Shown here: one piece after another, positions 1-55,496 of the stretch
Layout of the letters: each line of letters begins with the position of its first letter
Numbering within the stretch: the stretch's first letter is position 1
From: Alphaproteobacteria bacterium
GTDB taxonomy: Bacteria > Pseudomonadota > Alphaproteobacteria > Reyranellales > Reyranellaceae
Assembly (NCBI GenBank): GCA_016869975.1
Contig: VGCZ01000037.1
Coordinates: forward strand, 1-55,496
Direction of reading: 5' to 3'
DNA length: 55,496 nucleotides
Notes under the pieces: model-generated
Told to the model about the DNA's origin: nothing
Seen by the model: only the letters and a program-made list of their open reading frames with translations
The model's database searches: none
Translations under genes and position numbers: made by a program

Positions 1-17
1 ACGATCTCTTCAGGCTT

Positions 18-482
18 GTGCCTCTTCTTCGGCATTGCAGTCCTCCTTCATGTCAAAAGACACAGTTCAGGGCGGACCACTTTTCAGGGGGAGGACCAGA
101 CCTGCTGGGGCGCCACGAGGAGGCGCGCACGAACTATCGCACCGCCAGCGCGCAGGCGCCGCAATTCGTGCCGGCGCGCAACAATCTCGGGCTCTCGCTG
201 ATCGTCGGCGGCTTCTACGACGAGGCGATCGCCACGCTCACGCCGATCGCCAACGTCTCGCCGCGCGTGCGCGCGAATCTGGCGCTGGCGCACGGCATCG
301 CCGGCGACATGGGTCAGGCCACCCGATTGCTGCGTGCCGACTACGACGACGAGGGCACGTCCCGCCAGCTGGTCTACTTCGGTCAGCTGCGCACCCTGTC
401 GATCGCCGAGCGCGCCGCCAGCCTGCGCAACAACTCGCATTACTTCCCCCGGCCGTCGGCGCCGCGTCGTCCGGCGCCGTAA
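18..482 (+). CDS. 5'-truncated TPR protein (TadD-like), 3' part only
   Basis: From about position 99 the frame reads as tetratricopeptide repeats (LLGRHEEARTNY, FVPARNNLGLSL, YDEAIATLTPIA), the pattern of TadD-like proteins that serve as outer-membrane assembly partners of Flp/Tad pili. Before position 99 the frame encodes unrelated, lower-GC sequence with no TPR character, so the normal N-terminus is missing. The stop at 480-482 looks natural, and the C-terminus is a short proline-rich tail. The break is either a rearrangement or an assembly end. With only about 125 TPR-like residues left it is probably non-functional unless the true gene extends outside this window. Family assignment is moderate; exact role is inference. 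Confidence 0.55.
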   Translation: MPLLRHCSPPSCQKTQFRADHFSGGGPDLLGRHEEARTNYRTASAQAPQFVPARNNLGLSLIVGGFYDEAIATLTPIANVSPRVRANLALAHGIAGDMGQATRLLRADYDDEGTSRQLVYFGQLRTLSIAERAASLRNNSHYFPRPSAPRRPAP

Positions 483-486
483 GGGC

Positions 487-1254
487 TCAGCCGAGCACGG
501 CGTAGCCGCCGTCGACCGGGATCGAAGCACCGGTGACGAAGTCCGAGGCCGGGCTGGCGAGGAATACCGCGATGCCCGCCATGTCCTGCGGCGTGCCCCA
601 GCGTCCTGCCGGCGTGCGCGACAGCACGCGATCGTGCAGCCCCGGCACCTCGCGGCGCGCGTTGCTGGTCAGTTCGGTGTCGATCCAGCCCGGCAGCACG
701 GCGTTGACCTGGATGTTGTCCTTGGCCCAGGCGGTGGCGCAGACCTTGGTGAACTGCACGATGCCGCCCTTGCTGGCGGCGTAGGCCGGCGTGTAGGCGG
801 CGCCGAAGATCGACATCATCGAGCCGATGTTGATCACCTTGCCACCGCCCCGCTTCTTCATCTCGGGATAGGCGATCTGGCTGCACACCATGGCGCTGGT
901 CAGGTTGGTGTTGAGCACCAGCGTCCATTCCGCCACCGAGATCTCATGTGGCGGCTTGCGCACGTTGATGCCGGCGTTGTTGACCAGGATGTCGAGCCCG
1001 CCATGCCGCTGCACGGCGTGCGCCACCATGGCCGCGCATTGCTTCTCGTCGTTGACGTCGACGATCACCGACGACGCCGTGGCGCCGCCGCCCTTCAACG
1101 TCGCCACTGCGGCTTCGTTCTTCTGCGCGTTGCGGCCGGCGACGACGATCGCGGCGCCCGCCTCGGCCATGCCGCGCGCCATGCCCAGGCCGATGCCGCC
1201 GTTGCCGCCGGTCACGACGGCGACCTTACCCTTCAGATCGAACGCGCGGGTCAT
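487..1254 (-). CDS. SDR family NAD(P)-dependent oxidoreductase
   Basis: Classical short-chain dehydrogenase of 255 aa, a Rossmann-fold enzyme that interconverts alcohols and ketones with NAD(P)H. Visible motifs are the nucleotide-binding TGGNGGIG (residues 15-22), NNAG (92-95), a Ser near 145, and the catalytic pair Tyr158 and Lys162 in YAASKGG, followed by the usual PG and C-terminal GGYAVLG. The start at 1254 is preferred over the upstream ATG at 1290 because a GAGGAG ribosome site lies just before it and SDR homology begins there. It resembles 3-oxoacyl reductase or gluconate 5-dehydrogenase relatives; the substrate cannot be read from sequence. It is the last gene of a minus-strand group, 206 bases after the amidase. 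Confidence 0.92.
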   Translation of the reverse strand: MTRAFDLKGKVAVVTGGNGGIGLGMARGMAEAGAAIVVAGRNAQKNEAAVATLKGGGATASSVIVDVNDEKQCAAMVAHAVQRHGGLDILVNNAGINVRKPPHEISVAEWTLVLNTNLTSAMVCSQIAYPEMKKRGGGKVINIGSMMSIFGAAYTPAYAASKGGIVQFTKVCATAWAKDNIQVNAVLPGWIDTELTSNARREVPGLHDRVLSRTPAGRWGTPQDMAGIAVFLASPASDFVTGASIPVDGGYAVLG

Positions 1255-1460
1255 CCTCAAGCTCTCCTCGAATGAACCATCATGTCTCATGCTATGGTCA
1301 GGTTCTCGCCAATCGTCCAGTCGAGACTTGTCGACGCTTCCCCTGGGTCAAGTTCGATGTATCGGCTTTTCGTTGCCGCGGCCATCTGCTCGCGCTCCGC
1401 GTTGCGACCTTAGTGACCTCCTGCGCCTCCAACGCGCTCGTCGGTTTGCACCCCGCCTGA

Positions 1461-2870
1461 CTACCGTGCCGCCGCGGCTGATGCCGCGAGCACCGGCCGC
1501 CGCTCGCGCCAGCGCGTAGCGCGCTCGTAGGCATGGCCCGCGCCCAGCACGCGCGCCTCGTCGAACGGCCGGCCGACAAGCTGCAACGCGAGCGGCAGGC
1601 CGCCTTGGCCATAGCCGCAGCACAGGCTGAGCGCAGGATGGCCGGTGATGTTGAACGGTACGGTGATCGGTGCGGCGCGGCGCAGCGGCGAGGTGTCGAC
1701 ATCCTCCAGCCGCGGCGCCGGGGTCAGGATCGCGGCGCTGGCCAGCAGATCGACGTCGCGCAGCGCGCCATCGACCGCGGCCGTGAGCTCACGGCGCAGG
1801 CGTTGGCCCTGCACGTAATCCTCGCCGGTGACGAAGGCGCCGACCATCAGCCGCTCGCGCGTCACACGCGCGTAGAGATGCGGGCGACTGCGCAGATCGT
1901 GCGCGTGCACAGCGAAGCCCTCGGCGCTGCAGATCGCGCGAAAGGCCGCTTGGAACAGCGACATGGCGGGCAGCTTGACCTCGACGATACGCGCGCCCAG
2001 CCGCGACAGCTCGGCCAGCGCCGCCTCGATGCCGGCGGCCATGTCGTCGCTGGCGCCCTCGCTGAAGGCGCGCACGTAACCGATGGTCTTGCCCGAGACC
2101 CCGAAGTCGAGCGCGGCGGCGTAGTCGGGGACGGGCAGGTCGGCCGAGCCGGGATCAGCCACGTCGAAGCCGGCCAGCACGCCCATCGACAGCGCGCAAT
2201 CCTCGACGGTCCAGCACAGCGGGCCGATATGATCGAGGCTGAAGGACAACGGCGCTACGCCGCGCCGGCTGACGCGTCCGTAGGTCGGCTTGATGCCGGC
2301 GACGCCGCAATAGGCGGCCGGCAGGCGGATCGACCCGCCGGTGTCGGTGCCCAAGGCCAGCGGCAGCATGCCCGAGGCGACCGCGGCGCCCGAGCCGCTC
2401 GAGGAGCCGCCGGTGAAGCGGGCGGGATCCCAGGGATTGCGCGCTGGCGGGAAGGGCAGATCGAAGGCCGGCCCGCCGGTAGCGAATTCGTGCGTCGCCA
2501 GCTTGCCCATCAGCACGCCGCCGGCGTCGCGCAACAGCGTGGCCACATGGGCGTCGCGCGCCGGCACGTTGTCGATCAGCAGCCGCGAATGGCAGGTCGT
2601 ACGAATGCCCTCGGTGTCGATGATGTCCTTCAGCCCGTAGGGCACGCCATGCAGCGGCCCACGCCATTTGCCGGCGGCAATATCGCGATGGGCGCGCTCG
2701 GCGTCGGCGCGGGCGCGCGCTTCGCTGAGCAGCACGAAGGCGTTGAGCGCCGGATCCCAGCGACGGACACGCTCGATCGTGGCCTCCAGCAATTCGACCG
2801 GCGAGAGCGTACCGGCCTTCAGCGCGCGGGCGGCGCCCGCGAGGGTGAGGCTGGCGGGATCGGCGCTCAT
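1461..2870 (-). CDS. Amidase signature family hydrolase
   Basis: 469-aa amidase-signature enzyme that hydrolyses carboxamides using a Ser-cisSer-Lys triad. Lys81 is in GVPYGLKDI, the Ser-rich GGSSSGSG loop at 154-161 carries the cis-Ser, and the nucleophile is Ser180 in GTDTGGS. Length is normal for the family. The ATG at 2870 overlaps the TGA of the upstream small gene by 4 nt (ATGA), which fixes the start and implies translational coupling. The partner resembles the small GatC/AtzG-like subunits that accompany some amidases such as AtzE, so this may be a heteromeric amidase. The substrate is unknown; neighbouring GMC and SDR oxidoreductases suggest a catabolic pathway. Confidence 0.93.
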   Translation of the reverse strand: MSADPASLTLAGAARALKAGTLSPVELLEATIERVRRWDPALNAFVLLSEARARADAERAHRDIAAGKWRGPLHGVPYGLKDIIDTEGIRTTCHSRLLIDNVPARDAHVATLLRDAGGVLMGKLATHEFATGGPAFDLPFPPARNPWDPARFTGGSSSGSGAAVASGMLPLALGTDTGGSIRLPAAYCGVAGIKPTYGRVSRRGVAPLSFSLDHIGPLCWTVEDCALSMGVLAGFDVADPGSADLPVPDYAAALDFGVSGKTIGYVRAFSEGASDDMAAGIEAALAELSRLGARIVEVKLPAMSLFQAAFRAICSAEGFAVHAHDLRSRPHLYARVTRERLMVGAFVTGEDYVQGQRLRRELTAAVDGALRDVDLLASAAILTPAPRLEDVDTSPLRRAAPITVPFNITGHPALSLCCGYGQGGLPLALQLVGRPFDEARVLGAGHAYERATRWRERRPVLAASAAAAR

Positions 2871-3079
2871 CGGCCGCTTCCGTCGGGCGCCACTGGCCGT
2901 TGGATGTGGGCGGGCTCCTCGTCGTAGCGCCATGGCCGATGCAACGCGCCTATCATCTCGCGCACCATCTTGAAGGCATCGAACATCGCCTGGTCGCGAT
3001 CGGCGGGTACGACGATGCCGGCTATGCGCAACGACGCCTGGTAGTCGGCGCGCAGATCCTCGTCGCTGGCGTCCGGCAT
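2867..3079 (-). CDS. Small amidase-associated protein, AtzG/DUF4089-like
   Basis: A 70-aa acidic helical protein whose layout (an L-x-IAGI-VP segment, an amphipathic helix, then EPAHIQRP) resembles the DUF4089/AtzG small proteins that wrap around amidase-signature subunits in the way GatC wraps GatA. Its TGA overlaps the amidase ATG as ATGA, so the two are almost certainly co-translated, and a G-rich ribosome site precedes its ATG. It lies 14 bases after the GMC oxidoreductase stop. Existence of the gene is well supported by the overlap; the family assignment rests on pattern and context and is an inference. Confidence 0.72.
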   Translation of the reverse strand: MPDASDEDLRADYQASLRIAGIVVPADRDQAMFDAFKMVREMIGALHRPWRYDEEPAHIQRPVAPDGSGR

Positions 3080-3093
3080 CGAGACCCCCTGCG

Positions 3094-4698
3094 TTACGCC
3101 GCCTTCAGGATATCGGCCGCCTTCTCGCCGACCATGATGCTGGGCGCGTTGGTGTTGCCCGAGGGCATGGTCGGGAAGATCGAGGCGTCGGCGACGCGCA
3201 GGCCTTCCAGCCCGTGCACCTTGAGCCTGTCGTCGACGACGCAGTTCGGTCCCGGTCCCATGCGGCAGGTGCCGATCGGGTGATAGGCGGTCTGCGAGTT
3301 GTTACGGATCCAGCCCAAGATCTGATCGTCGGTCTCGACTTCCTTGCCGGGCGAGTACTCGTCGCCGCGATAGGTGTCCATCGGCGCCGCCTCGACGATC
3401 TTGCGCATCATGCGGAAGCCATCGACTATCGTGCGCTGGTCGATCGGATCGCCGAGGAAGTTGAAGCGGATCGCCGGCTGCGCCCGCGGATCGGACGAGC
3501 GGATGTGGATCGAGCCCAGGCTCTCCGGTCTGAGCTGGTAGCAGGCCACGGTCATCGACGGGAAGTCCTGCAGCTTGCGCTGCTTGGGATCCTTGATCGA
3601 GTAGGGCACCAGGTGCATCTGCACGTCGGGCGATGCGAGCTCGGGACGGGTGCGCAGGAAGGCCAGCACCGGAGCTGAGGGCAGGCTGAAGAAGCCACCG
3701 CCCGACGTCAGGTACTTCAGCGCCTGGCCGACTGCGCCAATGCCGCGCGCCATGTGGTTGTACGACACCGCCGGCACCTTCACGCGCCAGACGATGCGCG
3801 CGTTGAGGTGGTCGCGGAAATTCTCGCCGACGGCGGGCAGCGCGTGCGTCACAGCGACGCCGTGCTTCTTCAGGATCTCGGGATTGCCGATACCCGAGAG
3901 CTCGAGGATCTGCGGCGAGGCGACGCCGCCGGCGCAGACGACGACGTCGCGGCCGGCGCGCGCCTTGTGCACCTGACCGCCGCGCTCGTACTCGACGCCG
4001 ACGCAGCGTTTGCCGTCGAGCAGCACCTTGTTTATGTGCGCCTCGGTGATCACCGTGAGGTTCGGCCGCTTCATCGCCGGCTCGATGTAGCAATGGGCCA
4101 CGCTCATGCGTTTGCCCTTGAAGATGCTGGCCTGGGTCTTGACGATGCCTTCCTGGTCTTCGCTGTTGTAGTCGGGGTTCAGCTTGTAGCCGGCGGCGAC
4201 GGCGGCCTTGAACAGCGCGTCGTAGAGCGGGTTCTGGTCGGGCACCTCCGAGACCCTCAACGGGCCCGACGTGCCGCGACCGTTCTTGCCGCCTTTCTCG
4301 TAGTTCTCCATGCGGGTGAAGAGCGGCGCCACGTCCTGCCAGCTCCAGCCACGATTGCCCATCTGCGCCCAGGTGTCGTAGTCGAGCGGCTGGCCGCGCA
4401 CCCAGACCAGCCCGTTGATCGAGCTCGAGCCGCCGAGCACCTTGCCGCGCGGCACCGGGATCTCGCGGTTGGCGGTGCCCGGCTCGGGGTCCGACTGATA
4501 GAGCCAGTTGGCCTCGGGCGAGTTGATCAGCAGGCCGAAGCTGATCGGGTACTTCGAGTACTTGTGGTTTGCCTTGCCGGCTTCAAGCAGCAGCACGCGC
4601 GAGCGGCCGTCCTCGGTCAGCCGCGCCGCGAGCGTGCCGCCGGCGGAACCGGCACCGACGATGATGTAGTCGTACTGGATGTCGGCGCTGGCGTTCAT
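3094..4698 (-). CDS. GMC family oxidoreductase (choline dehydrogenase-like)
   Basis: 534-aa FAD-dependent glucose-methanol-choline oxidoreductase that oxidises an alcohol. It shows the dinucleotide-binding IIVGAGSAGG (residues 12-21), the PRGKVLGGSSSINGLVWVRG signature, the second GMC signature around GVASPQILELSGIG, the active-site His in TAYHPIGTCRMG and the C-terminal NTNAPSIMVGEKAA. The long open frame extends to 5118 but overlaps the next gene; homology begins at the ATG at 4698, where a weak GGGA site lies upstream. An in-frame ATG at 4722 is an alternative. The substrate is not predictable; choline is only the family archetype. Confidence 0.93.
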   Translation of the reverse strand: MNASADIQYDYIIVGAGSAGGTLAARLTEDGRSRVLLLEAGKANHKYSKYPISFGLLINSPEANWLYQSDPEPGTANREIPVPRGKVLGGSSSINGLVWVRGQPLDYDTWAQMGNRGWSWQDVAPLFTRMENYEKGGKNGRGTSGPLRVSEVPDQNPLYDALFKAAVAAGYKLNPDYNSEDQEGIVKTQASIFKGKRMSVAHCYIEPAMKRPNLTVITEAHINKVLLDGKRCVGVEYERGGQVHKARAGRDVVVCAGGVASPQILELSGIGNPEILKKHGVAVTHALPAVGENFRDHLNARIVWRVKVPAVSYNHMARGIGAVGQALKYLTSGGGFFSLPSAPVLAFLRTRPELASPDVQMHLVPYSIKDPKQRKLQDFPSMTVACYQLRPESLGSIHIRSSDPRAQPAIRFNFLGDPIDQRTIVDGFRMMRKIVEAAPMDTYRGDEYSPGKEVETDDQILGWIRNNSQTAYHPIGTCRMGPGPNCVVDDRLKVHGLEGLRVADASIFPTMPSGNTNAPSIMVGEKAADILKAA

Positions 4699-4736
4699 GG
4701 CGTTCGATCCCGTTGCTTTCATGCTGTTCGTTGCGG

Positions 4737-5690
4737 TCAGCCTAATGGCCTTCCCGTTGGCGGGGAAGGGATTGGCCCCGCCGACGCCTCGAAATGTCCG
4801 CGCAGCCGCTCTCGCGCGGTGGTCCCGGCGGCGCGGTCCCAGCAGTTCACAATCGCCACGCGAAATCCTCCCGGCGGCATGGCGTGCAGATGCGCGGCGC
4901 GACCTTCGTGGAAAGTGATCTGGACGCTGGAAATGCCGTCGGCTCGCGTGAGCTCGTCGATCATGGGGGCCGGCGGATGGCGATAGCGCCCGCCGTGCGG
5001 CAGGAAGAGCACGACGCTGTAGCCGGTGCGCCGGTCGCGGTCCGCGAAGCGCCACTGCTTCTTCTCGTAGAGTCGCACCACCGCCTCGACCCAGCCCGGG
5101 CCGTACAGATCGGGCCACTGGTCGGCGAAGCGCAGATGCACTTCGATGATGCGTCCGCCGATGGTCTCAAGATTGACCATGCCGCTATAGCCGCGGAGGT
5201 GCTTGCGGCACCACGCACCGCACCGATCCTCGACCACGGCGTTGGTTTCGGCATGTACCGCCCAATGATCGAAGGTGCCGTCGCCGCTCGCCTCGCCGGT
5301 GGCGTGGCGCCACCACAAGGGTTCGCCATCGAGTACCGCGACATCGCTGCTGACGTGGTCTCCCGTCAGCAAGGTCGTCCAGAAATGACCGGCGGTCTGC
5401 GCCTCCTTGTAGTCCTCGGCCGAGGCAATGACGCGGCTGCCCACGCCCATGCCCTTGAGGTTGTAGATCGGTTTGGAGAAGACCGGGAACGAGGGTGGAT
5501 CGACGCCGTGCGGCGCGGCGTCGAGGCCCTGGCTGCGCGCCACCGCCAGCTTGTCGTAGACCCAGCGGTGCTCGGGGTTCCACATCCAGGCGTCGCTGTC
5601 CTCGGTGGGGATCAGCACGTCGTCGGGGCAGGGCACACCGACGAAGTACTGCATGCGCCACGGGTCGATCTCGGCGATAGGCATCACCAT
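4737..5690 (-). CDS. ATP-grasp-like protein of unknown function
   Basis: 317-aa protein without a clear named family. The segment FPVFSKPIYNLKGMG resembles the nucleotide-binding strand and glycine-rich loop of ATP-grasp ligases, and SGMVNLETIGGRIIEVHLRFADQW resembles the metal-binding distal part of that fold, so a ligase acting on a carboxylate and an amine is possible. It opens divergently from egtB with about 140 bases between them and runs toward the GMC gene 38 bases away. The last residues (PSPPTGRPLG) are encoded by a palindromic repeat at 4749-4769, so the original C-terminus may have been altered. M1 or M3 could be the start. Function is unknown. Confidence 0.7.
   Translation of the reverse strand: MVMPIAEIDPWRMQYFVGVPCPDDVLIPTEDSDAWMWNPEHRWVYDKLAVARSQGLDAAPHGVDPPSFPVFSKPIYNLKGMGVGSRVIASAEDYKEAQTAGHFWTTLLTGDHVSSDVAVLDGEPLWWRHATGEASGDGTFDHWAVHAETNAVVEDRCGAWCRKHLRGYSGMVNLETIGGRIIEVHLRFADQWPDLYGPGWVEAVVRLYEKKQWRFADRDRRTGYSVVLFLPHGGRYRHPPAPMIDELTRADGISSVQITFHEGRAAHLHAMPPGGFRVAIVNCWDRAAGTTARERLRGHFEASAGPIPSPPTGRPLG
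4749..4769. repeat. GC-rich palindrome overlapping a gene 3' end
   Basis: CCTTCCC and GGGAAGG form a 7-bp stem around a short loop. The element resembles the other CCTTCYCC-type intergenic palindromes in this window (21849-21876, 37827-37851, 52807-52836) but lies inside the 3' end of the ATP-grasp-like gene. Confidence 0.5.
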
Positions 5691-5831
5691 ATTTGTGTCG
5701 CTTGTGTCGTTCGGCGCAAGCGCAGGCTAACAGAAACCTGACACGACGCGATCGCATCGGAGTGGGACCGGGGCATCGGAACCCGCTATCGTACGCCCCG
5801 TTATCGTCGTTGCTGCGCCAGCGGAGGCGAT

Positions 5832-7058
5832 GTGTTGAACCGATTCCTGGCGATTCGCGCCTTCAGTGAAGCGTTGGCCGCGCCGCTCTCTGCCGAAGAC
5901 CAGACCGTCCAGTCGATGCCCGACGTCAGCCCGACGAAGTGGCATCTCGCGCACACGACGTGGTTCTTCGAGACCTTCGCGCTCAGGCCGTTCGTCGCCG
6001 GTTATCGCGTCTTCGATCCGGCCTATCACTACCTCTTCAATTCCTATTACGAGGCTGAGGGTCCGCGTCATCCGCGTCCGCAGCGCGGCTTGCTGTCGCG
6101 TCCCGGCGTGGCGGAGATTCTCGCCTATCGCCGCCATGTCACCGAGGCGATGGCGCGCGCACTCGATCGACCGGAGTCGATCAACACGCCGCTCGGCCCG
6201 ATCGTCGAGCTTGGCCTGCATCACGAGCAGCAGCATCAGGAGCTGCTGCTCATGGACATCAAGCACGTGCTGTCGGTGAACCCGCTGCGTCCGGCCTATC
6301 GCGCCGACCTGCCGCGCGGTCTTGGCAAGGCGCCCGCGCTCGACTGGCACGGATTCGCGGGCGGGCTGGTCGAGATCGGCCATCAGGGCGACGGTTTCGC
6401 CTTCGACAACGAGGGCCCGCGCCATCGCGTCTGGCTCGAGCCGTTCCGTCTCGCCTCCCGCTTGTCGACTTGTGGCGAGTACGCTGCCTTCATCGAGGAC
6501 GGTGGCTATCGACGCCCCGAGTTCTGGCTCTCGGCCGGCTGGGCGACCGCGCAGGAGCGCGACTGGCGGGCGCCGCTGTACTGGGAGAAGCGCGATGGCG
6601 CCGGGCACGTCTTCACGCTGGGTGGCCTGCGGGCGATGAACGCCGACGAGCCGGTGTGCCATGTCAGCTTCTACGAGGCGGCGGCGTTCGCGAAATGGGC
6701 CGGCAAGCGCCTGCCGCGCGAGGCGGAATGGGAACACGCCGCCGGCTCGGCCGCGATCGACGGCAACACCGCCGGGCGCGGCGCGCTGCATCCGCTGGCG
6801 GCCGATGGCGCGGGGCTGACGCAGTTGTTCGGCGATGTGTGGGAATGGACCGCCAGTCCTTATGTCGCCTATCCGGGCTTCCGCGAGCCGCCGGGCGCGA
6901 TCGGCGAATACAATGGGAAGTTCATGTCCAACCAGATGGTGCTGCGCGGCGGCTGCGCCGTGACGCCGCCGGGCCATCTGCGCCCTACCTATCGCAACTT
7001 CTTCCCCTCGGATGCGCGCTGGATGTTCGGCGGTGTCCGTCTCGCCGAGGATGCGTGA
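5832..7058 (+). CDS. egtB: Ergothioneine biosynthesis protein EgtB (hercynine sulfoxide synthase type)
   Basis: 408-aa non-haem iron enzyme that couples hercynine with a thiol donor (gamma-glutamylcysteine or cysteine) using O2. The N-terminal DinB-like domain shows PTKWHLAHTTWFFETF (residues 35-49) and HHEQQHQELLLMD (130-142), which carry the His iron ligands (about H41, H131, H135). The C-terminal half is a formylglycine-generating-enzyme-like domain with CHVSFYEAAAFAKWAGKRLPREAEWE, VWEWTAS and VLRGGCAVTPP. The start is GTG at 5832, five bases after GGAGG; a TTG at 5835 is an alternative. Its stop overlaps egtD as TGATG, so the pair is co-translated. The related selenoneine enzyme SenA is less likely because no selenosugar synthase is adjacent. 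Confidence 0.95.
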   Translation: MLNRFLAIRAFSEALAAPLSAEDQTVQSMPDVSPTKWHLAHTTWFFETFALRPFVAGYRVFDPAYHYLFNSYYEAEGPRHPRPQRGLLSRPGVAEILAYRRHVTEAMARALDRPESINTPLGPIVELGLHHEQQHQELLLMDIKHVLSVNPLRPAYRADLPRGLGKAPALDWHGFAGGLVEIGHQGDGFAFDNEGPRHRVWLEPFRLASRLSTCGEYAAFIEDGGYRRPEFWLSAGWATAQERDWRAPLYWEKRDGAGHVFTLGGLRAMNADEPVCHVSFYEAAAFAKWAGKRLPREAEWEHAAGSAAIDGNTAGRGALHPLAADGAGLTQLFGDVWEWTASPYVAYPGFREPPGAIGEYNGKFMSNQMVLRGGCAVTPPGHLRPTYRNFFPSDARWMFGGVRLAEDA

Positions 7059-8038
7059 TGACCAGCAGACCGCTCGCCAACCCGGCGCCCGCCGCCCTCG
7101 CCGATCGCGCGGAGTTCGAACGCGCCGCGCTCGAGGGCCTGTCGCGCGCGCCGCGCGCGATTCCCGCGAAATTCCTCTATGACGCGCGCGGCTCGCAGCT
7201 CTTCGACCAGATCTGCGAGCTTCCCGAGTACTATCTCACGCGCACCGAGACCAGGATCCTGCACGATTGCGCGCCGAGGATCGCCGAGCTCACCGGACCG
7301 GGCCGCGCGCTGGTCGAGTTTGGCAGCGGCTCCAGCGTGAAGTCGCGTCTCCTGCTCGACGCGATGACGGACCTCGCGGTCTACGCGCCGATCGACATCT
7401 CTCGCGAGCATCTCGATGCGACGGCCGACAAACTGCGCCGCGACTATCCGGGTCTGCGAGTCGAGCCGGTGTGCGGCGACTACATGGCCATCGACACGCT
7501 ACCCGACTCGGTGCCGGATGCCCGCCGACTGGGGTTCTTCCCCGGCTCGACGATCGGCAATCTGACGCCCGACGAGGCCAAGGCCTTCTTGCTCCGCGCT
7601 CGCAGGCTACTGGGCGACGATGGCGCGCTGGTGCTGGGCGTCGATCTGCGCAAGGATCCGGCGCTGCTGCACGCCGCCTACAACGACAGCGCCGGGATCA
7701 CGGCGGCGTTCACGCTCAATCTGCTGCGGCGCATGAACCGCGAACTCGACGCCACGTTCGACCTGTCGGGCTTCGCGCACGAGGCCTTCTACAACGAGGA
7801 AGAAGGGCGCATCGAGATTTACTTCCGGAGCTTGCGGTCGCAGACGGCGATGGTCGCCGGCTGGCGCTTCATGTTCGCTCAAGGCGAACGCGTGCACACC
7901 GAGTATTCCTACAAGTACGACATCAGGACATTCGCCGCGCTTGTCGATGGCGCGGGATTCCGCGTCGGTCACACCTGGATAGATGATGAAAGTCTCTTTG
8001 CGGTGCATTACCTGGTTGCCGAGTCGAAGGTGGACTGA
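7058..8038 (+). CDS. egtD: L-histidine N-alpha-methyltransferase EgtD
   Basis: 326-aa SAM-dependent enzyme that trimethylates histidine to hercynine, the first step of ergothioneine synthesis. Typical features are PAKFLYDARGSQLFDQICELPEYYLTRTE (residues 26-54, substrate region), the SAM-binding VEFGSGSSVKSRLLL, APIDISREHL, GFFPGSTIGNL and the C-terminal SYKYDIRTFAALVDGAGF. The ATG at 7058 shares its A with the egtB TGA. Together egtB and egtD suffice to make ergothioneine in bacteria with the two-gene route; the cysteine-sulfoxide lyase step is not encoded nearby. Confidence 0.97.
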   Translation: MTSRPLANPAPAALADRAEFERAALEGLSRAPRAIPAKFLYDARGSQLFDQICELPEYYLTRTETRILHDCAPRIAELTGPGRALVEFGSGSSVKSRLLLDAMTDLAVYAPIDISREHLDATADKLRRDYPGLRVEPVCGDYMAIDTLPDSVPDARRLGFFPGSTIGNLTPDEAKAFLLRARRLLGDDGALVLGVDLRKDPALLHAAYNDSAGITAAFTLNLLRRMNRELDATFDLSGFAHEAFYNEEEGRIEIYFRSLRSQTAMVAGWRFMFAQGERVHTEYSYKYDIRTFAALVDGAGFRVGHTWIDDESLFAVHYLVAESKVD

Positions 8039-8074
8039 TCACATGCGGCACCCGAGCCTGGGAGTGATCGTCCA

Positions 8075-9619
8075 ATGTCCAAGCGCAAGAATGTCCTGCT
8101 GATCGTCGTCGACCAGTGGCGCGGCGAGCTGCTGCCCAAGCTCGGCGCGAGATTCCTGCGCACGCCCAACATCGACAGGCTCTGCGCCGAAGGCGTGACC
8201 TTTCGCCATCACTACACGCAGGCGGTGCCGTGCGGGCCCGGTCGCGCCAGCCTGCTCACCGGCCAATACATGATGAACCATCGCGCGGTGCAGAACACTA
8301 TCCCGCTCGACGCGCGCTTCACGAACCTCGCGCACGAGCTGCGCAAGGGCGGCTACGACGCGGCGCTGGTCGGCTACACCACGACCACGCCCGATCCACG
8401 CACGACGGGGCGCGACGATCCGCGATTCCTGGTGCTGGGCGACATCATGGATGGGTTCCGGCCCGTGGGCGCCTTTGAACCCTATCGCGACGCCTATTTC
8501 GGTTGGGTCGACAGTCAGGGCTACAAGCTGCCGGAGAATCGTGACGAGATCTGGCTGCCCGAAGGCTCGGCGACCGGCGAGACCGGCGCCACGGCGCGGC
8601 CGTCCCGCATCCCGAAGGAGCTCTCCGACACCGCCTGGTTCACCGAACGCGCGCTCTCCTATCTGCGCGGGCGCGCCGGCAAGCCGTGGTTCCTGCATCT
8701 CGGCTACTACCGTCCGCATCCGCCTTTCATCGCCCCGGCGCCGTATCACGCGATGTACGATCCCCGGGACATGCCGCTGCCGGTACGCGCGGCGAGCGCC
8801 GCGGAGGAGGCCAAGCAGCATCCGCTGCTGCGCTACTACGTCGAGAACATCAAGCAGTCGAGCTTCTTCCAGGATGGCCAGAGCGTGGGCAGCGCGATGA
8901 GCGAGGCCCAGGTGCGCCAGATGCGTGCCACCTACTACGGCCTGATGAGCGAGATCGACGATCAGCTTGGCCGTGTCTTCGACTTCCTGAAGCAGACCGG
9001 GCAGTGGGAGGATACGCTGATCGTCTTCACCTGCGATCACGGCGAGCAGCTGGGCGACCATCACTTGCTGGGCAAGATCGGCTACTTCGACGAATCCTAT
9101 CGCATCCCACTGATCGTGCGCGATCCGGCGGCCGAAGCGAACGGCACGCGCGGCGGCGTCGTCGAGCGGCACTTCACCGAGACCATCGACACCATGCCGA
9201 CGATCCTCGAATGGCTCGAGCTGGGCGTGCCGCGCCAGTGCGATGGCCGCTCGGTGCTGCCGTTCTGCCACGGCGCACCGCCGAAGGATTGGCGCACCGA
9301 GGCGCATTACGAGTTCGACTTCCGCGACCTGCATTACAGCCAGCCGGAGTCGGCGCTGGGCGTGCCGATGGATCGCTGCGGGCTGGCGGTGGTGCAAGAC
9401 CACGACTACAAGTACGTGCACTTCGCCGCCCTGCCGCCGCTGTTCTTCGACCTCAAGGCCGATCCCGGTCAATTCATCAACCGCGCCGAGGATCCGGCCT
9501 ACGCCGCCAAGGTGCGGCACTACGCCCAGAAGATGCTCGACTGGCGCCTGAGCTTCGCCGAGCGGACGCTGACCGGCTATCGCGCCACGCCGGGGGGACT
9601 GGATATCCGCGCCGCCTGA
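8075..9619 (+). CDS. Phosphonate monoester hydrolase / arylsulfatase (alkaline phosphatase superfamily)
   Basis: 514-aa sulfatase-fold enzyme that closely matches the characterised Rhizobium and Burkholderia phosphonate monoester hydrolases (PehA type), which cleave phosphonate monoesters, phosphodiesters and sulfate esters. The formylglycine site is Cys53 in VPCGPGRASLLTG, matching the CxPxR rule; metal ligands include Asp13 in VVDQW and the DHGEQLGDHHLLGK segment. LGYYRPHPPF and DFRDLHYSQP are also characteristic. A GGGAGTGA ribosome site precedes the ATG. It lies 36 bases after egtD and may be co-transcribed, but no functional link is evident. It requires a formylglycine-generating enzyme encoded elsewhere. 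Ends before a strong palindrome. Confidence 0.93.
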   Translation: MSKRKNVLLIVVDQWRGELLPKLGARFLRTPNIDRLCAEGVTFRHHYTQAVPCGPGRASLLTGQYMMNHRAVQNTIPLDARFTNLAHELRKGGYDAALVGYTTTTPDPRTTGRDDPRFLVLGDIMDGFRPVGAFEPYRDAYFGWVDSQGYKLPENRDEIWLPEGSATGETGATARPSRIPKELSDTAWFTERALSYLRGRAGKPWFLHLGYYRPHPPFIAPAPYHAMYDPRDMPLPVRAASAAEEAKQHPLLRYYVENIKQSSFFQDGQSVGSAMSEAQVRQMRATYYGLMSEIDDQLGRVFDFLKQTGQWEDTLIVFTCDHGEQLGDHHLLGKIGYFDESYRIPLIVRDPAAEANGTRGGVVERHFTETIDTMPTILEWLELGVPRQCDGRSVLPFCHGAPPKDWRTEAHYEFDFRDLHYSQPESALGVPMDRCGLAVVQDHDYKYVHFAALPPLFFDLKADPGQFINRAEDPAYAAKVRHYAQKMLDWRLSFAERTLTGYRATPGGLDIRAA

Positions 9620-9638
9620 CTCTTTCCTCAGGGCGCTG

Positions 9639-9703
9639 GGGGCGCGCCACTCGCGTGGCGCGGGCGGCGATCGAGAAGACGCGCCACGCGAGTGGCGCGC
9701 CCC
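9639..9703. repeat. 24-bp perfect inverted repeat between convergent genes
   Basis: Positions 9639-9662 and 9680-9703 are perfect reverse complements separated by 17 bases (core CGCCACTCGCGTGGCG). It sits between the convergent ends of the hydrolase and the dihaem gene. It could act as a factor-independent terminator for both strands, although there is no T run, or be a mobile palindromic repeat. Confidence 0.8.
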
Positions 9704-9719
9704 GACCATGCCGCGGGGC

Positions 9720-11909
9720 TCAAAGCGTCTTCAGGTACTCGATCAGGTCTCGCCGTTGCTCGTCGCTGAAGGCGGGGCCGATCACGCCCGAGGGCAGCTT
9801 GGTCACGTCGCGCTCGGTGCCTTCGAAGGAATGGCCGCGGTTGCTGTTGGCGAGGCCGCGCGTGTCGAAGTCCGTCAGCCCCGAAGGGCAGCGATCGCCG
9901 GGCTCGGCTTTCAGGCCGACTTTCTGCGGATCGAATTGACGGCTGCCGACGCAGAAGCGCGCCGGCCGCTGGTCCTGCGGCTTGAGCAGGTCGTCGAGTG
10001 TCGGAACCGACCCGTTGTGCAGGTAAGGCGCCGTCGCCCACACGCCATCAAGCGGTCGTGCGCGGTAGTGCGGCACCGTCGTAATGCTCGGCCGGCCATC
10101 GACGCGCGCCACTCGGAAGGTTTGTGGGTTGGGGCAGTTGCGGCGCGGTCCACGCATTTGCTTCTCTAGCTCGGGCGGGATCGGCTTTCCGGCGAGCCGC
10201 TGGTCTTCGAACCACTGATCGATCGTGCGGTCGACCACGGCCATCAGGGCCAGGGCGAAGTTCGCGTTCGGTCCGGCGGAGGCGGGCAGAGCGCAACCGC
10301 TCTTCGCGTTCAGCGCCGCGATTGGATCGAGTCCCAGCTCGGGCGGCAGGCGCACCTGCCGGCTGGTCAGCACGAGCGCCTGCTGCGGATCCGTACCCAT
10401 GTCAGCCACCGGCTTTTCGACGACCCGGTAGTACTGGCGGTCGCCGACCGTGACCCAGTTCGCGGCGTCCCAGAACGAGCCGGTCGGCCACGTCTTCGCG
10501 AGGTCGCCGTCGCGCACCGGGCCGCGATGGCACTCCGCGCAGTGGGCGCGGTACAGCTCGCGCCCGCGGTCCACCATATCGGCCTTGATCGACCACGCGG
10601 CGTCGCCCTTGAACTTGTCGGCGACGTCGGACCACTTAGGTGCGGCCAATCCCTCGAACTGACGCTTGGCGTGAACGCCCTCCATCGGGCCGCGTAGCAT
10701 CTCCTCGAAGCGATAGATGTTCATCATGTCGACGGAGGAGCGGAAGAGTGGGCTCTTGCTCTTGCCGTTCATGTTGATCTTGGCGTTGACGCCCAACGCC
10801 TCGCCGGCATTGCGCACGAGCTCGTTGAAGATCGAGGCGTCATACTGGGCCCAGCTGAACCATGGCGTGTCCCAGATCGGCGGAAAGCTCACGGGCGCAT
10901 CGAGGCGCGCGAAGTTGGGCGCGAGGCTATCGGGCACAACGCCGACGCGCGGCCCTCCCGCCAGCGCCTCCGACGGCAGGAGATTCTCGAAGAAGACCTG
11001 GTTGCCGATGCGGTTGAGCGCGTCGAGTCGGCCGAAGCCTTCATCGAGGCTCTTCCAGTCGGCGCGCCGCAGCACCTGCGTCGACCATTCGAGATTGAGC
11101 CGGATGCGGGCCAGCGACGCGCGCAGCTCCTGCTCGATCTGCTCGTCCGTCTTGTTCTTCCATTCGCCGCCGCGGGCGCGCACGGCATCGGTGAAGCGGC
11201 CCAATCGAAACGGAATCTCGAGCGTGTAGAGGATGGCCAGCCCGGTCGCCTTCTCCAGCCTGCCGAGGTCGATCATCGCCGGCCCGCCGTCGAAGCGGAT
11301 GCTGACGTTCTTGTACTCGATGTGGCCGGTGTGGCAGGCGGCGCAGGTGAAGCCGAGCTGCGCCGGATAGGGGCGGCCGGTTTCCGGATCGATGCCGCCG
11401 GCCAGACGCGCGAACCCAACCGGCAGGCCGTCCTCGTTGAGCGGCGCGTCGCCGGGCCACCGGGTATCGGCGAGGCCACGCGTGGAATAGCCGTACCGCG
11501 CCGCTCCGCTGGTGAAGTCGCGCGATGTCGGGCTGTCGATGAAGCCGAAGCGCCTGAGATAGTCTATGTCGGCAAGACGGCCACGATTGAATAGCGATAC
11601 CCGCGGCTGCTCCAGGCTGACGAAGAAGTCGTAGGGCACCGGGAAGGTCGCGGTACCCTGCGAGGCGTGATGGAACCAGTAGCGCTGCCGGCCCGTCCAG
11701 TTCTGCTCCAGCCAGTGGCGTTCGGTGATCGTGGTGTTGTCCGGGAGAGGCGGCGGCAAGCCTTCCGCGGCGACGCCCAGCGCCGCGAGCTTCGTGCGCA
11801 CGGACTCCGGCGCGTAGGACGCCGCCGCGAGGAGCGCGAGCACGAGGCAGACGAGCGGCAGGACCCACCATTTCAGGGCCCGGACCACGAAGCCGATCAA
11901 TGCCCGCAT
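9720..11909 (-). CDS. Dihaem cytochrome c, RoxA/RoxB-like (cytochrome c peroxidase superfamily)
   Basis: 729-aa exported protein with an N-terminal membrane anchor or signal (residues 14-31) and two covalent haem sites, CAACH at 189-193 and CAECH at 457-461. The spacing, the large size and the C-terminal ATAPYLHNGSVPTLDDLL segment match the RoxA/RoxB/latex-clearing dihaem dioxygenase group and uncharacterised relatives, rather than the shorter bacterial cytochrome c peroxidases of about 330 aa. RoxA-type enzymes cleave polyisoprene C=C bonds with O2 in the periplasm. Whether this one acts on rubber-like substrates or other alkenes is unknown. Monocistronic; its promoter region is shared with the divergent acylase. 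Confidence 0.85.
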   Translation of the reverse strand: MRALIGFVVRALKWWVLPLVCLVLALLAAASYAPESVRTKLAALGVAAEGLPPPLPDNTTITERHWLEQNWTGRQRYWFHHASQGTATFPVPYDFFVSLEQPRVSLFNRGRLADIDYLRRFGFIDSPTSRDFTSGAARYGYSTRGLADTRWPGDAPLNEDGLPVGFARLAGGIDPETGRPYPAQLGFTCAACHTGHIEYKNVSIRFDGGPAMIDLGRLEKATGLAILYTLEIPFRLGRFTDAVRARGGEWKNKTDEQIEQELRASLARIRLNLEWSTQVLRRADWKSLDEGFGRLDALNRIGNQVFFENLLPSEALAGGPRVGVVPDSLAPNFARLDAPVSFPPIWDTPWFSWAQYDASIFNELVRNAGEALGVNAKINMNGKSKSPLFRSSVDMMNIYRFEEMLRGPMEGVHAKRQFEGLAAPKWSDVADKFKGDAAWSIKADMVDRGRELYRAHCAECHRGPVRDGDLAKTWPTGSFWDAANWVTVGDRQYYRVVEKPVADMGTDPQQALVLTSRQVRLPPELGLDPIAALNAKSGCALPASAGPNANFALALMAVVDRTIDQWFEDQRLAGKPIPPELEKQMRGPRRNCPNPQTFRVARVDGRPSITTVPHYRARPLDGVWATAPYLHNGSVPTLDDLLKPQDQRPARFCVGSRQFDPQKVGLKAEPGDRCPSGLTDFDTRGLANSNRGHSFEGTERDVTKLPSGVIGPAFSDEQRRDLIEYLKTL

Positions 11910-11984
11910 GAGCTCCCCCGGTAAGCGCTTCTGTCCGACAGGCTATACAACCGGAAGGAAAGTGGAAGCGCCATGACGTGTCCC

Positions 11985-11998
11985 CGTTGCCGGCAACG
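11985..11998. promoter_or_regulatory. Perfect 14-bp palindrome in divergent promoter region
   Basis: CGTTGCCGGCAACG is a perfect palindrome lying between the divergent dihaem cytochrome gene (start 11909) and the acylase gene (start 12064). Position and symmetry would suit an operator for a dimeric regulator, but no regulator gene is adjacent. Role is inference. Confidence 0.3.
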
Positions 11999-12063
11999 TG
12001 CTGGAATTCGATGGTCCACAGATGCGATGGTCCCGTCGACGAATTCGTGACGAGGCGTGCGAA

Positions 12064-14361
12064 ATGGCTGGCATCACACTGGCGGATCTGCGGGCGGCGG
12101 TGCCCGACATGACGAGTGAGGTCGCCATCAAGGGCCTCGCCGGCCCGGTCGACGTGATGCGCGACGCCTATGGGGTGCCGCATATCCGCGCGCGCAGCGC
12201 CGACGATGCCTTCATCGCGCTGGGTTTCGTGCACGCACAGGACCGGCTGTGGCAGATGGATGCCACGCGCCGGCGCGGGCTGGGTCGCTGGTCCGAGTGG
12301 GTCGGACCGTCGGGCGTCGCCGCCGACCGGTTGGCGCGCCAGCTCGACGGCGAGGGCGCGGCGAAGCGCGACTACGACGCCTTGCCGGCCGAGACGCGCG
12401 GGATGCTCGAAGCCTATGCGACGGGCGTGAATGCCTTCGTCGCCCGTGGCGTGTTTCCGGTCGAATACAAGCTGCTGGACGAGGCGCCGGAGCCGTGGCG
12501 GCCGCACGACGCCATCGCCGCGATGCGCCAGCGCGGATTCCTGATGGGCTCGCTGTGGTTCAAACTGTGGCGCGCGGCGGCGCTGCGCCGCATCGGACCG
12601 GACCACATCTCGAAGCTGCGCTACGACGATGGCGGTCGCGATCTTCTGTGCGTTCCGCCCGGCGCCGAAGCGCGGCGTTGGATCGCCACCTTGCGGGACC
12701 TGGCGCCGGCGATCGAGGCGGTGGCGGCGCTGGGCTCGGTGGACTCGACAGGCGGCGGCAGCAACAACTGGGCACTGGCGCCCGCGCGCACCGCCGCCGG
12801 GCGGCCGCTGCTGGCCGGCGATCCGCATCGCCAGTTCGAGCTGCCCAGCATGTATGCGCAGATGCATATCGCCTGCGATGCCTTCGATGCGCTGGGCTTT
12901 ACCGTGCCCGGCGTGCCGAGCTTCCCGCATTTCGGCCATAACGGCCACGTCGCGTGGTGCGTGACCCACGCCTTCGCCGACATCCACGATCTCTTCGTCG
13001 AGCGCTTTCGGGATAACGCCGGTCTCTATGAGTTCAAGGGTGAGTGGCGGCCGACGACGCGGCGCGGCGAGACGATCAAGGTCCGCGGCGGCGCCTCGGT
13101 GACGGTCGAGGTCGTCTCGACACATCATGGCCCGGTGATCGTCGGCGATCCGACGCGGGACGCGGCGCTGAGCCTGCGCTCGGTGCAATACGCCGAGACC
13201 GACCGGTCGTTGGCCTGCCTGCTGCCGATGCTACGGGCGAAGGACGTCGACAGCCTCTTCGACGCCGCGCGCGGGTGGGGCCTGATCGACCACAATGTCG
13301 TCGCCGCCGACACAAAGGGCCGCATCGGCCATCTCGTGCGCGCCATCGTGCCGGTGCGCCCGCGTATCAACGGCTGGCTGCCGGTGCCGGGCTGGACCGG
13401 CGCGCATGAGTGGCGGGGCAACGTGCCGTTCGAGCGCATGCCGCGCGTCGTCGACCCCAAGGGCGGCGCGATCGTCACCGCCAATAATCGCTTCGTCGCC
13501 GACGAGCACCCCGACTATCTCGTCACCGACTGCCATCCGCCGTATCGCGCGCGGCGCATCATGGATCGCCTGGACGCGCTGCCGGTGGCGAGCCTGCCGG
13601 ACATGGTTTCGATCCATCTCGACGACCTCAGCTTGCCGGGTCTGGAGATTCGCGACCGCATCGCGGCGGCTGCACCGAAGACGTCGGCCGGCGCGGCGCT
13701 GCGCGACGAGATCGCGGCCTGGGACGGGCATATGGCGCCGCGCTCGTTGGCGGCCGCGCGCTATGTCGATGTGCGCCGCGCGCTGACGCGCCTGCTGGCC
13801 GAGCGCTCCGGCCTGTCACGCGCATCGGCCGATGCGCTGACCAAGGTGCCGCCCGGCGTCGTACCGCTGATCCAGCTCTGGTGGACTTTGCCGGCGCTGC
13901 TGCGCGCCGACGACACCGCGCTGCTCGGTGGCGCGACGTGGCCCGAATTGATCGCGGCGGCGACCGACGAAGTGGCCGCGACCGGTCAACCGACGGAGTG
14001 GGGCAAGCGGCATCGTCCGAGGTTCTCGCATCCGCTGTCGCAGAGTTTCCCCGAAGCGACCACGCTGCTCGATCCGCCGTCCGTCGATGTCGGCGGCGAT
14101 GGCGACACGGTGTGGGCCAATGGCGCGCTGGCCTCGGCCGGCGTCGACGCCGCTTACGGCGCGGTCGCGCGCTACGCCTACGACGTCGGTGCCTGGGACA
14201 CCGGCGCGTGGCTGGTATTCCACGGCGCCTCGGGCCATCCGGGCAGCCCGCACTACGCCGACCAGGTGCCGCTCTGGGGCAAGGGCGCGCTGATCCCCGC
14301 GCTCTACGCCTGGCCGCGTATCGAGGCGCTCGCCAGGACCAAGCAGCGTCTCTCCCCCTAG
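12064..14361 (+). CDS. Penicillin acylase family protein (Ntn hydrolase)
   Basis: 765-aa precursor of an N-terminal-nucleophile hydrolase of the penicillin/cephalosporin/AHL-acylase family, which cleaves amide bonds of acylated amines. The alpha chain begins with the typical VDVMRDAYGVPHIRA and FVHAQDRLWQMD; autocatalytic cleavage is expected before Ser233 in GGGSNNWAL, the new beta-chain N-terminus and nucleophile. The beta chain has LLAGDPH, FGHNGHVAW and a C-terminal W..G region. No convincing signal peptide is seen. ATG 12064 is preferred to the upstream ATG at 11998 because GAGG lies 8 bases before it and homology starts nearby. The stop overlaps that of the convergent hydratase in a shared CTAG. 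The substrate is unknown. Confidence 0.92.
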   Translation: MAGITLADLRAAVPDMTSEVAIKGLAGPVDVMRDAYGVPHIRARSADDAFIALGFVHAQDRLWQMDATRRRGLGRWSEWVGPSGVAADRLARQLDGEGAAKRDYDALPAETRGMLEAYATGVNAFVARGVFPVEYKLLDEAPEPWRPHDAIAAMRQRGFLMGSLWFKLWRAAALRRIGPDHISKLRYDDGGRDLLCVPPGAEARRWIATLRDLAPAIEAVAALGSVDSTGGGSNNWALAPARTAAGRPLLAGDPHRQFELPSMYAQMHIACDAFDALGFTVPGVPSFPHFGHNGHVAWCVTHAFADIHDLFVERFRDNAGLYEFKGEWRPTTRRGETIKVRGGASVTVEVVSTHHGPVIVGDPTRDAALSLRSVQYAETDRSLACLLPMLRAKDVDSLFDAARGWGLIDHNVVAADTKGRIGHLVRAIVPVRPRINGWLPVPGWTGAHEWRGNVPFERMPRVVDPKGGAIVTANNRFVADEHPDYLVTDCHPPYRARRIMDRLDALPVASLPDMVSIHLDDLSLPGLEIRDRIAAAAPKTSAGAALRDEIAAWDGHMAPRSLAAARYVDVRRALTRLLAERSGLSRASADALTKVPPGVVPLIQLWWTLPALLRADDTALLGGATWPELIAAATDEVAATGQPTEWGKRHRPRFSHPLSQSFPEATTLLDPPSVDVGGDGDTVWANGALASAGVDAAYGAVARYAYDVGAWDTGAWLVFHGASGHPGSPHYADQVPLWGKGALIPALYAWPRIEALARTKQRLSP

Positions 14362-15140
14362 GTGTAGGTCATCGTCACGCCGCCGAACGGCCCGAAATCG
14401 GCGGTGTAGGTCTCGCCAGCCTTGGGCGCCAGCATGCCGGTGAGCGTGCCGGTGCTGATTATCTGCCCGGCCTTCATACCGACGCCGGTACGCGACAGCT
14501 CGTTGGCGAGCCAGGTAAGCGGCACCAAGGGATGATCGAGGGCCGCGCCCGCCGTGCCGCGCCGGCGCGGCACGCCGTTGCACAGCAGCACCGCTTCCTG
14601 GCCTGCGATGTCGCGGCGGCGCCAATCCTCGATCGGTGGACCATAGAGGATCGTGCCGCTGCCCGAGCCGTCGGCCAGCACCGCCGGCAGGGGCGGGAAT
14701 TGCGCGTCGTGCACGAACCGGCACTCGGCCAGCTCCAGGCCGGGATGCAGCGAGGCCACGGCGTCGCCGACCTCCTCGACGCTGTAGGGCCTCTCGCGCG
14801 GCGGCAGGTCGATGCCGAGCACCGCCTGGTACTCGACTTCGGGGATCGGGCTGCACTGCCTGGCGCGTTCGACGGAGAGCGGCGGAGTCGCGGTCGCGTA
14901 GACGCGACCGTAGATCGGCGAGTCGGTGCGCAGCTGCCGTTGCATCTCCTCCTTGGGCGCCGCGATCTTCCAGCCGAGAACAGGCCAGCCCAGCTCCTCC
15001 TCGACCATGCGCGCGACGCGGTAGGCTGTCGCCTTGTCGGGCGGCACGAGAGACGCGTCGAGGCCGCTTTGCTGCCGCCCCTCGCGACGCAAGGTCGCGA
15101 GCAGGCGGGCGAGACCAAGTTGGGCGGACTGATCCATCAT
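14358..15140 (-). CDS. 2-keto-4-pentenoate hydratase / fumarylacetoacetate hydrolase-like protein
   Basis: 260-aa MhpD-like protein. Family members hydrate 2-hydroxypenta-2,4-dienoate or decarboxylate related keto acids in meta-cleavage pathways. Characteristic segments are GWKIAAPKEEMQRQL, PIYGRVY, PEVEYQAVLGIDLP, the Glu-containing ELAECRF and the C-terminal GTLTGMLAPKAGETYTADFG. The ATG at 15140 overlaps the TGA of a 54-aa upstream ORF as ATGA, and that ORF follows the HIBADH-like gene, giving a three-gene minus-strand operon. A role in degrading a small keto or hydroxy acid fits; the substrate is not determinable. Confidence 0.88.
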   Translation of the reverse strand: MMDQSAQLGLARLLATLRREGRQQSGLDASLVPPDKATAYRVARMVEEELGWPVLGWKIAAPKEEMQRQLRTDSPIYGRVYATATPPLSVERARQCSPIPEVEYQAVLGIDLPPRERPYSVEEVGDAVASLHPGLELAECRFVHDAQFPPLPAVLADGSGSGTILYGPPIEDWRRRDIAGQEAVLLCNGVPRRRGTAGAALDHPLVPLTWLANELSRTGVGMKAGQIISTGTLTGMLAPKAGETYTADFGPFGGVTMTYT

Positions 15141-15301
15141 ACGCTCCTCGGCGCTACGTCGAGCCGAACAATCACGCCCTCGAGCGTCGCCGACACCGGC
15201 GGATAGTAGCGCATCATCAGCGGGTCGCCGCCGATGAAGTGATCAGCCCACCGGGCGTAGCGGATGGCGTAGTTCTCGGAGGTCGGTGGCGACCCGGCCA
15301 T
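15137..15301 (-). CDS. Small 54-aa protein in operon, possibly remnant of an MBL-fold hydrolase N-terminus
   Basis: This short ORF starts 3 bases after the HIBADH stop and its TGA overlaps the hydratase ATG as ATGA, strong positional evidence that it is translated. The sequence contains NYAIRYARWADHFIGGDP, which recalls the first strands of metallo-beta-lactamase-fold hydrolases (YAxRYA followed by FxGGDP), but there is no HxHxDH metal motif and only 54 residues. It may be a decayed N-terminal fragment that kept its coupling role, or a genuine small protein. No function is assigned. Longer ORF cut-offs would miss it. Confidence 0.55.
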   Translation of the reverse strand: MAGSPPTSENYAIRYARWADHFIGGDPLMMRYYPPVSATLEGVIVRLDVAPRSV

Positions 15302-15304
15302 GGA

Positions 15305-16231
15305 TCACCCGTTGCCCCGCAGCTGCGCCATGCGCTCGGGCGGTACCTTGACGTCGATGCCGGCGCGCTCCTGCTGCAGCATCAGGATGCTGCGCGAGTC
15401 GAGGTGAGCCCAGCCACGACCCAGGGCCTCGGTCATCTCCTCCAGGGTGAGATTGGACAGCCGCATCGGGACGCCGACCTCGCGCGCGAGCTGCGTGGCC
15501 AGCGAGACGTCCTTGTGCGCGTGGCGCAACTGGAAGGCCGGCGGGTCGTAGGTGCCCGGCAGGAACTGATCGAGCAGGCCGTCGAAGGTGCGCCGCCGGC
15601 CCAGCGCGCCCTGGCGCACCGCCTCGAACAGGTCGGCCGGATCGACGCCGGCCTTGATGCCCATGGTGAACACCTCGCCCAGCGCCACGGTGAGCGCGTA
15701 GCCGGCGCAGTTGTGCACCAGCTTGGCTACGGTGGCCTGGCCGATCGTGCCGACATAGCGCACCTGGTCGCCCATGGCGTCGAGCACCGCGCGGTCACGC
15801 TCGAAGATCGCCTTCTCGCCGCCGACCCAGATGGCGAGCTTGCCGGTGAAGGCGCCCTTCGGGCCGCCGCTGACCGGCGCGTCGAACATATGCGCGCCCT
15901 TCTCGGCGAAGGCAGCGTTGATCTTGCGCACCGTGGCGCGCGAGTTGGTCGACAGGTCGAAATAGGACGCGCCGGCCTTCATACCCGCGAGCAGCCCGTT
16001 CTCGCCCAGCGCGACGGCCTCGACCTCGGGCGGACCGGGTAGGGAGGTGAGTACGACATCGGACGCGGCGGCGACCGTCTTGGGCGAGTCGGCCCAGGCC
16101 GCGCCGTTGGCGATGTGCTTGGCCGCCGCCTCGCGGCGCACGTCGTGCACGGTCAGCGTGTGGCCGGCCTTCTGCACGTTGGCCGCAAGGCTGGCTCCCA
16201 TGATTCCCAGTCCAACAAACCCGACGCGCAT
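15305..16231 (-). CDS. NAD(P)-dependent 3-hydroxyacid dehydrogenase (HIBADH/GlxR family)
   Basis: 308-aa beta-hydroxyacid dehydrogenase, the family of 3-hydroxyisobutyrate dehydrogenase and tartronate semialdehyde reductase. The Rossmann motif GLGIMG is at 7-12, the substrate-binding DAPVSGGPKGA lies mid-protein, and the catalytic Lys is in GQATVAKLVHN around residue 170. The start at 16231 has GGAGG seven bases upstream and fits the family N-terminus; the open frame to 16321 is an artefact. First gene of an operon with the 54-aa ORF and the hydratase. It is divergent from the TIGR03084 gene, with a roughly 90-base shared upstream region. Confidence 0.93.
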   Translation of the reverse strand: MRVGFVGLGIMGASLAANVQKAGHTLTVHDVRREAAAKHIANGAAWADSPKTVAAASDVVLTSLPGPPEVEAVALGENGLLAGMKAGASYFDLSTNSRATVRKINAAFAEKGAHMFDAPVSGGPKGAFTGKLAIWVGGEKAIFERDRAVLDAMGDQVRYVGTIGQATVAKLVHNCAGYALTVALGEVFTMGIKAGVDPADLFEAVRQGALGRRRTFDGLLDQFLPGTYDPPAFQLRHAHKDVSLATQLAREVGVPMRLSNLTLEEMTEALGRGWAHLDSRSILMLQQERAGIDVKVPPERMAQLRGNG

Positions 16232-16320
16232 GCTGTGATCCTCCCCGCGGGATCGTGCCTCTGTTCGGCTGTGGCGGACAAGCGCGCACCCATGCATGCT
16301 GCGCGCGGGAGGAAACCTCA

Positions 16321-17133
16321 TTGCTGAAGCAAGCTATCGATCTACGGGCCGAGGCCGACGAGTTGCATCGCCTGCTATCGCCCCTCGAGGACGCCGATTG
16401 GAATCGCGCCACGCGCTTCAAGGGCTGGACCATCAACGACATCGTCGGTCACCTGCATATGGGCGACCTGATGGGCTACGCCTCGGCCACCGACGAGACG
16501 GCGTTCTACGCGTTGCAGGCCGACATCCGCGCCAAGCGCGAGAGCGGGCTCAGTCGGCTCGAGGATCAACGCCAGCGTCTCGGCAACCTCGAGGGCCGTG
16601 CGTTGCTGGCGCGCTGGCGCGAGACGCTGGCCAAGCTCACCGACACCCTGGGCGCGCGCGCGCCCGACGATCGCCTGAAATGGGCCGGGCCCGACATGGG
16701 CGTGCGCATGTTTACGACCGCGCGGCAGATGGAGATCTGGTCGCACGGCCAGGCGATCTACGACATGCTCGGCATGATCCGCCCGCGCTCGGACCGGCTG
16801 GAGAACATCGCCGTGATCGGCGTCCGGACCTTCGGCTGGACCTTCGCCAATCGCGGCGAGAAGCCGCCAGGGCCGGCGCCCTATGTGCGCCTCGACGCGC
16901 CCTCGGGCGCGGTCTGGGAATGGAACACACCGTCGGCCGACAACGCGGTCGAAGGTGATGCGGAAGAGTTCTGTCAAGTCGTGGCGCAGACGCGCAACGT
17001 CGCCGACACCAGGCTCAAGGTGAGCGGCGAGGTCGCGCGCGCCTGGATGGCGATCGCGCAATGCTTCGCCGGCCCGCCGGAGACCCCACCCGCGCCGGGC
17101 ACGCGGCGGCGCGAAGTAAAGGGCCGATCATGA
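16321..17133 (+). CDS. TIGR03084 family metal-binding protein (DinB/maleylpyruvate isomerase-like)
   Basis: 270-aa protein of the DinB-like four-helix superfamily that includes mycothiol-dependent maleylpyruvate isomerase. The segment FKGWTINDIVGHLHMGD carries His residues expected to bind a divalent metal, followed by ARQMEIWSHGQAIYD with a further His. TTG at 16321 is chosen as start because GGGAGGA lies eight bases before it and it gives the usual family length; the ATG at 16255 lacks a ribosome site. Its TGA overlaps the next ATG as ATGA, so it is co-translated with the metallohydrolase. The biochemical role of this subfamily is not known. Confidence 0.85.
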   Translation: MLKQAIDLRAEADELHRLLSPLEDADWNRATRFKGWTINDIVGHLHMGDLMGYASATDETAFYALQADIRAKRESGLSRLEDQRQRLGNLEGRALLARWRETLAKLTDTLGARAPDDRLKWAGPDMGVRMFTTARQMEIWSHGQAIYDMLGMIRPRSDRLENIAVIGVRTFGWTFANRGEKPPGPAPYVRLDAPSGAVWEWNTPSADNAVEGDAEEFCQVVAQTRNVADTRLKVSGEVARAWMAIAQCFAGPPETPPAPGTRRREVKGRS

Positions 17134-18257
17134 ACGATGTGGTTCTCAAGGGCGGCCGGGTGATCGATCCGTCGCAGGGCATAGACAGGGTCACCGACAT
17201 CGCCTTCGCTGGCGGCAAGGTCGCGGCAATCGGCGATAGTCTCTCGGGCGCGGACTCGCGCGATGTCTCGGGCAAGCTCGTCTGTCCCGGGCTGATCGAC
17301 CTGCACACGCACGTCTATTGGGGCGGCACATCGCTGGGCGTCGCCGCGGAGTCGCTGGCGCGCAGCGGCGGCGTAACCACCTTCATCGATGCCGGCAGCG
17401 CCGGACCGGGCAATTTCCACGGTTTCCGCGCGCACGTCATCGAGCGCTCGCCGGTGCGCATCCTGCCGTATCTCAACCTGTCCTTCCCCGGCATCTTCGC
17501 CTTCTCCAAGAGCGTGATGGTGGGCGAGGCAGCCGACCTGCGCCTGCTCGATCTGCGCGAATGCGCCCGCGTGGCGCGCGAGAACGCCGATCTGGTGCTG
17601 GGCATCAAGGTGCGCGTCGGCAAGACGGCTGGTGGCGACAACGGTGTCATGCCGCTGGACATGGCGCTCGAGGTCGCCGAGGAGTGCGGCCTGCCCGTCA
17701 TGGCCCATCTCGACAACCCGCCGCCCTCGCGGCTGGAGGTGATCAACCGGCTGCGCCGCGGCGACATCCTCACCCATTGCTTCCGCCCGTTCCCCAACGC
17801 GCCGGTGAGGAGCGACGGCCGGGTCCGCGAGGAGGTGCTGGCGGCGCGCGAGCGTGGCGTGCTGTTCGATATCGGCCACGGCGGGGGCTCGTTCGGCTTC
17901 GCCACGACGCGTGGCATGTTGGCCGCCGGCTTCCTGCCCGACGCGATCTCCTCGGATGTGCATACGGTCTCGATCGAAGGGCCGGCCTACGACCTGCTGA
18001 CGACGATGTCGAAGTTCCTGTGCCTCGGCGTCGATCTCGCCACGGTGATCAAGCTCTCGACAATCGGCCCCGCCGCCGCGATCCGCCGCCCCGATCTCGG
18101 CACGCTCAAGCCCGGCGGCGTCGGCGAAGCCAGCGTCCTCGAGCTGAAGCGGGGCAGCTTCGACTACGTGGACTGCATCGGCGAGCACCTCAAAGGCGAT
18201 CGGCGGCTGCTGTCGGCGGGCGTGGTGCTCGGTGGAAAGTGGTGGCATCCGACCTGA
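17130..18257 (+). CDS. Amidohydrolase/deacetylase family metallohydrolase (dihydroorotase-like)
   Basis: 375-aa cyclic-amidohydrolase-superfamily enzyme. It begins with the usual small beta domain (VVLKGGRVIDPSQGID, GKLVCPGLIDLHTHV), where His59 and His61 are metal ligands. LGIKVRVGK supplies a candidate carboxylated Lys, MAHLDNPP and THCFRP supply further His, and SSDVHT near the C-terminus the catalytic Asp. This matches the EF_0837/AHA_3915-type deacetylases annotated near dihydroorotases. The ATG overlaps the upstream TGA. With the TIGR03084 protein it forms a two-gene operon that probably degrades an N-acylated or cyclic amide compound; the substrate is unknown. Confidence 0.9.
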   Translation: MNDVVLKGGRVIDPSQGIDRVTDIAFAGGKVAAIGDSLSGADSRDVSGKLVCPGLIDLHTHVYWGGTSLGVAAESLARSGGVTTFIDAGSAGPGNFHGFRAHVIERSPVRILPYLNLSFPGIFAFSKSVMVGEAADLRLLDLRECARVARENADLVLGIKVRVGKTAGGDNGVMPLDMALEVAEECGLPVMAHLDNPPPSRLEVINRLRRGDILTHCFRPFPNAPVRSDGRVREEVLAARERGVLFDIGHGGGSFGFATTRGMLAAGFLPDAISSDVHTVSIEGPAYDLLTTMSKFLCLGVDLATVIKLSTIGPAAAIRRPDLGTLKPGGVGEASVLELKRGSFDYVDCIGEHLKGDRRLLSAGVVLGGKWWHPT

Positions 18258-18267
18258 CGGATCCAGG

Positions 18268-19332
18268 TCACGCCTTGCCATCGGCGAAGGCGTCGATTCC
18301 GATCTCGGCCCGTACCTTCTCGCTGGCCGCCGCTTTGGCATCCTCCAGCGGGATGCCGGTGGCGTCGGCGACGCGCACGACGGCGTTGAAGATCGCCGCC
18401 ACGCCCGCGGCGTCGGCCAGCGCCTCCTCGCCCAAGGCGCGCCGCACCCCGTCGCGGCAGGCGGCGAGGCTGTCGGCATCGCCGCCAACCACGGCCGCGC
18501 CGAAATCCATCAACAGCTTGCCCCGCGGCACGCCTCCGTCGCCGCTACCATCCATGACGACGGAGAAATCGTAACCGTGTCCCGTAAACTCGCCGCTCCC
18601 CCGGAGCAGGACCACATGGCTGGTGGTTCAATAGACGCATCGGTTGAGCGCCGACAGGCGCGCCGCCAACAGCTCGATCTGCGCGTGCGTCAATGCCCGG
18701 TATTCGGTGCCGTAATCGCGCAACTGCCGGTCCGGCAGGTACATCGCGGCGTCGAGGTCGAAGAAGCCGATGACTTCGGCCGGCACCAGGCTGAGCGCAC
18801 GGTGGATGTTCATGCCGGCGAGGCCGGCGTAGAGCGGTGGATCGTCGGGCCCGACATCCTCGGGCGCCAGCGTGGGCACCCAGGCCCGGTCGTTGCGCGC
18901 GCCAACAGGACGACGCTGCGATGGCACCCCTGGTTGCGGTCGGGGCAGGGCACGCGGCGGTCGACCCAGCGCTAGCGCGAACGTATCGATGGCGATGACC
19001 GTGGCGATCACGCCGACCAGCTCGACATAGCACTCCACGGCCAAGCCCTGGCCCAGCAGATCGTCGAGCCAGCGGCGCGACAGACGACCGGAATCGGTGC
19101 GGATGCGGTGGACGGCTTCGACAACGACCGGGTCCAGGACACCCAGGCTATCGTGCGTGCCGCTGACGGCGTTTGCTGTCAGCGCCTGCGCGCGCTCGGC
19201 GCACAGTCGGCAAAGCAACGCCTGACGCGCCTCGGCAGCGATCGCCACGCGCTCGGCGCCGGTCCACCACGTGCCGGGCGCGGCGAGGCGTGCCCAGGCG
19301 CGGTCCTGGGCTTCGGTCAGTTCGGTGCGCAT
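18268..19332 (-). CDS. Alkylhydroperoxidase-related selenoprotein (AhpD-like, CxxU), in-frame TGA
   Basis: 354-aa protein read through an in-frame TGA at 18630-18628, taken as selenocysteine 235. The frame continues without shift: N-R-C232-V-Y-U235-T-T-S-H, exactly the AhpD redox motif CxxCxxxH with the second Cys replaced by Sec, followed by VVLLRGSGEFTGHGYDF. Conventional calling yields a 234-aa and a 115-aa fragment. Hairpins follow the TGA (18593-18609, loop about 26 nt downstream), at SECIS distance. The start at 19332 (MRTELTEAQ) is chosen because family-like sequence begins there; an upstream ATG at 19401 adds 23 unlikely residues. Probably a peroxide- or thiol-linked reductase. It corresponds to what databases call alkylhydroperoxidase-related (seleno)protein. 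Sec insertion is inference. Confidence 0.85.
18593..18630 (-). promoter_or_regulatory. Sec UGA codon with candidate bacterial SECIS hairpin
   Basis: The TGA (18630-18628) is followed after 18 nt by a 7-bp stem (CTGCTCC pairing GGAGCGG, one G-U) closing a GGG loop. A second weaker hairpin (ACCAC/GTGGT) lies immediately after the TGA. Loop distance and a G-containing apical loop agree with the loose bacterial SECIS rules; the fold has not been computed. Confidence 0.5.
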
Positions 19333-19523
19333 GGCTTGTATAGCGACATGGGACAAACTATTCCGACGCGAGCCACCAACGCAATGACGTCGCGGTGACA
19401 CGCGGCGAACAAATCGATTCGACGTAGGCCAGTCATATGGTTCATTGGGGTATGTCGGTGGCGATGTTTCTGTCCGGCCGCGATACGGCGCGGTCCTCCG
19501 CTGCGATCGGGGTGATGGCGTAG

Positions 19524-20015
19524 ATGGCCATCCGTCCGATCATCCGTTTTCCCGATCCCAGGCTCCGCCAGAGAACGGTCGAGGTCGCGGCTTTCGACGT
19601 CGCGCTGAAGGCGCTCGCCGCCGACTTGCTCGACACCATGCGCGCGGCGCCGGGTGTCGGCATCGCGGGACCGCATATCGGCGTCATGTTGCGCGTCGTG
19701 GTGATCGAGCTGGGCGGCGATGTGCGCACCTACGTCAATCCGGTGGTCGAATGGAGCTCGCCCGAGACGACGCGCATCGCCGAGGGCAGCATCTCCATGC
19801 CGGGCGTCAACGACGAGGTCGAGCGGCCGGCCAGGGTGCGCGTGCGCTTCCGCGATCTCGGTGGCGCTGAGAAGGTCGAGGAGGCCGACGGCTTCCGCGC
19901 CACCTGCCTGCAGCACGAGATCGACCAGCTCGACGGCGTCTTCTGGATCGACCGGCTGTCGCGGCTCAAGCGCGACCGTCTCACCAAGCGGTTCGCCAAG
20001 CTCGGCCGGGCTTGA
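19524..20015 (+). CDS. Peptide-deformylase-like protein with altered metal ligands
   Basis: 163-aa protein of the peptide deformylase family, whose active members remove the formyl group from new proteins. All three signature motifs are present but degraded: GVGIAGPH (44-51) instead of GxGLAAxQ, EGSIS (87-91) instead of EGCLS, and HEIDQLDG (131-138) instead of HExDHLxG. Of the three metal ligands only His131 survives; the Cys is Ser89 and the second His is Gln135. Catalytic Glu132 is retained. It is therefore unlikely to be the housekeeping deformylase. It heads a plus-strand group with CMD and LLM genes. The upstream ribosome site is weak. Confidence 0.85.
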   Translation: MAIRPIIRFPDPRLRQRTVEVAAFDVALKALAADLLDTMRAAPGVGIAGPHIGVMLRVVVIELGGDVRTYVNPVVEWSSPETTRIAEGSISMPGVNDEVERPARVRVRFRDLGGAEKVEEADGFRATCLQHEIDQLDGVFWIDRLSRLKRDRLTKRFAKLGRA

Positions 20016-20072
20016 GCCATCCCGCCCCCCGGTGCTTTGCTGGCGCCACGACCACCCGAGGAGGACCTTCAG

Positions 20073-20627
20073 ATGATCAAGCGCAAGCAGCGCGTCGCCA
20101 TGCGCGACCTGTCGACCATGCCGGCGGCCGATCGCGAGATCGTCGAGAGGAACGCCATGAACGGCCAGATCTTCAACATCTTCAAGGTGCTGGCCAACCA
20201 CCCCGCACTGGTGAAGCGCTGGACGCCGTTCGCTGGCCATATCCTGAGCAAGCAGACCCTGCCGTTCCGCGATCGCGAGATGCTGATCCTGCGCATTGGC
20301 TGGCTGAACCAGGCCGAGTACGAATTCGCCCAGCACGAGCTGATCGCCAAGCGCGGCGGGCTAAGCGACGCCGATATCGAGTGGATCAAGACCGGTCCGG
20401 GCGCCGGCTGGAACGAGAAGGAGCGCGCGCTCCTGCAGGCGGCCGACGACCTGTTCGAAAATTCCGTCGTCTCCGACGCTACCTGGGCGACCTTGTCGAA
20501 GAGCTACTCGACCGAGCAGATGATGGACATCGTCTTCACCATCGGTCAGTACAATCTCGTTTCGTGGGCGCTCAACAGCTTCGGCGTGCCGCTCGACGAC
20601 TTCCTGCCGGCCGCGAAGAGGGGCTGA
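20073..20627 (+). CDS. Carboxymuconolactone decarboxylase family protein
   Basis: 184-aa all-helical CMD/AhpD-fold protein. The conserved pattern is LPFRDREMLILRIGWLNQAEYEFAQHELIAKRGGLSDADIEWIKTGP, with the E..QH element typical of CMD proteins, but no CxxC (or CxxU) redox pair, unlike the two selenoproteins in this window. A strong GAGGAGGA ribosome site precedes ATG 20073. Only 3 bases separate it from the following LLM gene, so they are co-transcribed. Members often accompany oxidoreductases in degradation of aromatic or cyclic compounds; function here is unknown. Confidence 0.9.
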   Translation: MIKRKQRVAMRDLSTMPAADREIVERNAMNGQIFNIFKVLANHPALVKRWTPFAGHILSKQTLPFRDREMLILRIGWLNQAEYEFAQHELIAKRGGLSDADIEWIKTGPGAGWNEKERALLQAADDLFENSVVSDATWATLSKSYSTEQMMDIVFTIGQYNLVSWALNSFGVPLDDFLPAAKRG

Positions 20628-20630
20628 GCC

Positions 20631-21713
20631 ATGAAGTTCGGCGTCACCATCGCGCCCCGCATCTCCGACTGGCGCCTCATCGTCGATCTGGAGAACATGG
20701 GCTACGACGCCGCCTGGGCGGCCGATTCCCAGATGCTCTACTCCGACTGCTACGCGACGCTCTCGCTGGCGGCGGTCAACACGTCGCGTATCCGGCTGGG
20801 CACGGGCGTCTCGGTCGCCGGCACGCGGCTGGCGCCGGTCACGGCGCATTCGATCGCCTCGATCAACCAGCTGGCGCCGGGCCGCGTCTTCATCGGCATG
20901 GGCACCGGCCACACCGCGATGCGGGTGATGGGCAAGGATCCGGTCAAGGCCAAGGAGTTCCGGGAATACCTGCGGGTCTTGCGCGCGTTGCTGCACGGCG
21001 AGGAGGTCGACTACCCGCTGCTGGGTGAGACCAACGACATCCGCTTCCTCCACCCCAAGATGGGCTTCGTCAACGTCGAGCAGCCGGTGCCGATCTATGT
21101 CGCCGCCGACGGCCCGCTGGCGCTGAAATCGGCCGGCGCCTACGGCGATGGCCGCGTCTGCTCGCACAACCAGACCAAGGCGCGCCTGCTGCAAAGCCTG
21201 GAGACGATGAAGGAGGGCGCCAAGGCTGTAGGCCGCGAGTTGCCGAAGGACTTCCACACCGCGGCGCTGGGCTATGCCTGCGTGCTGCAGCCGGGCGAGA
21301 AGATCAACTCCGACCGGGTGATCGACGAGATCGGGCCGATGGCGATCGCCTCGTTGCATTACTGGTGGGAGGCCTACATGAAGGACGGCGACACCAGCAC
21401 GGTGGCGCATCGCTGCCGCAACCTGTGGGACGAATATCTCGCCTTCACCGAGAAGATGGATGTGCCGGCGGCCAAGCGCTACCAGCAGGTCCATCTCGGC
21501 CACTGCGCCTTCGTGCCGCCGGAGGAACGGCGGTTCGTCACGGAGGAGCTGATCCGCTCGACTGGCGGGCTTGTCGGCACGCCGGAGGAAATCATCATCG
21601 CGCTACGCGAGCGCGAGGCTATGGGACTGAACGAGATCACGCTGTTGCCGGCGATGGAGACCGCGCGACGCAACCTCAAGGACTTCGCTGAGAAGGTGAT
21701 CGCGAAGTACTGA
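20631..21713 (+). CDS. LLM class flavin-dependent oxidoreductase
   Basis: 360-aa luciferase-like TIM-barrel oxidoreductase using FMN or F420. It starts with KFGVTIAPRISDW and has ENMGYDAAWAADSQML, RIRLGTGVSVAGTRLAPVTAHSIASINQLAPGRVFIGMGTG and GTPEEIIIALRE, all typical of this class. Family members catalyse monooxygenation or hydride transfer. It is the third gene after the deformylase-like and CMD genes. The stop is followed by a palindrome-rich gap before the next, convergent LLM gene. Confidence 0.92.
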   Translation: MKFGVTIAPRISDWRLIVDLENMGYDAAWAADSQMLYSDCYATLSLAAVNTSRIRLGTGVSVAGTRLAPVTAHSIASINQLAPGRVFIGMGTGHTAMRVMGKDPVKAKEFREYLRVLRALLHGEEVDYPLLGETNDIRFLHPKMGFVNVEQPVPIYVAADGPLALKSAGAYGDGRVCSHNQTKARLLQSLETMKEGAKAVGRELPKDFHTAALGYACVLQPGEKINSDRVIDEIGPMAIASLHYWWEAYMKDGDTSTVAHRCRNLWDEYLAFTEKMDVPAAKRYQQVHLGHCAFVPPEERRFVTEELIRSTGGLVGTPEEIIIALREREAMGLNEITLLPAMETARRNLKDFAEKVIAKY

Positions 21714-21750
21714 GGCGAGCGAGAGCACCCCTACTTCATGTGGTTCTGAC

Positions 21751-21876
21751 CTTCCCCCGGAGGGGGAAGTTGGCGCGAAGCGCCGGATGGAGGATGCCTC
21801 AACGCACGCGGTGTCTGGCTTCGACATCCCCCATCGGCCCTTCGGGCACCTTCTCCCTGCCTTCGCGGGGAGAAGG
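21751..21876. repeat. Intergenic palindromic repeats between convergent LLM genes
   Basis: The 213-base gap holds a perfect CTTCCCCC/GGGGGAAG hairpin (21751-21769, 3-nt loop), a GGCGC(GAA)GCGCC element just downstream, and CCTTCTCCC/GGGAGAAGG (21849-21857 with 21868-21876). These look like GC-rich palindromic repeats scattered in the genome and may also terminate both convergent genes. No ORF is supported here. Confidence 0.65.
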
Positions 21877-21926
21877 GAAGACTGCGATAGGCAATGCTCT
21901 GCCTATCGAGGTGCCAGGTGTGCCGG

Positions 21927-23174
21927 CTACTTCTTCGCCGCCGCTTTCGCCCGCGCCGCGTCTAGGTCTGGCACGTTCGAGCTCGACGCGCTGAGCATCG
22001 GCGACTTGGTGACGGCGAGCGCGGCGGCGGCGGCTTCGTTGCCCATGATCTTGCTCATCACCGCCTCGCGCGCGCGCATGAACACGTCGCGATTCTCGAT
22101 GACGAATTTCTGCGAAGTGCGCAGGCCCTTCAGATAGCCGTTGATCTCCGGCACGACGTAGCGCGCGACCATGTCATAGCTGCGCATCGTGTTCTCCGGG
22201 TTGGCCCAGTCGTGCACGAAGCCGACCACGGTGCCGAAGCCGCCGCTGACCTCGAGCACCGACTTGATCTTGGCCACGAGATCATCGGGCGTGCCGATGG
22301 TCGCCGCCGTGCCCTCGGAGAAGGCCATCTTGTCGACCGCCTCGTCCGGCGACTTGAAGGGCCGCGCGCCGGGCCGCTGCAAGGTGGCGGTGATGTATTC
22401 GTTGTGGTGCCGCAGCAGGCCGTCGCGCGCCTGCTCGCGGGCCTTCTCGCGCGTCTCGGCGATGTGCCAGCTCAAGAGCACGCGCCAGTTCTTGCGGTCG
22501 ACGACCTGGCCATGCTTCTTCGCTGCGTCCTCGGCGAAGGCCCATTGCTGCGGCAGCGACTGCAGGCCCTCGTCGGACATCGAGCCGATCGAGATGATTC
22601 CGATACCGTGCTTGCCCGCCAGCGTCATACCCGAGGGGCTGATCTGCGAGGCGACGACGAAGGGCATGTCCTCCTGCAACGGCAGGAGCTGCAGGGCGGC
22701 GTCCTGCATGGTGAACCACTCGGACTTCGCCGTGACCCGCTCGCCGCGCATCAGCCGGCGGATAACGCTGATCGCCTCGTCCTGGCGATCGCGCAGCACC
22801 ATCGGATCGACGCCCAGGGTGTGCGCATCCGAGGCCAGCGCGCCGGGCCCCGAGCCGAAGATGGCGCGGCCGCCGGTCATGTGGTCGAGCTGCACCATGC
22901 GCTGGGCGACGTTGAAGGGGTGGTGGTAGGGCAGCGAGACCACGCCGGTGCCCAGCATGATGCGCTTGGAGCGCTCACCGGCCGCGGCAAGGAACATCTC
23001 CGGCGAGGCGATCATCTCCCAGCCGGAGGAGTGGTGCTCGCCGCACCAGAACTCGTCGTAGCCCAGCTTGTCGAGGTGCTCGACGAGATCGAGGTCTCGC
23101 CGGAACTGCAGCATCGGATGCTCGCCGATGGGGTGGTGCGGCGCGAGGAAGGCGCCAAACTTGAGCCGGGCCAT
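21927..23174 (-). CDS. LLM class flavin-dependent oxidoreductase (limonene monooxygenase-like)
   Basis: 415-aa luciferase-like monooxygenase. Segments include FGAFLAPHHPIGEHPMLQFRRDLDLVEHLDKLGYDEFWCGEHHSSGWEMI (residues 5-54), IMLGTGVVSLPYHHPFNVAQRMVQLDHMTGGRAIFGSGPG and IGTPDDLVAKI, typical of the LimB-like group, with a longer Ala-rich C-terminal tail. The start at 23174 has AGGAGC upstream and begins the homology; the frame extends artificially to 23339. Divergent from the Baeyer-Villiger monooxygenase across 164 bases. Confidence 0.92.
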   Translation of the reverse strand: MARLKFGAFLAPHHPIGEHPMLQFRRDLDLVEHLDKLGYDEFWCGEHHSSGWEMIASPEMFLAAAGERSKRIMLGTGVVSLPYHHPFNVAQRMVQLDHMTGGRAIFGSGPGALASDAHTLGVDPMVLRDRQDEAISVIRRLMRGERVTAKSEWFTMQDAALQLLPLQEDMPFVVASQISPSGMTLAGKHGIGIISIGSMSDEGLQSLPQQWAFAEDAAKKHGQVVDRKNWRVLLSWHIAETREKAREQARDGLLRHHNEYITATLQRPGARPFKSPDEAVDKMAFSEGTAATIGTPDDLVAKIKSVLEVSGGFGTVVGFVHDWANPENTMRSYDMVARYVVPEINGYLKGLRTSQKFVIENRDVFMRAREAVMSKIMGNEAAAAALAVTKSPMLSASSSNVPDLDAARAKAAAKK

Positions 23175-23338
23175 ACGGGAAGCTCCTGAGGATCGCGGGG
23201 TCCAATCGAAAACTACCACGGGAGGCGGGTGGCCGGTTCGCTCCGCGACATCGCGTCCGGCCTCGGGAGGCATGTCACCGTTGCAGAAACCTCGCAGCCA
23301 TGACGGATATACTGATGTTACCCCATCGGAGTGAAGCA

Positions 23339-24943
23339 ATGACCGAACCGCAGGATTTCGACGTCATCGTCATCGGCGCCGGAATCTCGGGCCTCTATCA
23401 GCTGTACCGCCTGCGCGAACTGGGCCTGAAGGTGCGGGTGCTGGAGGCCGGCACCGGCGTCGGTGGCACCTGGTACTGGAACCGCTACCCCGGCGCGCGC
23501 TTCGACTCGGAGAGCTGGTCCTACGGCTACTCGTTCTCGAAGGAGCTCCTGGACGAGTGGGACTGGACGGAGCATTTCTCGCCCCAGCCCGAGACCCTGC
23601 GTTACCTCAACTTCGTCGCCGACAAGTTCGACCTACGCCGCGATATCCAGTTCCGCAGCCGCGTGAAGGCCGCCCACTACGACGAGAAGCGCCGCGGCTG
23701 GGACATCGCGCTGGAGAATGGCGATCGGTTTCACAGCCGCTTCATGGTCACCGCCATCGGTCCGCTGTCGGCGCCGACCATGCCGCGCATCGAGGGCATT
23801 CCCAGCTTCAAGGGTCGCTCCTTCCACACCGGCACCTGGCCGCACGAGGAGGTGAAGTTCGAGGGCAAGCGCGTGGCGGTGATCGGCACCGGCGCCACCG
23901 GCGTGCAGACCATCCAGGAGGTCGCCAAGACCGCCGGCACCTTGACCATTTTCCAGCGCACGCCCAATTGGTGCGCGCCGCTGCACAACGCCAAGATCGG
24001 CAAGGAGGAGATGGCCAAGATCCGGGCCGACTATCCGGCGATCTTCAAGCGCTGCCAGGAAACCTTCAGCTGCTTCGTGCACACGCCCGATCCGCGCGGC
24101 GTCTTCGAGGTGAGCGACGTGGAGCGCGAGGCGTTCTTCGAGAAGCTCTACGCCGAACCCGGCTTCGGCATCTGGCAGGGCAACTTCAAGGACATACTGA
24201 CGGATCGTAAGGCCAACGCGCTGATCTCCGATTTCGTCGCGCGCAAGATCCGCCAGCGTGTCAAGGATCAGGCTGTCGCCGAGAAGCTGATTCCGAAGAA
24301 CCACGGCTTCGGCACGCGCCGCGTGCCGCTCGAGACCAAGTACTACGAGGTCTATAACCAGCCCAACGTGAAGCTGGTCGATATCAACGAGACGCCGATC
24401 GAGCGCATCACCGAGAAGGGCATCAAGACCAGCGATCGCGAGTACGAATTCGACATCATCATCTACGCCACCGGCTTCGACGCCATCACCGGCAGCTTCG
24501 ACCGCATCGACATCCAGGGCGAGGGTGGACTGAAGCTGAAGACGCGCTGGAAGGAAGGCCCGCAGACCTATCTCGGCGTGATGGTCGAGAGTTTCCCCAA
24601 CATGATGATGCTGATGGGGCCGCACACCGCGCTGGGCAACATCCCCCGCAGCATCGAGTACAACGTCGAGTGGGTCACCGGCCTGATCCGCCACGCCCGT
24701 GATCACCAGGTTTCGCGCATTGCGCCGACACCTGATGGCGTGAAGTCGTGGACCGATCACGTCAAGGCGCTGGGCGTCGGCCTGCTGTCCAACGAGATCG
24801 ACTCGTGGATGACCGGCATCAACCGCAACGTCGAAGGCAAGACTACGCGCATCATCGCCCGCTACAGCGGCAGCGCCCCTGCCTATCGCGAGCGCTGCGA
24901 CGCGGTCGCCGCCGACGGCTACAAGGAATTGGCGCTGGCGTGA
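23339..24943 (+). CDS. Flavin-containing (Baeyer-Villiger type) monooxygenase
   Basis: 534-aa FAD/NADPH monooxygenase that inserts oxygen into ketones to form esters or lactones. It has two Rossmann motifs, GAGISG at 13-18 and GTGATG near 182, and the type I Baeyer-Villiger fingerprint FKGRSFHTGTWP at 157-168. GGTWYWNRYPGARFDSES and the C-terminal DIIIYATGFDAITGSF are also typical of cyclohexanone/phenylacetone monooxygenases. ATG 23339 has GGAGTGA just upstream. Ends in a clear terminator hairpin. It opens divergently from an LLM gene, together suggesting terpene or cyclic ketone breakdown; the substrate is inference. Confidence 0.94.
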   Translation: MTEPQDFDVIVIGAGISGLYQLYRLRELGLKVRVLEAGTGVGGTWYWNRYPGARFDSESWSYGYSFSKELLDEWDWTEHFSPQPETLRYLNFVADKFDLRRDIQFRSRVKAAHYDEKRRGWDIALENGDRFHSRFMVTAIGPLSAPTMPRIEGIPSFKGRSFHTGTWPHEEVKFEGKRVAVIGTGATGVQTIQEVAKTAGTLTIFQRTPNWCAPLHNAKIGKEEMAKIRADYPAIFKRCQETFSCFVHTPDPRGVFEVSDVEREAFFEKLYAEPGFGIWQGNFKDILTDRKANALISDFVARKIRQRVKDQAVAEKLIPKNHGFGTRRVPLETKYYEVYNQPNVKLVDINETPIERITEKGIKTSDREYEFDIIIYATGFDAITGSFDRIDIQGEGGLKLKTRWKEGPQTYLGVMVESFPNMMMLMGPHTALGNIPRSIEYNVEWVTGLIRHARDHQVSRIAPTPDGVKSWTDHVKALGVGLLSNEIDSWMTGINRNVEGKTTRIIARYSGSAPAYRERCDAVAADGYKELALA

Positions 24944-24950
24944 ACACGCA

Positions 24951-24989
24951 CCCGTCGTCCTTTTCTACGCTCAGGACGACGGGGTTTTT
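24951..24989 (+). terminator. Rho-independent terminator after the monooxygenase gene
   Basis: CCCGTCGTCC (24951-24960) and GGACGACGGG (24974-24983) form a perfect 10-bp stem with a 13-nt loop, followed by GTTTTT. It lies 7 bases after the monooxygenase stop and reads on the plus strand; the T run overlaps the stop codon of the convergent amidohydrolase. Confidence 0.85.
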
Positions 24990-26046
24990 AGGGCGCGGTC
25001 ATCTTGTAGACGCGCGCGGCGGTGCCGCTGTAGAGCGCCGTCTTCTCGGCCGCCGAGTAGTTCGCGGTGGTGCGCTTGAAGGCATTCCACAGCTCGGTGT
25101 AGCCGCAGGACTGCTTGTCGGGCGGGAAGTTGCTCTCGAACATGCAGCGGTTCACGCCGAACGCTTCGATGCACGGCTCGATGTAGGGTTTCCACGTCGC
25201 CGCCAGTTCCTCGGAGGAGGGCGGCGTGTCGCGCTCGTGGAAGCCGAAGCCGAACGAGGTCATGCCCAGCCCGCCCAGCTTGATGTTGACGTTGGGGCAG
25301 GTGGCGAGTTCGGCGATGCTCTTGCGCCAGATCGGCATGATCTCCGCGTTCTTGCCGGCGTATTGCCCGACACCCAGCACGCCGCCGACATGGTCGACGA
25401 TGATCGTCTGGCCAGGAAAGGCGCGCGCGAGGTCGACCAGGTCCGGCAGCTGCGGATGGAAGTGCCAGGAGTCGAAGGTCAGGCCGAGCTTGCCGAGCTC
25501 CGCGAAGCCCTCGCGGAACCTCGGGTCGAGCAGGCGGTGTTCAGGGATACGGCGCGAGACGTACTTGCCGGCGACGCCCTCGTCGTAGGACGTGCCGTAG
25601 CGCGTGCCGCGGAAGCGGCCATTGCCGGCCTTGATCAGCGCCTCCAGCACCTCCCGCACGCGGGTGCCCAGCATCAGATCGGCCCAGCCGACGATCGCTT
25701 CGCAGACGCGATTCTTGCCGTAACCGCCCGATGCCGCCATGGCCGCCACGCCATTGACGAACTCGACCTCGCCGACCGGCTTCATCTCGTCCGGGCCATC
25801 GGCGCGGAACATCGACTGGCATTCGAGGAACACGGACGAGACGATATTGTGGCCACCGGCGGCGTCGGCCAGGAATTCCGGCAGCAGGTACTCGCCACGT
25901 TGCGGCGTGTCCCACAGATGGTGGTGCGGGTCGATGATCGGTAGCGCGGGTTCGAGCGCCTTTTCCGTCGGCCGCTTCGCCAGCCAGGCCGCGAGGTCGG
26001 CGTTGTTGCGGTGGATCAGCCCGCGATACTCGCCCTTGCTCGTCAT
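24988..26046 (-). CDS. Amidohydrolase family protein (TIM-barrel, lactonase/PDC hydrolase-like)
   Basis: 352-aa metal-dependent hydrolase of the amidohydrolase-2 group (2-pyrone-4,6-dicarboxylate hydrolase, 4-sulfomuconolactonase and decarboxylase relatives). LPIIDPHHHLWDT gives the N-terminal HxH metal pair, SWHFHPQ and TIIVDHVGG supply further His, and RCMFESNFPPDK contributes the usual late acidic residue region. The start at 26046 follows the maleylacetate-reductase-like stop by two bases, so the two form an operon. Such enzymes open lactone rings in aromatic degradation. Confidence 0.9.
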   Translation of the reverse strand: MTSKGEYRGLIHRNNADLAAWLAKRPTEKALEPALPIIDPHHHLWDTPQRGEYLLPEFLADAAGGHNIVSSVFLECQSMFRADGPDEMKPVGEVEFVNGVAAMAASGGYGKNRVCEAIVGWADLMLGTRVREVLEALIKAGNGRFRGTRYGTSYDEGVAGKYVSRRIPEHRLLDPRFREGFAELGKLGLTFDSWHFHPQLPDLVDLARAFPGQTIIVDHVGGVLGVGQYAGKNAEIMPIWRKSIAELATCPNVNIKLGGLGMTSFGFGFHERDTPPSSEELAATWKPYIEPCIEAFGVNRCMFESNFPPDKQSCGYTELWNAFKRTTANYSAAEKTALYSGTAARVYKMTAP

Positions 26047-26048
26047 GG

Positions 26049-27209
26049 TCAGGCCGCCAGTTCGAGGATTTCGCGGATCTGCGCCGGGGTCGGGATCGGC
26101 CGCGGGTTGCGCGGCACCCAGGGCGTGTTCATGGCGCCCTGGGCGATCTTGTCGAAATGCTCCGGCCCGATCTTCACGGCGCTCAGGCTGCGCGGCATGC
26201 CCAGGCCGGCGATGAACTCGTGCAGCACGTCGGCCGCCTCGGCGCCCGGTCGGCCCATGGCGGCGGAGATCATCGCCTGACGATCGGCGTTGGCCGGTTT
26301 GTTCCAGCGCATCACCGAGGGCAGCATGATGCAGGAGGTGTGGCCGTGCGGCACGTCGAAGGCGGCGCCCAGGATGTAGCCGATGCCGTGGCTCGCGCCC
26401 ATCGGCACGCCGCTGGCCAGCGGTCCCATCGACAGCCACGAGCCGAGCTGGCAATCCAGCCGCGCCTCGAGATTGGACGGATCGGCTTTCACCGCCTTCA
26501 GGCCTTGCGTCAGCAAGGTCAGCCCGCGCAGCCCCTGCGCGTCGGCGTAGGGATGGGCCTCCCTCGAGCAGACGCCCTCGACGCAATGGTCGACGGCGCG
26601 AATGCCGGTCGACAGCCAAAGCCATTCGGGCGTGTGCACGGTGACGGCGGGATCGAGGATCACCACCTGCGGGATCGCCATAGGGTGGCGGAACAGCTCC
26701 TTCACCTTGCGGCGCTCGTCGGTGACGCCCGAAATGGCGCTGAACTCGCCGGCCGACAAGGTGGTGGGCACGCTCACCTGGCGGATGCCCAACACTGCGC
26801 CCGGCGCGCTGTCCCTGGTCGCGTTGGCGCGGCACGCATCCATGCCCTCGGGCGTGTCGATGCCCAGCGCCAGGCAGAGCTGCACCGCCTTTGCGCCGTC
26901 GGTGATCGAGCCGCCGCCGACGGTGACGATGAGGTCGGCCTTGGCGGCGCGCGCCTGGTTGGCGGCGGCGATCACCGCGGCGCGCGGCGTGTGCGGCGGC
27001 ATGGCGTCGAAGGTGCCGACGCAGTAATTGCCCAGCGCGCGGCGGACCTTCTCGATCTCGTCGGTTTCGCGGTTGAGCGTTCCACTGACCATCAGGAACA
27101 CGCGCTGCGCGCCCAGGCGCTGGACCGTCTCGGCCACGGCCTCCGCCGCCGGCTTGCCGAAGATCACTTCCTCCATGCGGCCCAGCGCGACACGTCCGGT
27201 CTTGAGCAT
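26049..27209 (-). CDS. Iron-containing alcohol dehydrogenase, maleylacetate reductase-like
   Basis: 386-aa group III Fe-ADH-like protein. It contains the NAD(P)-binding VTVGGGSITDGAKAV, the VPTTLSAGEFSAISGVTD segment typical of maleylacetate reductases, and the metal region GASHGIGYILGAAFDVPHGHTSCIMLP with conserved His. Maleylacetate reductase converts maleylacetate to 3-oxoadipate late in chloroaromatic or resorcinol catabolism. It is directly upstream of and co-transcribed with the amidohydrolase. It is divergent from the zinc alcohol dehydrogenase with 61 bases between. Length and motifs are complete. Confidence 0.9.
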   Translation of the reverse strand: MLKTGRVALGRMEEVIFGKPAAEAVAETVQRLGAQRVFLMVSGTLNRETDEIEKVRRALGNYCVGTFDAMPPHTPRAAVIAAANQARAAKADLIVTVGGGSITDGAKAVQLCLALGIDTPEGMDACRANATRDSAPGAVLGIRQVSVPTTLSAGEFSAISGVTDERRKVKELFRHPMAIPQVVILDPAVTVHTPEWLWLSTGIRAVDHCVEGVCSREAHPYADAQGLRGLTLLTQGLKAVKADPSNLEARLDCQLGSWLSMGPLASGVPMGASHGIGYILGAAFDVPHGHTSCIMLPSVMRWNKPANADRQAMISAAMGRPGAEAADVLHEFIAGLGMPRSLSAVKIGPEHFDKIAQGAMNTPWVPRNPRPIPTPAQIREILELAA

Positions 27210-27270
27210 CGTTCGTTTCCTCCGTCATTCTAGGGGCGCTAGTCTAGTCCGACACGAGGGGAGACGTCCC

Positions 27271-28356
27271 ATGAAAGCCAAGGCAGCCGTCATGCACCGG
27301 CCGCACGAGCCGTTGACGATCGAGATGATCGATCTCGACCAGCCGGCCCGTAACGAGGTGCTGATCAAGACGGCCTTCGCCGGCGTCTGCCACAGCGACC
27401 TGCACTATATGGAAGGCCTCTATCCGCGCGCCTGTCCCTGCGTGCTGGGCCATGAATCCTCCGGCGTGGTGCTCGCCGTCGGTTCGGACGTCACCTATGT
27501 GAAGCCGGGCGACCACGTCATCACCTGCGTCTCGGTGTTCTGCGGCGAGTGCGAGTACTGCCTGAGCGGGCGCATGTCGCTGTGCGTCAGCCCGGCGACG
27601 CGGCGCGCCGAGACCGCGCCGCCGCGCATGAGCCTGAACGGCGTGGCCATGCCGCAGCCCGGCAATCTCTCGTCCTTCGCCGACCACATGCTGGTGCACG
27701 AGCACGCGGTGGTGAAGATCCGCCCGGACATGCCGTTGGACAAGGCGGCGCTGATCGGCTGCGCGGTCACCACGGGCGTCGGCGCGGTGTTCCGCACCGC
27801 CAAGGTCGAGCCGGGCTCGACGGTGGCGGTAACCGGCATGGGCGGCATCGGCCTGTCGGCGATCAATGGCGCGGCGATCGCCGGCGCCGGCCGCATCATC
27901 GCCATCGACCGCGTGGCCTCGAAATCGAACCTCGCCAAGGAATTCGGCGCCACCGACTTCGTCGACGCCTCCGCCGTCGATCCGGTGAAGGAGATCCGCG
28001 CCATGACCGATGGCGGCGTCGACTACTCCTTCGAATGCGTCGGCCTCAAGCAGACGGTCGAGCAGTCCTTTCGCATGATCAAGCGCGGCGGCTGCGCCAC
28101 GGTGATCGGCATGATGCCGGTGGGCATGCGCTTCGAGCTGTCGGGCGCGGAGATCCTGGGCGAGAAGCGCATCCAGGGCTGCGCCATGGGCTCGAACCGC
28201 TTCCGCACCGACATGCCGCGCTTCGTCGCTTTCTACATGCGCGGCCTGCTGAAGCTCGACCTGATGATCTCCGGCCGCGTCACGCTGGAGCAGATCAACG
28301 AGGCCTATGCCGAGCTGAAGAAGGGCGAGGTCGCGCGTCAGGTGATCGCCTTCTGA
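27271..28356 (+). CDS. Zn-dependent alcohol dehydrogenase (class III-like)
   Basis: 361-aa medium-chain dehydrogenase. Catalytic zinc ligands are Cys40 (GVCHSD) and His61/Glu62 (GHE); the structural zinc site is Cys91, Cys94, Cys97 and Cys105. The coenzyme motif VTGMGGIGLSAINGA lies mid-protein with Asp in IAIDRVASK favouring NAD. Resembles the Rxyl_3153/class III group. AGGGGAGA precedes the ATG at 27271. The TGA shares its A with the ATG of the next gene (TGATG), so the isocitrate lyase-family enzyme is co-translated. The likely role is oxidation of an alcohol intermediate. Confidence 0.94.
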   Translation: MKAKAAVMHRPHEPLTIEMIDLDQPARNEVLIKTAFAGVCHSDLHYMEGLYPRACPCVLGHESSGVVLAVGSDVTYVKPGDHVITCVSVFCGECEYCLSGRMSLCVSPATRRAETAPPRMSLNGVAMPQPGNLSSFADHMLVHEHAVVKIRPDMPLDKAALIGCAVTTGVGAVFRTAKVEPGSTVAVTGMGGIGLSAINGAAIAGAGRIIAIDRVASKSNLAKEFGATDFVDASAVDPVKEIRAMTDGGVDYSFECVGLKQTVEQSFRMIKRGGCATVIGMMPVGMRFELSGAEILGEKRIQGCAMGSNRFRTDMPRFVAFYMRGLLKLDLMISGRVTLEQINEAYAELKKGEVARQVIAF

Positions 28357-29279
28357 TGCCCTACCTCGTCGAATCCGACCTGCCCCGCGAGCCCGCCGGC
28401 CAGCGCTTCCGCCAGTTGCTGGCGCGGCCCGGCATCGTCGGCATGCCGGGCACGCACAATGGGCTGGCGGCGTTGCAGGCCAAGGCCGCCGGCTTCGAGG
28501 CGGTCTATCTCTCGGGCGCGGCGATGTCGGCATCGATGGGGCTGCCCGATCTCGGCATCATCACGGTCGACGAGGTGTGCTTCTTTATCCGTCAGGTGGC
28601 GCGCAGCGGCCTGCCGGTGCTGGTTGATGGCGACACCGGCTATGGCGAGGCGCTCAACGTCATGCACATGGTGCGCGCCTTCGAGGAAGCCGGCGCGGCG
28701 GCGGTGCATGTCGAGGACCAGCTACTGCCGAAGAAGTGCGGCCATCTCAACGACAAGAAGCTGGCCGATGCGCACGACATGGCGGCCAAGGTTGCCGCCG
28801 CGGCCAAGGCCCGGCGGCACCTGTTCGTGATCGCCCGAACCGACGCGGCGGCGAGCGAGGGCATCGAGGGCGCCGTGGCGCGGGCGAAGCTCTATCTGCA
28901 GGCGGGCGCCGACGCGATCTTCCCGGAGGCGCTGACCAGCGCCGAGATGTTCCGCGCGTTCGCGCGGGCCATGCCCGGCGTCAAGTTGCTCGCCAACATG
29001 ACCGAGTTCGGCCGCACGCCGTTTTTCACCGCGTCCGAGTTCGAGGCGATGGGCTATCGCATGATGATCTGGCCGGTCTCCTCGTTGCGCGTGGCCAACA
29101 AGGCGCAGGATGAACTGTACGCGGCGATCCGGCGCGACGGCGGCACGCACAAGATGGTGTCGCGCATGCAGACGCGCGCCGAGCTCTATGCCACCATCGG
29201 TTATCACGACTACGAGGCGCTCGACGCCTCGATCGTGCGGACGGTCTTGCCGAACGGGCCGGCGGATCGCACGGAGTGA
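28356..29279 (+). CDS. Isocitrate lyase/PEP mutase family, 2-methylisocitrate lyase-like
   Basis: 307-aa enzyme of the PEP mutase/isocitrate lyase superfamily. It shows GMPGTHNGLAALQAKAAGFEAVYLSG, the Mg-binding VDGDTGYGEALNV, VEDQLLPKKCGHL with the catalytic KKCGH loop of methylisocitrate lyases, and IARTDAAASEG. PrpB cleaves 2-methylisocitrate to pyruvate and succinate. No prpC or prpD is adjacent, so it may act on another 2,3-dicarboxylate. The ATG overlaps the upstream stop; a lipoprotein gene follows after 26 bases. Confidence 0.92.
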   Translation: MPYLVESDLPREPAGQRFRQLLARPGIVGMPGTHNGLAALQAKAAGFEAVYLSGAAMSASMGLPDLGIITVDEVCFFIRQVARSGLPVLVDGDTGYGEALNVMHMVRAFEEAGAAAVHVEDQLLPKKCGHLNDKKLADAHDMAAKVAAAAKARRHLFVIARTDAAASEGIEGAVARAKLYLQAGADAIFPEALTSAEMFRAFARAMPGVKLLANMTEFGRTPFFTASEFEAMGYRMMIWPVSSLRVANKAQDELYAAIRRDGGTHKMVSRMQTRAELYATIGYHDYEALDASIVRTVLPNGPADRTE

Positions 29280-29305
29280 GCGGCCAGGCCAGAGGGATCA
29301 GACCA

Positions 29306-29698
29306 ATGAAAGCGATCAGGATTGTCGGCGCGGCGCTCGCCCTGGCGCTCGCGGGATGCGGGTTCGGGATAAACACCGAGATCCATGTCGTCGACAAGCC
29401 GATCCCGGCCGCGGTACAGCCCGCCGGCGTCTACCAGATCGAGGCGTTCATCAATCAAGCCATCACGACCAAAGGCTGGAAGGCCGACAAGATCCGGCCT
29501 GGCGAGCTGCGCGCGACGCAGGAGTGGGACAACAAGGCGGCCGTGGTGACGATCTTCTACAGCCAGCAGCGCTACAGCATCCGCCTGCACAGCTCGCTCA
29601 ATCTCGACGAGCGCGATGGCAGGATCGACAACCAGTACAACATCCGGGTCAGGGCTCTCGAATCGGAGATCGACCGGCGCATGAAGCCGGCGACGTGA
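29306..29698 (+). CDS. Small predicted lipoprotein of unknown function
   Basis: 130-aa protein with a signal peptide ending in a lipobox (ALALAGC, lipidated Cys18), so it should be anchored to a membrane. The mature part is hydrophilic with no family I recognise; it contains QEWDNKAAVVTIFYSQQRYSIRLHSS. GAGGGA lies before ATG 29306, chosen over 29276 because the signal peptide starts there. It follows the methylisocitrate-lyase-like gene and may be transcribed with it. The next gene is convergent. Confidence 0.75.
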   Translation: MKAIRIVGAALALALAGCGFGINTEIHVVDKPIPAAVQPAGVYQIEAFINQAITTKGWKADKIRPGELRATQEWDNKAAVVTIFYSQQRYSIRLHSSLNLDERDGRIDNQYNIRVRALESEIDRRMKPAT

Positions 29699-29735
29699 TC
29701 CGGCCCTGGACCAATCACGGCGCCAGCGCTCGCGG

Positions 29736-30425
29736 TCAACCCGACACGATCAGCTTCGTCAGCTCGTCCGGCGTGCTCAGCATCGGGTAGTGGCCGGTGT
29801 CGATCACGTGCCAGCGCGCCTTGAGCTTCTCGGCGCAGCGGCGTTGATGCGCTTCCCCCGGGTTCTGCGCCTGCGGGCAGTAGATCACGCTGGCGTTCCA
29901 ATTCTGCTGCCAGAAGCTCGACAGCTTCACCGGCTGGGTGAAGACCTTGATCGGATGCAGGGTGATGCGGTCGGCCGCCCATGCAGCCAGGGTGGGATCC
30001 ATGCCGGCGAACATGCGGCCCATCGCGTCCTCGCGCGAGGGGCCCAGCGAGTGCTCGTTGTTGATGGTGGCGGGGCGGCTGACGATGTCGCGCAGCTTCT
30101 CGCCGTCGAACAGCGCCAGCGCGTCGACATAGACCAGGCGGGCGATGCGATCGCGCGCCCGCTCCGCGGCGGCGGCCAATGCCATGCCGCCTGAGGATGT
30201 GCCGACGAGGACCACGTCCCTGAGGTCTTCGTAGTGCATCAGCCGTGCGATCTCCTCGCCATGCGATTCGGTGTCGATGCCCGGCCGCAGCTGGGGCGCA
30301 CGCTCGCCGCAGCCATCGAGCGACGGGGCGTACACGACGTGGCCGGTGGCGCGCAGGCGCTCGGCGACCAGCTTCCAGATCCAGCCACCCTGATATGCGC
30401 CGTGTATCAGCACGAAATTCGTCAT
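29736..30425 (-). CDS. Alpha/beta hydrolase
   Basis: 229-aa alpha/beta-fold hydrolase, esterase- or hydroxynitrile-lyase-like. FVLIHGAYQGGWIWKLVAERL (4-24) gives the oxyanion region, VLVGTSSGGMAL contains the nucleophile Ser in the elbow, and the catalytic His is in DTGHYPMLSTPDEL near the C-terminus. The start at 30425 is the point where family sequence begins; the frame to 30647 is spurious. Divergent from an LLM gene 53 bases away. Similar proteins are annotated as salicylate or methyl-ester hydrolases; the substrate is unknown. Confidence 0.9.
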   Translation of the reverse strand: MTNFVLIHGAYQGGWIWKLVAERLRATGHVVYAPSLDGCGERAPQLRPGIDTESHGEEIARLMHYEDLRDVVLVGTSSGGMALAAAAERARDRIARLVYVDALALFDGEKLRDIVSRPATINNEHSLGPSREDAMGRMFAGMDPTLAAWAADRITLHPIKVFTQPVKLSSFWQQNWNASVIYCPQAQNPGEAHQRRCAEKLKARWHVIDTGHYPMLSTPDELTKLIVSG

Positions 30426-30478
30426 GGCCTTCCCTCCCGTTGTCCCGACCACTAGCATGCGAAGAGGGAGGAGCGGCC

Positions 30479-31531
30479 ATGGAAATCGGCATGTTCCACG
30501 AATTCCAGTGCCCGCCCGGCCATAGCGAGGAGCGGGCCTTCGCCGAATCGTTCGAGCAGGTCGACGCGGCGGAGCGCTGGGGACTGGACTGCATGTGGCT
30601 GGCCGAGCTGCATGTCGCGCCGACGCGCTCGGTGGCCTCCGCGCCACTGGCGATCGCCAGCGCTATCGCCGCGCGCACCTCGCGCATGAAGATCGGCATC
30701 GCGGTGCAGGTGCTGCCGCTCTGCCACCCGCTGCGCGTGGCGGAGGAGGCGGCCACGGTCGACCACATCAGCCACGGCAGGCTGATCTTCGGCGTCGGTC
30801 GCTCGGGCTTTCCGCGCACCTACCAGGCCTATGGCGTGCCCTACGCCGAGAGCCAGGAGCGTTTCGCCGAGGTGCTCGAGATCATCCGCCGCGCCTGGAC
30901 CCAGCCGAAATTCTCCTTCGTGGGCAAGTACCACCGGTTCAGCGACGTGCATCTCGTGCCCAAGCCGTGGCAGAAGCCGCACCCGCCGATCCGCATCGCC
31001 GCGACCAGCCCCGATAGCTACGCCCGCATCGGCGCGTTGGGCTTTCCGATCTTCGTCGCGGTGCGCCTGGGCGTGCTGTCGGAGCTGGCGCCGCTGATCG
31101 CCCAGTACCACGCCGCTTGGCGCGAGGCCGGCCATCCAGGCAAGGGCGAGATCTATCTGCGCGTGCCGGTCTATGTCGCGCAGACCGAAGAGCGCGCCTA
31201 CGATGAGCCGCGCGCCAGCATCATGCGGTTCTACCAGGAGATGGCCTCGATCCTCGCGGCCAGCGCCAACGCCGAGGGTACGCGCGCCCTCGAGGATCGC
31301 GCCGGCCGCGCCGCGCAGCTTGGCAGCGTCAGCTACGACGAGGCGCTGCGCGAGAAGATCATCGTCGGCACGCCGGAGCAGGTCGTGGCGCGGCTGAAGG
31401 CGCTGCGGGCCGAGCTCGGCCTCGACGGTATCCTTGCCGAGATGAATTGCGGCGATCAGATCCCGCACGCGCAGGTGATGCGCTCGCTCGAGCTGCTGTG
31501 CAAGGAAGTCATGCCGCATGTGCGCAACTGA
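30479..31531 (+). CDS. LLM class flavin-dependent oxidoreductase
   Basis: 350-aa luciferase-like oxidoreductase with IGMFHEFQCPPG at the N-terminus, GLDCMWLAELH, IGIAVQVLPLCHPLRVAEEAATVDHISHGRLIFGVGRSG and IVGTPEQVVARL. GGGAGGAG lies just before the ATG at 30479. It heads a long co-directional run (nitroreductase, selenoprotein B-like, Mo hydroxylase subunits and further genes) with a 61-base gap before the nitroreductase, so it is probably in the same transcription unit. FMN/F420 use and monooxygenase activity follow from the family. Confidence 0.92.
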   Translation: MEIGMFHEFQCPPGHSEERAFAESFEQVDAAERWGLDCMWLAELHVAPTRSVASAPLAIASAIAARTSRMKIGIAVQVLPLCHPLRVAEEAATVDHISHGRLIFGVGRSGFPRTYQAYGVPYAESQERFAEVLEIIRRAWTQPKFSFVGKYHRFSDVHLVPKPWQKPHPPIRIAATSPDSYARIGALGFPIFVAVRLGVLSELAPLIAQYHAAWREAGHPGKGEIYLRVPVYVAQTEERAYDEPRASIMRFYQEMASILAASANAEGTRALEDRAGRAAQLGSVSYDEALREKIIVGTPEQVVARLKALRAELGLDGILAEMNCGDQIPHAQVMRSLELLCKEVMPHVRN

Positions 31532-31592
31532 GGCGCGGCGCGGCGGCGGAACAGGGCTAGCGTCCCGACAACGGACGGATGGAGCAGGCGCT

Positions 31593-32222
31593 ATGGCTGA
31601 CGTCTTCGAGATCATGCACACGACGCGGGCGATGCGGCGATTGAAGCCGGATCCCGTTCCCGACGATCTGATCCGCAAGATCCTCGAAGCCGGCATCTGC
31701 GCCGCCAATGGCGGCAATGCGCAGAAGTGGAAGTTCCTTGTGCTCAAGAAGCCGGAGATCAAGAAGGCGGTCGCGGTCTGGTACAAGAAGGCCTTCGACG
31801 AAGTGATCGGCCCGCGCTACGCCAGCTCGCCGCCGCCGCCGGGCTCCGATCCAGCGAAGTTCAAGCGCCAGCACGCCGCCGTCGAATACCTCACCGAGCA
31901 CTACCACGAGGCGCCGGTGTGGATCGTCTGCTGTCTGGAGGATGGCCCCAACCCCAGCCGCATGTCCGGCGCGTCGATCTATCCGGCGGTGCAGAACATG
32001 CTGCTGGCCGCGCGCGCGCTGGGCCTCGGTTCGACGCTGACGACGCGTCATATGCTCTTTGAGAAAGAAGCGGACGCCGCGCTCGGTCTGCCGCCGGGCG
32101 TGCGGTCCTATGCGATCCTGCCGATCGGCTACCCGATGGGAAAGTTCGGACCGGTCGGGCGCGGCAAGCTGTCGGAGTTCGTGTATTCGGAGACGTGGGG
32201 CCAGCCTTACGCGGAGGTGTGA
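31593..32222 (+). CDS. Nitroreductase family protein
   Basis: 209-aa flavin (FMN) reductase-fold protein. The N-terminus has the usual HTTRAMRRLKPDPVPDDLIRKILEAG with the FMN-contacting Arg pair, and the C-terminal part has AVQNMLLAARALGLGSTLTT and the ILPIGYPMGKFGPVGR tail. Family members reduce nitro compounds, quinones or enones with NAD(P)H. GGAGC precedes ATG 31593. The gene ends 2 bases before the selenoprotein start, whose ribosome site (GGAGG) lies inside this gene's last codons, indicating tight coupling. Confidence 0.92.
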   Translation: MADVFEIMHTTRAMRRLKPDPVPDDLIRKILEAGICAANGGNAQKWKFLVLKKPEIKKAVAVWYKKAFDEVIGPRYASSPPPPGSDPAKFKRQHAAVEYLTEHYHEAPVWIVCCLEDGPNPSRMSGASIYPAVQNMLLAARALGLGSTLTTRHMLFEKEADAALGLPPGVRSYAILPIGYPMGKFGPVGRGKLSEFVYSETWGQPYAEV

Positions 32223-32224
32223 CG

Positions 32225-33079
32225 ATGGATGGGCAACCAACCGGCTATATGGAGCGCACGCGGCACTACTACCGTGCCCTGGGCTACAAGAGCGACTACG
32301 TCTGGGCGATATTCCCCGACGTGCCCTTTGTGCGACTGAAGAAGCCGTTGTCGCAGGCGCGAGTCGGGCTCGTCACCACCGCCGGTCCGCCTGGCGACAC
32401 CAACCGGGACGCCAACGGCGTGCGGCATGTCTGGTCGGGCGCGGTATCGTCGCCGCCGGAGCGGCCCACGACCGATCTCGCTTGGGACAAGGAGTCGACG
32501 CACACCGACGATCGCGAGAGCTATCTACCGATCGCGGCGGTCCAGACGCTGGTCGCGGAGGGCGTGGTCGGCGACATCGCGGCGCGCTTTTATGGCGTGC
32601 CGACCGAGTATAGCCAGAAGAAGACGATCGAGACGGACGCGCCCGAGGTGCTGGCCCGAATACGCGAAGATGGAGCCGACGCCGCGCTCTTATGCGCGCT
32701 TTGACCCGTCTGTCACCAAACCGTGAGTTTGGTCGCCCGACATCTCGAAGCCAACGGCGTGCCGACGGTTGTGCTCGGCTCGGCCCTGGACATCGTCGAA
32801 TACTGCGGCGTGCCGCGTTTCCTGTTCAGCGATTTCCCGCTGGGCAATCCTTGTGGCCATCCCTGGCGGCCCGACATGCAGCGCGCCATCGTCGAGCAGG
32901 GCCTTCGCCTGCTCGACTCGGCGCCGGGGCCACGCACCACGGTGCGTGCGCCGTTCGAGTGGAAGGACGATCCCGGCTGGCGCGCGCGCTACAACCATAT
33001 CGATCCGGCCGAGCGCGAAGCGCTGCTGGCGCGCGGCGAGGAACGTCGCCGCCAGCGCGCGAAGCCTGGCACGGCATAG
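32225..33079 (+). CDS. Glycine/sarcosine/betaine reductase selenoprotein B family protein, in-frame TGA (UxxC)
   Basis: 284-aa protein containing an in-frame TGA at 32702-32704, read as selenocysteine 160. Across it the sequence runs ADAALLCAL-U-PVCHQTVSLVARHLEANG in one frame, giving a UxxC redox motif (Sec160, Cys163) where relatives have CPVC. Conventional calling splits it into 159-aa and 119-aa pieces. The N-terminal part has VRLKKPLSQARVGLVTTAG and the C-terminal part has FLFSDFPLGNPCGHPW, both typical of the GrdB/PrdB-related family. Anaerobic members reduce glycine or proline; the short alphaproteobacterial version is uncharacterised. Operon with nitroreductase upstream and Mo hydroxylase genes downstream. 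A perfect hairpin follows the TGA. Confidence 0.9.
32702..32733 (+). promoter_or_regulatory. Sec UGA codon with bacterial SECIS hairpin
   Basis: After the TGA (32702-32704), ACCAAAC (32715-32721) and GTTTGGT (32727-32733) form a perfect 7-bp stem with the 5-nt loop CGTGA. The loop starts 18 nt after the UGA and contains GU, as in known bacterial SECIS elements read by SelB. This is the clearest SECIS of the three in this window. Confidence 0.7.
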
Positions 33080-33107
33080 CGCAACGTTCGGCGAGGAACA
33101 GCCCCGT

Positions 33108-33578
33108 ATGACCATCGCCTTCACCGTCAACGGCGTGGCGCAGCGCGTCGATGCGCCCGAGACCACGACCTTGCTCGATGTCCTGCGCAATCGGCTGGGC
33201 CTGATGGGCACGCGTTATGGCTGCGGGCTGGAGCAGTGTGGCAGCTGCATGGTGCTGGTCGACGGTCAGCCGGTCCATTCCTGTACGCGCGAGATCGGCA
33301 CCGTGGCGAAACGCGCGGTGACCACCGTCGAGGGCTTGGGCACCGCGGACAAGCCGCATCCCATCCAGCAGGCCTTCCTCGACGAGCAGGCGGGGCAGTG
33401 CGGCTACTGCCTGTCCGGCATCGTGATGTCGACGAAGGCGCTGCTCGATCGCAACCCCAACCCGTCACGCGCCGACATCGTCGCCGCGCTCGACAAGCAT
33501 CTCTGCCGCTGCGGTACGCATCAGCGCATCCTGCGAGCAGTCGAACGCGCTGCCGCCACGCTGCGGGGGGCCGCATGA
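33108..33578 (+). CDS. (2Fe-2S)-binding subunit of a xanthine dehydrogenase-family oxidoreductase
   Basis: 156-aa small subunit that carries two [2Fe-2S] clusters and passes electrons from the molybdenum site. The plant-type cluster ligands are Cys39, Cys44, Cys47 and Cys59; the second cluster uses Cys98, Cys101, Cys133 and Cys135 in GQCGYC and HLCRCG. It resembles the alpha subunit of isoquinoline 1-oxidoreductase (IorA) and nicotinate dehydrogenase. GAGGA precedes ATG 33108. Its TGA overlaps the ATG of the Mo subunit. No FAD subunit is present, as in IorAB enzymes that use a cytochrome acceptor. Confidence 0.95.
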   Translation: MTIAFTVNGVAQRVDAPETTTLLDVLRNRLGLMGTRYGCGLEQCGSCMVLVDGQPVHSCTREIGTVAKRAVTTVEGLGTADKPHPIQQAFLDEQAGQCGYCLSGIVMSTKALLDRNPNPSRADIVAALDKHLCRCGTHQRILRAVERAAATLRGAA

Positions 33579-35692
33579 ACGCGCCCGTCTTGCCGACCAG
33601 CCTGGTCGAGAATCCGCGTCTGGATCGCTGGATCGCCTTCCTGCCCGATCGCACCGTGCGCATCGCCACCGGCAAGGTCGAGATCGGCCAGGGCGTTGTG
33701 ACCGCCATCGGACAGATCGCCGCCGACGAGCTCGACGTGCCGCTCGATCGGATCGTCGTGCTGTCGGGTGACACCGATGCCGGGCCGGACGAGATGTACA
33801 CGACGTCGTCGCTGTCGATCGAGGTGTCGGGCGGCTCGGTGCGGCTGGTCTGCGCCGAGGTGCGGGCCAAGGCGATCGAGCGCGCAGCGCTGCGGCTCAA
33901 CTGCAGCCCCGGCGATCTGAGCATCGAGGGCGGCCGGTTCGTCCAGAACGGCGCGGCGACGGGCCAGGACTACTGGAGCGTCGCGGCCGAGATCGACCTC
34001 AGCCAGGACGTCACCGGTACCGCGCCGGTGAAGCCGGCCTCATCATACACGGTGGTTGGCCAGAGCGTGCCGCGTGCTGACCTGCCGGCGAAGCTCAGCG
34101 GCGCCGCCTTCGTGCACGACGTGTTGCCGCCAGATGTGCTGCATGCGCGCATGCTGCGTCAGCCCTCGCGCGGCGCGACGCTCACGGCACTCGACGAGAC
34201 CGCGATCCGCCGCGCCGCCAAGGGCGAGCTGCAGATCGTGCGCGAGGCGAACTTCGTCGCCTTCGTCAGCCCTGATGAGAGCGTGGCGCAGGCGGCGGCG
34301 GTCGCGGCCGAGCGGTATGCGACCTGGAGCAATGTGCGGCCCATCGCGCCGGCCGAGCAGGAAGCCACCTGGTTGAAGGATCAGCCGGCCGAGGACCGCC
34401 ATATCGGCGCGCCGCGCCCGACATCGCCGCCAAAGAACCTGGCCCGGATCACCGTCTCGCGGCCCTACGTGGCGCACGCCTCGTTGGCGCCTTCCTGCGC
34501 GCTCGTCCAATACCGCGACGGCCATCTCACTGTGCGCTCGCACGGGCAGGGCATGCATCCGTTGCGGAAGAACCTGGCGGCGGCGCTGAACCTGCCGATC
34601 GAGGCGATCACCGCGCAGCATCTGCACGGCGCCGGCTGCTACGGTCACAACGGGGCGGACGACGCGGCGCTCGATGCCGCGCTGGTCGCGCTGCGCGTTC
34701 CCGGTCGATGGATCCGCCTGCAATGGCGACGCGAGGAGGAATTCGCCTTCGAGCCGGTCGGGCCAGCGATGCTGGTCACCCTGCATGTCGATCTCGACGA
34801 CAAGGGCCGGCCGACCGACTGGACGACCGAGATCTGGAGCGCCACGCATGTGCAGCGGCCGGGTAGTGGCAGCGGCTATCTGCTGGCCACGGAGGCATTC
34901 GCCGATCCGCCGCCCGAGGTGAAGCCGACCGATCCGCCGGAGGCACGCGGCGGCGGTGGCACGCGCAACGCCGTGCCGATCTACGACGTTCAGGCGCATC
35001 GCATCCTGCATCACCTGGTGCTGCGACCGCCGGTTCGCACCTCGGCGCTGCGCGGTCTCGGCGCACTGCCCAATGTCTATGCCATCGAGATGCTGATGGA
35101 CGAGCTGGCGGCCAAAGCCGGCGAGGATCCCGTCGCCTACCGCCTGTCCATACTGTCCGAGAAGCGAGCGCGGCGCATCGTCGAGCTCGTTGCCGAGCGC
35201 GCGAACTGGAAGGCGCGCGGGGCAGGTGGCTCCGGCAGGGGACTGGGCCTGGCGATGGCGCGCTACAAGAACCGCGCCGCCTATGCCGCCGTGGTCGCGT
35301 CGGTCACGGTGCAGGAGACCGTGAAGGTCGATCGCGTGTGGTGCGTCGCCGATGCCGGCCTTGTGGTCAATCCCGACGGCGCGCGCAACCAGCTTGAGGG
35401 CGGCATCATCCAGGCGGTGAGCTGGACCTTGAAAGAGCAGGTCAGGCTGGACGCGCAGGGCATCGCCTCGCGCGATTGGGACAGCTACCCGATCCTGCGC
35501 TTCAGCGAGGTTCCCGAGATGGACGTCGCGTTCGTCGATGCTGCCGGCAACCCGCCGCTCGGCGTCGGCGAATGCACCGTCGGCCCGACGGCGGCGGCGA
35601 TCGGCAACGCCGTCGCCCACGCCCTGGGCGTGCGTATCCATGACATGCCGCTGACGCGCGAGCGCGTCATGGCGGCGCTTCTCAAGACGTGA
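33575..35692 (+). CDS. Molybdopterin-binding large subunit, isoquinoline 1-oxidoreductase beta-like
   Basis: 705-aa molybdenum hydroxylase subunit that hydroxylates aldehydes or N-heterocycles with water as oxygen donor. The N-terminal half has IATGKVEIGQGVVTAIGQIAADEL, the middle HASLAPSCALVQYRDGHLTVRSHGQG, and the C-terminus PPLGVGECTVGPTAAAIGNA, where Glu in GVGE is the expected catalytic base. The N-terminus is shorter than many IorB proteins and lacks a twin-Arg signal, suggesting a cytoplasmic enzyme. Translationally coupled to the Fe-S subunit by ATGA; the VOC gene follows after 7 bases. Confidence 0.93.
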   Translation: MNAPVLPTSLVENPRLDRWIAFLPDRTVRIATGKVEIGQGVVTAIGQIAADELDVPLDRIVVLSGDTDAGPDEMYTTSSLSIEVSGGSVRLVCAEVRAKAIERAALRLNCSPGDLSIEGGRFVQNGAATGQDYWSVAAEIDLSQDVTGTAPVKPASSYTVVGQSVPRADLPAKLSGAAFVHDVLPPDVLHARMLRQPSRGATLTALDETAIRRAAKGELQIVREANFVAFVSPDESVAQAAAVAAERYATWSNVRPIAPAEQEATWLKDQPAEDRHIGAPRPTSPPKNLARITVSRPYVAHASLAPSCALVQYRDGHLTVRSHGQGMHPLRKNLAAALNLPIEAITAQHLHGAGCYGHNGADDAALDAALVALRVPGRWIRLQWRREEEFAFEPVGPAMLVTLHVDLDDKGRPTDWTTEIWSATHVQRPGSGSGYLLATEAFADPPPEVKPTDPPEARGGGGTRNAVPIYDVQAHRILHHLVLRPPVRTSALRGLGALPNVYAIEMLMDELAAKAGEDPVAYRLSILSEKRARRIVELVAERANWKARGAGGSGRGLGLAMARYKNRAAYAAVVASVTVQETVKVDRVWCVADAGLVVNPDGARNQLEGGIIQAVSWTLKEQVRLDAQGIASRDWDSYPILRFSEVPEMDVAFVDAAGNPPLGVGECTVGPTAAAIGNAVAHALGVRIHDMPLTRERVMAALLKT

Positions 35693-35699
35693 GGCGACC

Positions 35700-36611
35700 A
35701 TGACGACCTATGACCGCGGCGCCGAGGATGTCGGCAACATCGTAGGCCTCGAGCATGTCAACGTCACCGTCCCCGATCAGGGGCTGGCGACGCTGTACTA
35801 CGTCAGCGGCCTGGGCCTGACGCGCGATCCCTACATGATGACCAGCATCGACAACATGTGGATCAATGTCGGGCCGCGCAGCCAGTTCCATCTGCCCACC
35901 GGCTCGCCGCAGGTGCTGCGCGGTCAGGTCGGCCTGGTGATTCCCGACCGCGCCCAGCTGCTGACACGGCTCGGCCGCGTCAAGGACCTGCTGCGCAACA
36001 CGAGGTTCAGCTTCACCGAGCACGAGGACTACGTCGAGACGACGTGCCCGTGGGGCAACACCATGCGCTGCCACGAGCCATCGGCGCGCTTCGGTCGCAC
36101 GACATTGGCGATGCCCTATGTCGCCTTCGACGTGCCGATGGGAGCCGCCAAGGGCATCGCAGCCTTCTATCGCGACGTCATGGGCACGGCCGCGCGCGTC
36201 GAGGACGAGAAGGGCACGCAGGCGGCGCATGTCTCGGTCGGCCGCGCGCAGGAGCTGGTGTTTCGCGAGACCGACGCCGAGCAGAAGCCCTACGACAACC
36301 ACCACATCCAAGTCTATGTCGCGAGCTTCTCCGGTCCGCACAAGGCGCTGTCGAAGCTCGGCCTGGTGAGCGAAGAGAGCAACCAGTACCAGTATCGCTT
36401 CAACACCATCGCCGATCCGTCGACGGGCAAGGCGCTATTCAAGATCGAGCACGAGGTGCGCAGCCTGACGCATCCGATGTACGCGCGCCCGCTGGTCAAC
36501 CGCGATCCGCAGCAGACCAACCGCAACTACGCCGAAGGTCACGACGGCTGGGTCGTCGGCATCCGCGAGGCGATGGACAAACCGCGCGACCTGACGCGTC
36601 GTCGGTTATGA
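35700..36611 (+). CDS. VOC family protein (extradiol dioxygenase/glyoxalase fold)
   Basis: 303-aa protein with two vicinal-oxygen-chelate modules: GLEHVNVTVPDQGLATLYYVSGLGL at 18-42 and MPYVAFDVPMGAAKGIAAFYRDVMG in the second half. Candidate metal ligands are the His in EHVNV, the His pair in NHHIQVYV and Glu in FKIEHEV. The fold includes extradiol ring-cleavage dioxygenases and glyoxalases. Its place directly after the Mo hydroxylase suggests action on a hydroxylated ring product, but this is inference. A palindromic repeat follows its stop. Confidence 0.88.
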   Translation: MTTYDRGAEDVGNIVGLEHVNVTVPDQGLATLYYVSGLGLTRDPYMMTSIDNMWINVGPRSQFHLPTGSPQVLRGQVGLVIPDRAQLLTRLGRVKDLLRNTRFSFTEHEDYVETTCPWGNTMRCHEPSARFGRTTLAMPYVAFDVPMGAAKGIAAFYRDVMGTAARVEDEKGTQAAHVSVGRAQELVFRETDAEQKPYDNHHIQVYVASFSGPHKALSKLGLVSEESNQYQYRFNTIADPSTGKALFKIEHEVRSLTHPMYARPLVNRDPQQTNRNYAEGHDGWVVGIREAMDKPRDLTRRRL

Positions 36612-36639
36612 GGTTCCCCCTACTCGCTCGAAGCCCTCG

Positions 36640-36708
36640 CTGTCATCCCGAGCGCAGCAAGGGATCTAGGCGGCATTTCTAGATCCCTCGCTACGCTCGG
36701 GATGACAG
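36640..36708. repeat. 30-bp imperfect palindromic repeat (GTCATCCCGAGCG family)
   Basis: Arms 36640-36669 and 36679-36708 pair at 28 of 30 positions around a 9-nt loop; each arm contains GTCATCCCGAGCG and GGGATCTAG. Related elements lie at 45061-45126 and 49020-49121. This is a dispersed repeat type; it could affect transcript ends between the VOC and enolase genes. Confidence 0.85.
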
Positions 36709-36721
36709 GTCGGAGGCCCGC

Positions 36722-37816
36722 ATGAAAATCGCTAGCTACGAGGCCACGATCCTGCGTGTGCCCGAGGACGATCCGCTGGCCGACATGCCGGAGGAGGCGG
36801 GCCGTTTGCGGCCCATCGTCATCCTGCGCCTGCGCACCGACAGCGGCATCGAGGGTATCGGCGTGACGCTCTATGGCGGCCTCATGACGCGTTCGCTACA
36901 GGCGGCTATCGAGGATCTTTGTGCTGCGATCGTCGGCGAGGATCCGATGCGTATCGAGCGCATCGTCGCCAAGCTGCGGGCTGGCACGGGTGATTCGTGC
37001 GGGCCGGGCGGCATCTTCACCCTGGCGCTGTCGGCGATCGACACCGCGCTGTGGGACATCAAGGGCAAGGCGCTCGACCAGCCGCTGTGGAAGCTGCTCG
37101 GCGGCCATCGCGATCGCGTCGCGACCTACGCCTCGGGCTCGCTGCGCCGCGGGCTCACCGATGCGCAGGCCCAGCAGGCGGCGCAGACCCTGGTGCGCAA
37201 GGGCTTCAAGGCGATGAAGACGCAGATGGCGCTGCCCGGCGATCCGACGCCAGCCGAGGAGGAGCGCCGCGTGCGCGTCGTGCGCGAGGCCATCGGACCC
37301 GACATCACCCTGATGTGCGACATCAACCAACGCTGGCGGCCGGAACAGGCGATCGATATCGGCAGCCGGATCGAAGATGTCGGCCTGTTCTGGCTCGAGG
37401 ACGTTACGGCGCATGACGACTATGCCGGCCTGGCGCGAGTCACGGCGGCACTGAACACGCCGATCGCCGGCGGCGAGTATGTCTGGGGCGTCGTGCCGTT
37501 CCGTCACATGATCGAGGCGCGCTCGGTCGACATCGTGATGATCGACCTTGCGCGTGTCGGCGGTCCCTCGCAATGGATGAAGGTCGCCGGCATGGCCGAG
37601 GCCTTCAACCTGCCGGTGGTCAGCCACGTCATGCCGGAGATCCTGTTGCATATGGTGGCCGCCTGCCCCAATGGTCTGACCGTCGAGTACATGCCCTGGA
37701 TGCTGGCGCTCTACGAGGAGACGCCAACGCTTGAGGACGGCATGCTCGTGCTTCCGAAGACGCCAGGTCTGGGCCTGAAGTTCGATGAGAAGGCGATCGG
37801 GCGGTTCAAGGCATGA
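36722..37816 (+). CDS. Mandelate racemase/muconate lactonizing enzyme family protein
   Basis: 364-aa enolase-superfamily enzyme that abstracts a proton alpha to a carboxylate. The barrel carries the Lys pair Lys163 and Lys166 (KAMK), metal ligands Asp200 (LMCDINQRW), Glu226 (WLEDV) and Glu252 (GGEYVW), and His302 (SHVMPE) as the opposite base. ALWDIKGKALDQPLWKLLGG is the usual domain junction. All catalytic positions are intact, so it should be active as a dehydratase, racemase or cycloisomerase. Same orientation as the Mo hydroxylase/VOC genes and followed by an MFS transporter. Confidence 0.93.
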   Translation: MKIASYEATILRVPEDDPLADMPEEAGRLRPIVILRLRTDSGIEGIGVTLYGGLMTRSLQAAIEDLCAAIVGEDPMRIERIVAKLRAGTGDSCGPGGIFTLALSAIDTALWDIKGKALDQPLWKLLGGHRDRVATYASGSLRRGLTDAQAQQAAQTLVRKGFKAMKTQMALPGDPTPAEEERRVRVVREAIGPDITLMCDINQRWRPEQAIDIGSRIEDVGLFWLEDVTAHDDYAGLARVTAALNTPIAGGEYVWGVVPFRHMIEARSVDIVMIDLARVGGPSQWMKVAGMAEAFNLPVVSHVMPEILLHMVAACPNGLTVEYMPWMLALYEETPTLEDGMLVLPKTPGLGLKFDEKAIGRFKA

Positions 37817-37826
37817 CGTTCCTGCA

Positions 37827-37851
37827 CCTTCCGCCGCAAGGCGGGGGAAGG
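37827..37851. repeat. GC-rich palindrome between enolase and MFS genes
   Basis: CCTTCC.CCGC pairs with GCGG.GGAAGG at 10 of 11 positions around a short loop. Same family as the elements at 21849-21876 and 52807-52836. Confidence 0.6.
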
Positions 37852-37878
37852 TAGGAGTTGAGTTCGGAGGCCTGACCA

Positions 37879-39063
37879 ATTTCCCCGCTTACGATCGCCC
37901 TGGTGGCGATGCTGCTGCAGCAGACCTGCGCCACCCTGGGGCGCGCGGTGATCCCGTTGATCGCGCCGGCGATCGTCGCCGATCTCGCGATCAACCCGGC
38001 GCTGGTCGGCGTGTTCCTCAGCGTGTCGTCGGCCGCGGGCTTCCTGTCGACCCTGATCTGCGGCGGATTCATCCTGCGCTACGGCGCGCTGCGCATGACG
38101 CAGGTCGGCATGCTGTCGCTGGGCGGCGGACTGGCGCTAAGCGCCACGGGCTGGGTCGGCAGCTTCCTGCCGGGCGGATTCGCCAGCGGCCTGGGCCAGG
38201 CTGTGTCGACGCCGTCGAGTTCGCATCTGCTGGGCCGTTTCTCGCCGCCGCATCTGGCGCCGCTGATCTTCTCGCTCAAGCAGACCGGCGTGCCGGCCGG
38301 CCTGATGCTCGCCGGCGTGCTGGCGCCGGCGCTGGTCGAGGCTTATGGCTGGCGAGCGGCGATTCTGGTCTGCGCCGCGATCTGCGCCGGCACGGCGTTG
38401 GCGCTGCAGCCGCTACGGGCGCGCTTCGACACGGATCGCAATCCGGCGCAGCCGCTCACGCCGGCGGCGATCCGCGGCAACATCGTCTCGGTGCTGCGCG
38501 AGCCCGCGCTGCGCCTGCTGTGCTTCAGCATGTTCAGCTTCGTGGGCCTGCAATCGCTGTTTACCGGCTTCTTCGTGCTCTACCTCGTGCGCGGCCTGGA
38601 CAACGACCTGGCGCGAGCCGGGCTGGTGTTCTCGATCGCCGTGGCCGTCGCGGTGCCGGCGCGCATCGGCTGGGGCTGGGTCGGCTCACGTCTGATCCGG
38701 CCGGACCGGCTGCTCGCGTTGCTCGGTGTCGCGATGGCCGGGGCGGCGGCGTTGACCGCGTCGCTGCAGGGCGATTGGCCGATGTGGCTGCTGGTGCTGT
38801 CGGCGGCCCTGTTCAGCGCCACCGCCGTCAGCTGGCACGGCGTGCTGCTGGCCGAGGTGGCGCGTCTGTCGCCGCCCGGCCGGATCGGCGCCACAACGGG
38901 TGTCGTGCTGTCCTTCGGCGACGCCGGCTCGCTGGTGATGCCGCTGCTGTTCAGCGCCGCGCTGGCGTTCGGCGACAGCTACCGCATCGGCTTCCTGATC
39001 GGCGGCCTGCCGACGTTGGTCGTGGGGCTCTATGGGCTGCGCGCCAGCACACGCGGTGGCTAG
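37879..39063 (+). CDS. MFS transporter
   Basis: 394-aa (386 if GTG 37903 is used) major facilitator permease with about 12 hydrophobic segments; FILRYGALRMTQ holds the loop 2-3 region and LIFSLKQTGVPAGLMLAG a mid-protein helix. Start choice is odd: GGAGG at 37866-37870 is eight bases before an in-frame ATT at 37879, an in-frame stop lies just upstream at 37873, and GTG 37903 has no ribosome site and would cut into the first membrane helix. Initiation at ATT is therefore inferred. It probably imports the substrate of the preceding catabolic genes. Its stop shares CTAG with the convergent acyl-CoA synthetase. Confidence 0.88.
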   Translation: MSPLTIALVAMLLQQTCATLGRAVIPLIAPAIVADLAINPALVGVFLSVSSAAGFLSTLICGGFILRYGALRMTQVGMLSLGGGLALSATGWVGSFLPGGFASGLGQAVSTPSSSHLLGRFSPPHLAPLIFSLKQTGVPAGLMLAGVLAPALVEAYGWRAAILVCAAICAGTALALQPLRARFDTDRNPAQPLTPAAIRGNIVSVLREPALRLLCFSMFSFVGLQSLFTGFFVLYLVRGLDNDLARAGLVFSIAVAVAVPARIGWGWVGSRLIRPDRLLALLGVAMAGAAALTASLQGDWPMWLLVLSAALFSATAVSWHGVLLAEVARLSPPGRIGATTGVVLSFGDAGSLVMPLLFSAALAFGDSYRIGFLIGGLPTLVVGLYGLRASTRGG

Positions 39064-40916
39064 GCGAACGTCACGACGTGGCGGATCTGGAAGCCGCCCA
39101 GCAGTTCGGTGCAGCGGCGGGCGATCGCCTCCCTGGACGCGCCGCCGGCCGACGTGACGCGCACCGTGGCGAGCGTGCCGTGCGTGGCGTCATTGCCCAC
39201 ACTCACCATCGCGGTCACGCCCTCGGCGCGCAGCGGGGTGAGCGCTGCGTCGAAGGCGCGTTGCGCCGCGTCGAGCCTGAGCGCCGGCTTGAAGATCTTG
39301 CCGACGCCGGTCACCGGCATGACCGGGATCGGCACGACCTGCACCGGCACCGCGGCGCGCTCCGGGATTTCCTTGCGGCAGAACTCCCGCAGCTCCTCCG
39401 AGGTGGCGGTCGCGCCGGGCCTGAGCTGCACATAGACCATCGGCACTTCGCCGGCGTAGGTGTCGGGCAGGCCAACGGCGGCGGCGGTCTCGACCGCGGG
39501 ATGGCGGTTGAGCGCTTCTTCGATCACGACGGGATCGATGTTGTGGCCGCCGCGGATGATCAGGTCTTTCGAGCGGCCGGTGAGCCAGACATAGCCGTCG
39601 GCGTCGACCCGGCCGAGATCGCCCGAATCGAGCCAGCCCTCGGCCAGCATCGCCCCCCGGTCGTGGCGCGGATCGAGATAGCCCGGTGTCACCTGCGGCC
39701 CGCGCATCAGCACGTGGCCGATCTCGCCGATGGCGCAGTTGCGGCGGATCGTGCCGTCGGCGCCGACGTCGGCGATGCGCACCTGGGTGTACGGCAAGCG
39801 CAGACCGACCGAGCCCGAACGGCGCTCACCGTGCAGCGGGTTCATGGTCGAGTAGCAATGCACCTCGGTCATGCCGTAGCCCTCGATCACCGGTGCGCCG
39901 ATCTCGCGCTCGATGCGGCGGATCAGCTCGACCGGCACGGTCGAGCCACCGGTGACGAAGGCCTTGAGGGAGGAGATGTCGTGGCCCTCGCGCGGCACGT
40001 TCATGATCGCCGCCAGCGAGGTCGGCACCGCGCCACCCACGGTGACCTTGTTGCGTTCGACGAGGCCCCAGTAGTCGCGCACCACGTTGGGGTTGCGCGC
40101 GCCCAGCGGCGTGGGAATCACCACCGTCCAACCCTGCGCGATGGGGGCGAGCGCGCCGAACAGCGAGCCGCCGACATGGAACTGGGGCAGGGGATTGAGC
40201 AGCACCGTGCCCGGTTCCAGGTCGAACATCAGCGTGTTGGTCCACGCCATCAGCGCCAGCGCGCCATGCGTATGGCGCGCGAGCTTGGGCAGGCCGGTCG
40301 TACCGCCGGTGTGGAACAAAGCCGCCAGCGTGTCGGGACGCAGCGGCTTCCTCGACAGCAGCCAGTCGCCGGCCTGCGCCGCACGTTCGCTGTCGAAGTC
40401 GATGACACCAGGGACATTGCCGGCGCCGCCGACGCGAAAGACCTTGAGATCGGGGATCGCGGCGCGGATCGCTTCGACCTTGGGCCAAATGTCGGGGAAG
40501 ATCGAAGGATCGGCGGCGATCAGCGCCTTGGCGCCGGCCTCCTTCATGATGCCGGCGATCTGCGAGGCCTCCAGGAAGTAGTTCACCGGATTGGCCACCG
40601 CCACGATCTGGGCGCCCCATAGCGCGTAGAAGGTCTGTGGCACGCTGGGCATCAGCAGGGTCACGACGTCGTCGTGACCGATGCCGTGGCTGCGCAGCAG
40701 GTTGGCGGTCTGGATCGTGCGCCGCAGCAGCTGATAGAAATTGACGTCCTCGACCTCTGCATCAGGTCCCGTGCCGGCGAGGTAGCGGATGGCGACGCCG
40801 CGGCTGTACTTGCGCGCCGCCTCCTGCAGCAGTTCCAGCACGTTCTGCTGCTGAATGCGCTCGCCCAGCGGCACGCGCTCCAGCGCCTCGATATCGGCCA
40901 GCGTGCGGACCTTCAT
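39060..40916 (-). CDS. Acyl-CoA synthetase (AMP-dependent ligase)
   Basis: 618-aa adenylate-forming enzyme that activates a carboxylic acid to its CoA thioester. The P-loop-like A3 motif is FHTGGTTGLPK, A5 is EGYGMTEVH, A7 is WLDSGDLGRVDADGYVWLTGRSKD, and the A10-type Lys is in VGKIFKPAL. The C-terminal 60 residues extend beyond the usual end. The start at 40916 begins MKVRTLADIEALERVP, as in related alphaproteobacterial enzymes. The gene's 3' end overlaps the convergent MFS stop codon. The substrate may be a fatty or aromatic acid; not determinable. Confidence 0.93.
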   Translation of the reverse strand: MKVRTLADIEALERVPLGERIQQQNVLELLQEAARKYSRGVAIRYLAGTGPDAEVEDVNFYQLLRRTIQTANLLRSHGIGHDDVVTLLMPSVPQTFYALWGAQIVAVANPVNYFLEASQIAGIMKEAGAKALIAADPSIFPDIWPKVEAIRAAIPDLKVFRVGGAGNVPGVIDFDSERAAQAGDWLLSRKPLRPDTLAALFHTGGTTGLPKLARHTHGALALMAWTNTLMFDLEPGTVLLNPLPQFHVGGSLFGALAPIAQGWTVVIPTPLGARNPNVVRDYWGLVERNKVTVGGAVPTSLAAIMNVPREGHDISSLKAFVTGGSTVPVELIRRIEREIGAPVIEGYGMTEVHCYSTMNPLHGERRSGSVGLRLPYTQVRIADVGADGTIRRNCAIGEIGHVLMRGPQVTPGYLDPRHDRGAMLAEGWLDSGDLGRVDADGYVWLTGRSKDLIIRGGHNIDPVVIEEALNRHPAVETAAAVGLPDTYAGEVPMVYVQLRPGATATSEELREFCRKEIPERAAVPVQVVPIPVMPVTGVGKIFKPALRLDAAQRAFDAALTPLRAEGVTAMVSVGNDATHGTLATVRVTSAGGASREAIARRCTELLGGFQIRHVVTFA

Positions 40917-40928
40917 GGCTCGATTCCC

Positions 40929-40959
40929 TTGTCGTTCGGCGCCGAATGCGTCATACTAT
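40929..40959 (+). promoter_or_regulatory. Possible sigma-70 promoter for the 25-aa ORF
   Basis: TTGTCG at 40929-40934 and CATACT at 40952-40957 are separated by 17 bases, a fair match to a sigma-70 promoter, and lie about 35 bases before the strong ribosome site at 40980-40993. By-eye call only. Confidence 0.3.
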
Positions 40960-40994
40960 CTGTCCTGTTCCGACAACCGAAAGGAGGTGATCCA

Positions 40995-41072
40995 GTGTCT
41001 CATTGTCACGTTCGGCCCCGTATGGCCAAGGCCTGGATCGTCGTCGCCTCCGTTTCGGGGGACACCGACTGA
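40995..41072 (+). CDS. 25-aa small ORF behind a perfect extended Shine-Dalgarno
   Basis: GTG at 40995 follows AAAGGAGGTGATCC (40980-40993), a 14-nt exact complement of the 3' end of bacterial 16S rRNA, with AGGAGG seven bases before the start. The ORF reads VSHCHVRPRMAKAWIVVAS then VSGDTD and stops at TGA 41070-41072. A strong terminator follows at 41112-41146, and a promoter-like sequence precedes it, so the unit is about 200 bases long. The peptide has no recognised family. It could be a translated small protein, a leader peptide, or a small RNA whose function is to bind ribosomes. Confidence 0.5.
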   Translation: MSHCHVRPRMAKAWIVVASVSGDTD

Positions 41073-41111
41073 TTTAGCCGTCTTGGCCTCGGAAATGAGG
41101 CCGTGGCAATG

Positions 41112-41146
41112 GAAGGGCCGCCCTTTGGGGCGGCCCTTCTTCTTTG
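41112..41146 (+). terminator. Rho-independent terminator
   Basis: GAAGGGCCGCCC (41112-41123) and GGGCGGCCCTTC (41128-41139) form a perfect 12-bp stem with a TTTG loop, followed by TTCTTT. It ends the small 40.99 kb unit before the dimethylformamidase-like pair. The stem is symmetric enough to work on the other strand too (AAAGAAGAAGGG side lacks a T run there). Confidence 0.8.
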
Positions 41147-41188
41147 GCCGCGCCGCCTCTACGATGCCGGTCCAGGAGAGTCGCCCGC

Positions 41189-41533
41189 ATGCTGAACAAC
41201 GCGCCCGACGCCGCGCATTATCCCGTCGATCCCACCCGCAGCGATCTCGTCGAGGAGTTCCGTCGCAGCCCCAAGGGGCCGCATAGCCGTGAGCTGCAGA
41301 TGTTGCTGCACCGCATGCGCTGGGAATCGCCCGGCGGTCGCTACGTGCTGTACGCGGTCGAGCCGGGCAAGCGTTGGATGCTGGGCAAGCTGCCCGGCAA
41401 GTGCAACGCGCCAGTCGAGCTGATGCACAACCGCGTCTACGACTCACCGGCCGCCGCCGAGTGGGACGTCTTCAAGCTGCGCTGGGAAGCGCTGACTGGC
41501 CAAGCTCTGACAGAACCGGCGATCGGGAACTGA
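41189..41533 (+). CDS. Small protein paired with a dimethylformamidase-like enzyme (candidate alpha subunit)
   Basis: 114-aa hydrophilic protein with no obvious domain signature; LQMLLHRMRWESPGGRYVLY and a C-terminal AAAEWDVFKLRWEALTG helix are the most structured parts. AGGAGAG precedes ATG 41189. Its TGA is one base from the ATG of the large dimethylformamidase-like gene, the same small-then-large order as the light and heavy chains of N,N-dimethylformamidase, whose light chain is about 130 aa. I infer it is the light chain; sequence support alone is modest. Confidence 0.65.
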   Translation: MLNNAPDAAHYPVDPTRSDLVEEFRRSPKGPHSRELQMLLHRMRWESPGGRYVLYAVEPGKRWMLGKLPGKCNAPVELMHNRVYDSPAAAEWDVFKLRWEALTGQALTEPAIGN

Positions 41534-41534
41534 C

Positions 41535-43763
41535 ATGCGCTTGGGCGGCATCGATACGACCTCCGTCCTGGGCTACGCCTGGCCGCCGGTGGTCGAACCG
41601 GGCGGGCGGGTCGCCTTCCACCTCTCGAGCGCGACGCTGAAGCAGGTCGATCTGTCGCTGGTGCGGGTGCGCTGCGGCGATCCCGACGCGGCCGGCCCAG
41701 GTCTGAAGGCCGTGCCGATCGCCAGCGCGATCGACGGCAAGCGCGCCGTGCGCCATCAGCCATTGCGGCCTGGCTCCTGCGCGGTGATCGCCGACCGGCC
41801 AGTGCTACGTGGCATCGACAGCTTCAGCGTTGGCGCCTTCATTTGGCCGACCCTGCCGGGCGTGGCGGCGCAGACCATCCTCGCGCGTTGGCGCGACGGC
41901 GCCGGCTGGCGTTTCGGCCTCGATGCCGGGGGTCATCTCGAGCTCGCCATCTGTGATGGTAAGGCCGTGGTCGTGGCGCGTACCAGCCAACCCGCACTTG
42001 GGCGCGAGTGGCTCTTTGTTTGCGGTAGCTACGACGCACGCACCGGCACGCTGTCCGTCCGGCAGGTCAGCCTTGACCCGCAGGCCGGCCGTGACCGCAC
42101 GGCCTCAGGCACGGCGAGCGCGGCCCCAGGATTGCGCTGGATCGCCGACGCGCCGCTGATGATCGCCGCACAGGCGATCGGCGAGGCGAATTTCGACGGC
42201 AAGATCGACCGGCCGCGCCTCTGTCGCGGCGCGATCGACGCCGCCGCGATGCGTGCGCTGTGCGAGGCGATCAACCCACCGGCGGGTGACGCCGATCTGA
42301 TCGCGGCCTGGGACTTCTCCATCGACATCCCCGGCCAGACCGTGCGCGACCGTTCGGCCAATCGCCTGCACGGCGAGCTGGTGCAGATCCCGGCGCGCGG
42401 CGTCACCGGCGCGAACTGGGACGGCACGGCCAACGACTGGCGCGCGCTGCCCGCGCATTACGGCGCGATCCATTTCTGCTCCGACGACATGCAGGACGCG
42501 GGATGGTCGCCGGATTTCACGCTCGACATCCCCGCCGATCTGCGCGGCGGCTACTACGCGCTGCGCATGACCGCGCAGCCGGCCGACGGTGATCCGGTCG
42601 ACAGCTACGTCGGCTTCTTCGTGCGCACACCGCGCACGGCGCCGAAGGCCAAGCTCGCCATTATCGTGCCGCTGGCGACGTACCTGGCCTACGCCAACGG
42701 CGCGCTGCGCATGGACCAGGTGCACGCCGAGTCGATGCTCGAGGGCCTGCTGGTGCTGTCGCGCGACGATCTCTACCTGCAGGTACATCGCGAGGTCGGC
42801 CTGTCGACCTACGACACCCACGCCGACGGCAGCGGTTGGCGGGTGAGCAGCGCCAAGCGGCCGATCCTCAACATGCGGCCGCGCTGCAACACCTTCAACT
42901 ACGGCAACGACACCCACCTGATCGACTGGCTGGAAGAGAAGGGAATCGACTACGACGTGGTTAGCGACGAGGACCTGCATCGCGATGGTCTGGCGGCGCT
43001 GAGCCCTTATCGCTGCGTCATGACGCTCTCGCACCCCGAATACTATTCACGGGAGATGTGGGACGCGATCGACGCCTATCAGCGCTCGGGCGGCCGCCAC
43101 ATGTATCTCGGCGGCAACGGCTTCTACTGGCGCATCGCCTTCCACCGCGATCTGCCCGGCGTGATCGAGGTACGCCGCGACGTCACGGGCGTGCGCACCT
43201 GGGAAGGCGAAGCCGGCGAGGCTCACCTTGCCTTCACGGGCGAGTCCGCGGGCCTGTGGCGCAGCAACGGCCGCGCGCCGCAGCGCCTGGTGGGCGTCGG
43301 CTTCGACGCCCAGGTCTTCGATCGCTCGGCCGGCTATCGCCGTATGCCCGACGGCGAGAACCCGCGCGTCGCCTGGATGTTCGCGGGCATCGCGCCGGGT
43401 GAGATGATCGGCGATTTCGGCGCGCGCAACGGCGGCGCGGCGGGGCTGGAGATCGACCGGGCCGATCCCGAGCTGGGTTCGCCGCCTGCGATGCTGCTGG
43501 TCGCCAGCGCCGATCGCATCGGCTATGGCGGCATGCCCGCGCCGGAGGAATTCCGCACCTTCCACCGCGGCCTCGATGGCGAGCAGAATGCCCGCGTGCG
43601 CGCCGACCTTGTCTATTTCCCAACCGCCAAAGGCGGCGGCGTGTTCTCGACTGGCTCGATCGCCTGGGTCACGGCACTCTCGCACAACAGGTACGACAAC
43701 AATGTCTCGCGGTTGATGGAGAACGTGGTCAAGCGGTTCATCGATCCGGCGCCTTTGGATTAG
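41535..43763 (+). CDS. N,N-dimethylformamidase large-subunit-like protein
   Basis: 742-aa protein of the dimethylformamidase beta-subunit family, mononuclear-iron amidohydrolases that split formamides. The N-terminal 250 residues form a lectin-like sandwich (SFSVGAFIWP, LFVCGSYDARTGTLSV), and the C-terminal part has VDSYVGFFVRTP, AIIVPLATYLAYANG, NTFNYGNDTHLIDWLEEKG and TLSHPEYYSREMWDAID. His500 and Glu502 in HPE agree with the iron ligands described for the Paracoccus enzyme, recalled from memory. Length is close to the characterised heavy chain. The physiological substrate may differ from dimethylformamide. Tail-to-tail with the GST gene with overlapping stops. Confidence 0.88.
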   Translation: MRLGGIDTTSVLGYAWPPVVEPGGRVAFHLSSATLKQVDLSLVRVRCGDPDAAGPGLKAVPIASAIDGKRAVRHQPLRPGSCAVIADRPVLRGIDSFSVGAFIWPTLPGVAAQTILARWRDGAGWRFGLDAGGHLELAICDGKAVVVARTSQPALGREWLFVCGSYDARTGTLSVRQVSLDPQAGRDRTASGTASAAPGLRWIADAPLMIAAQAIGEANFDGKIDRPRLCRGAIDAAAMRALCEAINPPAGDADLIAAWDFSIDIPGQTVRDRSANRLHGELVQIPARGVTGANWDGTANDWRALPAHYGAIHFCSDDMQDAGWSPDFTLDIPADLRGGYYALRMTAQPADGDPVDSYVGFFVRTPRTAPKAKLAIIVPLATYLAYANGALRMDQVHAESMLEGLLVLSRDDLYLQVHREVGLSTYDTHADGSGWRVSSAKRPILNMRPRCNTFNYGNDTHLIDWLEEKGIDYDVVSDEDLHRDGLAALSPYRCVMTLSHPEYYSREMWDAIDAYQRSGGRHMYLGGNGFYWRIAFHRDLPGVIEVRRDVTGVRTWEGEAGEAHLAFTGESAGLWRSNGRAPQRLVGVGFDAQVFDRSAGYRRMPDGENPRVAWMFAGIAPGEMIGDFGARNGGAAGLEIDRADPELGSPPAMLLVASADRIGYGGMPAPEEFRTFHRGLDGEQNARVRADLVYFPTAKGGGVFSTGSIAWVTALSHNRYDNNVSRLMENVVKRFIDPAPLD

Positions 43764-44401
43764 GCCAGCAGCGGCGTCATGTCGGGATCACCCTTGGCCA
43801 TGGCGCGCTGATAGGCCGGGCGTGCGCCGATCCGTTGCAAATAAGCGAGGATGGCTGGGTAGGGCTTCCGGTCATAGGCGTAGAACAACCGCATCGTCGT
43901 CAGCGTGAAGACGACCATGATGTCGGCCGTCGTGAATGTCGCGCCCGCGAGGAACTGATTGGCGCTCAGGCGTTCCTCCAGAGAGCCAAGCGCCAGCGCC
44001 AGTCGGCCTTTCATCGCCACCAGCACGGGGTTGTCGGCCGGCAGGTCGAGCCGGCTCAGGATCATGTTGCGGCCGGTCGCCGGCTGGAACGTACCGTTGG
44101 CGAAATGCGACCAGTAGAGGAACTGCGCGAAGTCGGGATGCTCCGGCTTGAGGACCAGCCGGCCGTCGCCATACTTCGCGACGATATAGTCGACGATCGC
44201 GCCGGACTCGGCGATGCGGACGTCGCCATCGTCGATCACCGGCGCCGCGCCGATCGGATGCAGCTTCTTGTACTCGGGCGGCGCAAGTCGCGTGACCTTG
44301 TCGCGGTCATAGACCTTCAGCTCGTAGGCAATGCCGAGTTCCTCGCAGAGCCAGACGATCCGCTCGCTCTGCGACTTGCCGAGATGGTGCACCACCAGCA
44401 T
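43760..44401 (-). CDS. Glutathione S-transferase family protein
   Basis: 213-aa GST with an N-terminal thioredoxin-like domain (LVVHHLGKSQSERIVWLCEELGIAYELKVYDRD, PIGAAPVIDDGDVRIAESGAIVDYI) and an all-helical C-terminal domain containing FLAGATFTTADIMVV, the conserved N-capping Asp region. The Ser in GKSQSER is the likely glutathione-activating residue. ATG 44401 is used; an in-frame TTG lies two codons upstream. It follows the selenoprotein gene on the same strand by 23 bases, suggesting a shared transcript and a detoxification role. Confidence 0.92.
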   Translation of the reverse strand: MLVVHHLGKSQSERIVWLCEELGIAYELKVYDRDKVTRLAPPEYKKLHPIGAAPVIDDGDVRIAESGAIVDYIVAKYGDGRLVLKPEHPDFAQFLYWSHFANGTFQPATGRNMILSRLDLPADNPVLVAMKGRLALALGSLEERLSANQFLAGATFTTADIMVVFTLTTMRLFYAYDRKPYPAILAYLQRIGARPAYQRAMAKGDPDMTPLLA

Positions 44402-44424
44402 GGTCAAAGCCTCTGCTTATCGCG

Positions 44425-45036
44425 TCAGCGTGGCGGCTTCGGGCGGCGGATCGGGCAGGCGCCAGCGGTGCGGTCGCCGGCTTCGGCCTCGGCGGTGGTC
44501 GCGGCGTCGAGGTCGGTCTGGAACGTCGCGTGGAAGCGGTTGACCATGTTGCTCATGCCCACGGTCAACGTGATGTCGATGATCTGCTCCGTCGTGAAGT
44601 GTCTCGCGAGCGCGCCGTAGGTGTCGTCGTCGATCGGCTCCAGCCGGGTCGACTTCTGGGCGTAGCGCACGATGGCCGCTTCAGCCGGCTCGTAGATCGA
44701 CGCGGGCAGGGGATCGTCGGCGAGATGCGCCATCTGCTGTTCTGTCAGGCCCACGGCTCGACCGAGCACGGTGTGGGTCGGAATTCAATAGTAGCAATCG
44801 TTGACGACCGTGGCCGTCAGATAGGCGAGTTCCGCCTGCTTGGGCGGCAGGCTCGATCCGGAGCGGTAGACGGTGCGGATCATGTCCGAGAACGCCTGGC
44901 CCGCCGCGGGGCGGTTGGCCATGGCGCGGTAGATGTTGATCAGCCGCCCGCGCGATCGCGCGGCGTTCGCAAGGAACGCGCGCGCGTCGTCGGGCAGGCC
45001 GGGATCGTCCTCGTGCAGGATCGGGATGCGCGCCAT
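44425..45036 (-). CDS. CMD/AhpD-like selenoprotein (CxxU), in-frame TGA
   Basis: 203-aa carboxymuconolactone-decarboxylase-fold protein with an in-frame TGA at 44787-44785, read as selenocysteine 84. The motif is VVND-C81-Y-Y-U84-IPTH, the AhpD CxxCxxxH pattern with Sec for the second Cys. The frame then continues TVLGRAVGLTEQQMAHLADDPLP and ARHFTTEQIIDITLTVGMSNMVNRFHATF, the normal C-terminal half of the family. Ordinary calling gives two fragments of 83 and 114 aa. Candidate SECIS hairpin at 44750-44777. Likely a thiol-linked peroxidase or reductase. It lies between the Mo-hydroxylase large subunit and a GST on the same strand. Sec incorporation is inference from motif and frame. Confidence 0.87.
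44750..44787 (-). promoter_or_regulatory. Sec UGA codon with candidate bacterial SECIS hairpin
   Basis: After the TGA (44787-44785), CCCAC pairs with GTGGG and, inside, ACCG pairs with CGGT around a TGCT loop located 17-20 nt downstream, with a 6-nt bulge on the 3' side. A bulged stem with a small G/U-containing loop at this distance fits the loose bacterial SECIS consensus; stability not computed. Confidence 0.5.
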
Positions 45037-45060
45037 GGTTTCGCTCCGCCTTGATCGACC

Positions 45061-45126
45061 CTGTCATGTCGAGCGCAGCGAGACATCCAGTGTCGGCCTG
45101 GATCCCTCGCTCCGCTCGGGATGACG
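45061..45126. repeat. Degenerate palindromic repeat (GTCATCCCGAGCG family)
   Basis: CTGTCATGTCGAGCGCAGCG at 45061-45080 faces CGCTCCGCTCGGGATGAC ending at 45126; the arms match imperfectly. Same family as 36640-36708. It fills the gap between the Mo-hydroxylase gene and the CMD selenoprotein gene. Confidence 0.65.
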
Positions 45127-45133
45127 GGAGGTG

Positions 45134-47377
45134 CTACTTGTCGAGCGCCGCCAGCACTTTCGGTGGCGACATCGGCAGGCTGTCGAAGCGATGCCCCGCC
45201 GCGGCGGTGAGCGCGTTGGCGACGGCGGCCAGCGCGGGCACGAGGCAAACCTCGCCGACGCCGCGCACGCCCTGCGGATGCTTCGGGTTCGGGACCTCGA
45301 TCATGATCGAGTCGAGCATCGGCAGATCCGAGGCTACCGGCATGCGGTAGTCGAGGAAGCTGGCGTTATCGACGCGCCCGTTCTTGTCGTAGATGTATTC
45401 CTCGTTCAGCGCCCAGCCGATGCCCTGGGCCACGCCGCCCTGCATCTGGCCCTCGACATAGGCCGGGTGGATGGCGCGGCCGACATCCTGGAACGAGGTG
45501 TAGCGCAGCACCTTGGATTGGCCGGTCGCCGGATCGAGCTCGACGTCGCAGATATGGGTGGCGAAGCCGCCTTCCGCGCCGGTCGTGTTGATCGACACAC
45601 CGCCGCCGATCGGGCCACCGGTCTCGCTCGCCTTCGCCGCGATCTGCGCCAGCGACAGCGGGTCGAACTTGCCGGCGTTGTCGCCAGCCGGCCGCGCCTC
45701 ACCGTTCTCCCAGACCACAGCGTCCGGATCGATCTTCCAGATCTTCGCCGCGCGCTCCTTCAGGGTGGTGATCACCTTCTCGGTGGACTGCGTGACCACC
45801 ATGGCCGAGGCGAAAGTGACGCGGCTGCCGCCGGTGAGGTTGCTGAAGCCGATGGAGGCGGTATCGCCGATCAGCACGTTGACCTTGCGGTAGTCGATGC
45901 CCAGCAGCTCGGCGGCGATGTTCGCCGTCGACGCGCGCGAGCCGCCGACATCGGGATGGCCGGTGATCACGACGACGGTGCCGTCCTCGTTGATGTTGAC
46001 CTGCGCGCTCGACTCGCCGCCGGCGTTGAACCAGAAGCCGCTGGCCACGCCGCGGCCCTGATTGGGACCCAGCTTCGTCTTGTAGTGCGGATGCTCCATC
46101 GCCGCCTTGATCGTCTCGATGTAGCCGATCACCGGAAAGACCGGGCCATGCGCGGCCTTGGTGCCCTGCTTGGCGGCGTTCTTCAGGCGGAACTCGAGCG
46201 GATCGATCTTCAGCTTCTGGCACAGCTCGTCGATGACGCTCTCCACGGCGAAGGCGCCGATCGGCGCGCCGGGCGCGCGATAGGCCGCGACCTTCGAGCG
46301 GTTCGACACCACGTCGAAGCCTTGCGACAGCACGTTGGGGATGTTGTAGGGCGCGAAAGAGCAGCCGGCGGCGCCGCGGATCGGCGAGCCAGGCAGCGCG
46401 CCCGCCTGCAGATAGAAGATGCCGTGGGCGGCGACCAGAGTGCCGTCCTTCTTGGCGCCGAGCTTCACCGTGCAGACCGAGCCCGAGGTCGGGCCGGAGG
46501 CGCGGAAGACCTCCTCACGGGTCATCTGCATCTTCACCGGCTTGCCGGACTTGCGCGACAGGATCAGCGCCACCGGCTCGAGATAGACGATGGTCTTGCC
46601 GCCGAAGCCGCCGCCGATCTCTGCCGGGATGGCGCGGATGTCGCTTTGCGGCAGGCCCGTGAGATACGAGCACATCGCGCGCACCATGAACTGGCCCTGG
46701 CTCGAGCTCCAGATGGTGGCCTTGCCGTCGGGCTGCACGCTCACCAGGCAGGCGTGCGGCTCGATATAGCCCTGATGCACCGGCTCGGTCGTGAACTTGC
46801 GCTCGACGATGACCTCGGCCTCCTTGAACCCGGCCTCGATGTCGCCGAGCTTGTGCTCGAGCTTGCCGGCGATGTTGGAGGGCTTGCCCTCCCACTGGAT
46901 GTGATCGTGCAGGATCGGCGCGCCGGGCTTGATCGCGTCCTCGATGTCGATGACGAAGGGCAGCACCTCGTACTCGACCTTGATCAGCTCGCAGGCCTGG
47001 GCGGCGATCGCCTGCGTCGTGGCGGCGACGGCGGCGACGGGATGGCCGGGAAACAGCACCTTGTCGCGCGCCATGATGTTGCGCGACATCCAGCGCATGT
47101 CCTGGATGCCCAGCATCACCGATTTCTCGACCGGGAAATGGACCACGTCCTTCGACGTCATCACGGCCTTCACGCCCGGCAGCTTCTCGGCCGCCGAGGT
47201 GTCGATCGACTTGATGCGGGCATGCGCGTGCGGGCTGCGCAGCACCTTGCCCCAGATCATGCCGGGCATGGTGGTGTCGGCGGCGTAGGCGGCCCGGCCG
47301 GTGACCTTGTCGAGGCCGTCCGGCCGCAGGGTGCGCTGGCCGATCCATTTGTTGGTGGCGGGGCTTTCGGCGTTCAT
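45134..47377 (-). CDS. Xanthine dehydrogenase family molybdopterin-binding subunit (lone large subunit)
   Basis: 747-aa molybdenum hydroxylase large subunit. It shows RPDGLDKVTGRAAYAADT near the N-terminus, HQGYIEPHACLVSVQPDGKATIWSSSQGQF, AEIGGGFGGKT, AYRAPGAPIGAFAVES and the C-terminal GVRGVGEVCLVPALAAVANA, with the catalytic Glu in GVGE. It matches the 4-hydroxybenzoyl-CoA/xanthine/CO dehydrogenase large subunits. No [2Fe-2S] or FAD subunit gene is adjacent, so its electron partners must be encoded elsewhere. ATG 47377 is the start of homology; the ribosome site is weak. Downstream on the strand is the CMD selenoprotein. Confidence 0.93.
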   Translation of the reverse strand: MNAESPATNKWIGQRTLRPDGLDKVTGRAAYAADTTMPGMIWGKVLRSPHAHARIKSIDTSAAEKLPGVKAVMTSKDVVHFPVEKSVMLGIQDMRWMSRNIMARDKVLFPGHPVAAVAATTQAIAAQACELIKVEYEVLPFVIDIEDAIKPGAPILHDHIQWEGKPSNIAGKLEHKLGDIEAGFKEAEVIVERKFTTEPVHQGYIEPHACLVSVQPDGKATIWSSSQGQFMVRAMCSYLTGLPQSDIRAIPAEIGGGFGGKTIVYLEPVALILSRKSGKPVKMQMTREEVFRASGPTSGSVCTVKLGAKKDGTLVAAHGIFYLQAGALPGSPIRGAAGCSFAPYNIPNVLSQGFDVVSNRSKVAAYRAPGAPIGAFAVESVIDELCQKLKIDPLEFRLKNAAKQGTKAAHGPVFPVIGYIETIKAAMEHPHYKTKLGPNQGRGVASGFWFNAGGESSAQVNINEDGTVVVITGHPDVGGSRASTANIAAELLGIDYRKVNVLIGDTASIGFSNLTGGSRVTFASAMVVTQSTEKVITTLKERAAKIWKIDPDAVVWENGEARPAGDNAGKFDPLSLAQIAAKASETGGPIGGGVSINTTGAEGGFATHICDVELDPATGQSKVLRYTSFQDVGRAIHPAYVEGQMQGGVAQGIGWALNEEYIYDKNGRVDNASFLDYRMPVASDLPMLDSIMIEVPNPKHPQGVRGVGEVCLVPALAAVANALTAAAGHRFDSLPMSPPKVLAALDK

Positions 47378-47477
47378 GGCGGGGTACCCTTGCAGTTCGC
47401 GTTCCGGCGGGGAGAGTAGCAGGGGCCGGATTGATTGTGCAGCAACGGTCTTATGCCTCCCGCGCGGCCCTGAAGCG

Positions 47478-49001
47478 TCACGTCCGCGGCAGCTGATGCT
47501 TGAGGATCTTGCCCGTGGCGTTGTGCGGCAGCTCGCCGATGAAGCGGACTTCCTTGGGCACCTTGTAGCGCGCGAGCTGGGTGCCGCAGTGGTCGAGCAC
47601 GGCGGCCTCGTCGAGGTTGGCGCCGGGCTTGAGCACCACATAGGCGCGGCCGACCTCGCCCCATTTCTCGTGCGGCACGCCGACCACCGCGTTCTCCAGC
47701 ACGCCGTCGAGCTGGTAGATCACGTTCTCGACCTCGACCGGATAGACGTTCTCGCCGCCGGAGATGAACATGTCCTTCCAGCGGTCGACGATATAGTAGT
47801 AACCGTCCTCGTCCTGCCGCGCGGCGTCGCCGGTGTGGAACCAGCCGTCCCTGGTGAACGAGGTTTTGTTGGCCTCCGGCCGGTTCCAGTAGCCGGGCGT
47901 GACGTTGGGGCCCTTGATCATCAGCTCGCCGGTCGTGCCGCGTTCGACCTCGTTGCCCTCGGGATCGCAGATCTTGAGGTGGACGTAGAGCGGCGGCAGG
48001 CCCGACGAGCCGATCTTGCCGAGCGCCTTGTCCGATGTCAGCAGCAGGCCGAGCGGCCCGGTCTCGGTCATGCCCCAGAATTGCTGCAGCATCACGCCCT
48101 TGCGGCCGAACGCCTCGATCAGCGCCAGCGGCGCCGCCGCGCCGCCGATGCCGAGATGCTCGAGGTGCGAGAAATCCGCCGCGGCGAATCCCGGTTGCTG
48201 CGTCAGCATCAGGAAGTTGGTCGGCACGCCCAGCGCATGGGTGATGCGCAGCGTCTTGTCGGAGAGCAGCGCCAGGAACTGCGCCGGATCGAAGGCGCGC
48301 ATGACGACATTGAAGCCGCCGGTGTGGAAGATCGGGTTGCCGTAGACGTTGAGCCCGCCGGTGTGGAAGGTCGGCAGGAACACCAGGTTGCGACTGCGCG
48401 ACGTCAGCCCGACGCCGACCGAGCAATGCACGCTGTTGAAGAACGCCATGCCATAGGTGATGCGCGCGCCCTTGGGTCGGCCCGTGGTGCCCGAGGTGTA
48501 CATGATGGTCCAGGTATCGCCGAGATCCATCGTCTGACGATCGAGCGTGCCGCTCGCCGCGGCGATCCCCGCCTCGTAGTCGCTCGGCGCGCCATGCGCG
48601 AGGCTGGCGACATGCGGGATCGACGCCAGCTTCCGCACCTCTCGTGCCGCGTCGGCAAACTCCGTGCCGTGGACCAGCACGACCGGCGTGGAGTCCTTGG
48701 CGATGAACTCCAGCTCGGGCACCGCCAGCCGCCAGTTCAACGGCATGAAGATCGCGCCCAGGCGCTGGCAGGCGAATTGCAGCTCGAAGACATCGGTGTC
48801 GTTCATCGACAGCACCGCGACGCGATCGCCGCGCTTGACGCCGAACGCGTCCCGCATCCACAGCGCCGCGCGCGTGATGCGCTGATCGTACTGCGCATAG
48901 GTGAACCGCCGCCCCGACGCCAGATCGAGCGCCGCCGGCGCGTTCGGCGTCATCAGCGTGTGATGCGCGATCCAGTCCTCTGTCGTGATGCCCGTTGTCA
49001 T
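47478..49001 (-). CDS. Acyl-CoA synthetase (AMP-dependent ligase)
   Basis: 507-aa adenylate-forming CoA ligase with the A3 motif IMYTSGTTGRPKGARITYG, A5 QQFWGMTETGP, A7 WFHTGDAARQDEDGYYYIVDRWKDMFISGGENVYPVEVE and the A10 Lys in NATGKILKHQLP. ATG 49001 has GGAG upstream and matches the family N-terminus; the frame to 49148 is extension. Medium/long-chain or aryl acid substrates are possible. It lies upstream of the Mo-hydroxylase large subunit on the same strand (100-base gap), so a CoA-ester pathway such as a hydroxybenzoyl-CoA-like step could link them; inference. Confidence 0.94.
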   Translation of the reverse strand: MTTGITTEDWIAHHTLMTPNAPAALDLASGRRFTYAQYDQRITRAALWMRDAFGVKRGDRVAVLSMNDTDVFELQFACQRLGAIFMPLNWRLAVPELEFIAKDSTPVVLVHGTEFADAAREVRKLASIPHVASLAHGAPSDYEAGIAAASGTLDRQTMDLGDTWTIMYTSGTTGRPKGARITYGMAFFNSVHCSVGVGLTSRSRNLVFLPTFHTGGLNVYGNPIFHTGGFNVVMRAFDPAQFLALLSDKTLRITHALGVPTNFLMLTQQPGFAAADFSHLEHLGIGGAAAPLALIEAFGRKGVMLQQFWGMTETGPLGLLLTSDKALGKIGSSGLPPLYVHLKICDPEGNEVERGTTGELMIKGPNVTPGYWNRPEANKTSFTRDGWFHTGDAARQDEDGYYYIVDRWKDMFISGGENVYPVEVENVIYQLDGVLENAVVGVPHEKWGEVGRAYVVLKPGANLDEAAVLDHCGTQLARYKVPKEVRFIGELPHNATGKILKHQLPRT

Positions 49002-49019
49002 AAACTCCGCTCCACCCAA

Positions 49020-49121
49020 CTGACTTCCCGAGCGCCGCGAGGGACCTCTTTGGCAGCGCCAGCGGGACGCCGACGCTCCCAGGAAGATATCCTGGATTCC
49101 TCCCTGCGCTCGGAATGACAG
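49020..49121. repeat. Degenerate palindromic repeat pair
   Basis: TTCCCGAGCGCCGCGAGGGA near 49024 and TCCCTGCGCTCGGAATGACA ending at 49120 are inverted, diverged copies of the GTCATCCCGAGCG element, separated by about 55 bases of unrelated sequence. Lies between the acyl-CoA synthetase start and the 37-aa ORF. Confidence 0.55.
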
Positions 49122-49125
49122 ATTT

Positions 49126-49239
49126 CTACGTCGACTGCGAGCGGACAATCTTCTTGTGGTGCTCGAGTATCGCGGCCGCGGCCTTCCTCCCCAGTGTGCG
49201 CTGCTTGGCTGTCAGGGTTGGCCTCTTCTTCTCAGCCAT
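49126..49239 (-). CDS. 37-aa basic small ORF
   Basis: Short ORF starting MAEKKRPTLTAKQRTLGRKA and ending HHKKIVRSQST, strongly basic and helix-prone, 27 bases after the DUF3859 gene on the same strand. AGGATGAG lies before its ATG. Codon third positions are G/C-rich. No family recognised; could be a nucleic-acid-binding small protein or chance. Confidence 0.4.
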   Translation of the reverse strand: MAEKKRPTLTAKQRTLGRKAAAAILEHHKKIVRSQST

Positions 49240-49266
49240 ACGCTCATCCTATCGGCTGCCGGGTCG

Positions 49267-49794
49267 CTACGGCTTGCCGACCACAAACGACCGGCTCGCG
49301 AGCAGGCGCTCGTTGTGCCAGATCTCGAGGACCCATTCGCCCTCGACGATCTCCCAGGGCTGGTCGAAGCCGTAGCCGTGGATCTGCGTGTCGCCGATCA
49401 GCGCGGTAAAATCGCGCGCGCTCTGGCGGTAGATGTTGCCGCTGACTGGGTTGGTGATGCCGGGCGCGGGGATGTGCCAGACGCCGCGCAGCCGCGCCTC
49501 GCGGCCCTGGGGCGATCCGATCAGCCGGTACTGGAAGCCGAAGCGCACGCCCAGCTGCGCCGGCACGCGGGACTCGTCCGAGTAGAAGCTCGGCTTGTCG
49601 ACGATCGAGGCCTTGCCGGTGGGCGTGCCGGGCGAGCTGTCGCGGCGCGCGACGTTGGCGCTGTACAGGCCCGACTGGATGACCTCGAGTCGGTCCAGCT
49701 TGCCCACCTGCGCCGACGCGCCGCCGGCCACGAACACCATCGCCAGCGCCGCCAGCGCGGCGAGGGCGCCGAACAACCATCTCCTGGAACGCAT
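49267..49794 (-). CDS. DUF3859 domain-containing exported protein
   Basis: 175-aa protein with an N-terminal signal peptide (RRWLFGALAALAALAMVFVAGGASAQ, cleavage after about residue 28 at ASA-Q). The mature part, beginning LDRLEVIQSGLYSAN, with VRFGFQYRLIGSPQG, IPAPGITNPVSG and GEWVLEIWHNERLLASRSFVV, matches the DUF3859 family of periplasmic proteins of unknown function. Monocistronic or followed by a 37-aa ORF. Divergent from the substrate-binding-protein gene. Confidence 0.88.
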   Translation of the reverse strand: MRSRRWLFGALAALAALAMVFVAGGASAQVGKLDRLEVIQSGLYSANVARRDSSPGTPTGKASIVDKPSFYSDESRVPAQLGVRFGFQYRLIGSPQGREARLRGVWHIPAPGITNPVSGNIYRQSARDFTALIGDTQIHGYGFDQPWEIVEGEWVLEIWHNERLLASRSFVVGKP

Positions 49795-49926
49795 CGTTGG
49801 TCCCCCATCACCCCGCGACAGTGTCAGAGCGCTGCGTCGCTGAACAGTCCGTAACCCACCGGGCTGTCAGATACATCGCGTGGCCTTGCCGGAGCGCACG
49901 CTCATGCGTGCGTCGTTGATCACCGG

Positions 49927-49941
49927 TAATCAGCGTGATTA
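49927..49941. promoter_or_regulatory. AT-rich interrupted palindrome, possible operator
   Basis: TAATCAGCGTGATTA (6-bp arms around GCG) lies in the 196-base divergent region between DUF3859 and the substrate-binding-protein gene, about 50 bases before the latter's ATG. Unusual AT-rich symmetry in GC-rich DNA suggests a regulator site; inference. Confidence 0.35.
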
Positions 49942-49990
49942 GCTGACCCATCGACCGGCCGAGCGAAGCCGGCTTTATGAGGAAACGACC

Positions 49991-51007
49991 ATGGGGTGTT
50001 TGGCGCGCGCCGTCGCCGAGGCCGTCGGTCGATCGGGCCGGCGCGATTTCATCGTCCTCGCCGCTGGTGCGATGGCGGCGATCGGCCCGGCTCGCGCGCA
50101 GGCCCTGCCGGTGATCGGCTATCTCGGCTCCGAAACGCCGGCGCGCTACCGCAGCCGCCTCGTCGCCTTTCGTGAAGGACTGACGGCGGCCGGTTACGTC
50201 GAGGGTCGCACGGTCGCGGTTGAGTACCGATGGGCGGAAGGCCAATACAACCGCCTGCCGGCGCTGGCGACGGAACTCGCCGCGCGCAACGTGGCTGTGA
50301 TCGTGGCGCCCGGTGGCGCCGAGGTCGCGCTGGCGGCGAAATCTGCGACCTCGACCATCCCGATCGTTTTCGAGATGGGCGGCGATCCGGTCGCTCTCGG
50401 CGTGGTCAGCAGCCTGTCGCAGCCCGGCGGCAATCTCACCGGCGTGTCGAGCCTCAGCGTTGAGGTCTCGCGCAAGCGCGTCGAGTTCATGCGCGAGGTG
50501 CGCCCGGACGCCAGGAAGCTCGCCGTCGCAATCAATCCGAGAAGCCCGACCGCCGCCTCGCAATTGAGGAATCTCCAGGCCGCGGCCGATGCGCTCGGCC
50601 TGGAGCTCGCCGTCTTGAACGCCAGCAGCGAGGAAGAGTTCGCCGCCCTGTTCGCCAGCACGCGCGATGCGCGCGCGAGCGGGCTGGTCTTCAGCTCGGA
50701 TCCCTATTTCGCTTATCGCAGCGAGCATCTCGCCGAGCTCGCGATCCGCCACGCCGTGCCGACGATGATGCAGTCGCGCGACTTCGCCCTGGCCGGCGGC
50801 CTCATGAGCTATGGCGGCGACTTCATCCAGACCCACCGCCACTCCGGCGTCTATGCCGGCCGCATCCTCAAGGGTGAGAAGCCGGCCGAGCTGCCGGTGC
50901 AGCGCGTCACCAAAGTCGAGCTGTTCATCAACCTGAAGGCCGCCGCGGCGCTGGGCCTCAGCTTCCCGCCCTCGCTGCTGAACGGCGCCAACCGGGTGAT
51001 CGAATGA
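49991..51007 (+). CDS. ABC transporter substrate-binding protein, Tat-type signal
   Basis: 338-aa periplasmic binding protein of the ABC_sub_bind/TrpX-like family. The N-terminus contains a twin-arginine-like signal (GRRDFIVLAAGAMAAIGPARAQA), cleaved near residue 37. The mature protein has VIGYLGSETPARYRSRLVAFREGL, VEYRWAEGQYNRLPALATEL, IPIVFEMGGDPVALGVVSSLSQPGGNLTGVS and NLKAAAALGLSFPPSLLNGANRVIE, typical of this family. GAGGAAACG precedes ATG 49991. No permease or ATPase gene is adjacent; instead it is 33 bases before a membrane adenylate cyclase, so it may act as a sensor partner. That link is inference. Confidence 0.92.
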   Translation: MGCLARAVAEAVGRSGRRDFIVLAAGAMAAIGPARAQALPVIGYLGSETPARYRSRLVAFREGLTAAGYVEGRTVAVEYRWAEGQYNRLPALATELAARNVAVIVAPGGAEVALAAKSATSTIPIVFEMGGDPVALGVVSSLSQPGGNLTGVSSLSVEVSRKRVEFMREVRPDARKLAVAINPRSPTAASQLRNLQAAADALGLELAVLNASSEEEFAALFASTRDARASGLVFSSDPYFAYRSEHLAELAIRHAVPTMMQSRDFALAGGLMSYGGDFIQTHRHSGVYAGRILKGEKPAELPVQRVTKVELFINLKAAAALGLSFPPSLLNGANRVIE

Positions 51008-51040
51008 CGCCGCCTGGCGGCCGACGCGCTGCGTGAGCCC

Positions 51041-52795
51041 ATGGCCGATCCCCGCGCCACGCCGCGCCGCTCGCTGTTTGGGCGATACTTCCGCGCGCTG
51101 TTCGCCGTCGTCGTCGTCCCGCTGCTGATCGCCGGCGGCAGCGAGGCGTGGTTCGGCTACCGCGACCAGCGCGCGCAGCTGAACGACCTGCTCGACGCCG
51201 AAGCGCGATTGGCGTCGGCGAAGATCCAGGACTTCCTCGAGATCATCCAGGGCCAGATGAGCTGGGTCGTGCAGCTGCCCCTCGAAGAGCGCATCGACGA
51301 GCGGCGCCGGCTCGACGCGCTGCGCGTACTGCGCCAGGCCCCGGCGATCGAGAGCCTCTCCCTGGTCGATGCCGTCGGCAAGGAACGCCTCTATGTCTCG
51401 CGCATCGGCCTGAACCGGATCGAGGGCGGCGCCGACCATGCCGAGGAGCCGGCGGTGGTGGGCGCGCGGTCGGAGCGCGTCTGGTACGGCCCGGTGGTCT
51501 TCCAGGGCGGCTCGGAGCCCTACATGACCATCGCCGTCGCCGGCAACCGCGCGGCCGTTGGCGTCGCCGTCGCCCAGGTCAACCTCAAGTTCATCTGGGA
51601 GGTGATCGCCGCGATCCGCGTCGGCCAGACCGGCCAGGCCTTCGTGCTCGACCGGCCGGGTCGCCTGATCGCGCATCCCGATCTCAGCCTGGTGCTGCGC
51701 GCCGACGCATCGGCGCAGCGGTCGCTGCAGGCGATGCGCGAGGCCATCCGCGCGCGGCCGCCGGGCGAGGCGGCCGCCGGCAAGGACACGTCCGGCAAGA
51801 CGGTGATGGCGGCGATGGCGCAGATCCAGGGCGTCGATTGGAGCGTCATCGTCAAGCAGCCGCGCAGCGAAGCCTTCGGGCCGATCTACGCCGCGCTGTG
51901 GCGCACGCTCGCGCTGCTCGTCGTCGGCGCGGCGCTGGCGGTGGCGCTCGCCTATTGGCTGACGCGACGCATGGTCGAGCCCATCCGCGTGCTGGAGGAC
52001 GGCGTCGCGCGCATCGGCGCGGGCCAGCTTGATCACCGCATCAACCTCGCTACGGGCGACGAGTTCGAGTGGTTCGCCAACCGCGCCAACGCGATGGCCA
52101 ACGAGCTGTCGATCTCGCAGGAGCGCGCCGCACGCATCGACCGGCTCAAGCGCTTCCTGGCGCCGCAGGTCGCCGAGCTGGTCGACCGCGGCGGCGACGA
52201 TGGCGTGCTCGACGGCCGGCGCGTCGAGGTCGTGGTGGTGTTCTGCGATCTCAGGGACTTCACCGCCTTTTCGGGCCAGGCCGGGCCCGACGCCATCATC
52301 GGCGTGCTGCGCGAGTACTATGATGCGCTCGAGAAGGTGGCGACCGATCATGGCGCGACCCTGGTGAACTTCTTCGGTGACGGCGTGATGGTGCTGCTCA
52401 ACGCGCCGGTCGCTACGCCGGATCCGGCCTTGCGCGCGATCACCATGGCACGCGACATGCAGGCGAGTGTGCAGGCGCTGCTGGTTGGCTGGCGCTCGCT
52501 GCACCCCAGGCTCGGCTTCGGCATCGGCCTGGCGATGGGCCCGGCCACGGTCGGCCGTATCGGCTCCGAGGGCCGCCTCAACTACACCGCCATCGGCACC
52601 GTCGTGAACCTCGCCTCGCGCCTGTGCTCGAGCGCGGAGGATGGCGAGATCCTGCTCGACAGTGCGGCCGCCGATGCGATCGGCACGAGCGTGCCGCTCG
52701 TCGAGCTGGCGCCACGGACGTTGAAGGGCTTCGATCGGCCGGTTCCGGTGTTCGCGCCGCGTCCGGATCCAAACAACGCAACAACGCAAGCCTGA
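51041..52795 (+). CDS. Membrane adenylate/guanylate cyclase with extracytoplasmic sensor and HAMP
   Basis: 584-aa class III nucleotide cyclase. Order: TM helix (about 18-36), a periplasmic Cache-like sensor (about 40-275, with GQTGQAFVLDRPGRLIAHPDLS), TM helix 2 (about 288-308), HAMP (MVEPIRVLEDGVARIGAGQLDHRI) and the catalytic domain from about 395. The catalytic part has VFCDLRDFTAFSG with the first metal Asp, NFFGDGVMVLLNAP with the second, and TVGRIGSEGRLNYTAIGTVVNLASRLC for the transition-state Asn/Arg. It should make cAMP in response to an external ligand, perhaps bound by the upstream binding protein. A decayed duplicate of its catalytic domain lies at 54580-55113. Confidence 0.94.
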   Translation: MADPRATPRRSLFGRYFRALFAVVVVPLLIAGGSEAWFGYRDQRAQLNDLLDAEARLASAKIQDFLEIIQGQMSWVVQLPLEERIDERRRLDALRVLRQAPAIESLSLVDAVGKERLYVSRIGLNRIEGGADHAEEPAVVGARSERVWYGPVVFQGGSEPYMTIAVAGNRAAVGVAVAQVNLKFIWEVIAAIRVGQTGQAFVLDRPGRLIAHPDLSLVLRADASAQRSLQAMREAIRARPPGEAAAGKDTSGKTVMAAMAQIQGVDWSVIVKQPRSEAFGPIYAALWRTLALLVVGAALAVALAYWLTRRMVEPIRVLEDGVARIGAGQLDHRINLATGDEFEWFANRANAMANELSISQERAARIDRLKRFLAPQVAELVDRGGDDGVLDGRRVEVVVVFCDLRDFTAFSGQAGPDAIIGVLREYYDALEKVATDHGATLVNFFGDGVMVLLNAPVATPDPALRAITMARDMQASVQALLVGWRSLHPRLGFGIGLAMGPATVGRIGSEGRLNYTAIGTVVNLASRLCSSAEDGEILLDSAAADAIGTSVPLVELAPRTLKGFDRPVPVFAPRPDPNNATTQA

Positions 52796-52806
52796 CATGG
52801 CCGTGA

Positions 52807-52836
52807 CTCCCTCTCCCCGCAAGCGGGGAGAGGGAG
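52807..52836. repeat. 14-bp perfect palindrome between convergent genes
   Basis: CTCCCTCTCCCCGC and GCGGGGAGAGGGAG pair perfectly across a 2-nt loop, between the convergent cyclase and transporter genes. Same GC-rich family as 21849-21876; may serve as a bidirectional transcription stop. Confidence 0.75.
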
Positions 52837-52850
52837 AAAGACCCATGGTC

Positions 52851-54557
52851 TCACTGCTCGGTGCGCAGCCGGCCGCGCTGCACCAGCGCGACCGCCACGA
52901 GCGGCACCGCGACGCCGATGATGGCGACCGAGATCAGGATCCAGCCGAGCTCGCCGTAGTCGGCAGCGGTCTTGATGGCGCCGGTTGCGGGATCCTTGAC
53001 CTCGCGCGTCACGTGGAAGACCTGGTTGAGGTACTTGGTGAGCAGGGCGGACGCCGACAAAGCGAGATTGGTGAACGAGGCCATCACGGCGAAGAAGGTC
53101 GCCTTGAGGTTGGCCGGCGCGTTGCGCGCGATCCAGGCCAGCATCGGGATCATCGCCACCTGGCCGAGCGGCGATTCGAGCGCGGTGTTCATGATCGCGA
53201 TGAAGCGCGCGTCGACAACGCCGCCGGTCGACGCCGCCGTCCAGTGGTGCAGGCCATAGAACAGGCCGATGCCGGGCAGCGCGAGCAGCCCGCCGGCGAT
53301 CGTCAGCAGCACGACGATATAGGCGATGGAATTGCGCGCCATGAGTGGGCGCAGCGCCACCAGGCCGACCAAGGTCAGGACCGCGGTGATCAGCGACAGC
53401 ACCGAGACGAATTGCTGGTCGAACTTCAGCACGTCGATCTGGAACCAGGTGGCGCCGTCGCCGGGCAGCGGCACGGCGCGGAACACGAAGATGATGAGGG
53501 CGGTGCCGATCAGCGGGCCGCGCATGTCGGGGGCGATCTCGAGCAGGAGCCGGCGGATCAGGAAGAGGACGATCGCCATCGAGCCGAGAAAGATGATCTC
53601 CTGCGCGTAGGGCACCGCCGCCAGCCCGGTGGCCAGGCTGAAGACGACGAAGGCGGCGCTGCCGCCGAGGATCAGCCAGTTGGGCTTGACCGTCTCTGAC
53701 GGGGCCAGCAGCGCCGCCTCGATCGCGCTCTCGGGCACGCCCCGTGCGCGCAGCCGCCGGGCGCGCCGACGCAGCGTCACCCAGCCCAAGGTCACGCCGG
53801 CGACCGAGACCACGGGAATGATCAGCGCCATCAGGTAGATGTCGGCGTAGATGGCCGCCTTTTGCGCCGCGCCCAGCGTCTCGACGCCGGCGAACATCAC
53901 GATGTTGACGAGCGCCACCGCCACCGTGCCGCCGATGATGGCGATGCGGCCCAGCGTCTGCATGGTGGTGTGCATGGCCTTGATGTCGGCCTCGGCGAAA
54001 CGCTGTCCGTCCGCGTCGAGGACGGGCACGGCCTCGACCGTCATCGCGTCCGCGACCACGTCCTGCACGACGTAGCCGCTGGGCGCCAGCAGCGCGGCCA
54101 GGACGTACCAGGTGTCGGCGGGCATGATCGCGGTCATCGCCGCGGTCTGCGCGATCAGGCCATACATGATGGCGATGCTGGCCGCGATCAGCCCCGCGCC
54201 GAACCACACCAGCAGCGCCTTCCAGCGCCAGATGAGATCGACCAGATGGCCCAGCGGCATCTTGAGCGCCCAGGGGATGCCGGCCCAGAACGCGAGGCCG
54301 GCGAGGAAGGCCGCCGACAGGCCGAGATGGTCCTTGACGAAGAAGATGCCGACGATCGCCGTCAGGCTGGAGATGCCGGCCGCGACATAGACCATCAGCG
54401 GCGGCAGGTAGGACCAGCGCATGTGGCGGCCGAGATCGATGAAGGTTGCGCGGAACCAGGCGCCGACGATGGCGCCGGCGCGGTGAACGGTGTGCTTGGT
54501 TGGGAGTGCGAGCATCGCTGTGGTCTTCGTCGCCTCTACGAGGAACTGCCTTGTCAT
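52851..54557 (-). CDS. MFS/BT1-like integral membrane transporter
   Basis: 568-aa multi-spanning membrane protein with about 12 hydrophobic helices. The segment LAPSGYVVQDVVADAMTVEAVPV, with spaced Asp residues in a helix, is typical of the BT1 (folate-biopterin) branch of the major facilitator superfamily, and FWAGIPWALKMPLGHLVDLIWRWK is the usual loop 2-3 motif. Two large hydrophilic loops (about 260-300 and near 510) make it longer than ordinary MFS. The start is uncertain: ATG 54557 or 54515, neither with a good ribosome site; sequence upstream belongs to the decayed cyclase copy, so the original promoter may have been lost. The substrate is unknown. Confidence 0.8.
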   Translation of the reverse strand: MTRQFLVEATKTTAMLALPTKHTVHRAGAIVGAWFRATFIDLGRHMRWSYLPPLMVYVAAGISSLTAIVGIFFVKDHLGLSAAFLAGLAFWAGIPWALKMPLGHLVDLIWRWKALLVWFGAGLIAASIAIMYGLIAQTAAMTAIMPADTWYVLAALLAPSGYVVQDVVADAMTVEAVPVLDADGQRFAEADIKAMHTTMQTLGRIAIIGGTVAVALVNIVMFAGVETLGAAQKAAIYADIYLMALIIPVVSVAGVTLGWVTLRRRARRLRARGVPESAIEAALLAPSETVKPNWLILGGSAAFVVFSLATGLAAVPYAQEIIFLGSMAIVLFLIRRLLLEIAPDMRGPLIGTALIIFVFRAVPLPGDGATWFQIDVLKFDQQFVSVLSLITAVLTLVGLVALRPLMARNSIAYIVVLLTIAGGLLALPGIGLFYGLHHWTAASTGGVVDARFIAIMNTALESPLGQVAMIPMLAWIARNAPANLKATFFAVMASFTNLALSASALLTKYLNQVFHVTREVKDPATGAIKTAADYGELGWILISVAIIGVAVPLVAVALVQRGRLRTEQ

Positions 54558-54579
54558 ACTGGAAGTTCCCAGGGTATCC

Positions 54580-55113
54580 GAGTCGCCATCGACGGGCGGC
54601 GCGTCGAGATCGATGTAGTGATTTACACCCCTAGAGATTTCACCGTCTTCTCGGCCCAAGCCGGGCCCGGCGCCATCATCGGCGTGCAGCGCGTACCACG
54701 ACGCGTCAGCGGCGTCGTGCTGCTAATGCTCAACGCGCTGATAGCCACGCCCGGTCCGGCGGCGCGCGCGATCAACATGACGCGCGACATGCAGCGCGAC
54801 ATGCAGAGCCTGCTGGTCGGCAGGTGCGCCCTGCACCCCAGGCTCGGCCTCGGCATCGGATTGGCCATGGGGCCCGCCACGGTCGGCCGCCTCCGCTCCG
54901 AAGGCCGCCTCAACTACACCGCGATCGGCGTCGTTGAGAAGCCCACCTCGCGCCTGTGCTCAAGCGCGGGGGGATCGCGAGATCCGGGTTGATTGCGTGG
55001 CCGAAGAGGCGATTGTTGCGAGTACGACGTTTGTTGAGTTGGAGCCGCGGGTGTTGAGGGAGTTCGATAAGCTTGTTTCGGTCTCTGCGCCAGTCGCGGC
55101 TAGCAGATCATGA
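54580..55113 (+). pseudogene. Decayed duplicate of the cyclase catalytic domain
   Basis: Translation gives IDGRRVEIDVVIYTPRDFT, QAGPGAIIGV, HPRLGLGIGLAMGPATVGR and EGRLNYTAIGVVEKPTSRLC, plainly homologous to residues about 395-530 of the cyclase at 51041. The stretch with EYYDALEKV through NFFGDG, which holds the second metal Asp, is deleted, the metal-binding CDLRD is now YTPRD, and after SRLCSSA the frame shifts; the next frame then matches the cyclase end (VELEPRVLREFDKLV). There is no start or N-terminal sensor. It cannot be an active cyclase. Confidence 0.88.
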
Positions 55114-55301
55114 CAGTCGCAAACGCGAGGTGGGACTCGCCTGGGAACCATCTCTCTCCGCGACGAACCGCACTTCACCCACGCTGCATTCCGCCTAGTG
55201 CCGCTGTAGCGGCCGGGACTGACGAAGGTCGGGGTGACTGCAGATTCATGATATCATGAGCGGTATCAACTTGGCGTGCACCACACCATACAGGCTTCAC
55301 C
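55114..55301. other. Intergenic, AT-richer DNA with a 14-bp palindrome
   Basis: No gene is supported in this 188-base stretch. TCATGATATCATGA (55246-55259) is a perfect palindrome just upstream of the EVE-like ORF and could be an operator. Base composition drops markedly in AT direction compared with the rest of the window. Confidence 0.5.
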
Positions 55302-55457
55302 ATGTCGCAACGACAGTATTGGCTTGACCTATTTACGTATCAAACTTGGCAAGAGTTTAAGGCCGCAGGTGCAAAGGTAACGGGCTTCCGCGAGAATCGA
55401 TTGTACCGGGGCACGGTTATGAGACAGTTCGCTGCGCCGGTTACGCTGCCAATTTGA
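55302..55457 (+). pseudogene. N-terminal fragment of an EVE-domain-like protein
   Basis: The 51-aa ORF starts MSQRQYWLDLFTYQTWQEFK and continues with KVTGFREN, the N-terminal signature I associate with EVE/PUA-like-fold proteins (YWLDLFT..TW.EF..AG..V.GFRE). It then departs from the family and stops at TGA 55455-55457, so the rest of the domain is missing. Codon use is AT-richer than elsewhere. It looks like a truncated, horizontally acquired gene; EVE proteins are common in defence islands. Family call is from memory of the pattern. Confidence 0.5.
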
Positions 55458-55496
55458 ACTCCGTGGCGGCTTCGGATGCAAGAGCCTTATGTTCGG

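Follow-up and report, generated by a model that had tools for sequence, protein, structure and literature searches.

Reading frame and in-frame TGA

The window, which is the whole stretch of 55,496 nucleotides that was analysed, carries a same-strand row of genes for a monooxygenase, a nitroreductase, the predicted selenoprotein, IorA, IorB, a protein of no assigned family, an enolase-superfamily protein and a transporter. The features of the locus are listed below.

30479..31531, + strand: luciferase-like monooxygenase, upstream on the same strand
31593..32222, + strand: nitroreductase-family protein, directly upstream (BluB model 63.5 bits, below the cut-off of 150)
32225..33079, + strand: predicted PrdB-like selenoprotein gene, 284 aa via one TGA (from frame, profile, homologues and dN/dS)
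32702..32704, + strand: in-frame TGA, very probable Sec codon, residue 160, first position of UxxC (opposite TGA-coded residue 151 of clostridial PrdB)
32711..32713, + strand: TGT codon of Cys163, the presumed resolving Cys of UPVC (C163 invariant in 46 aligned sequences)
32715..32733, + strand: SECIS-like apical hairpin, 7 bp, loop CGTGA (from folding, conservation and covariation)
33108..33578, + strand: 2Fe-2S subunit (IorA-type) of a molybdenum hydroxylase (neighbour annotation)
33575..35692, + strand: molybdopterin-binding subunit (IorB-type) (neighbour annotation)
35700..36611, + strand: VOC-like by eye, no Pfam/NCBIfam match
36722..37816, + strand: mandelate racemase/enolase-superfamily protein (neighbour annotation)

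The gene is a single forward-strand frame that runs from the ATG at 32225 to the TAG ending at 33079, and its sole break is the TGA at 32702-32704. The read-through product has 159 + 1 + 124 = 284 residues, with the TGA as residue 160 within the motif CAL-U-PVC-HQT. The initial annotation had joined two open reading frames into one interrupted only by this TGA, and its frame, coordinates and motif were found as described. The ATG lies 2 bases past the stop codon of the nitroreductase gene and a GGAGG is present upstream of it.

The dN/dS values determined 3' of the TGA were 0.128 and 0.133 in the comparisons with the relatives L001 and L095, respectively, whereas the two other frames of the same region resulted in values of 1.9-2.9. 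Purifying selection goes on past the TGA, and coding constraint is present on both sides of it.

The codon at the TGA site was counted in 80 loci kept out of 132 confirmed ones. It was TGA in 8 and TGC/TGT in 72 of the 80; in the initial annotation, the TGA takes the place of the first Cys of CPVC. Truncation at this position, which the initial annotation had named as a sign against recoding, was detected in 0 of the 80 kept loci. Across the relatives, TGA at the aligned codon was found in 52 distinct sequences. In the alignment of 46 homologues, P161, V162, C163, H164, Q165 and T166 were invariant, as were many residues outside the motif.

SECIS-like hairpin downstream of the TGA

The perfect 7-bp hairpin with a CGUGA loop that the initial annotation had placed 11 nt after the UGA is present there: the stem is formed by ACCAAAC and GTTTGGT around the loop CGTGA, and its first base is the 11th base past the UGA. 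The folding energy gave a z of -2.54 for 61 nt starting before the TGA, -1.47 for 44 nt and +0.20 for 59 nt from the TGA. The mean folding energy past the codon was -13.4 in UGA genes (n=27) vs -15.3 in Cys genes (n=69), and since the UGA genes were not lower, folding energy was dropped as a discriminator between Sec and Cys genes. Folding energy alone is weak evidence for the hairpin; it is the covariation that proves it.

The covariation was determined with 52 UGA sequences, corresponding to 35 distinct rows. In these, 97.6% of the cells were paired compared with 89.7% in shuffles, and 0 of 500 shuffles reached such a level. The 35 rows contained 21 two-sided and 0 one-sided changes in the hairpin, against 4.6 two-sided changes in the shuffles, and the 6 unpaired cells were all located in the outermost pair. 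When the stem columns were slid by 1-3 positions, the pairing dropped to 13.5-34.3%. The weakest covariation measure was the count of further pair types, with 30 of 500 shuffles as high. The proposal that the hairpin serves as a SECIS element is thereby strengthened by its conservation through covariation across the UGA relatives.

The codons were compared after merging identical proteins (52 U, 72 C) and leaving out 2 U and 1 C sequences without PVCHQTV. The loop CGTGA was present in all 50 UGA genes of the UPVCHQTV type vs 4 of 71 Cys genes. All 7 pairs were formed in 43 and 6 of the 7 pairs in 7 of the 50 UGA genes; in the Cys genes all 7 pairs were formed in 3 of 71. The inner pair that varies is made by a Gln and a Leu codon; in the 50 UGA genes these were CAG+CTG (26) or CAA+TTG (24) and never mixed, and at least 6 switches between the two combinations were needed on the protein tree (43 rows). 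The hairpin is kept as RNA by paired synonymous codons and is eroded in the Cys genes. In a 31%-identical homologue from the same genome the CGTGA loop and its place are kept and the stem differs. The same holds for a protein of 29% identity from another genome (L164); in both of these homologues other residues follow the codon.

Relation to PrdB and GrdB

The best profile for the window protein was PrdB (TIGR04483) with 92.6 bits, at a cut-off of 300. The GrdB profiles were weaker: 31.8 bits with TIGR01918 (cut-off 65.45) and 15.7 bits with Pfam GRDB PF07355 (cut-off 22). The TIGR01918 match (E 7e-8) covers only the C-terminal part of the model, positions 279-421 of 431. The full-length alignment proposed earlier was performed with PrdB: in the hhalign comparison of a 46-homologue profile with clostridial PrdB, a probability of 99.8 and an E value of 6.6e-28 were obtained over 214 columns with 28% identity, and the TGA-coded residues of the two proteins stand opposite each other. 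The identity to annotated PrdB proteins is about 24-28%.

Stickland-type Prd and Grd reductases normally need a pyruvoyl partner subunit (PrdA/GrdE). No match to the family of this partner, PF09338, was detected in the 212 class genomes searched, the window's own among them (0/212). The positive control, the Terrisporobacter plasmid NZ_CP102985 with prdA and prdB, gave 75.3 bits, and the 14 standard control genomes were without PF09338. By sequence comparison, the window protein is homologous to PrdB and falls outside both D-proline reductase and glycine reductase; it was filed as neither because the PrdB cut-off was missed and no pyruvoyl partner was found. The initial label of a GrdB/PrdB-related protein thus stands in its PrdB part, as the best profile, and was given up in its GrdB part, where the match is C-terminal only and neither GrdE nor PrdA was found.

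The window protein resembles PrdB (TIGR04483) in being a single chain of similar length whose UxxC has its TGA-coded residue at the corresponding position. In contrast to PrdB, it scores below the cut-off, no PrdA was found with it, it has about 40 extra C-terminal residues, and its host has a COX1-type oxidase. It shares with GrdB/GrdF/GrdH the match to the C-terminal part of TIGR01918, but the N-terminal part of this model is unmatched, no GrdE was found and the length is 284 aa vs about 430 aa. Plasmid-borne proteins of Roseomonas and Haematobacter that are annotated as "glycine/sarcosine/betaine reductase selenoprotein B family protein" share 43-48% identity with it over 90% of the query. 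Other relatives at this identity distance carry Cys in the 80-locus set.

The structure model of the window protein (pLDDT 90.7, pTM 0.91) is a confident one of the alpha/beta type, and the motif in it lies between a strand and a helix. In fold searches of the PDB the best Foldseek hit had an E of 0.02 and the best VIA hit a Z of 8.6, the latter to the LacI core, a common alpha/beta arrangement. These fold searches gave no clear match, which does not show a new fold, and sequence searches of the PDB returned designed proteins only (E 0.004 and 0.03).

Selenium machinery and distribution

The sel genes, whose presence in the genome had been put forward as a check, were all found on contig 16 of the window's genome. 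The models for selA (561.9 bits), selB (474) and the SelD domain (267) were each above their cut-offs, and tRNA-Sec (selC) scored 71.9 bits. The selD candidate is a fusion, with 267 bits on the selD model (cut-off 125) and also 451.8 bits on the 'fusion_not_SelD' model, whose cut-off of 700 was missed. Two other tRNAs of the genome, at 49 and 47.6 bits, are barely above the gathering score for tRNA-Sec. Because the constraint past the TGA, the Sec/Cys homologues, the covarying hairpin and the sel machinery coincide, the gene very probably reads its internal TGA as selenocysteine.

The tRNA-Sec gene is about 1.6 kb away from selB, on the opposite strand and not nested in it (L092, 10093-12039 and 13672-13763; G000:C16); in other Alphaproteobacteria it is described as nested in selB (PMC8124441). 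A single in-frame TGA also occurs in the gene for the formate dehydrogenase alpha subunit of the window's genome (1493 bits; L115, G000:C13:64033-67077), and no CGTGA-loop hairpin was seen past that TGA.

Among the 212 sampled class genomes, a homologue match was detected in 24 and a TGA-bearing match in 18; the place of the TGA within the match was checked in the loci whose DNA was retrieved. All 18 genomes with a TGA-bearing homologue had selA above the cut-off vs 14 of the 194 others (Fisher p 8e-18, uncorrected for relatedness). In the 6 genomes with TGA-free matches only, selA was found in 1 (G120, a weak match).

In the window's bacterial family, a homologue was found in 74 of 75 genomes among the matches listed, with none for G018. 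At least one TGA-bearing match, having exactly one in-frame TGA, occurred among the matches listed in 72 of the 75, and G007 and G037 had homologues without in-frame TGA among those listed. Where a match was found (74 genomes), the number of copies varied from 1 to 6 among the matches listed, with 4 in the window's genome. Two more TGA-bearing PrdB-like paralogues were observed in this genome, at L113 5800-6654 (45% identity) and L114 6113-6877 (35%). A longer UxxC protein of 413 aa (UPFC) with one TGA and the loop CGTGA adjoins selA/selB in the genome G234 (L164 8466-9707); a relative of it lies on contig 58 of the window's genome (L163, about 4993-5628; G000:C58:7992-8627).

For the tree, 124 sequences were thinned to 90 at 93% identity and the Sec/Cys column was masked; it is a quick tree with some long branches, and 4 changes between Sec and Cys were needed on it. 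Four Cys genes of Bradyrhizobium (support 99) are nested in a 38-row group (support 96) whose other members all have Sec, and a replacement of Sec by Cys in Bradyrhizobium is therefore probable.

Gene neighbourhood

The initial annotation was right in placing the gene between a nitroreductase and IorAB, but among the compared loci this link is seen in the window's own genus only: the order nitroreductase-selenoprotein-IorAB was found in L001/L094 (apparently one contig) and L095. The nitroreductase-IorAB context was dropped as a function of the whole family on this ground.

The neighbour tally covers 119 flanking ORF calls of 33 TGA-bearing loci, not counting the window, L001, L123 and L124; the gene calls were heuristic and some of them are wrong. 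Among those listed, the TctC receptor was counted 9 times, FAD_binding_2 7, DinB 5 and FmdA_AmdA 4 times. No neighbour family common to most orthologues was found in the compared loci, and the gene context therefore names no substrate. A COX1-type oxidase was detected in the window's genome with 529.8 bits; judging by its gene content, the host is a bacterium with oxygen-respiration genes.

Predicted AhpD-like/PrdB-like selenoprotein gene pair

Eight relatives (L138, L139, L141, L143, L145, L146, L147 and L148) have an AhpD-like gene with its own in-frame TGA directly upstream. In these loci it ends 51-57 bases ahead of the aligned PrdB-like start, and its motif is NGCPF-U (CxxU). The AhpD-like gene scored 133.8 bits with the YciW-related (seleno)protein model and 35.4 bits with the 'peroxidase-related enzyme' model TIGR01926, below the cut-offs of 310 and 81.8, respectively. 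Its SECIS candidate was no better than shuffles (z 0.34). The window's genome contains one AhpD-like gene with one TGA, which is located on contig 13 (L169 1445-1993; G000:C13:90944-91492) and not beside the window gene. The pair suggests that the AhpD-like protein may be the electron donor of the PrdB-like protein.

PrdB figures among the known selenoproteins in a 2026 review, which also describes operons of Prx-like with AhpD-like selenoproteins (PMC13188914); in its accessible text no mention of an AhpD-like/PrdB-like gene pair was found.

Proposed function and alternatives

The reading preferred here, to which a probability of about 0.6 is given, is that the gene encodes a genuine selenoprotein, a partner-free PrdB-like reductase whose selenolate cleaves a polarised bond in one catabolic step. 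SelB with Sec-tRNA would recode the UGA by means of the downstream hairpin, as its conservation and covariation suggest. The single-chain reductase would work without a pyruvoyl subunit (PrdA/GrdE), and because the usual partner is missing, its reaction is probably different from that of D-proline reductase. In a small substrate carrying an amine, halide, thiolate or similar leaving group, the selenolate of residue 160 would attack a polarised carbon and displace that group. Cys163 would then attack the selenium, giving a selenenylsulfide and freeing the reduced product, and a dithiol protein, for which the AhpD-like CxxU protein is a candidate, would re-reduce the enzyme. For the window, this would mean an enzyme that acts at a single step within a gene cluster for oxidative catabolism.

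The sequence of selenolate attack, selenenylsulfide formation and reduction by a dithiol is modelled on the chemistry of Prd and Grd (PMC10298544). The closest precedent for a non-amine substrate is FarB of Cloacibacillus, a GrdB-like selenoprotein proposed to cleave a C-F bond through attack by its selenolate; its partner FarE has no pyruvoyl-forming cysteines (PMC10838667). As compared by description, FarB differs in belonging to an anaerobe, in having the partner FarE and in reportedly being without a conserved CxxC (PMC10838667). With the GrdE-like FarE present, this precedent is not a partner-free one.

That the TGA is not recoded at all, i.e. that a nonsense mutation or a sequencing error has hit a Cys gene, is suggested by the single base that separates TGA from TGC/TGT and by the Cys in 72 of the 80 kept relatives. 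The probability of this is practically nil: the TGA recurs at the aligned codon in 52 distinct sequences, constraint continues past it, the hairpin covaries and selA is associated with the TGA-bearing genes. Sequencing error and pseudogene were rejected by the homologue codons, the hairpin covariation and the dN/dS. A component of D-proline reductase or of glycine/sarcosine/betaine reductase that has been transplanted into an aerobe would account for PrdB being the best profile (92.6 bits) and for the aligned TGA-coded residues, yet it is very improbable, given the missed family cut-offs, the identity of about 24-28% to annotated PrdB and the PF09338 partner found in 0 of 212 class genomes, this one included, with a working positive control. 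The identity as D-proline or glycine reductase was rejected on the cut-offs and the missing partner.

The other reading that retains selenocysteine is that of a general thiol-disulfide oxidoreductase or peroxidase in redox defence. The UxxC motif, the varied neighbours and the AhpD-like gene upstream in eight relatives, with its weak 'peroxidase-related enzyme' match, would fit such a role. On the other hand, the protein belongs to the same superfamily as the substrate-specific PrdB and GrdB, many residues outside the motif are invariant, and genomes hold diverged copies (4 here, 1 to 6 in 74 genomes, among the matches listed), as expected for substrate diversification. We consider redox defence unlikely, albeit worth keeping in mind.

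With the partner-free form, it would become possible to test whether the selenolate of a Grd/Prd-type enzyme can cleave a bond when no pyruvoyl Schiff base is present. An extension of the preferred reading to an oxygen-respiring branch of the Alphaproteobacteria is put forward tentatively, as a possibility we would not bet on: the partner-free PrdB-like family may have expanded there into a set of catalysts for reductive bond cleavage (dehalogenation, deamination or desulfurisation class) which supply oxidative catabolism, and in some lineages an AhpD-like selenoprotein may be their dedicated electron donor.

Relation to previous reports

The aerobic setting, in a context whose biochemistry the initial annotation did not know to be described, has precedents: among the known selenoprotein families, PrdB ranked third in abundance in the Sargasso Sea data, with 42 genes (PMC1088965), and 235 PrdB selenoproteins were reported from the Global Ocean Sampling data (PMC2398784). 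These surface-ocean proteins are alike in UxxC, PrdB type and oxygenated habitat, but the likeness is by description and not by sequence, and their hosts and gene context are unnamed in the accessible descriptions (PMC1088965, PMC2398784). In a 2006 survey, formate dehydrogenase was the only selenoprotein of the Alphaproteobacteria covered (PMC1794560), and in four orders of the Alphaproteobacteria it is shown as the selenoprotein encoded next to selABC (Mukai 2021, PMC8124441). In the accessible parts of the open-access literature, nothing was found on the function of the PrdB-like family, and no report was found of the expansion in the window's family, the Sec-to-Cys switch of Bradyrhizobium or the AhpD-like/PrdB-like pair.

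Selenoproteins are stated to be rarely retained by aerobic bacteria (PMC13188914), in contrast to the 72 of 75 genomes of one family with at least one TGA-bearing PrdB-like match among the matches listed. Such genes would be split in two by gene callers for which every TGA is a stop.

Further features of the window

Two further features were observed on the + strand. The stretch 40971-41137 matches the Caulobacter sRNA family CC2171 (RF01867) with 77.4 bits, just above the gathering score of 75. At 41189-43763, a dimethylformamidase-like large subunit was identified by its DMFA2_C domain (308 bits), and it is preceded by a small ORF that matched no family.
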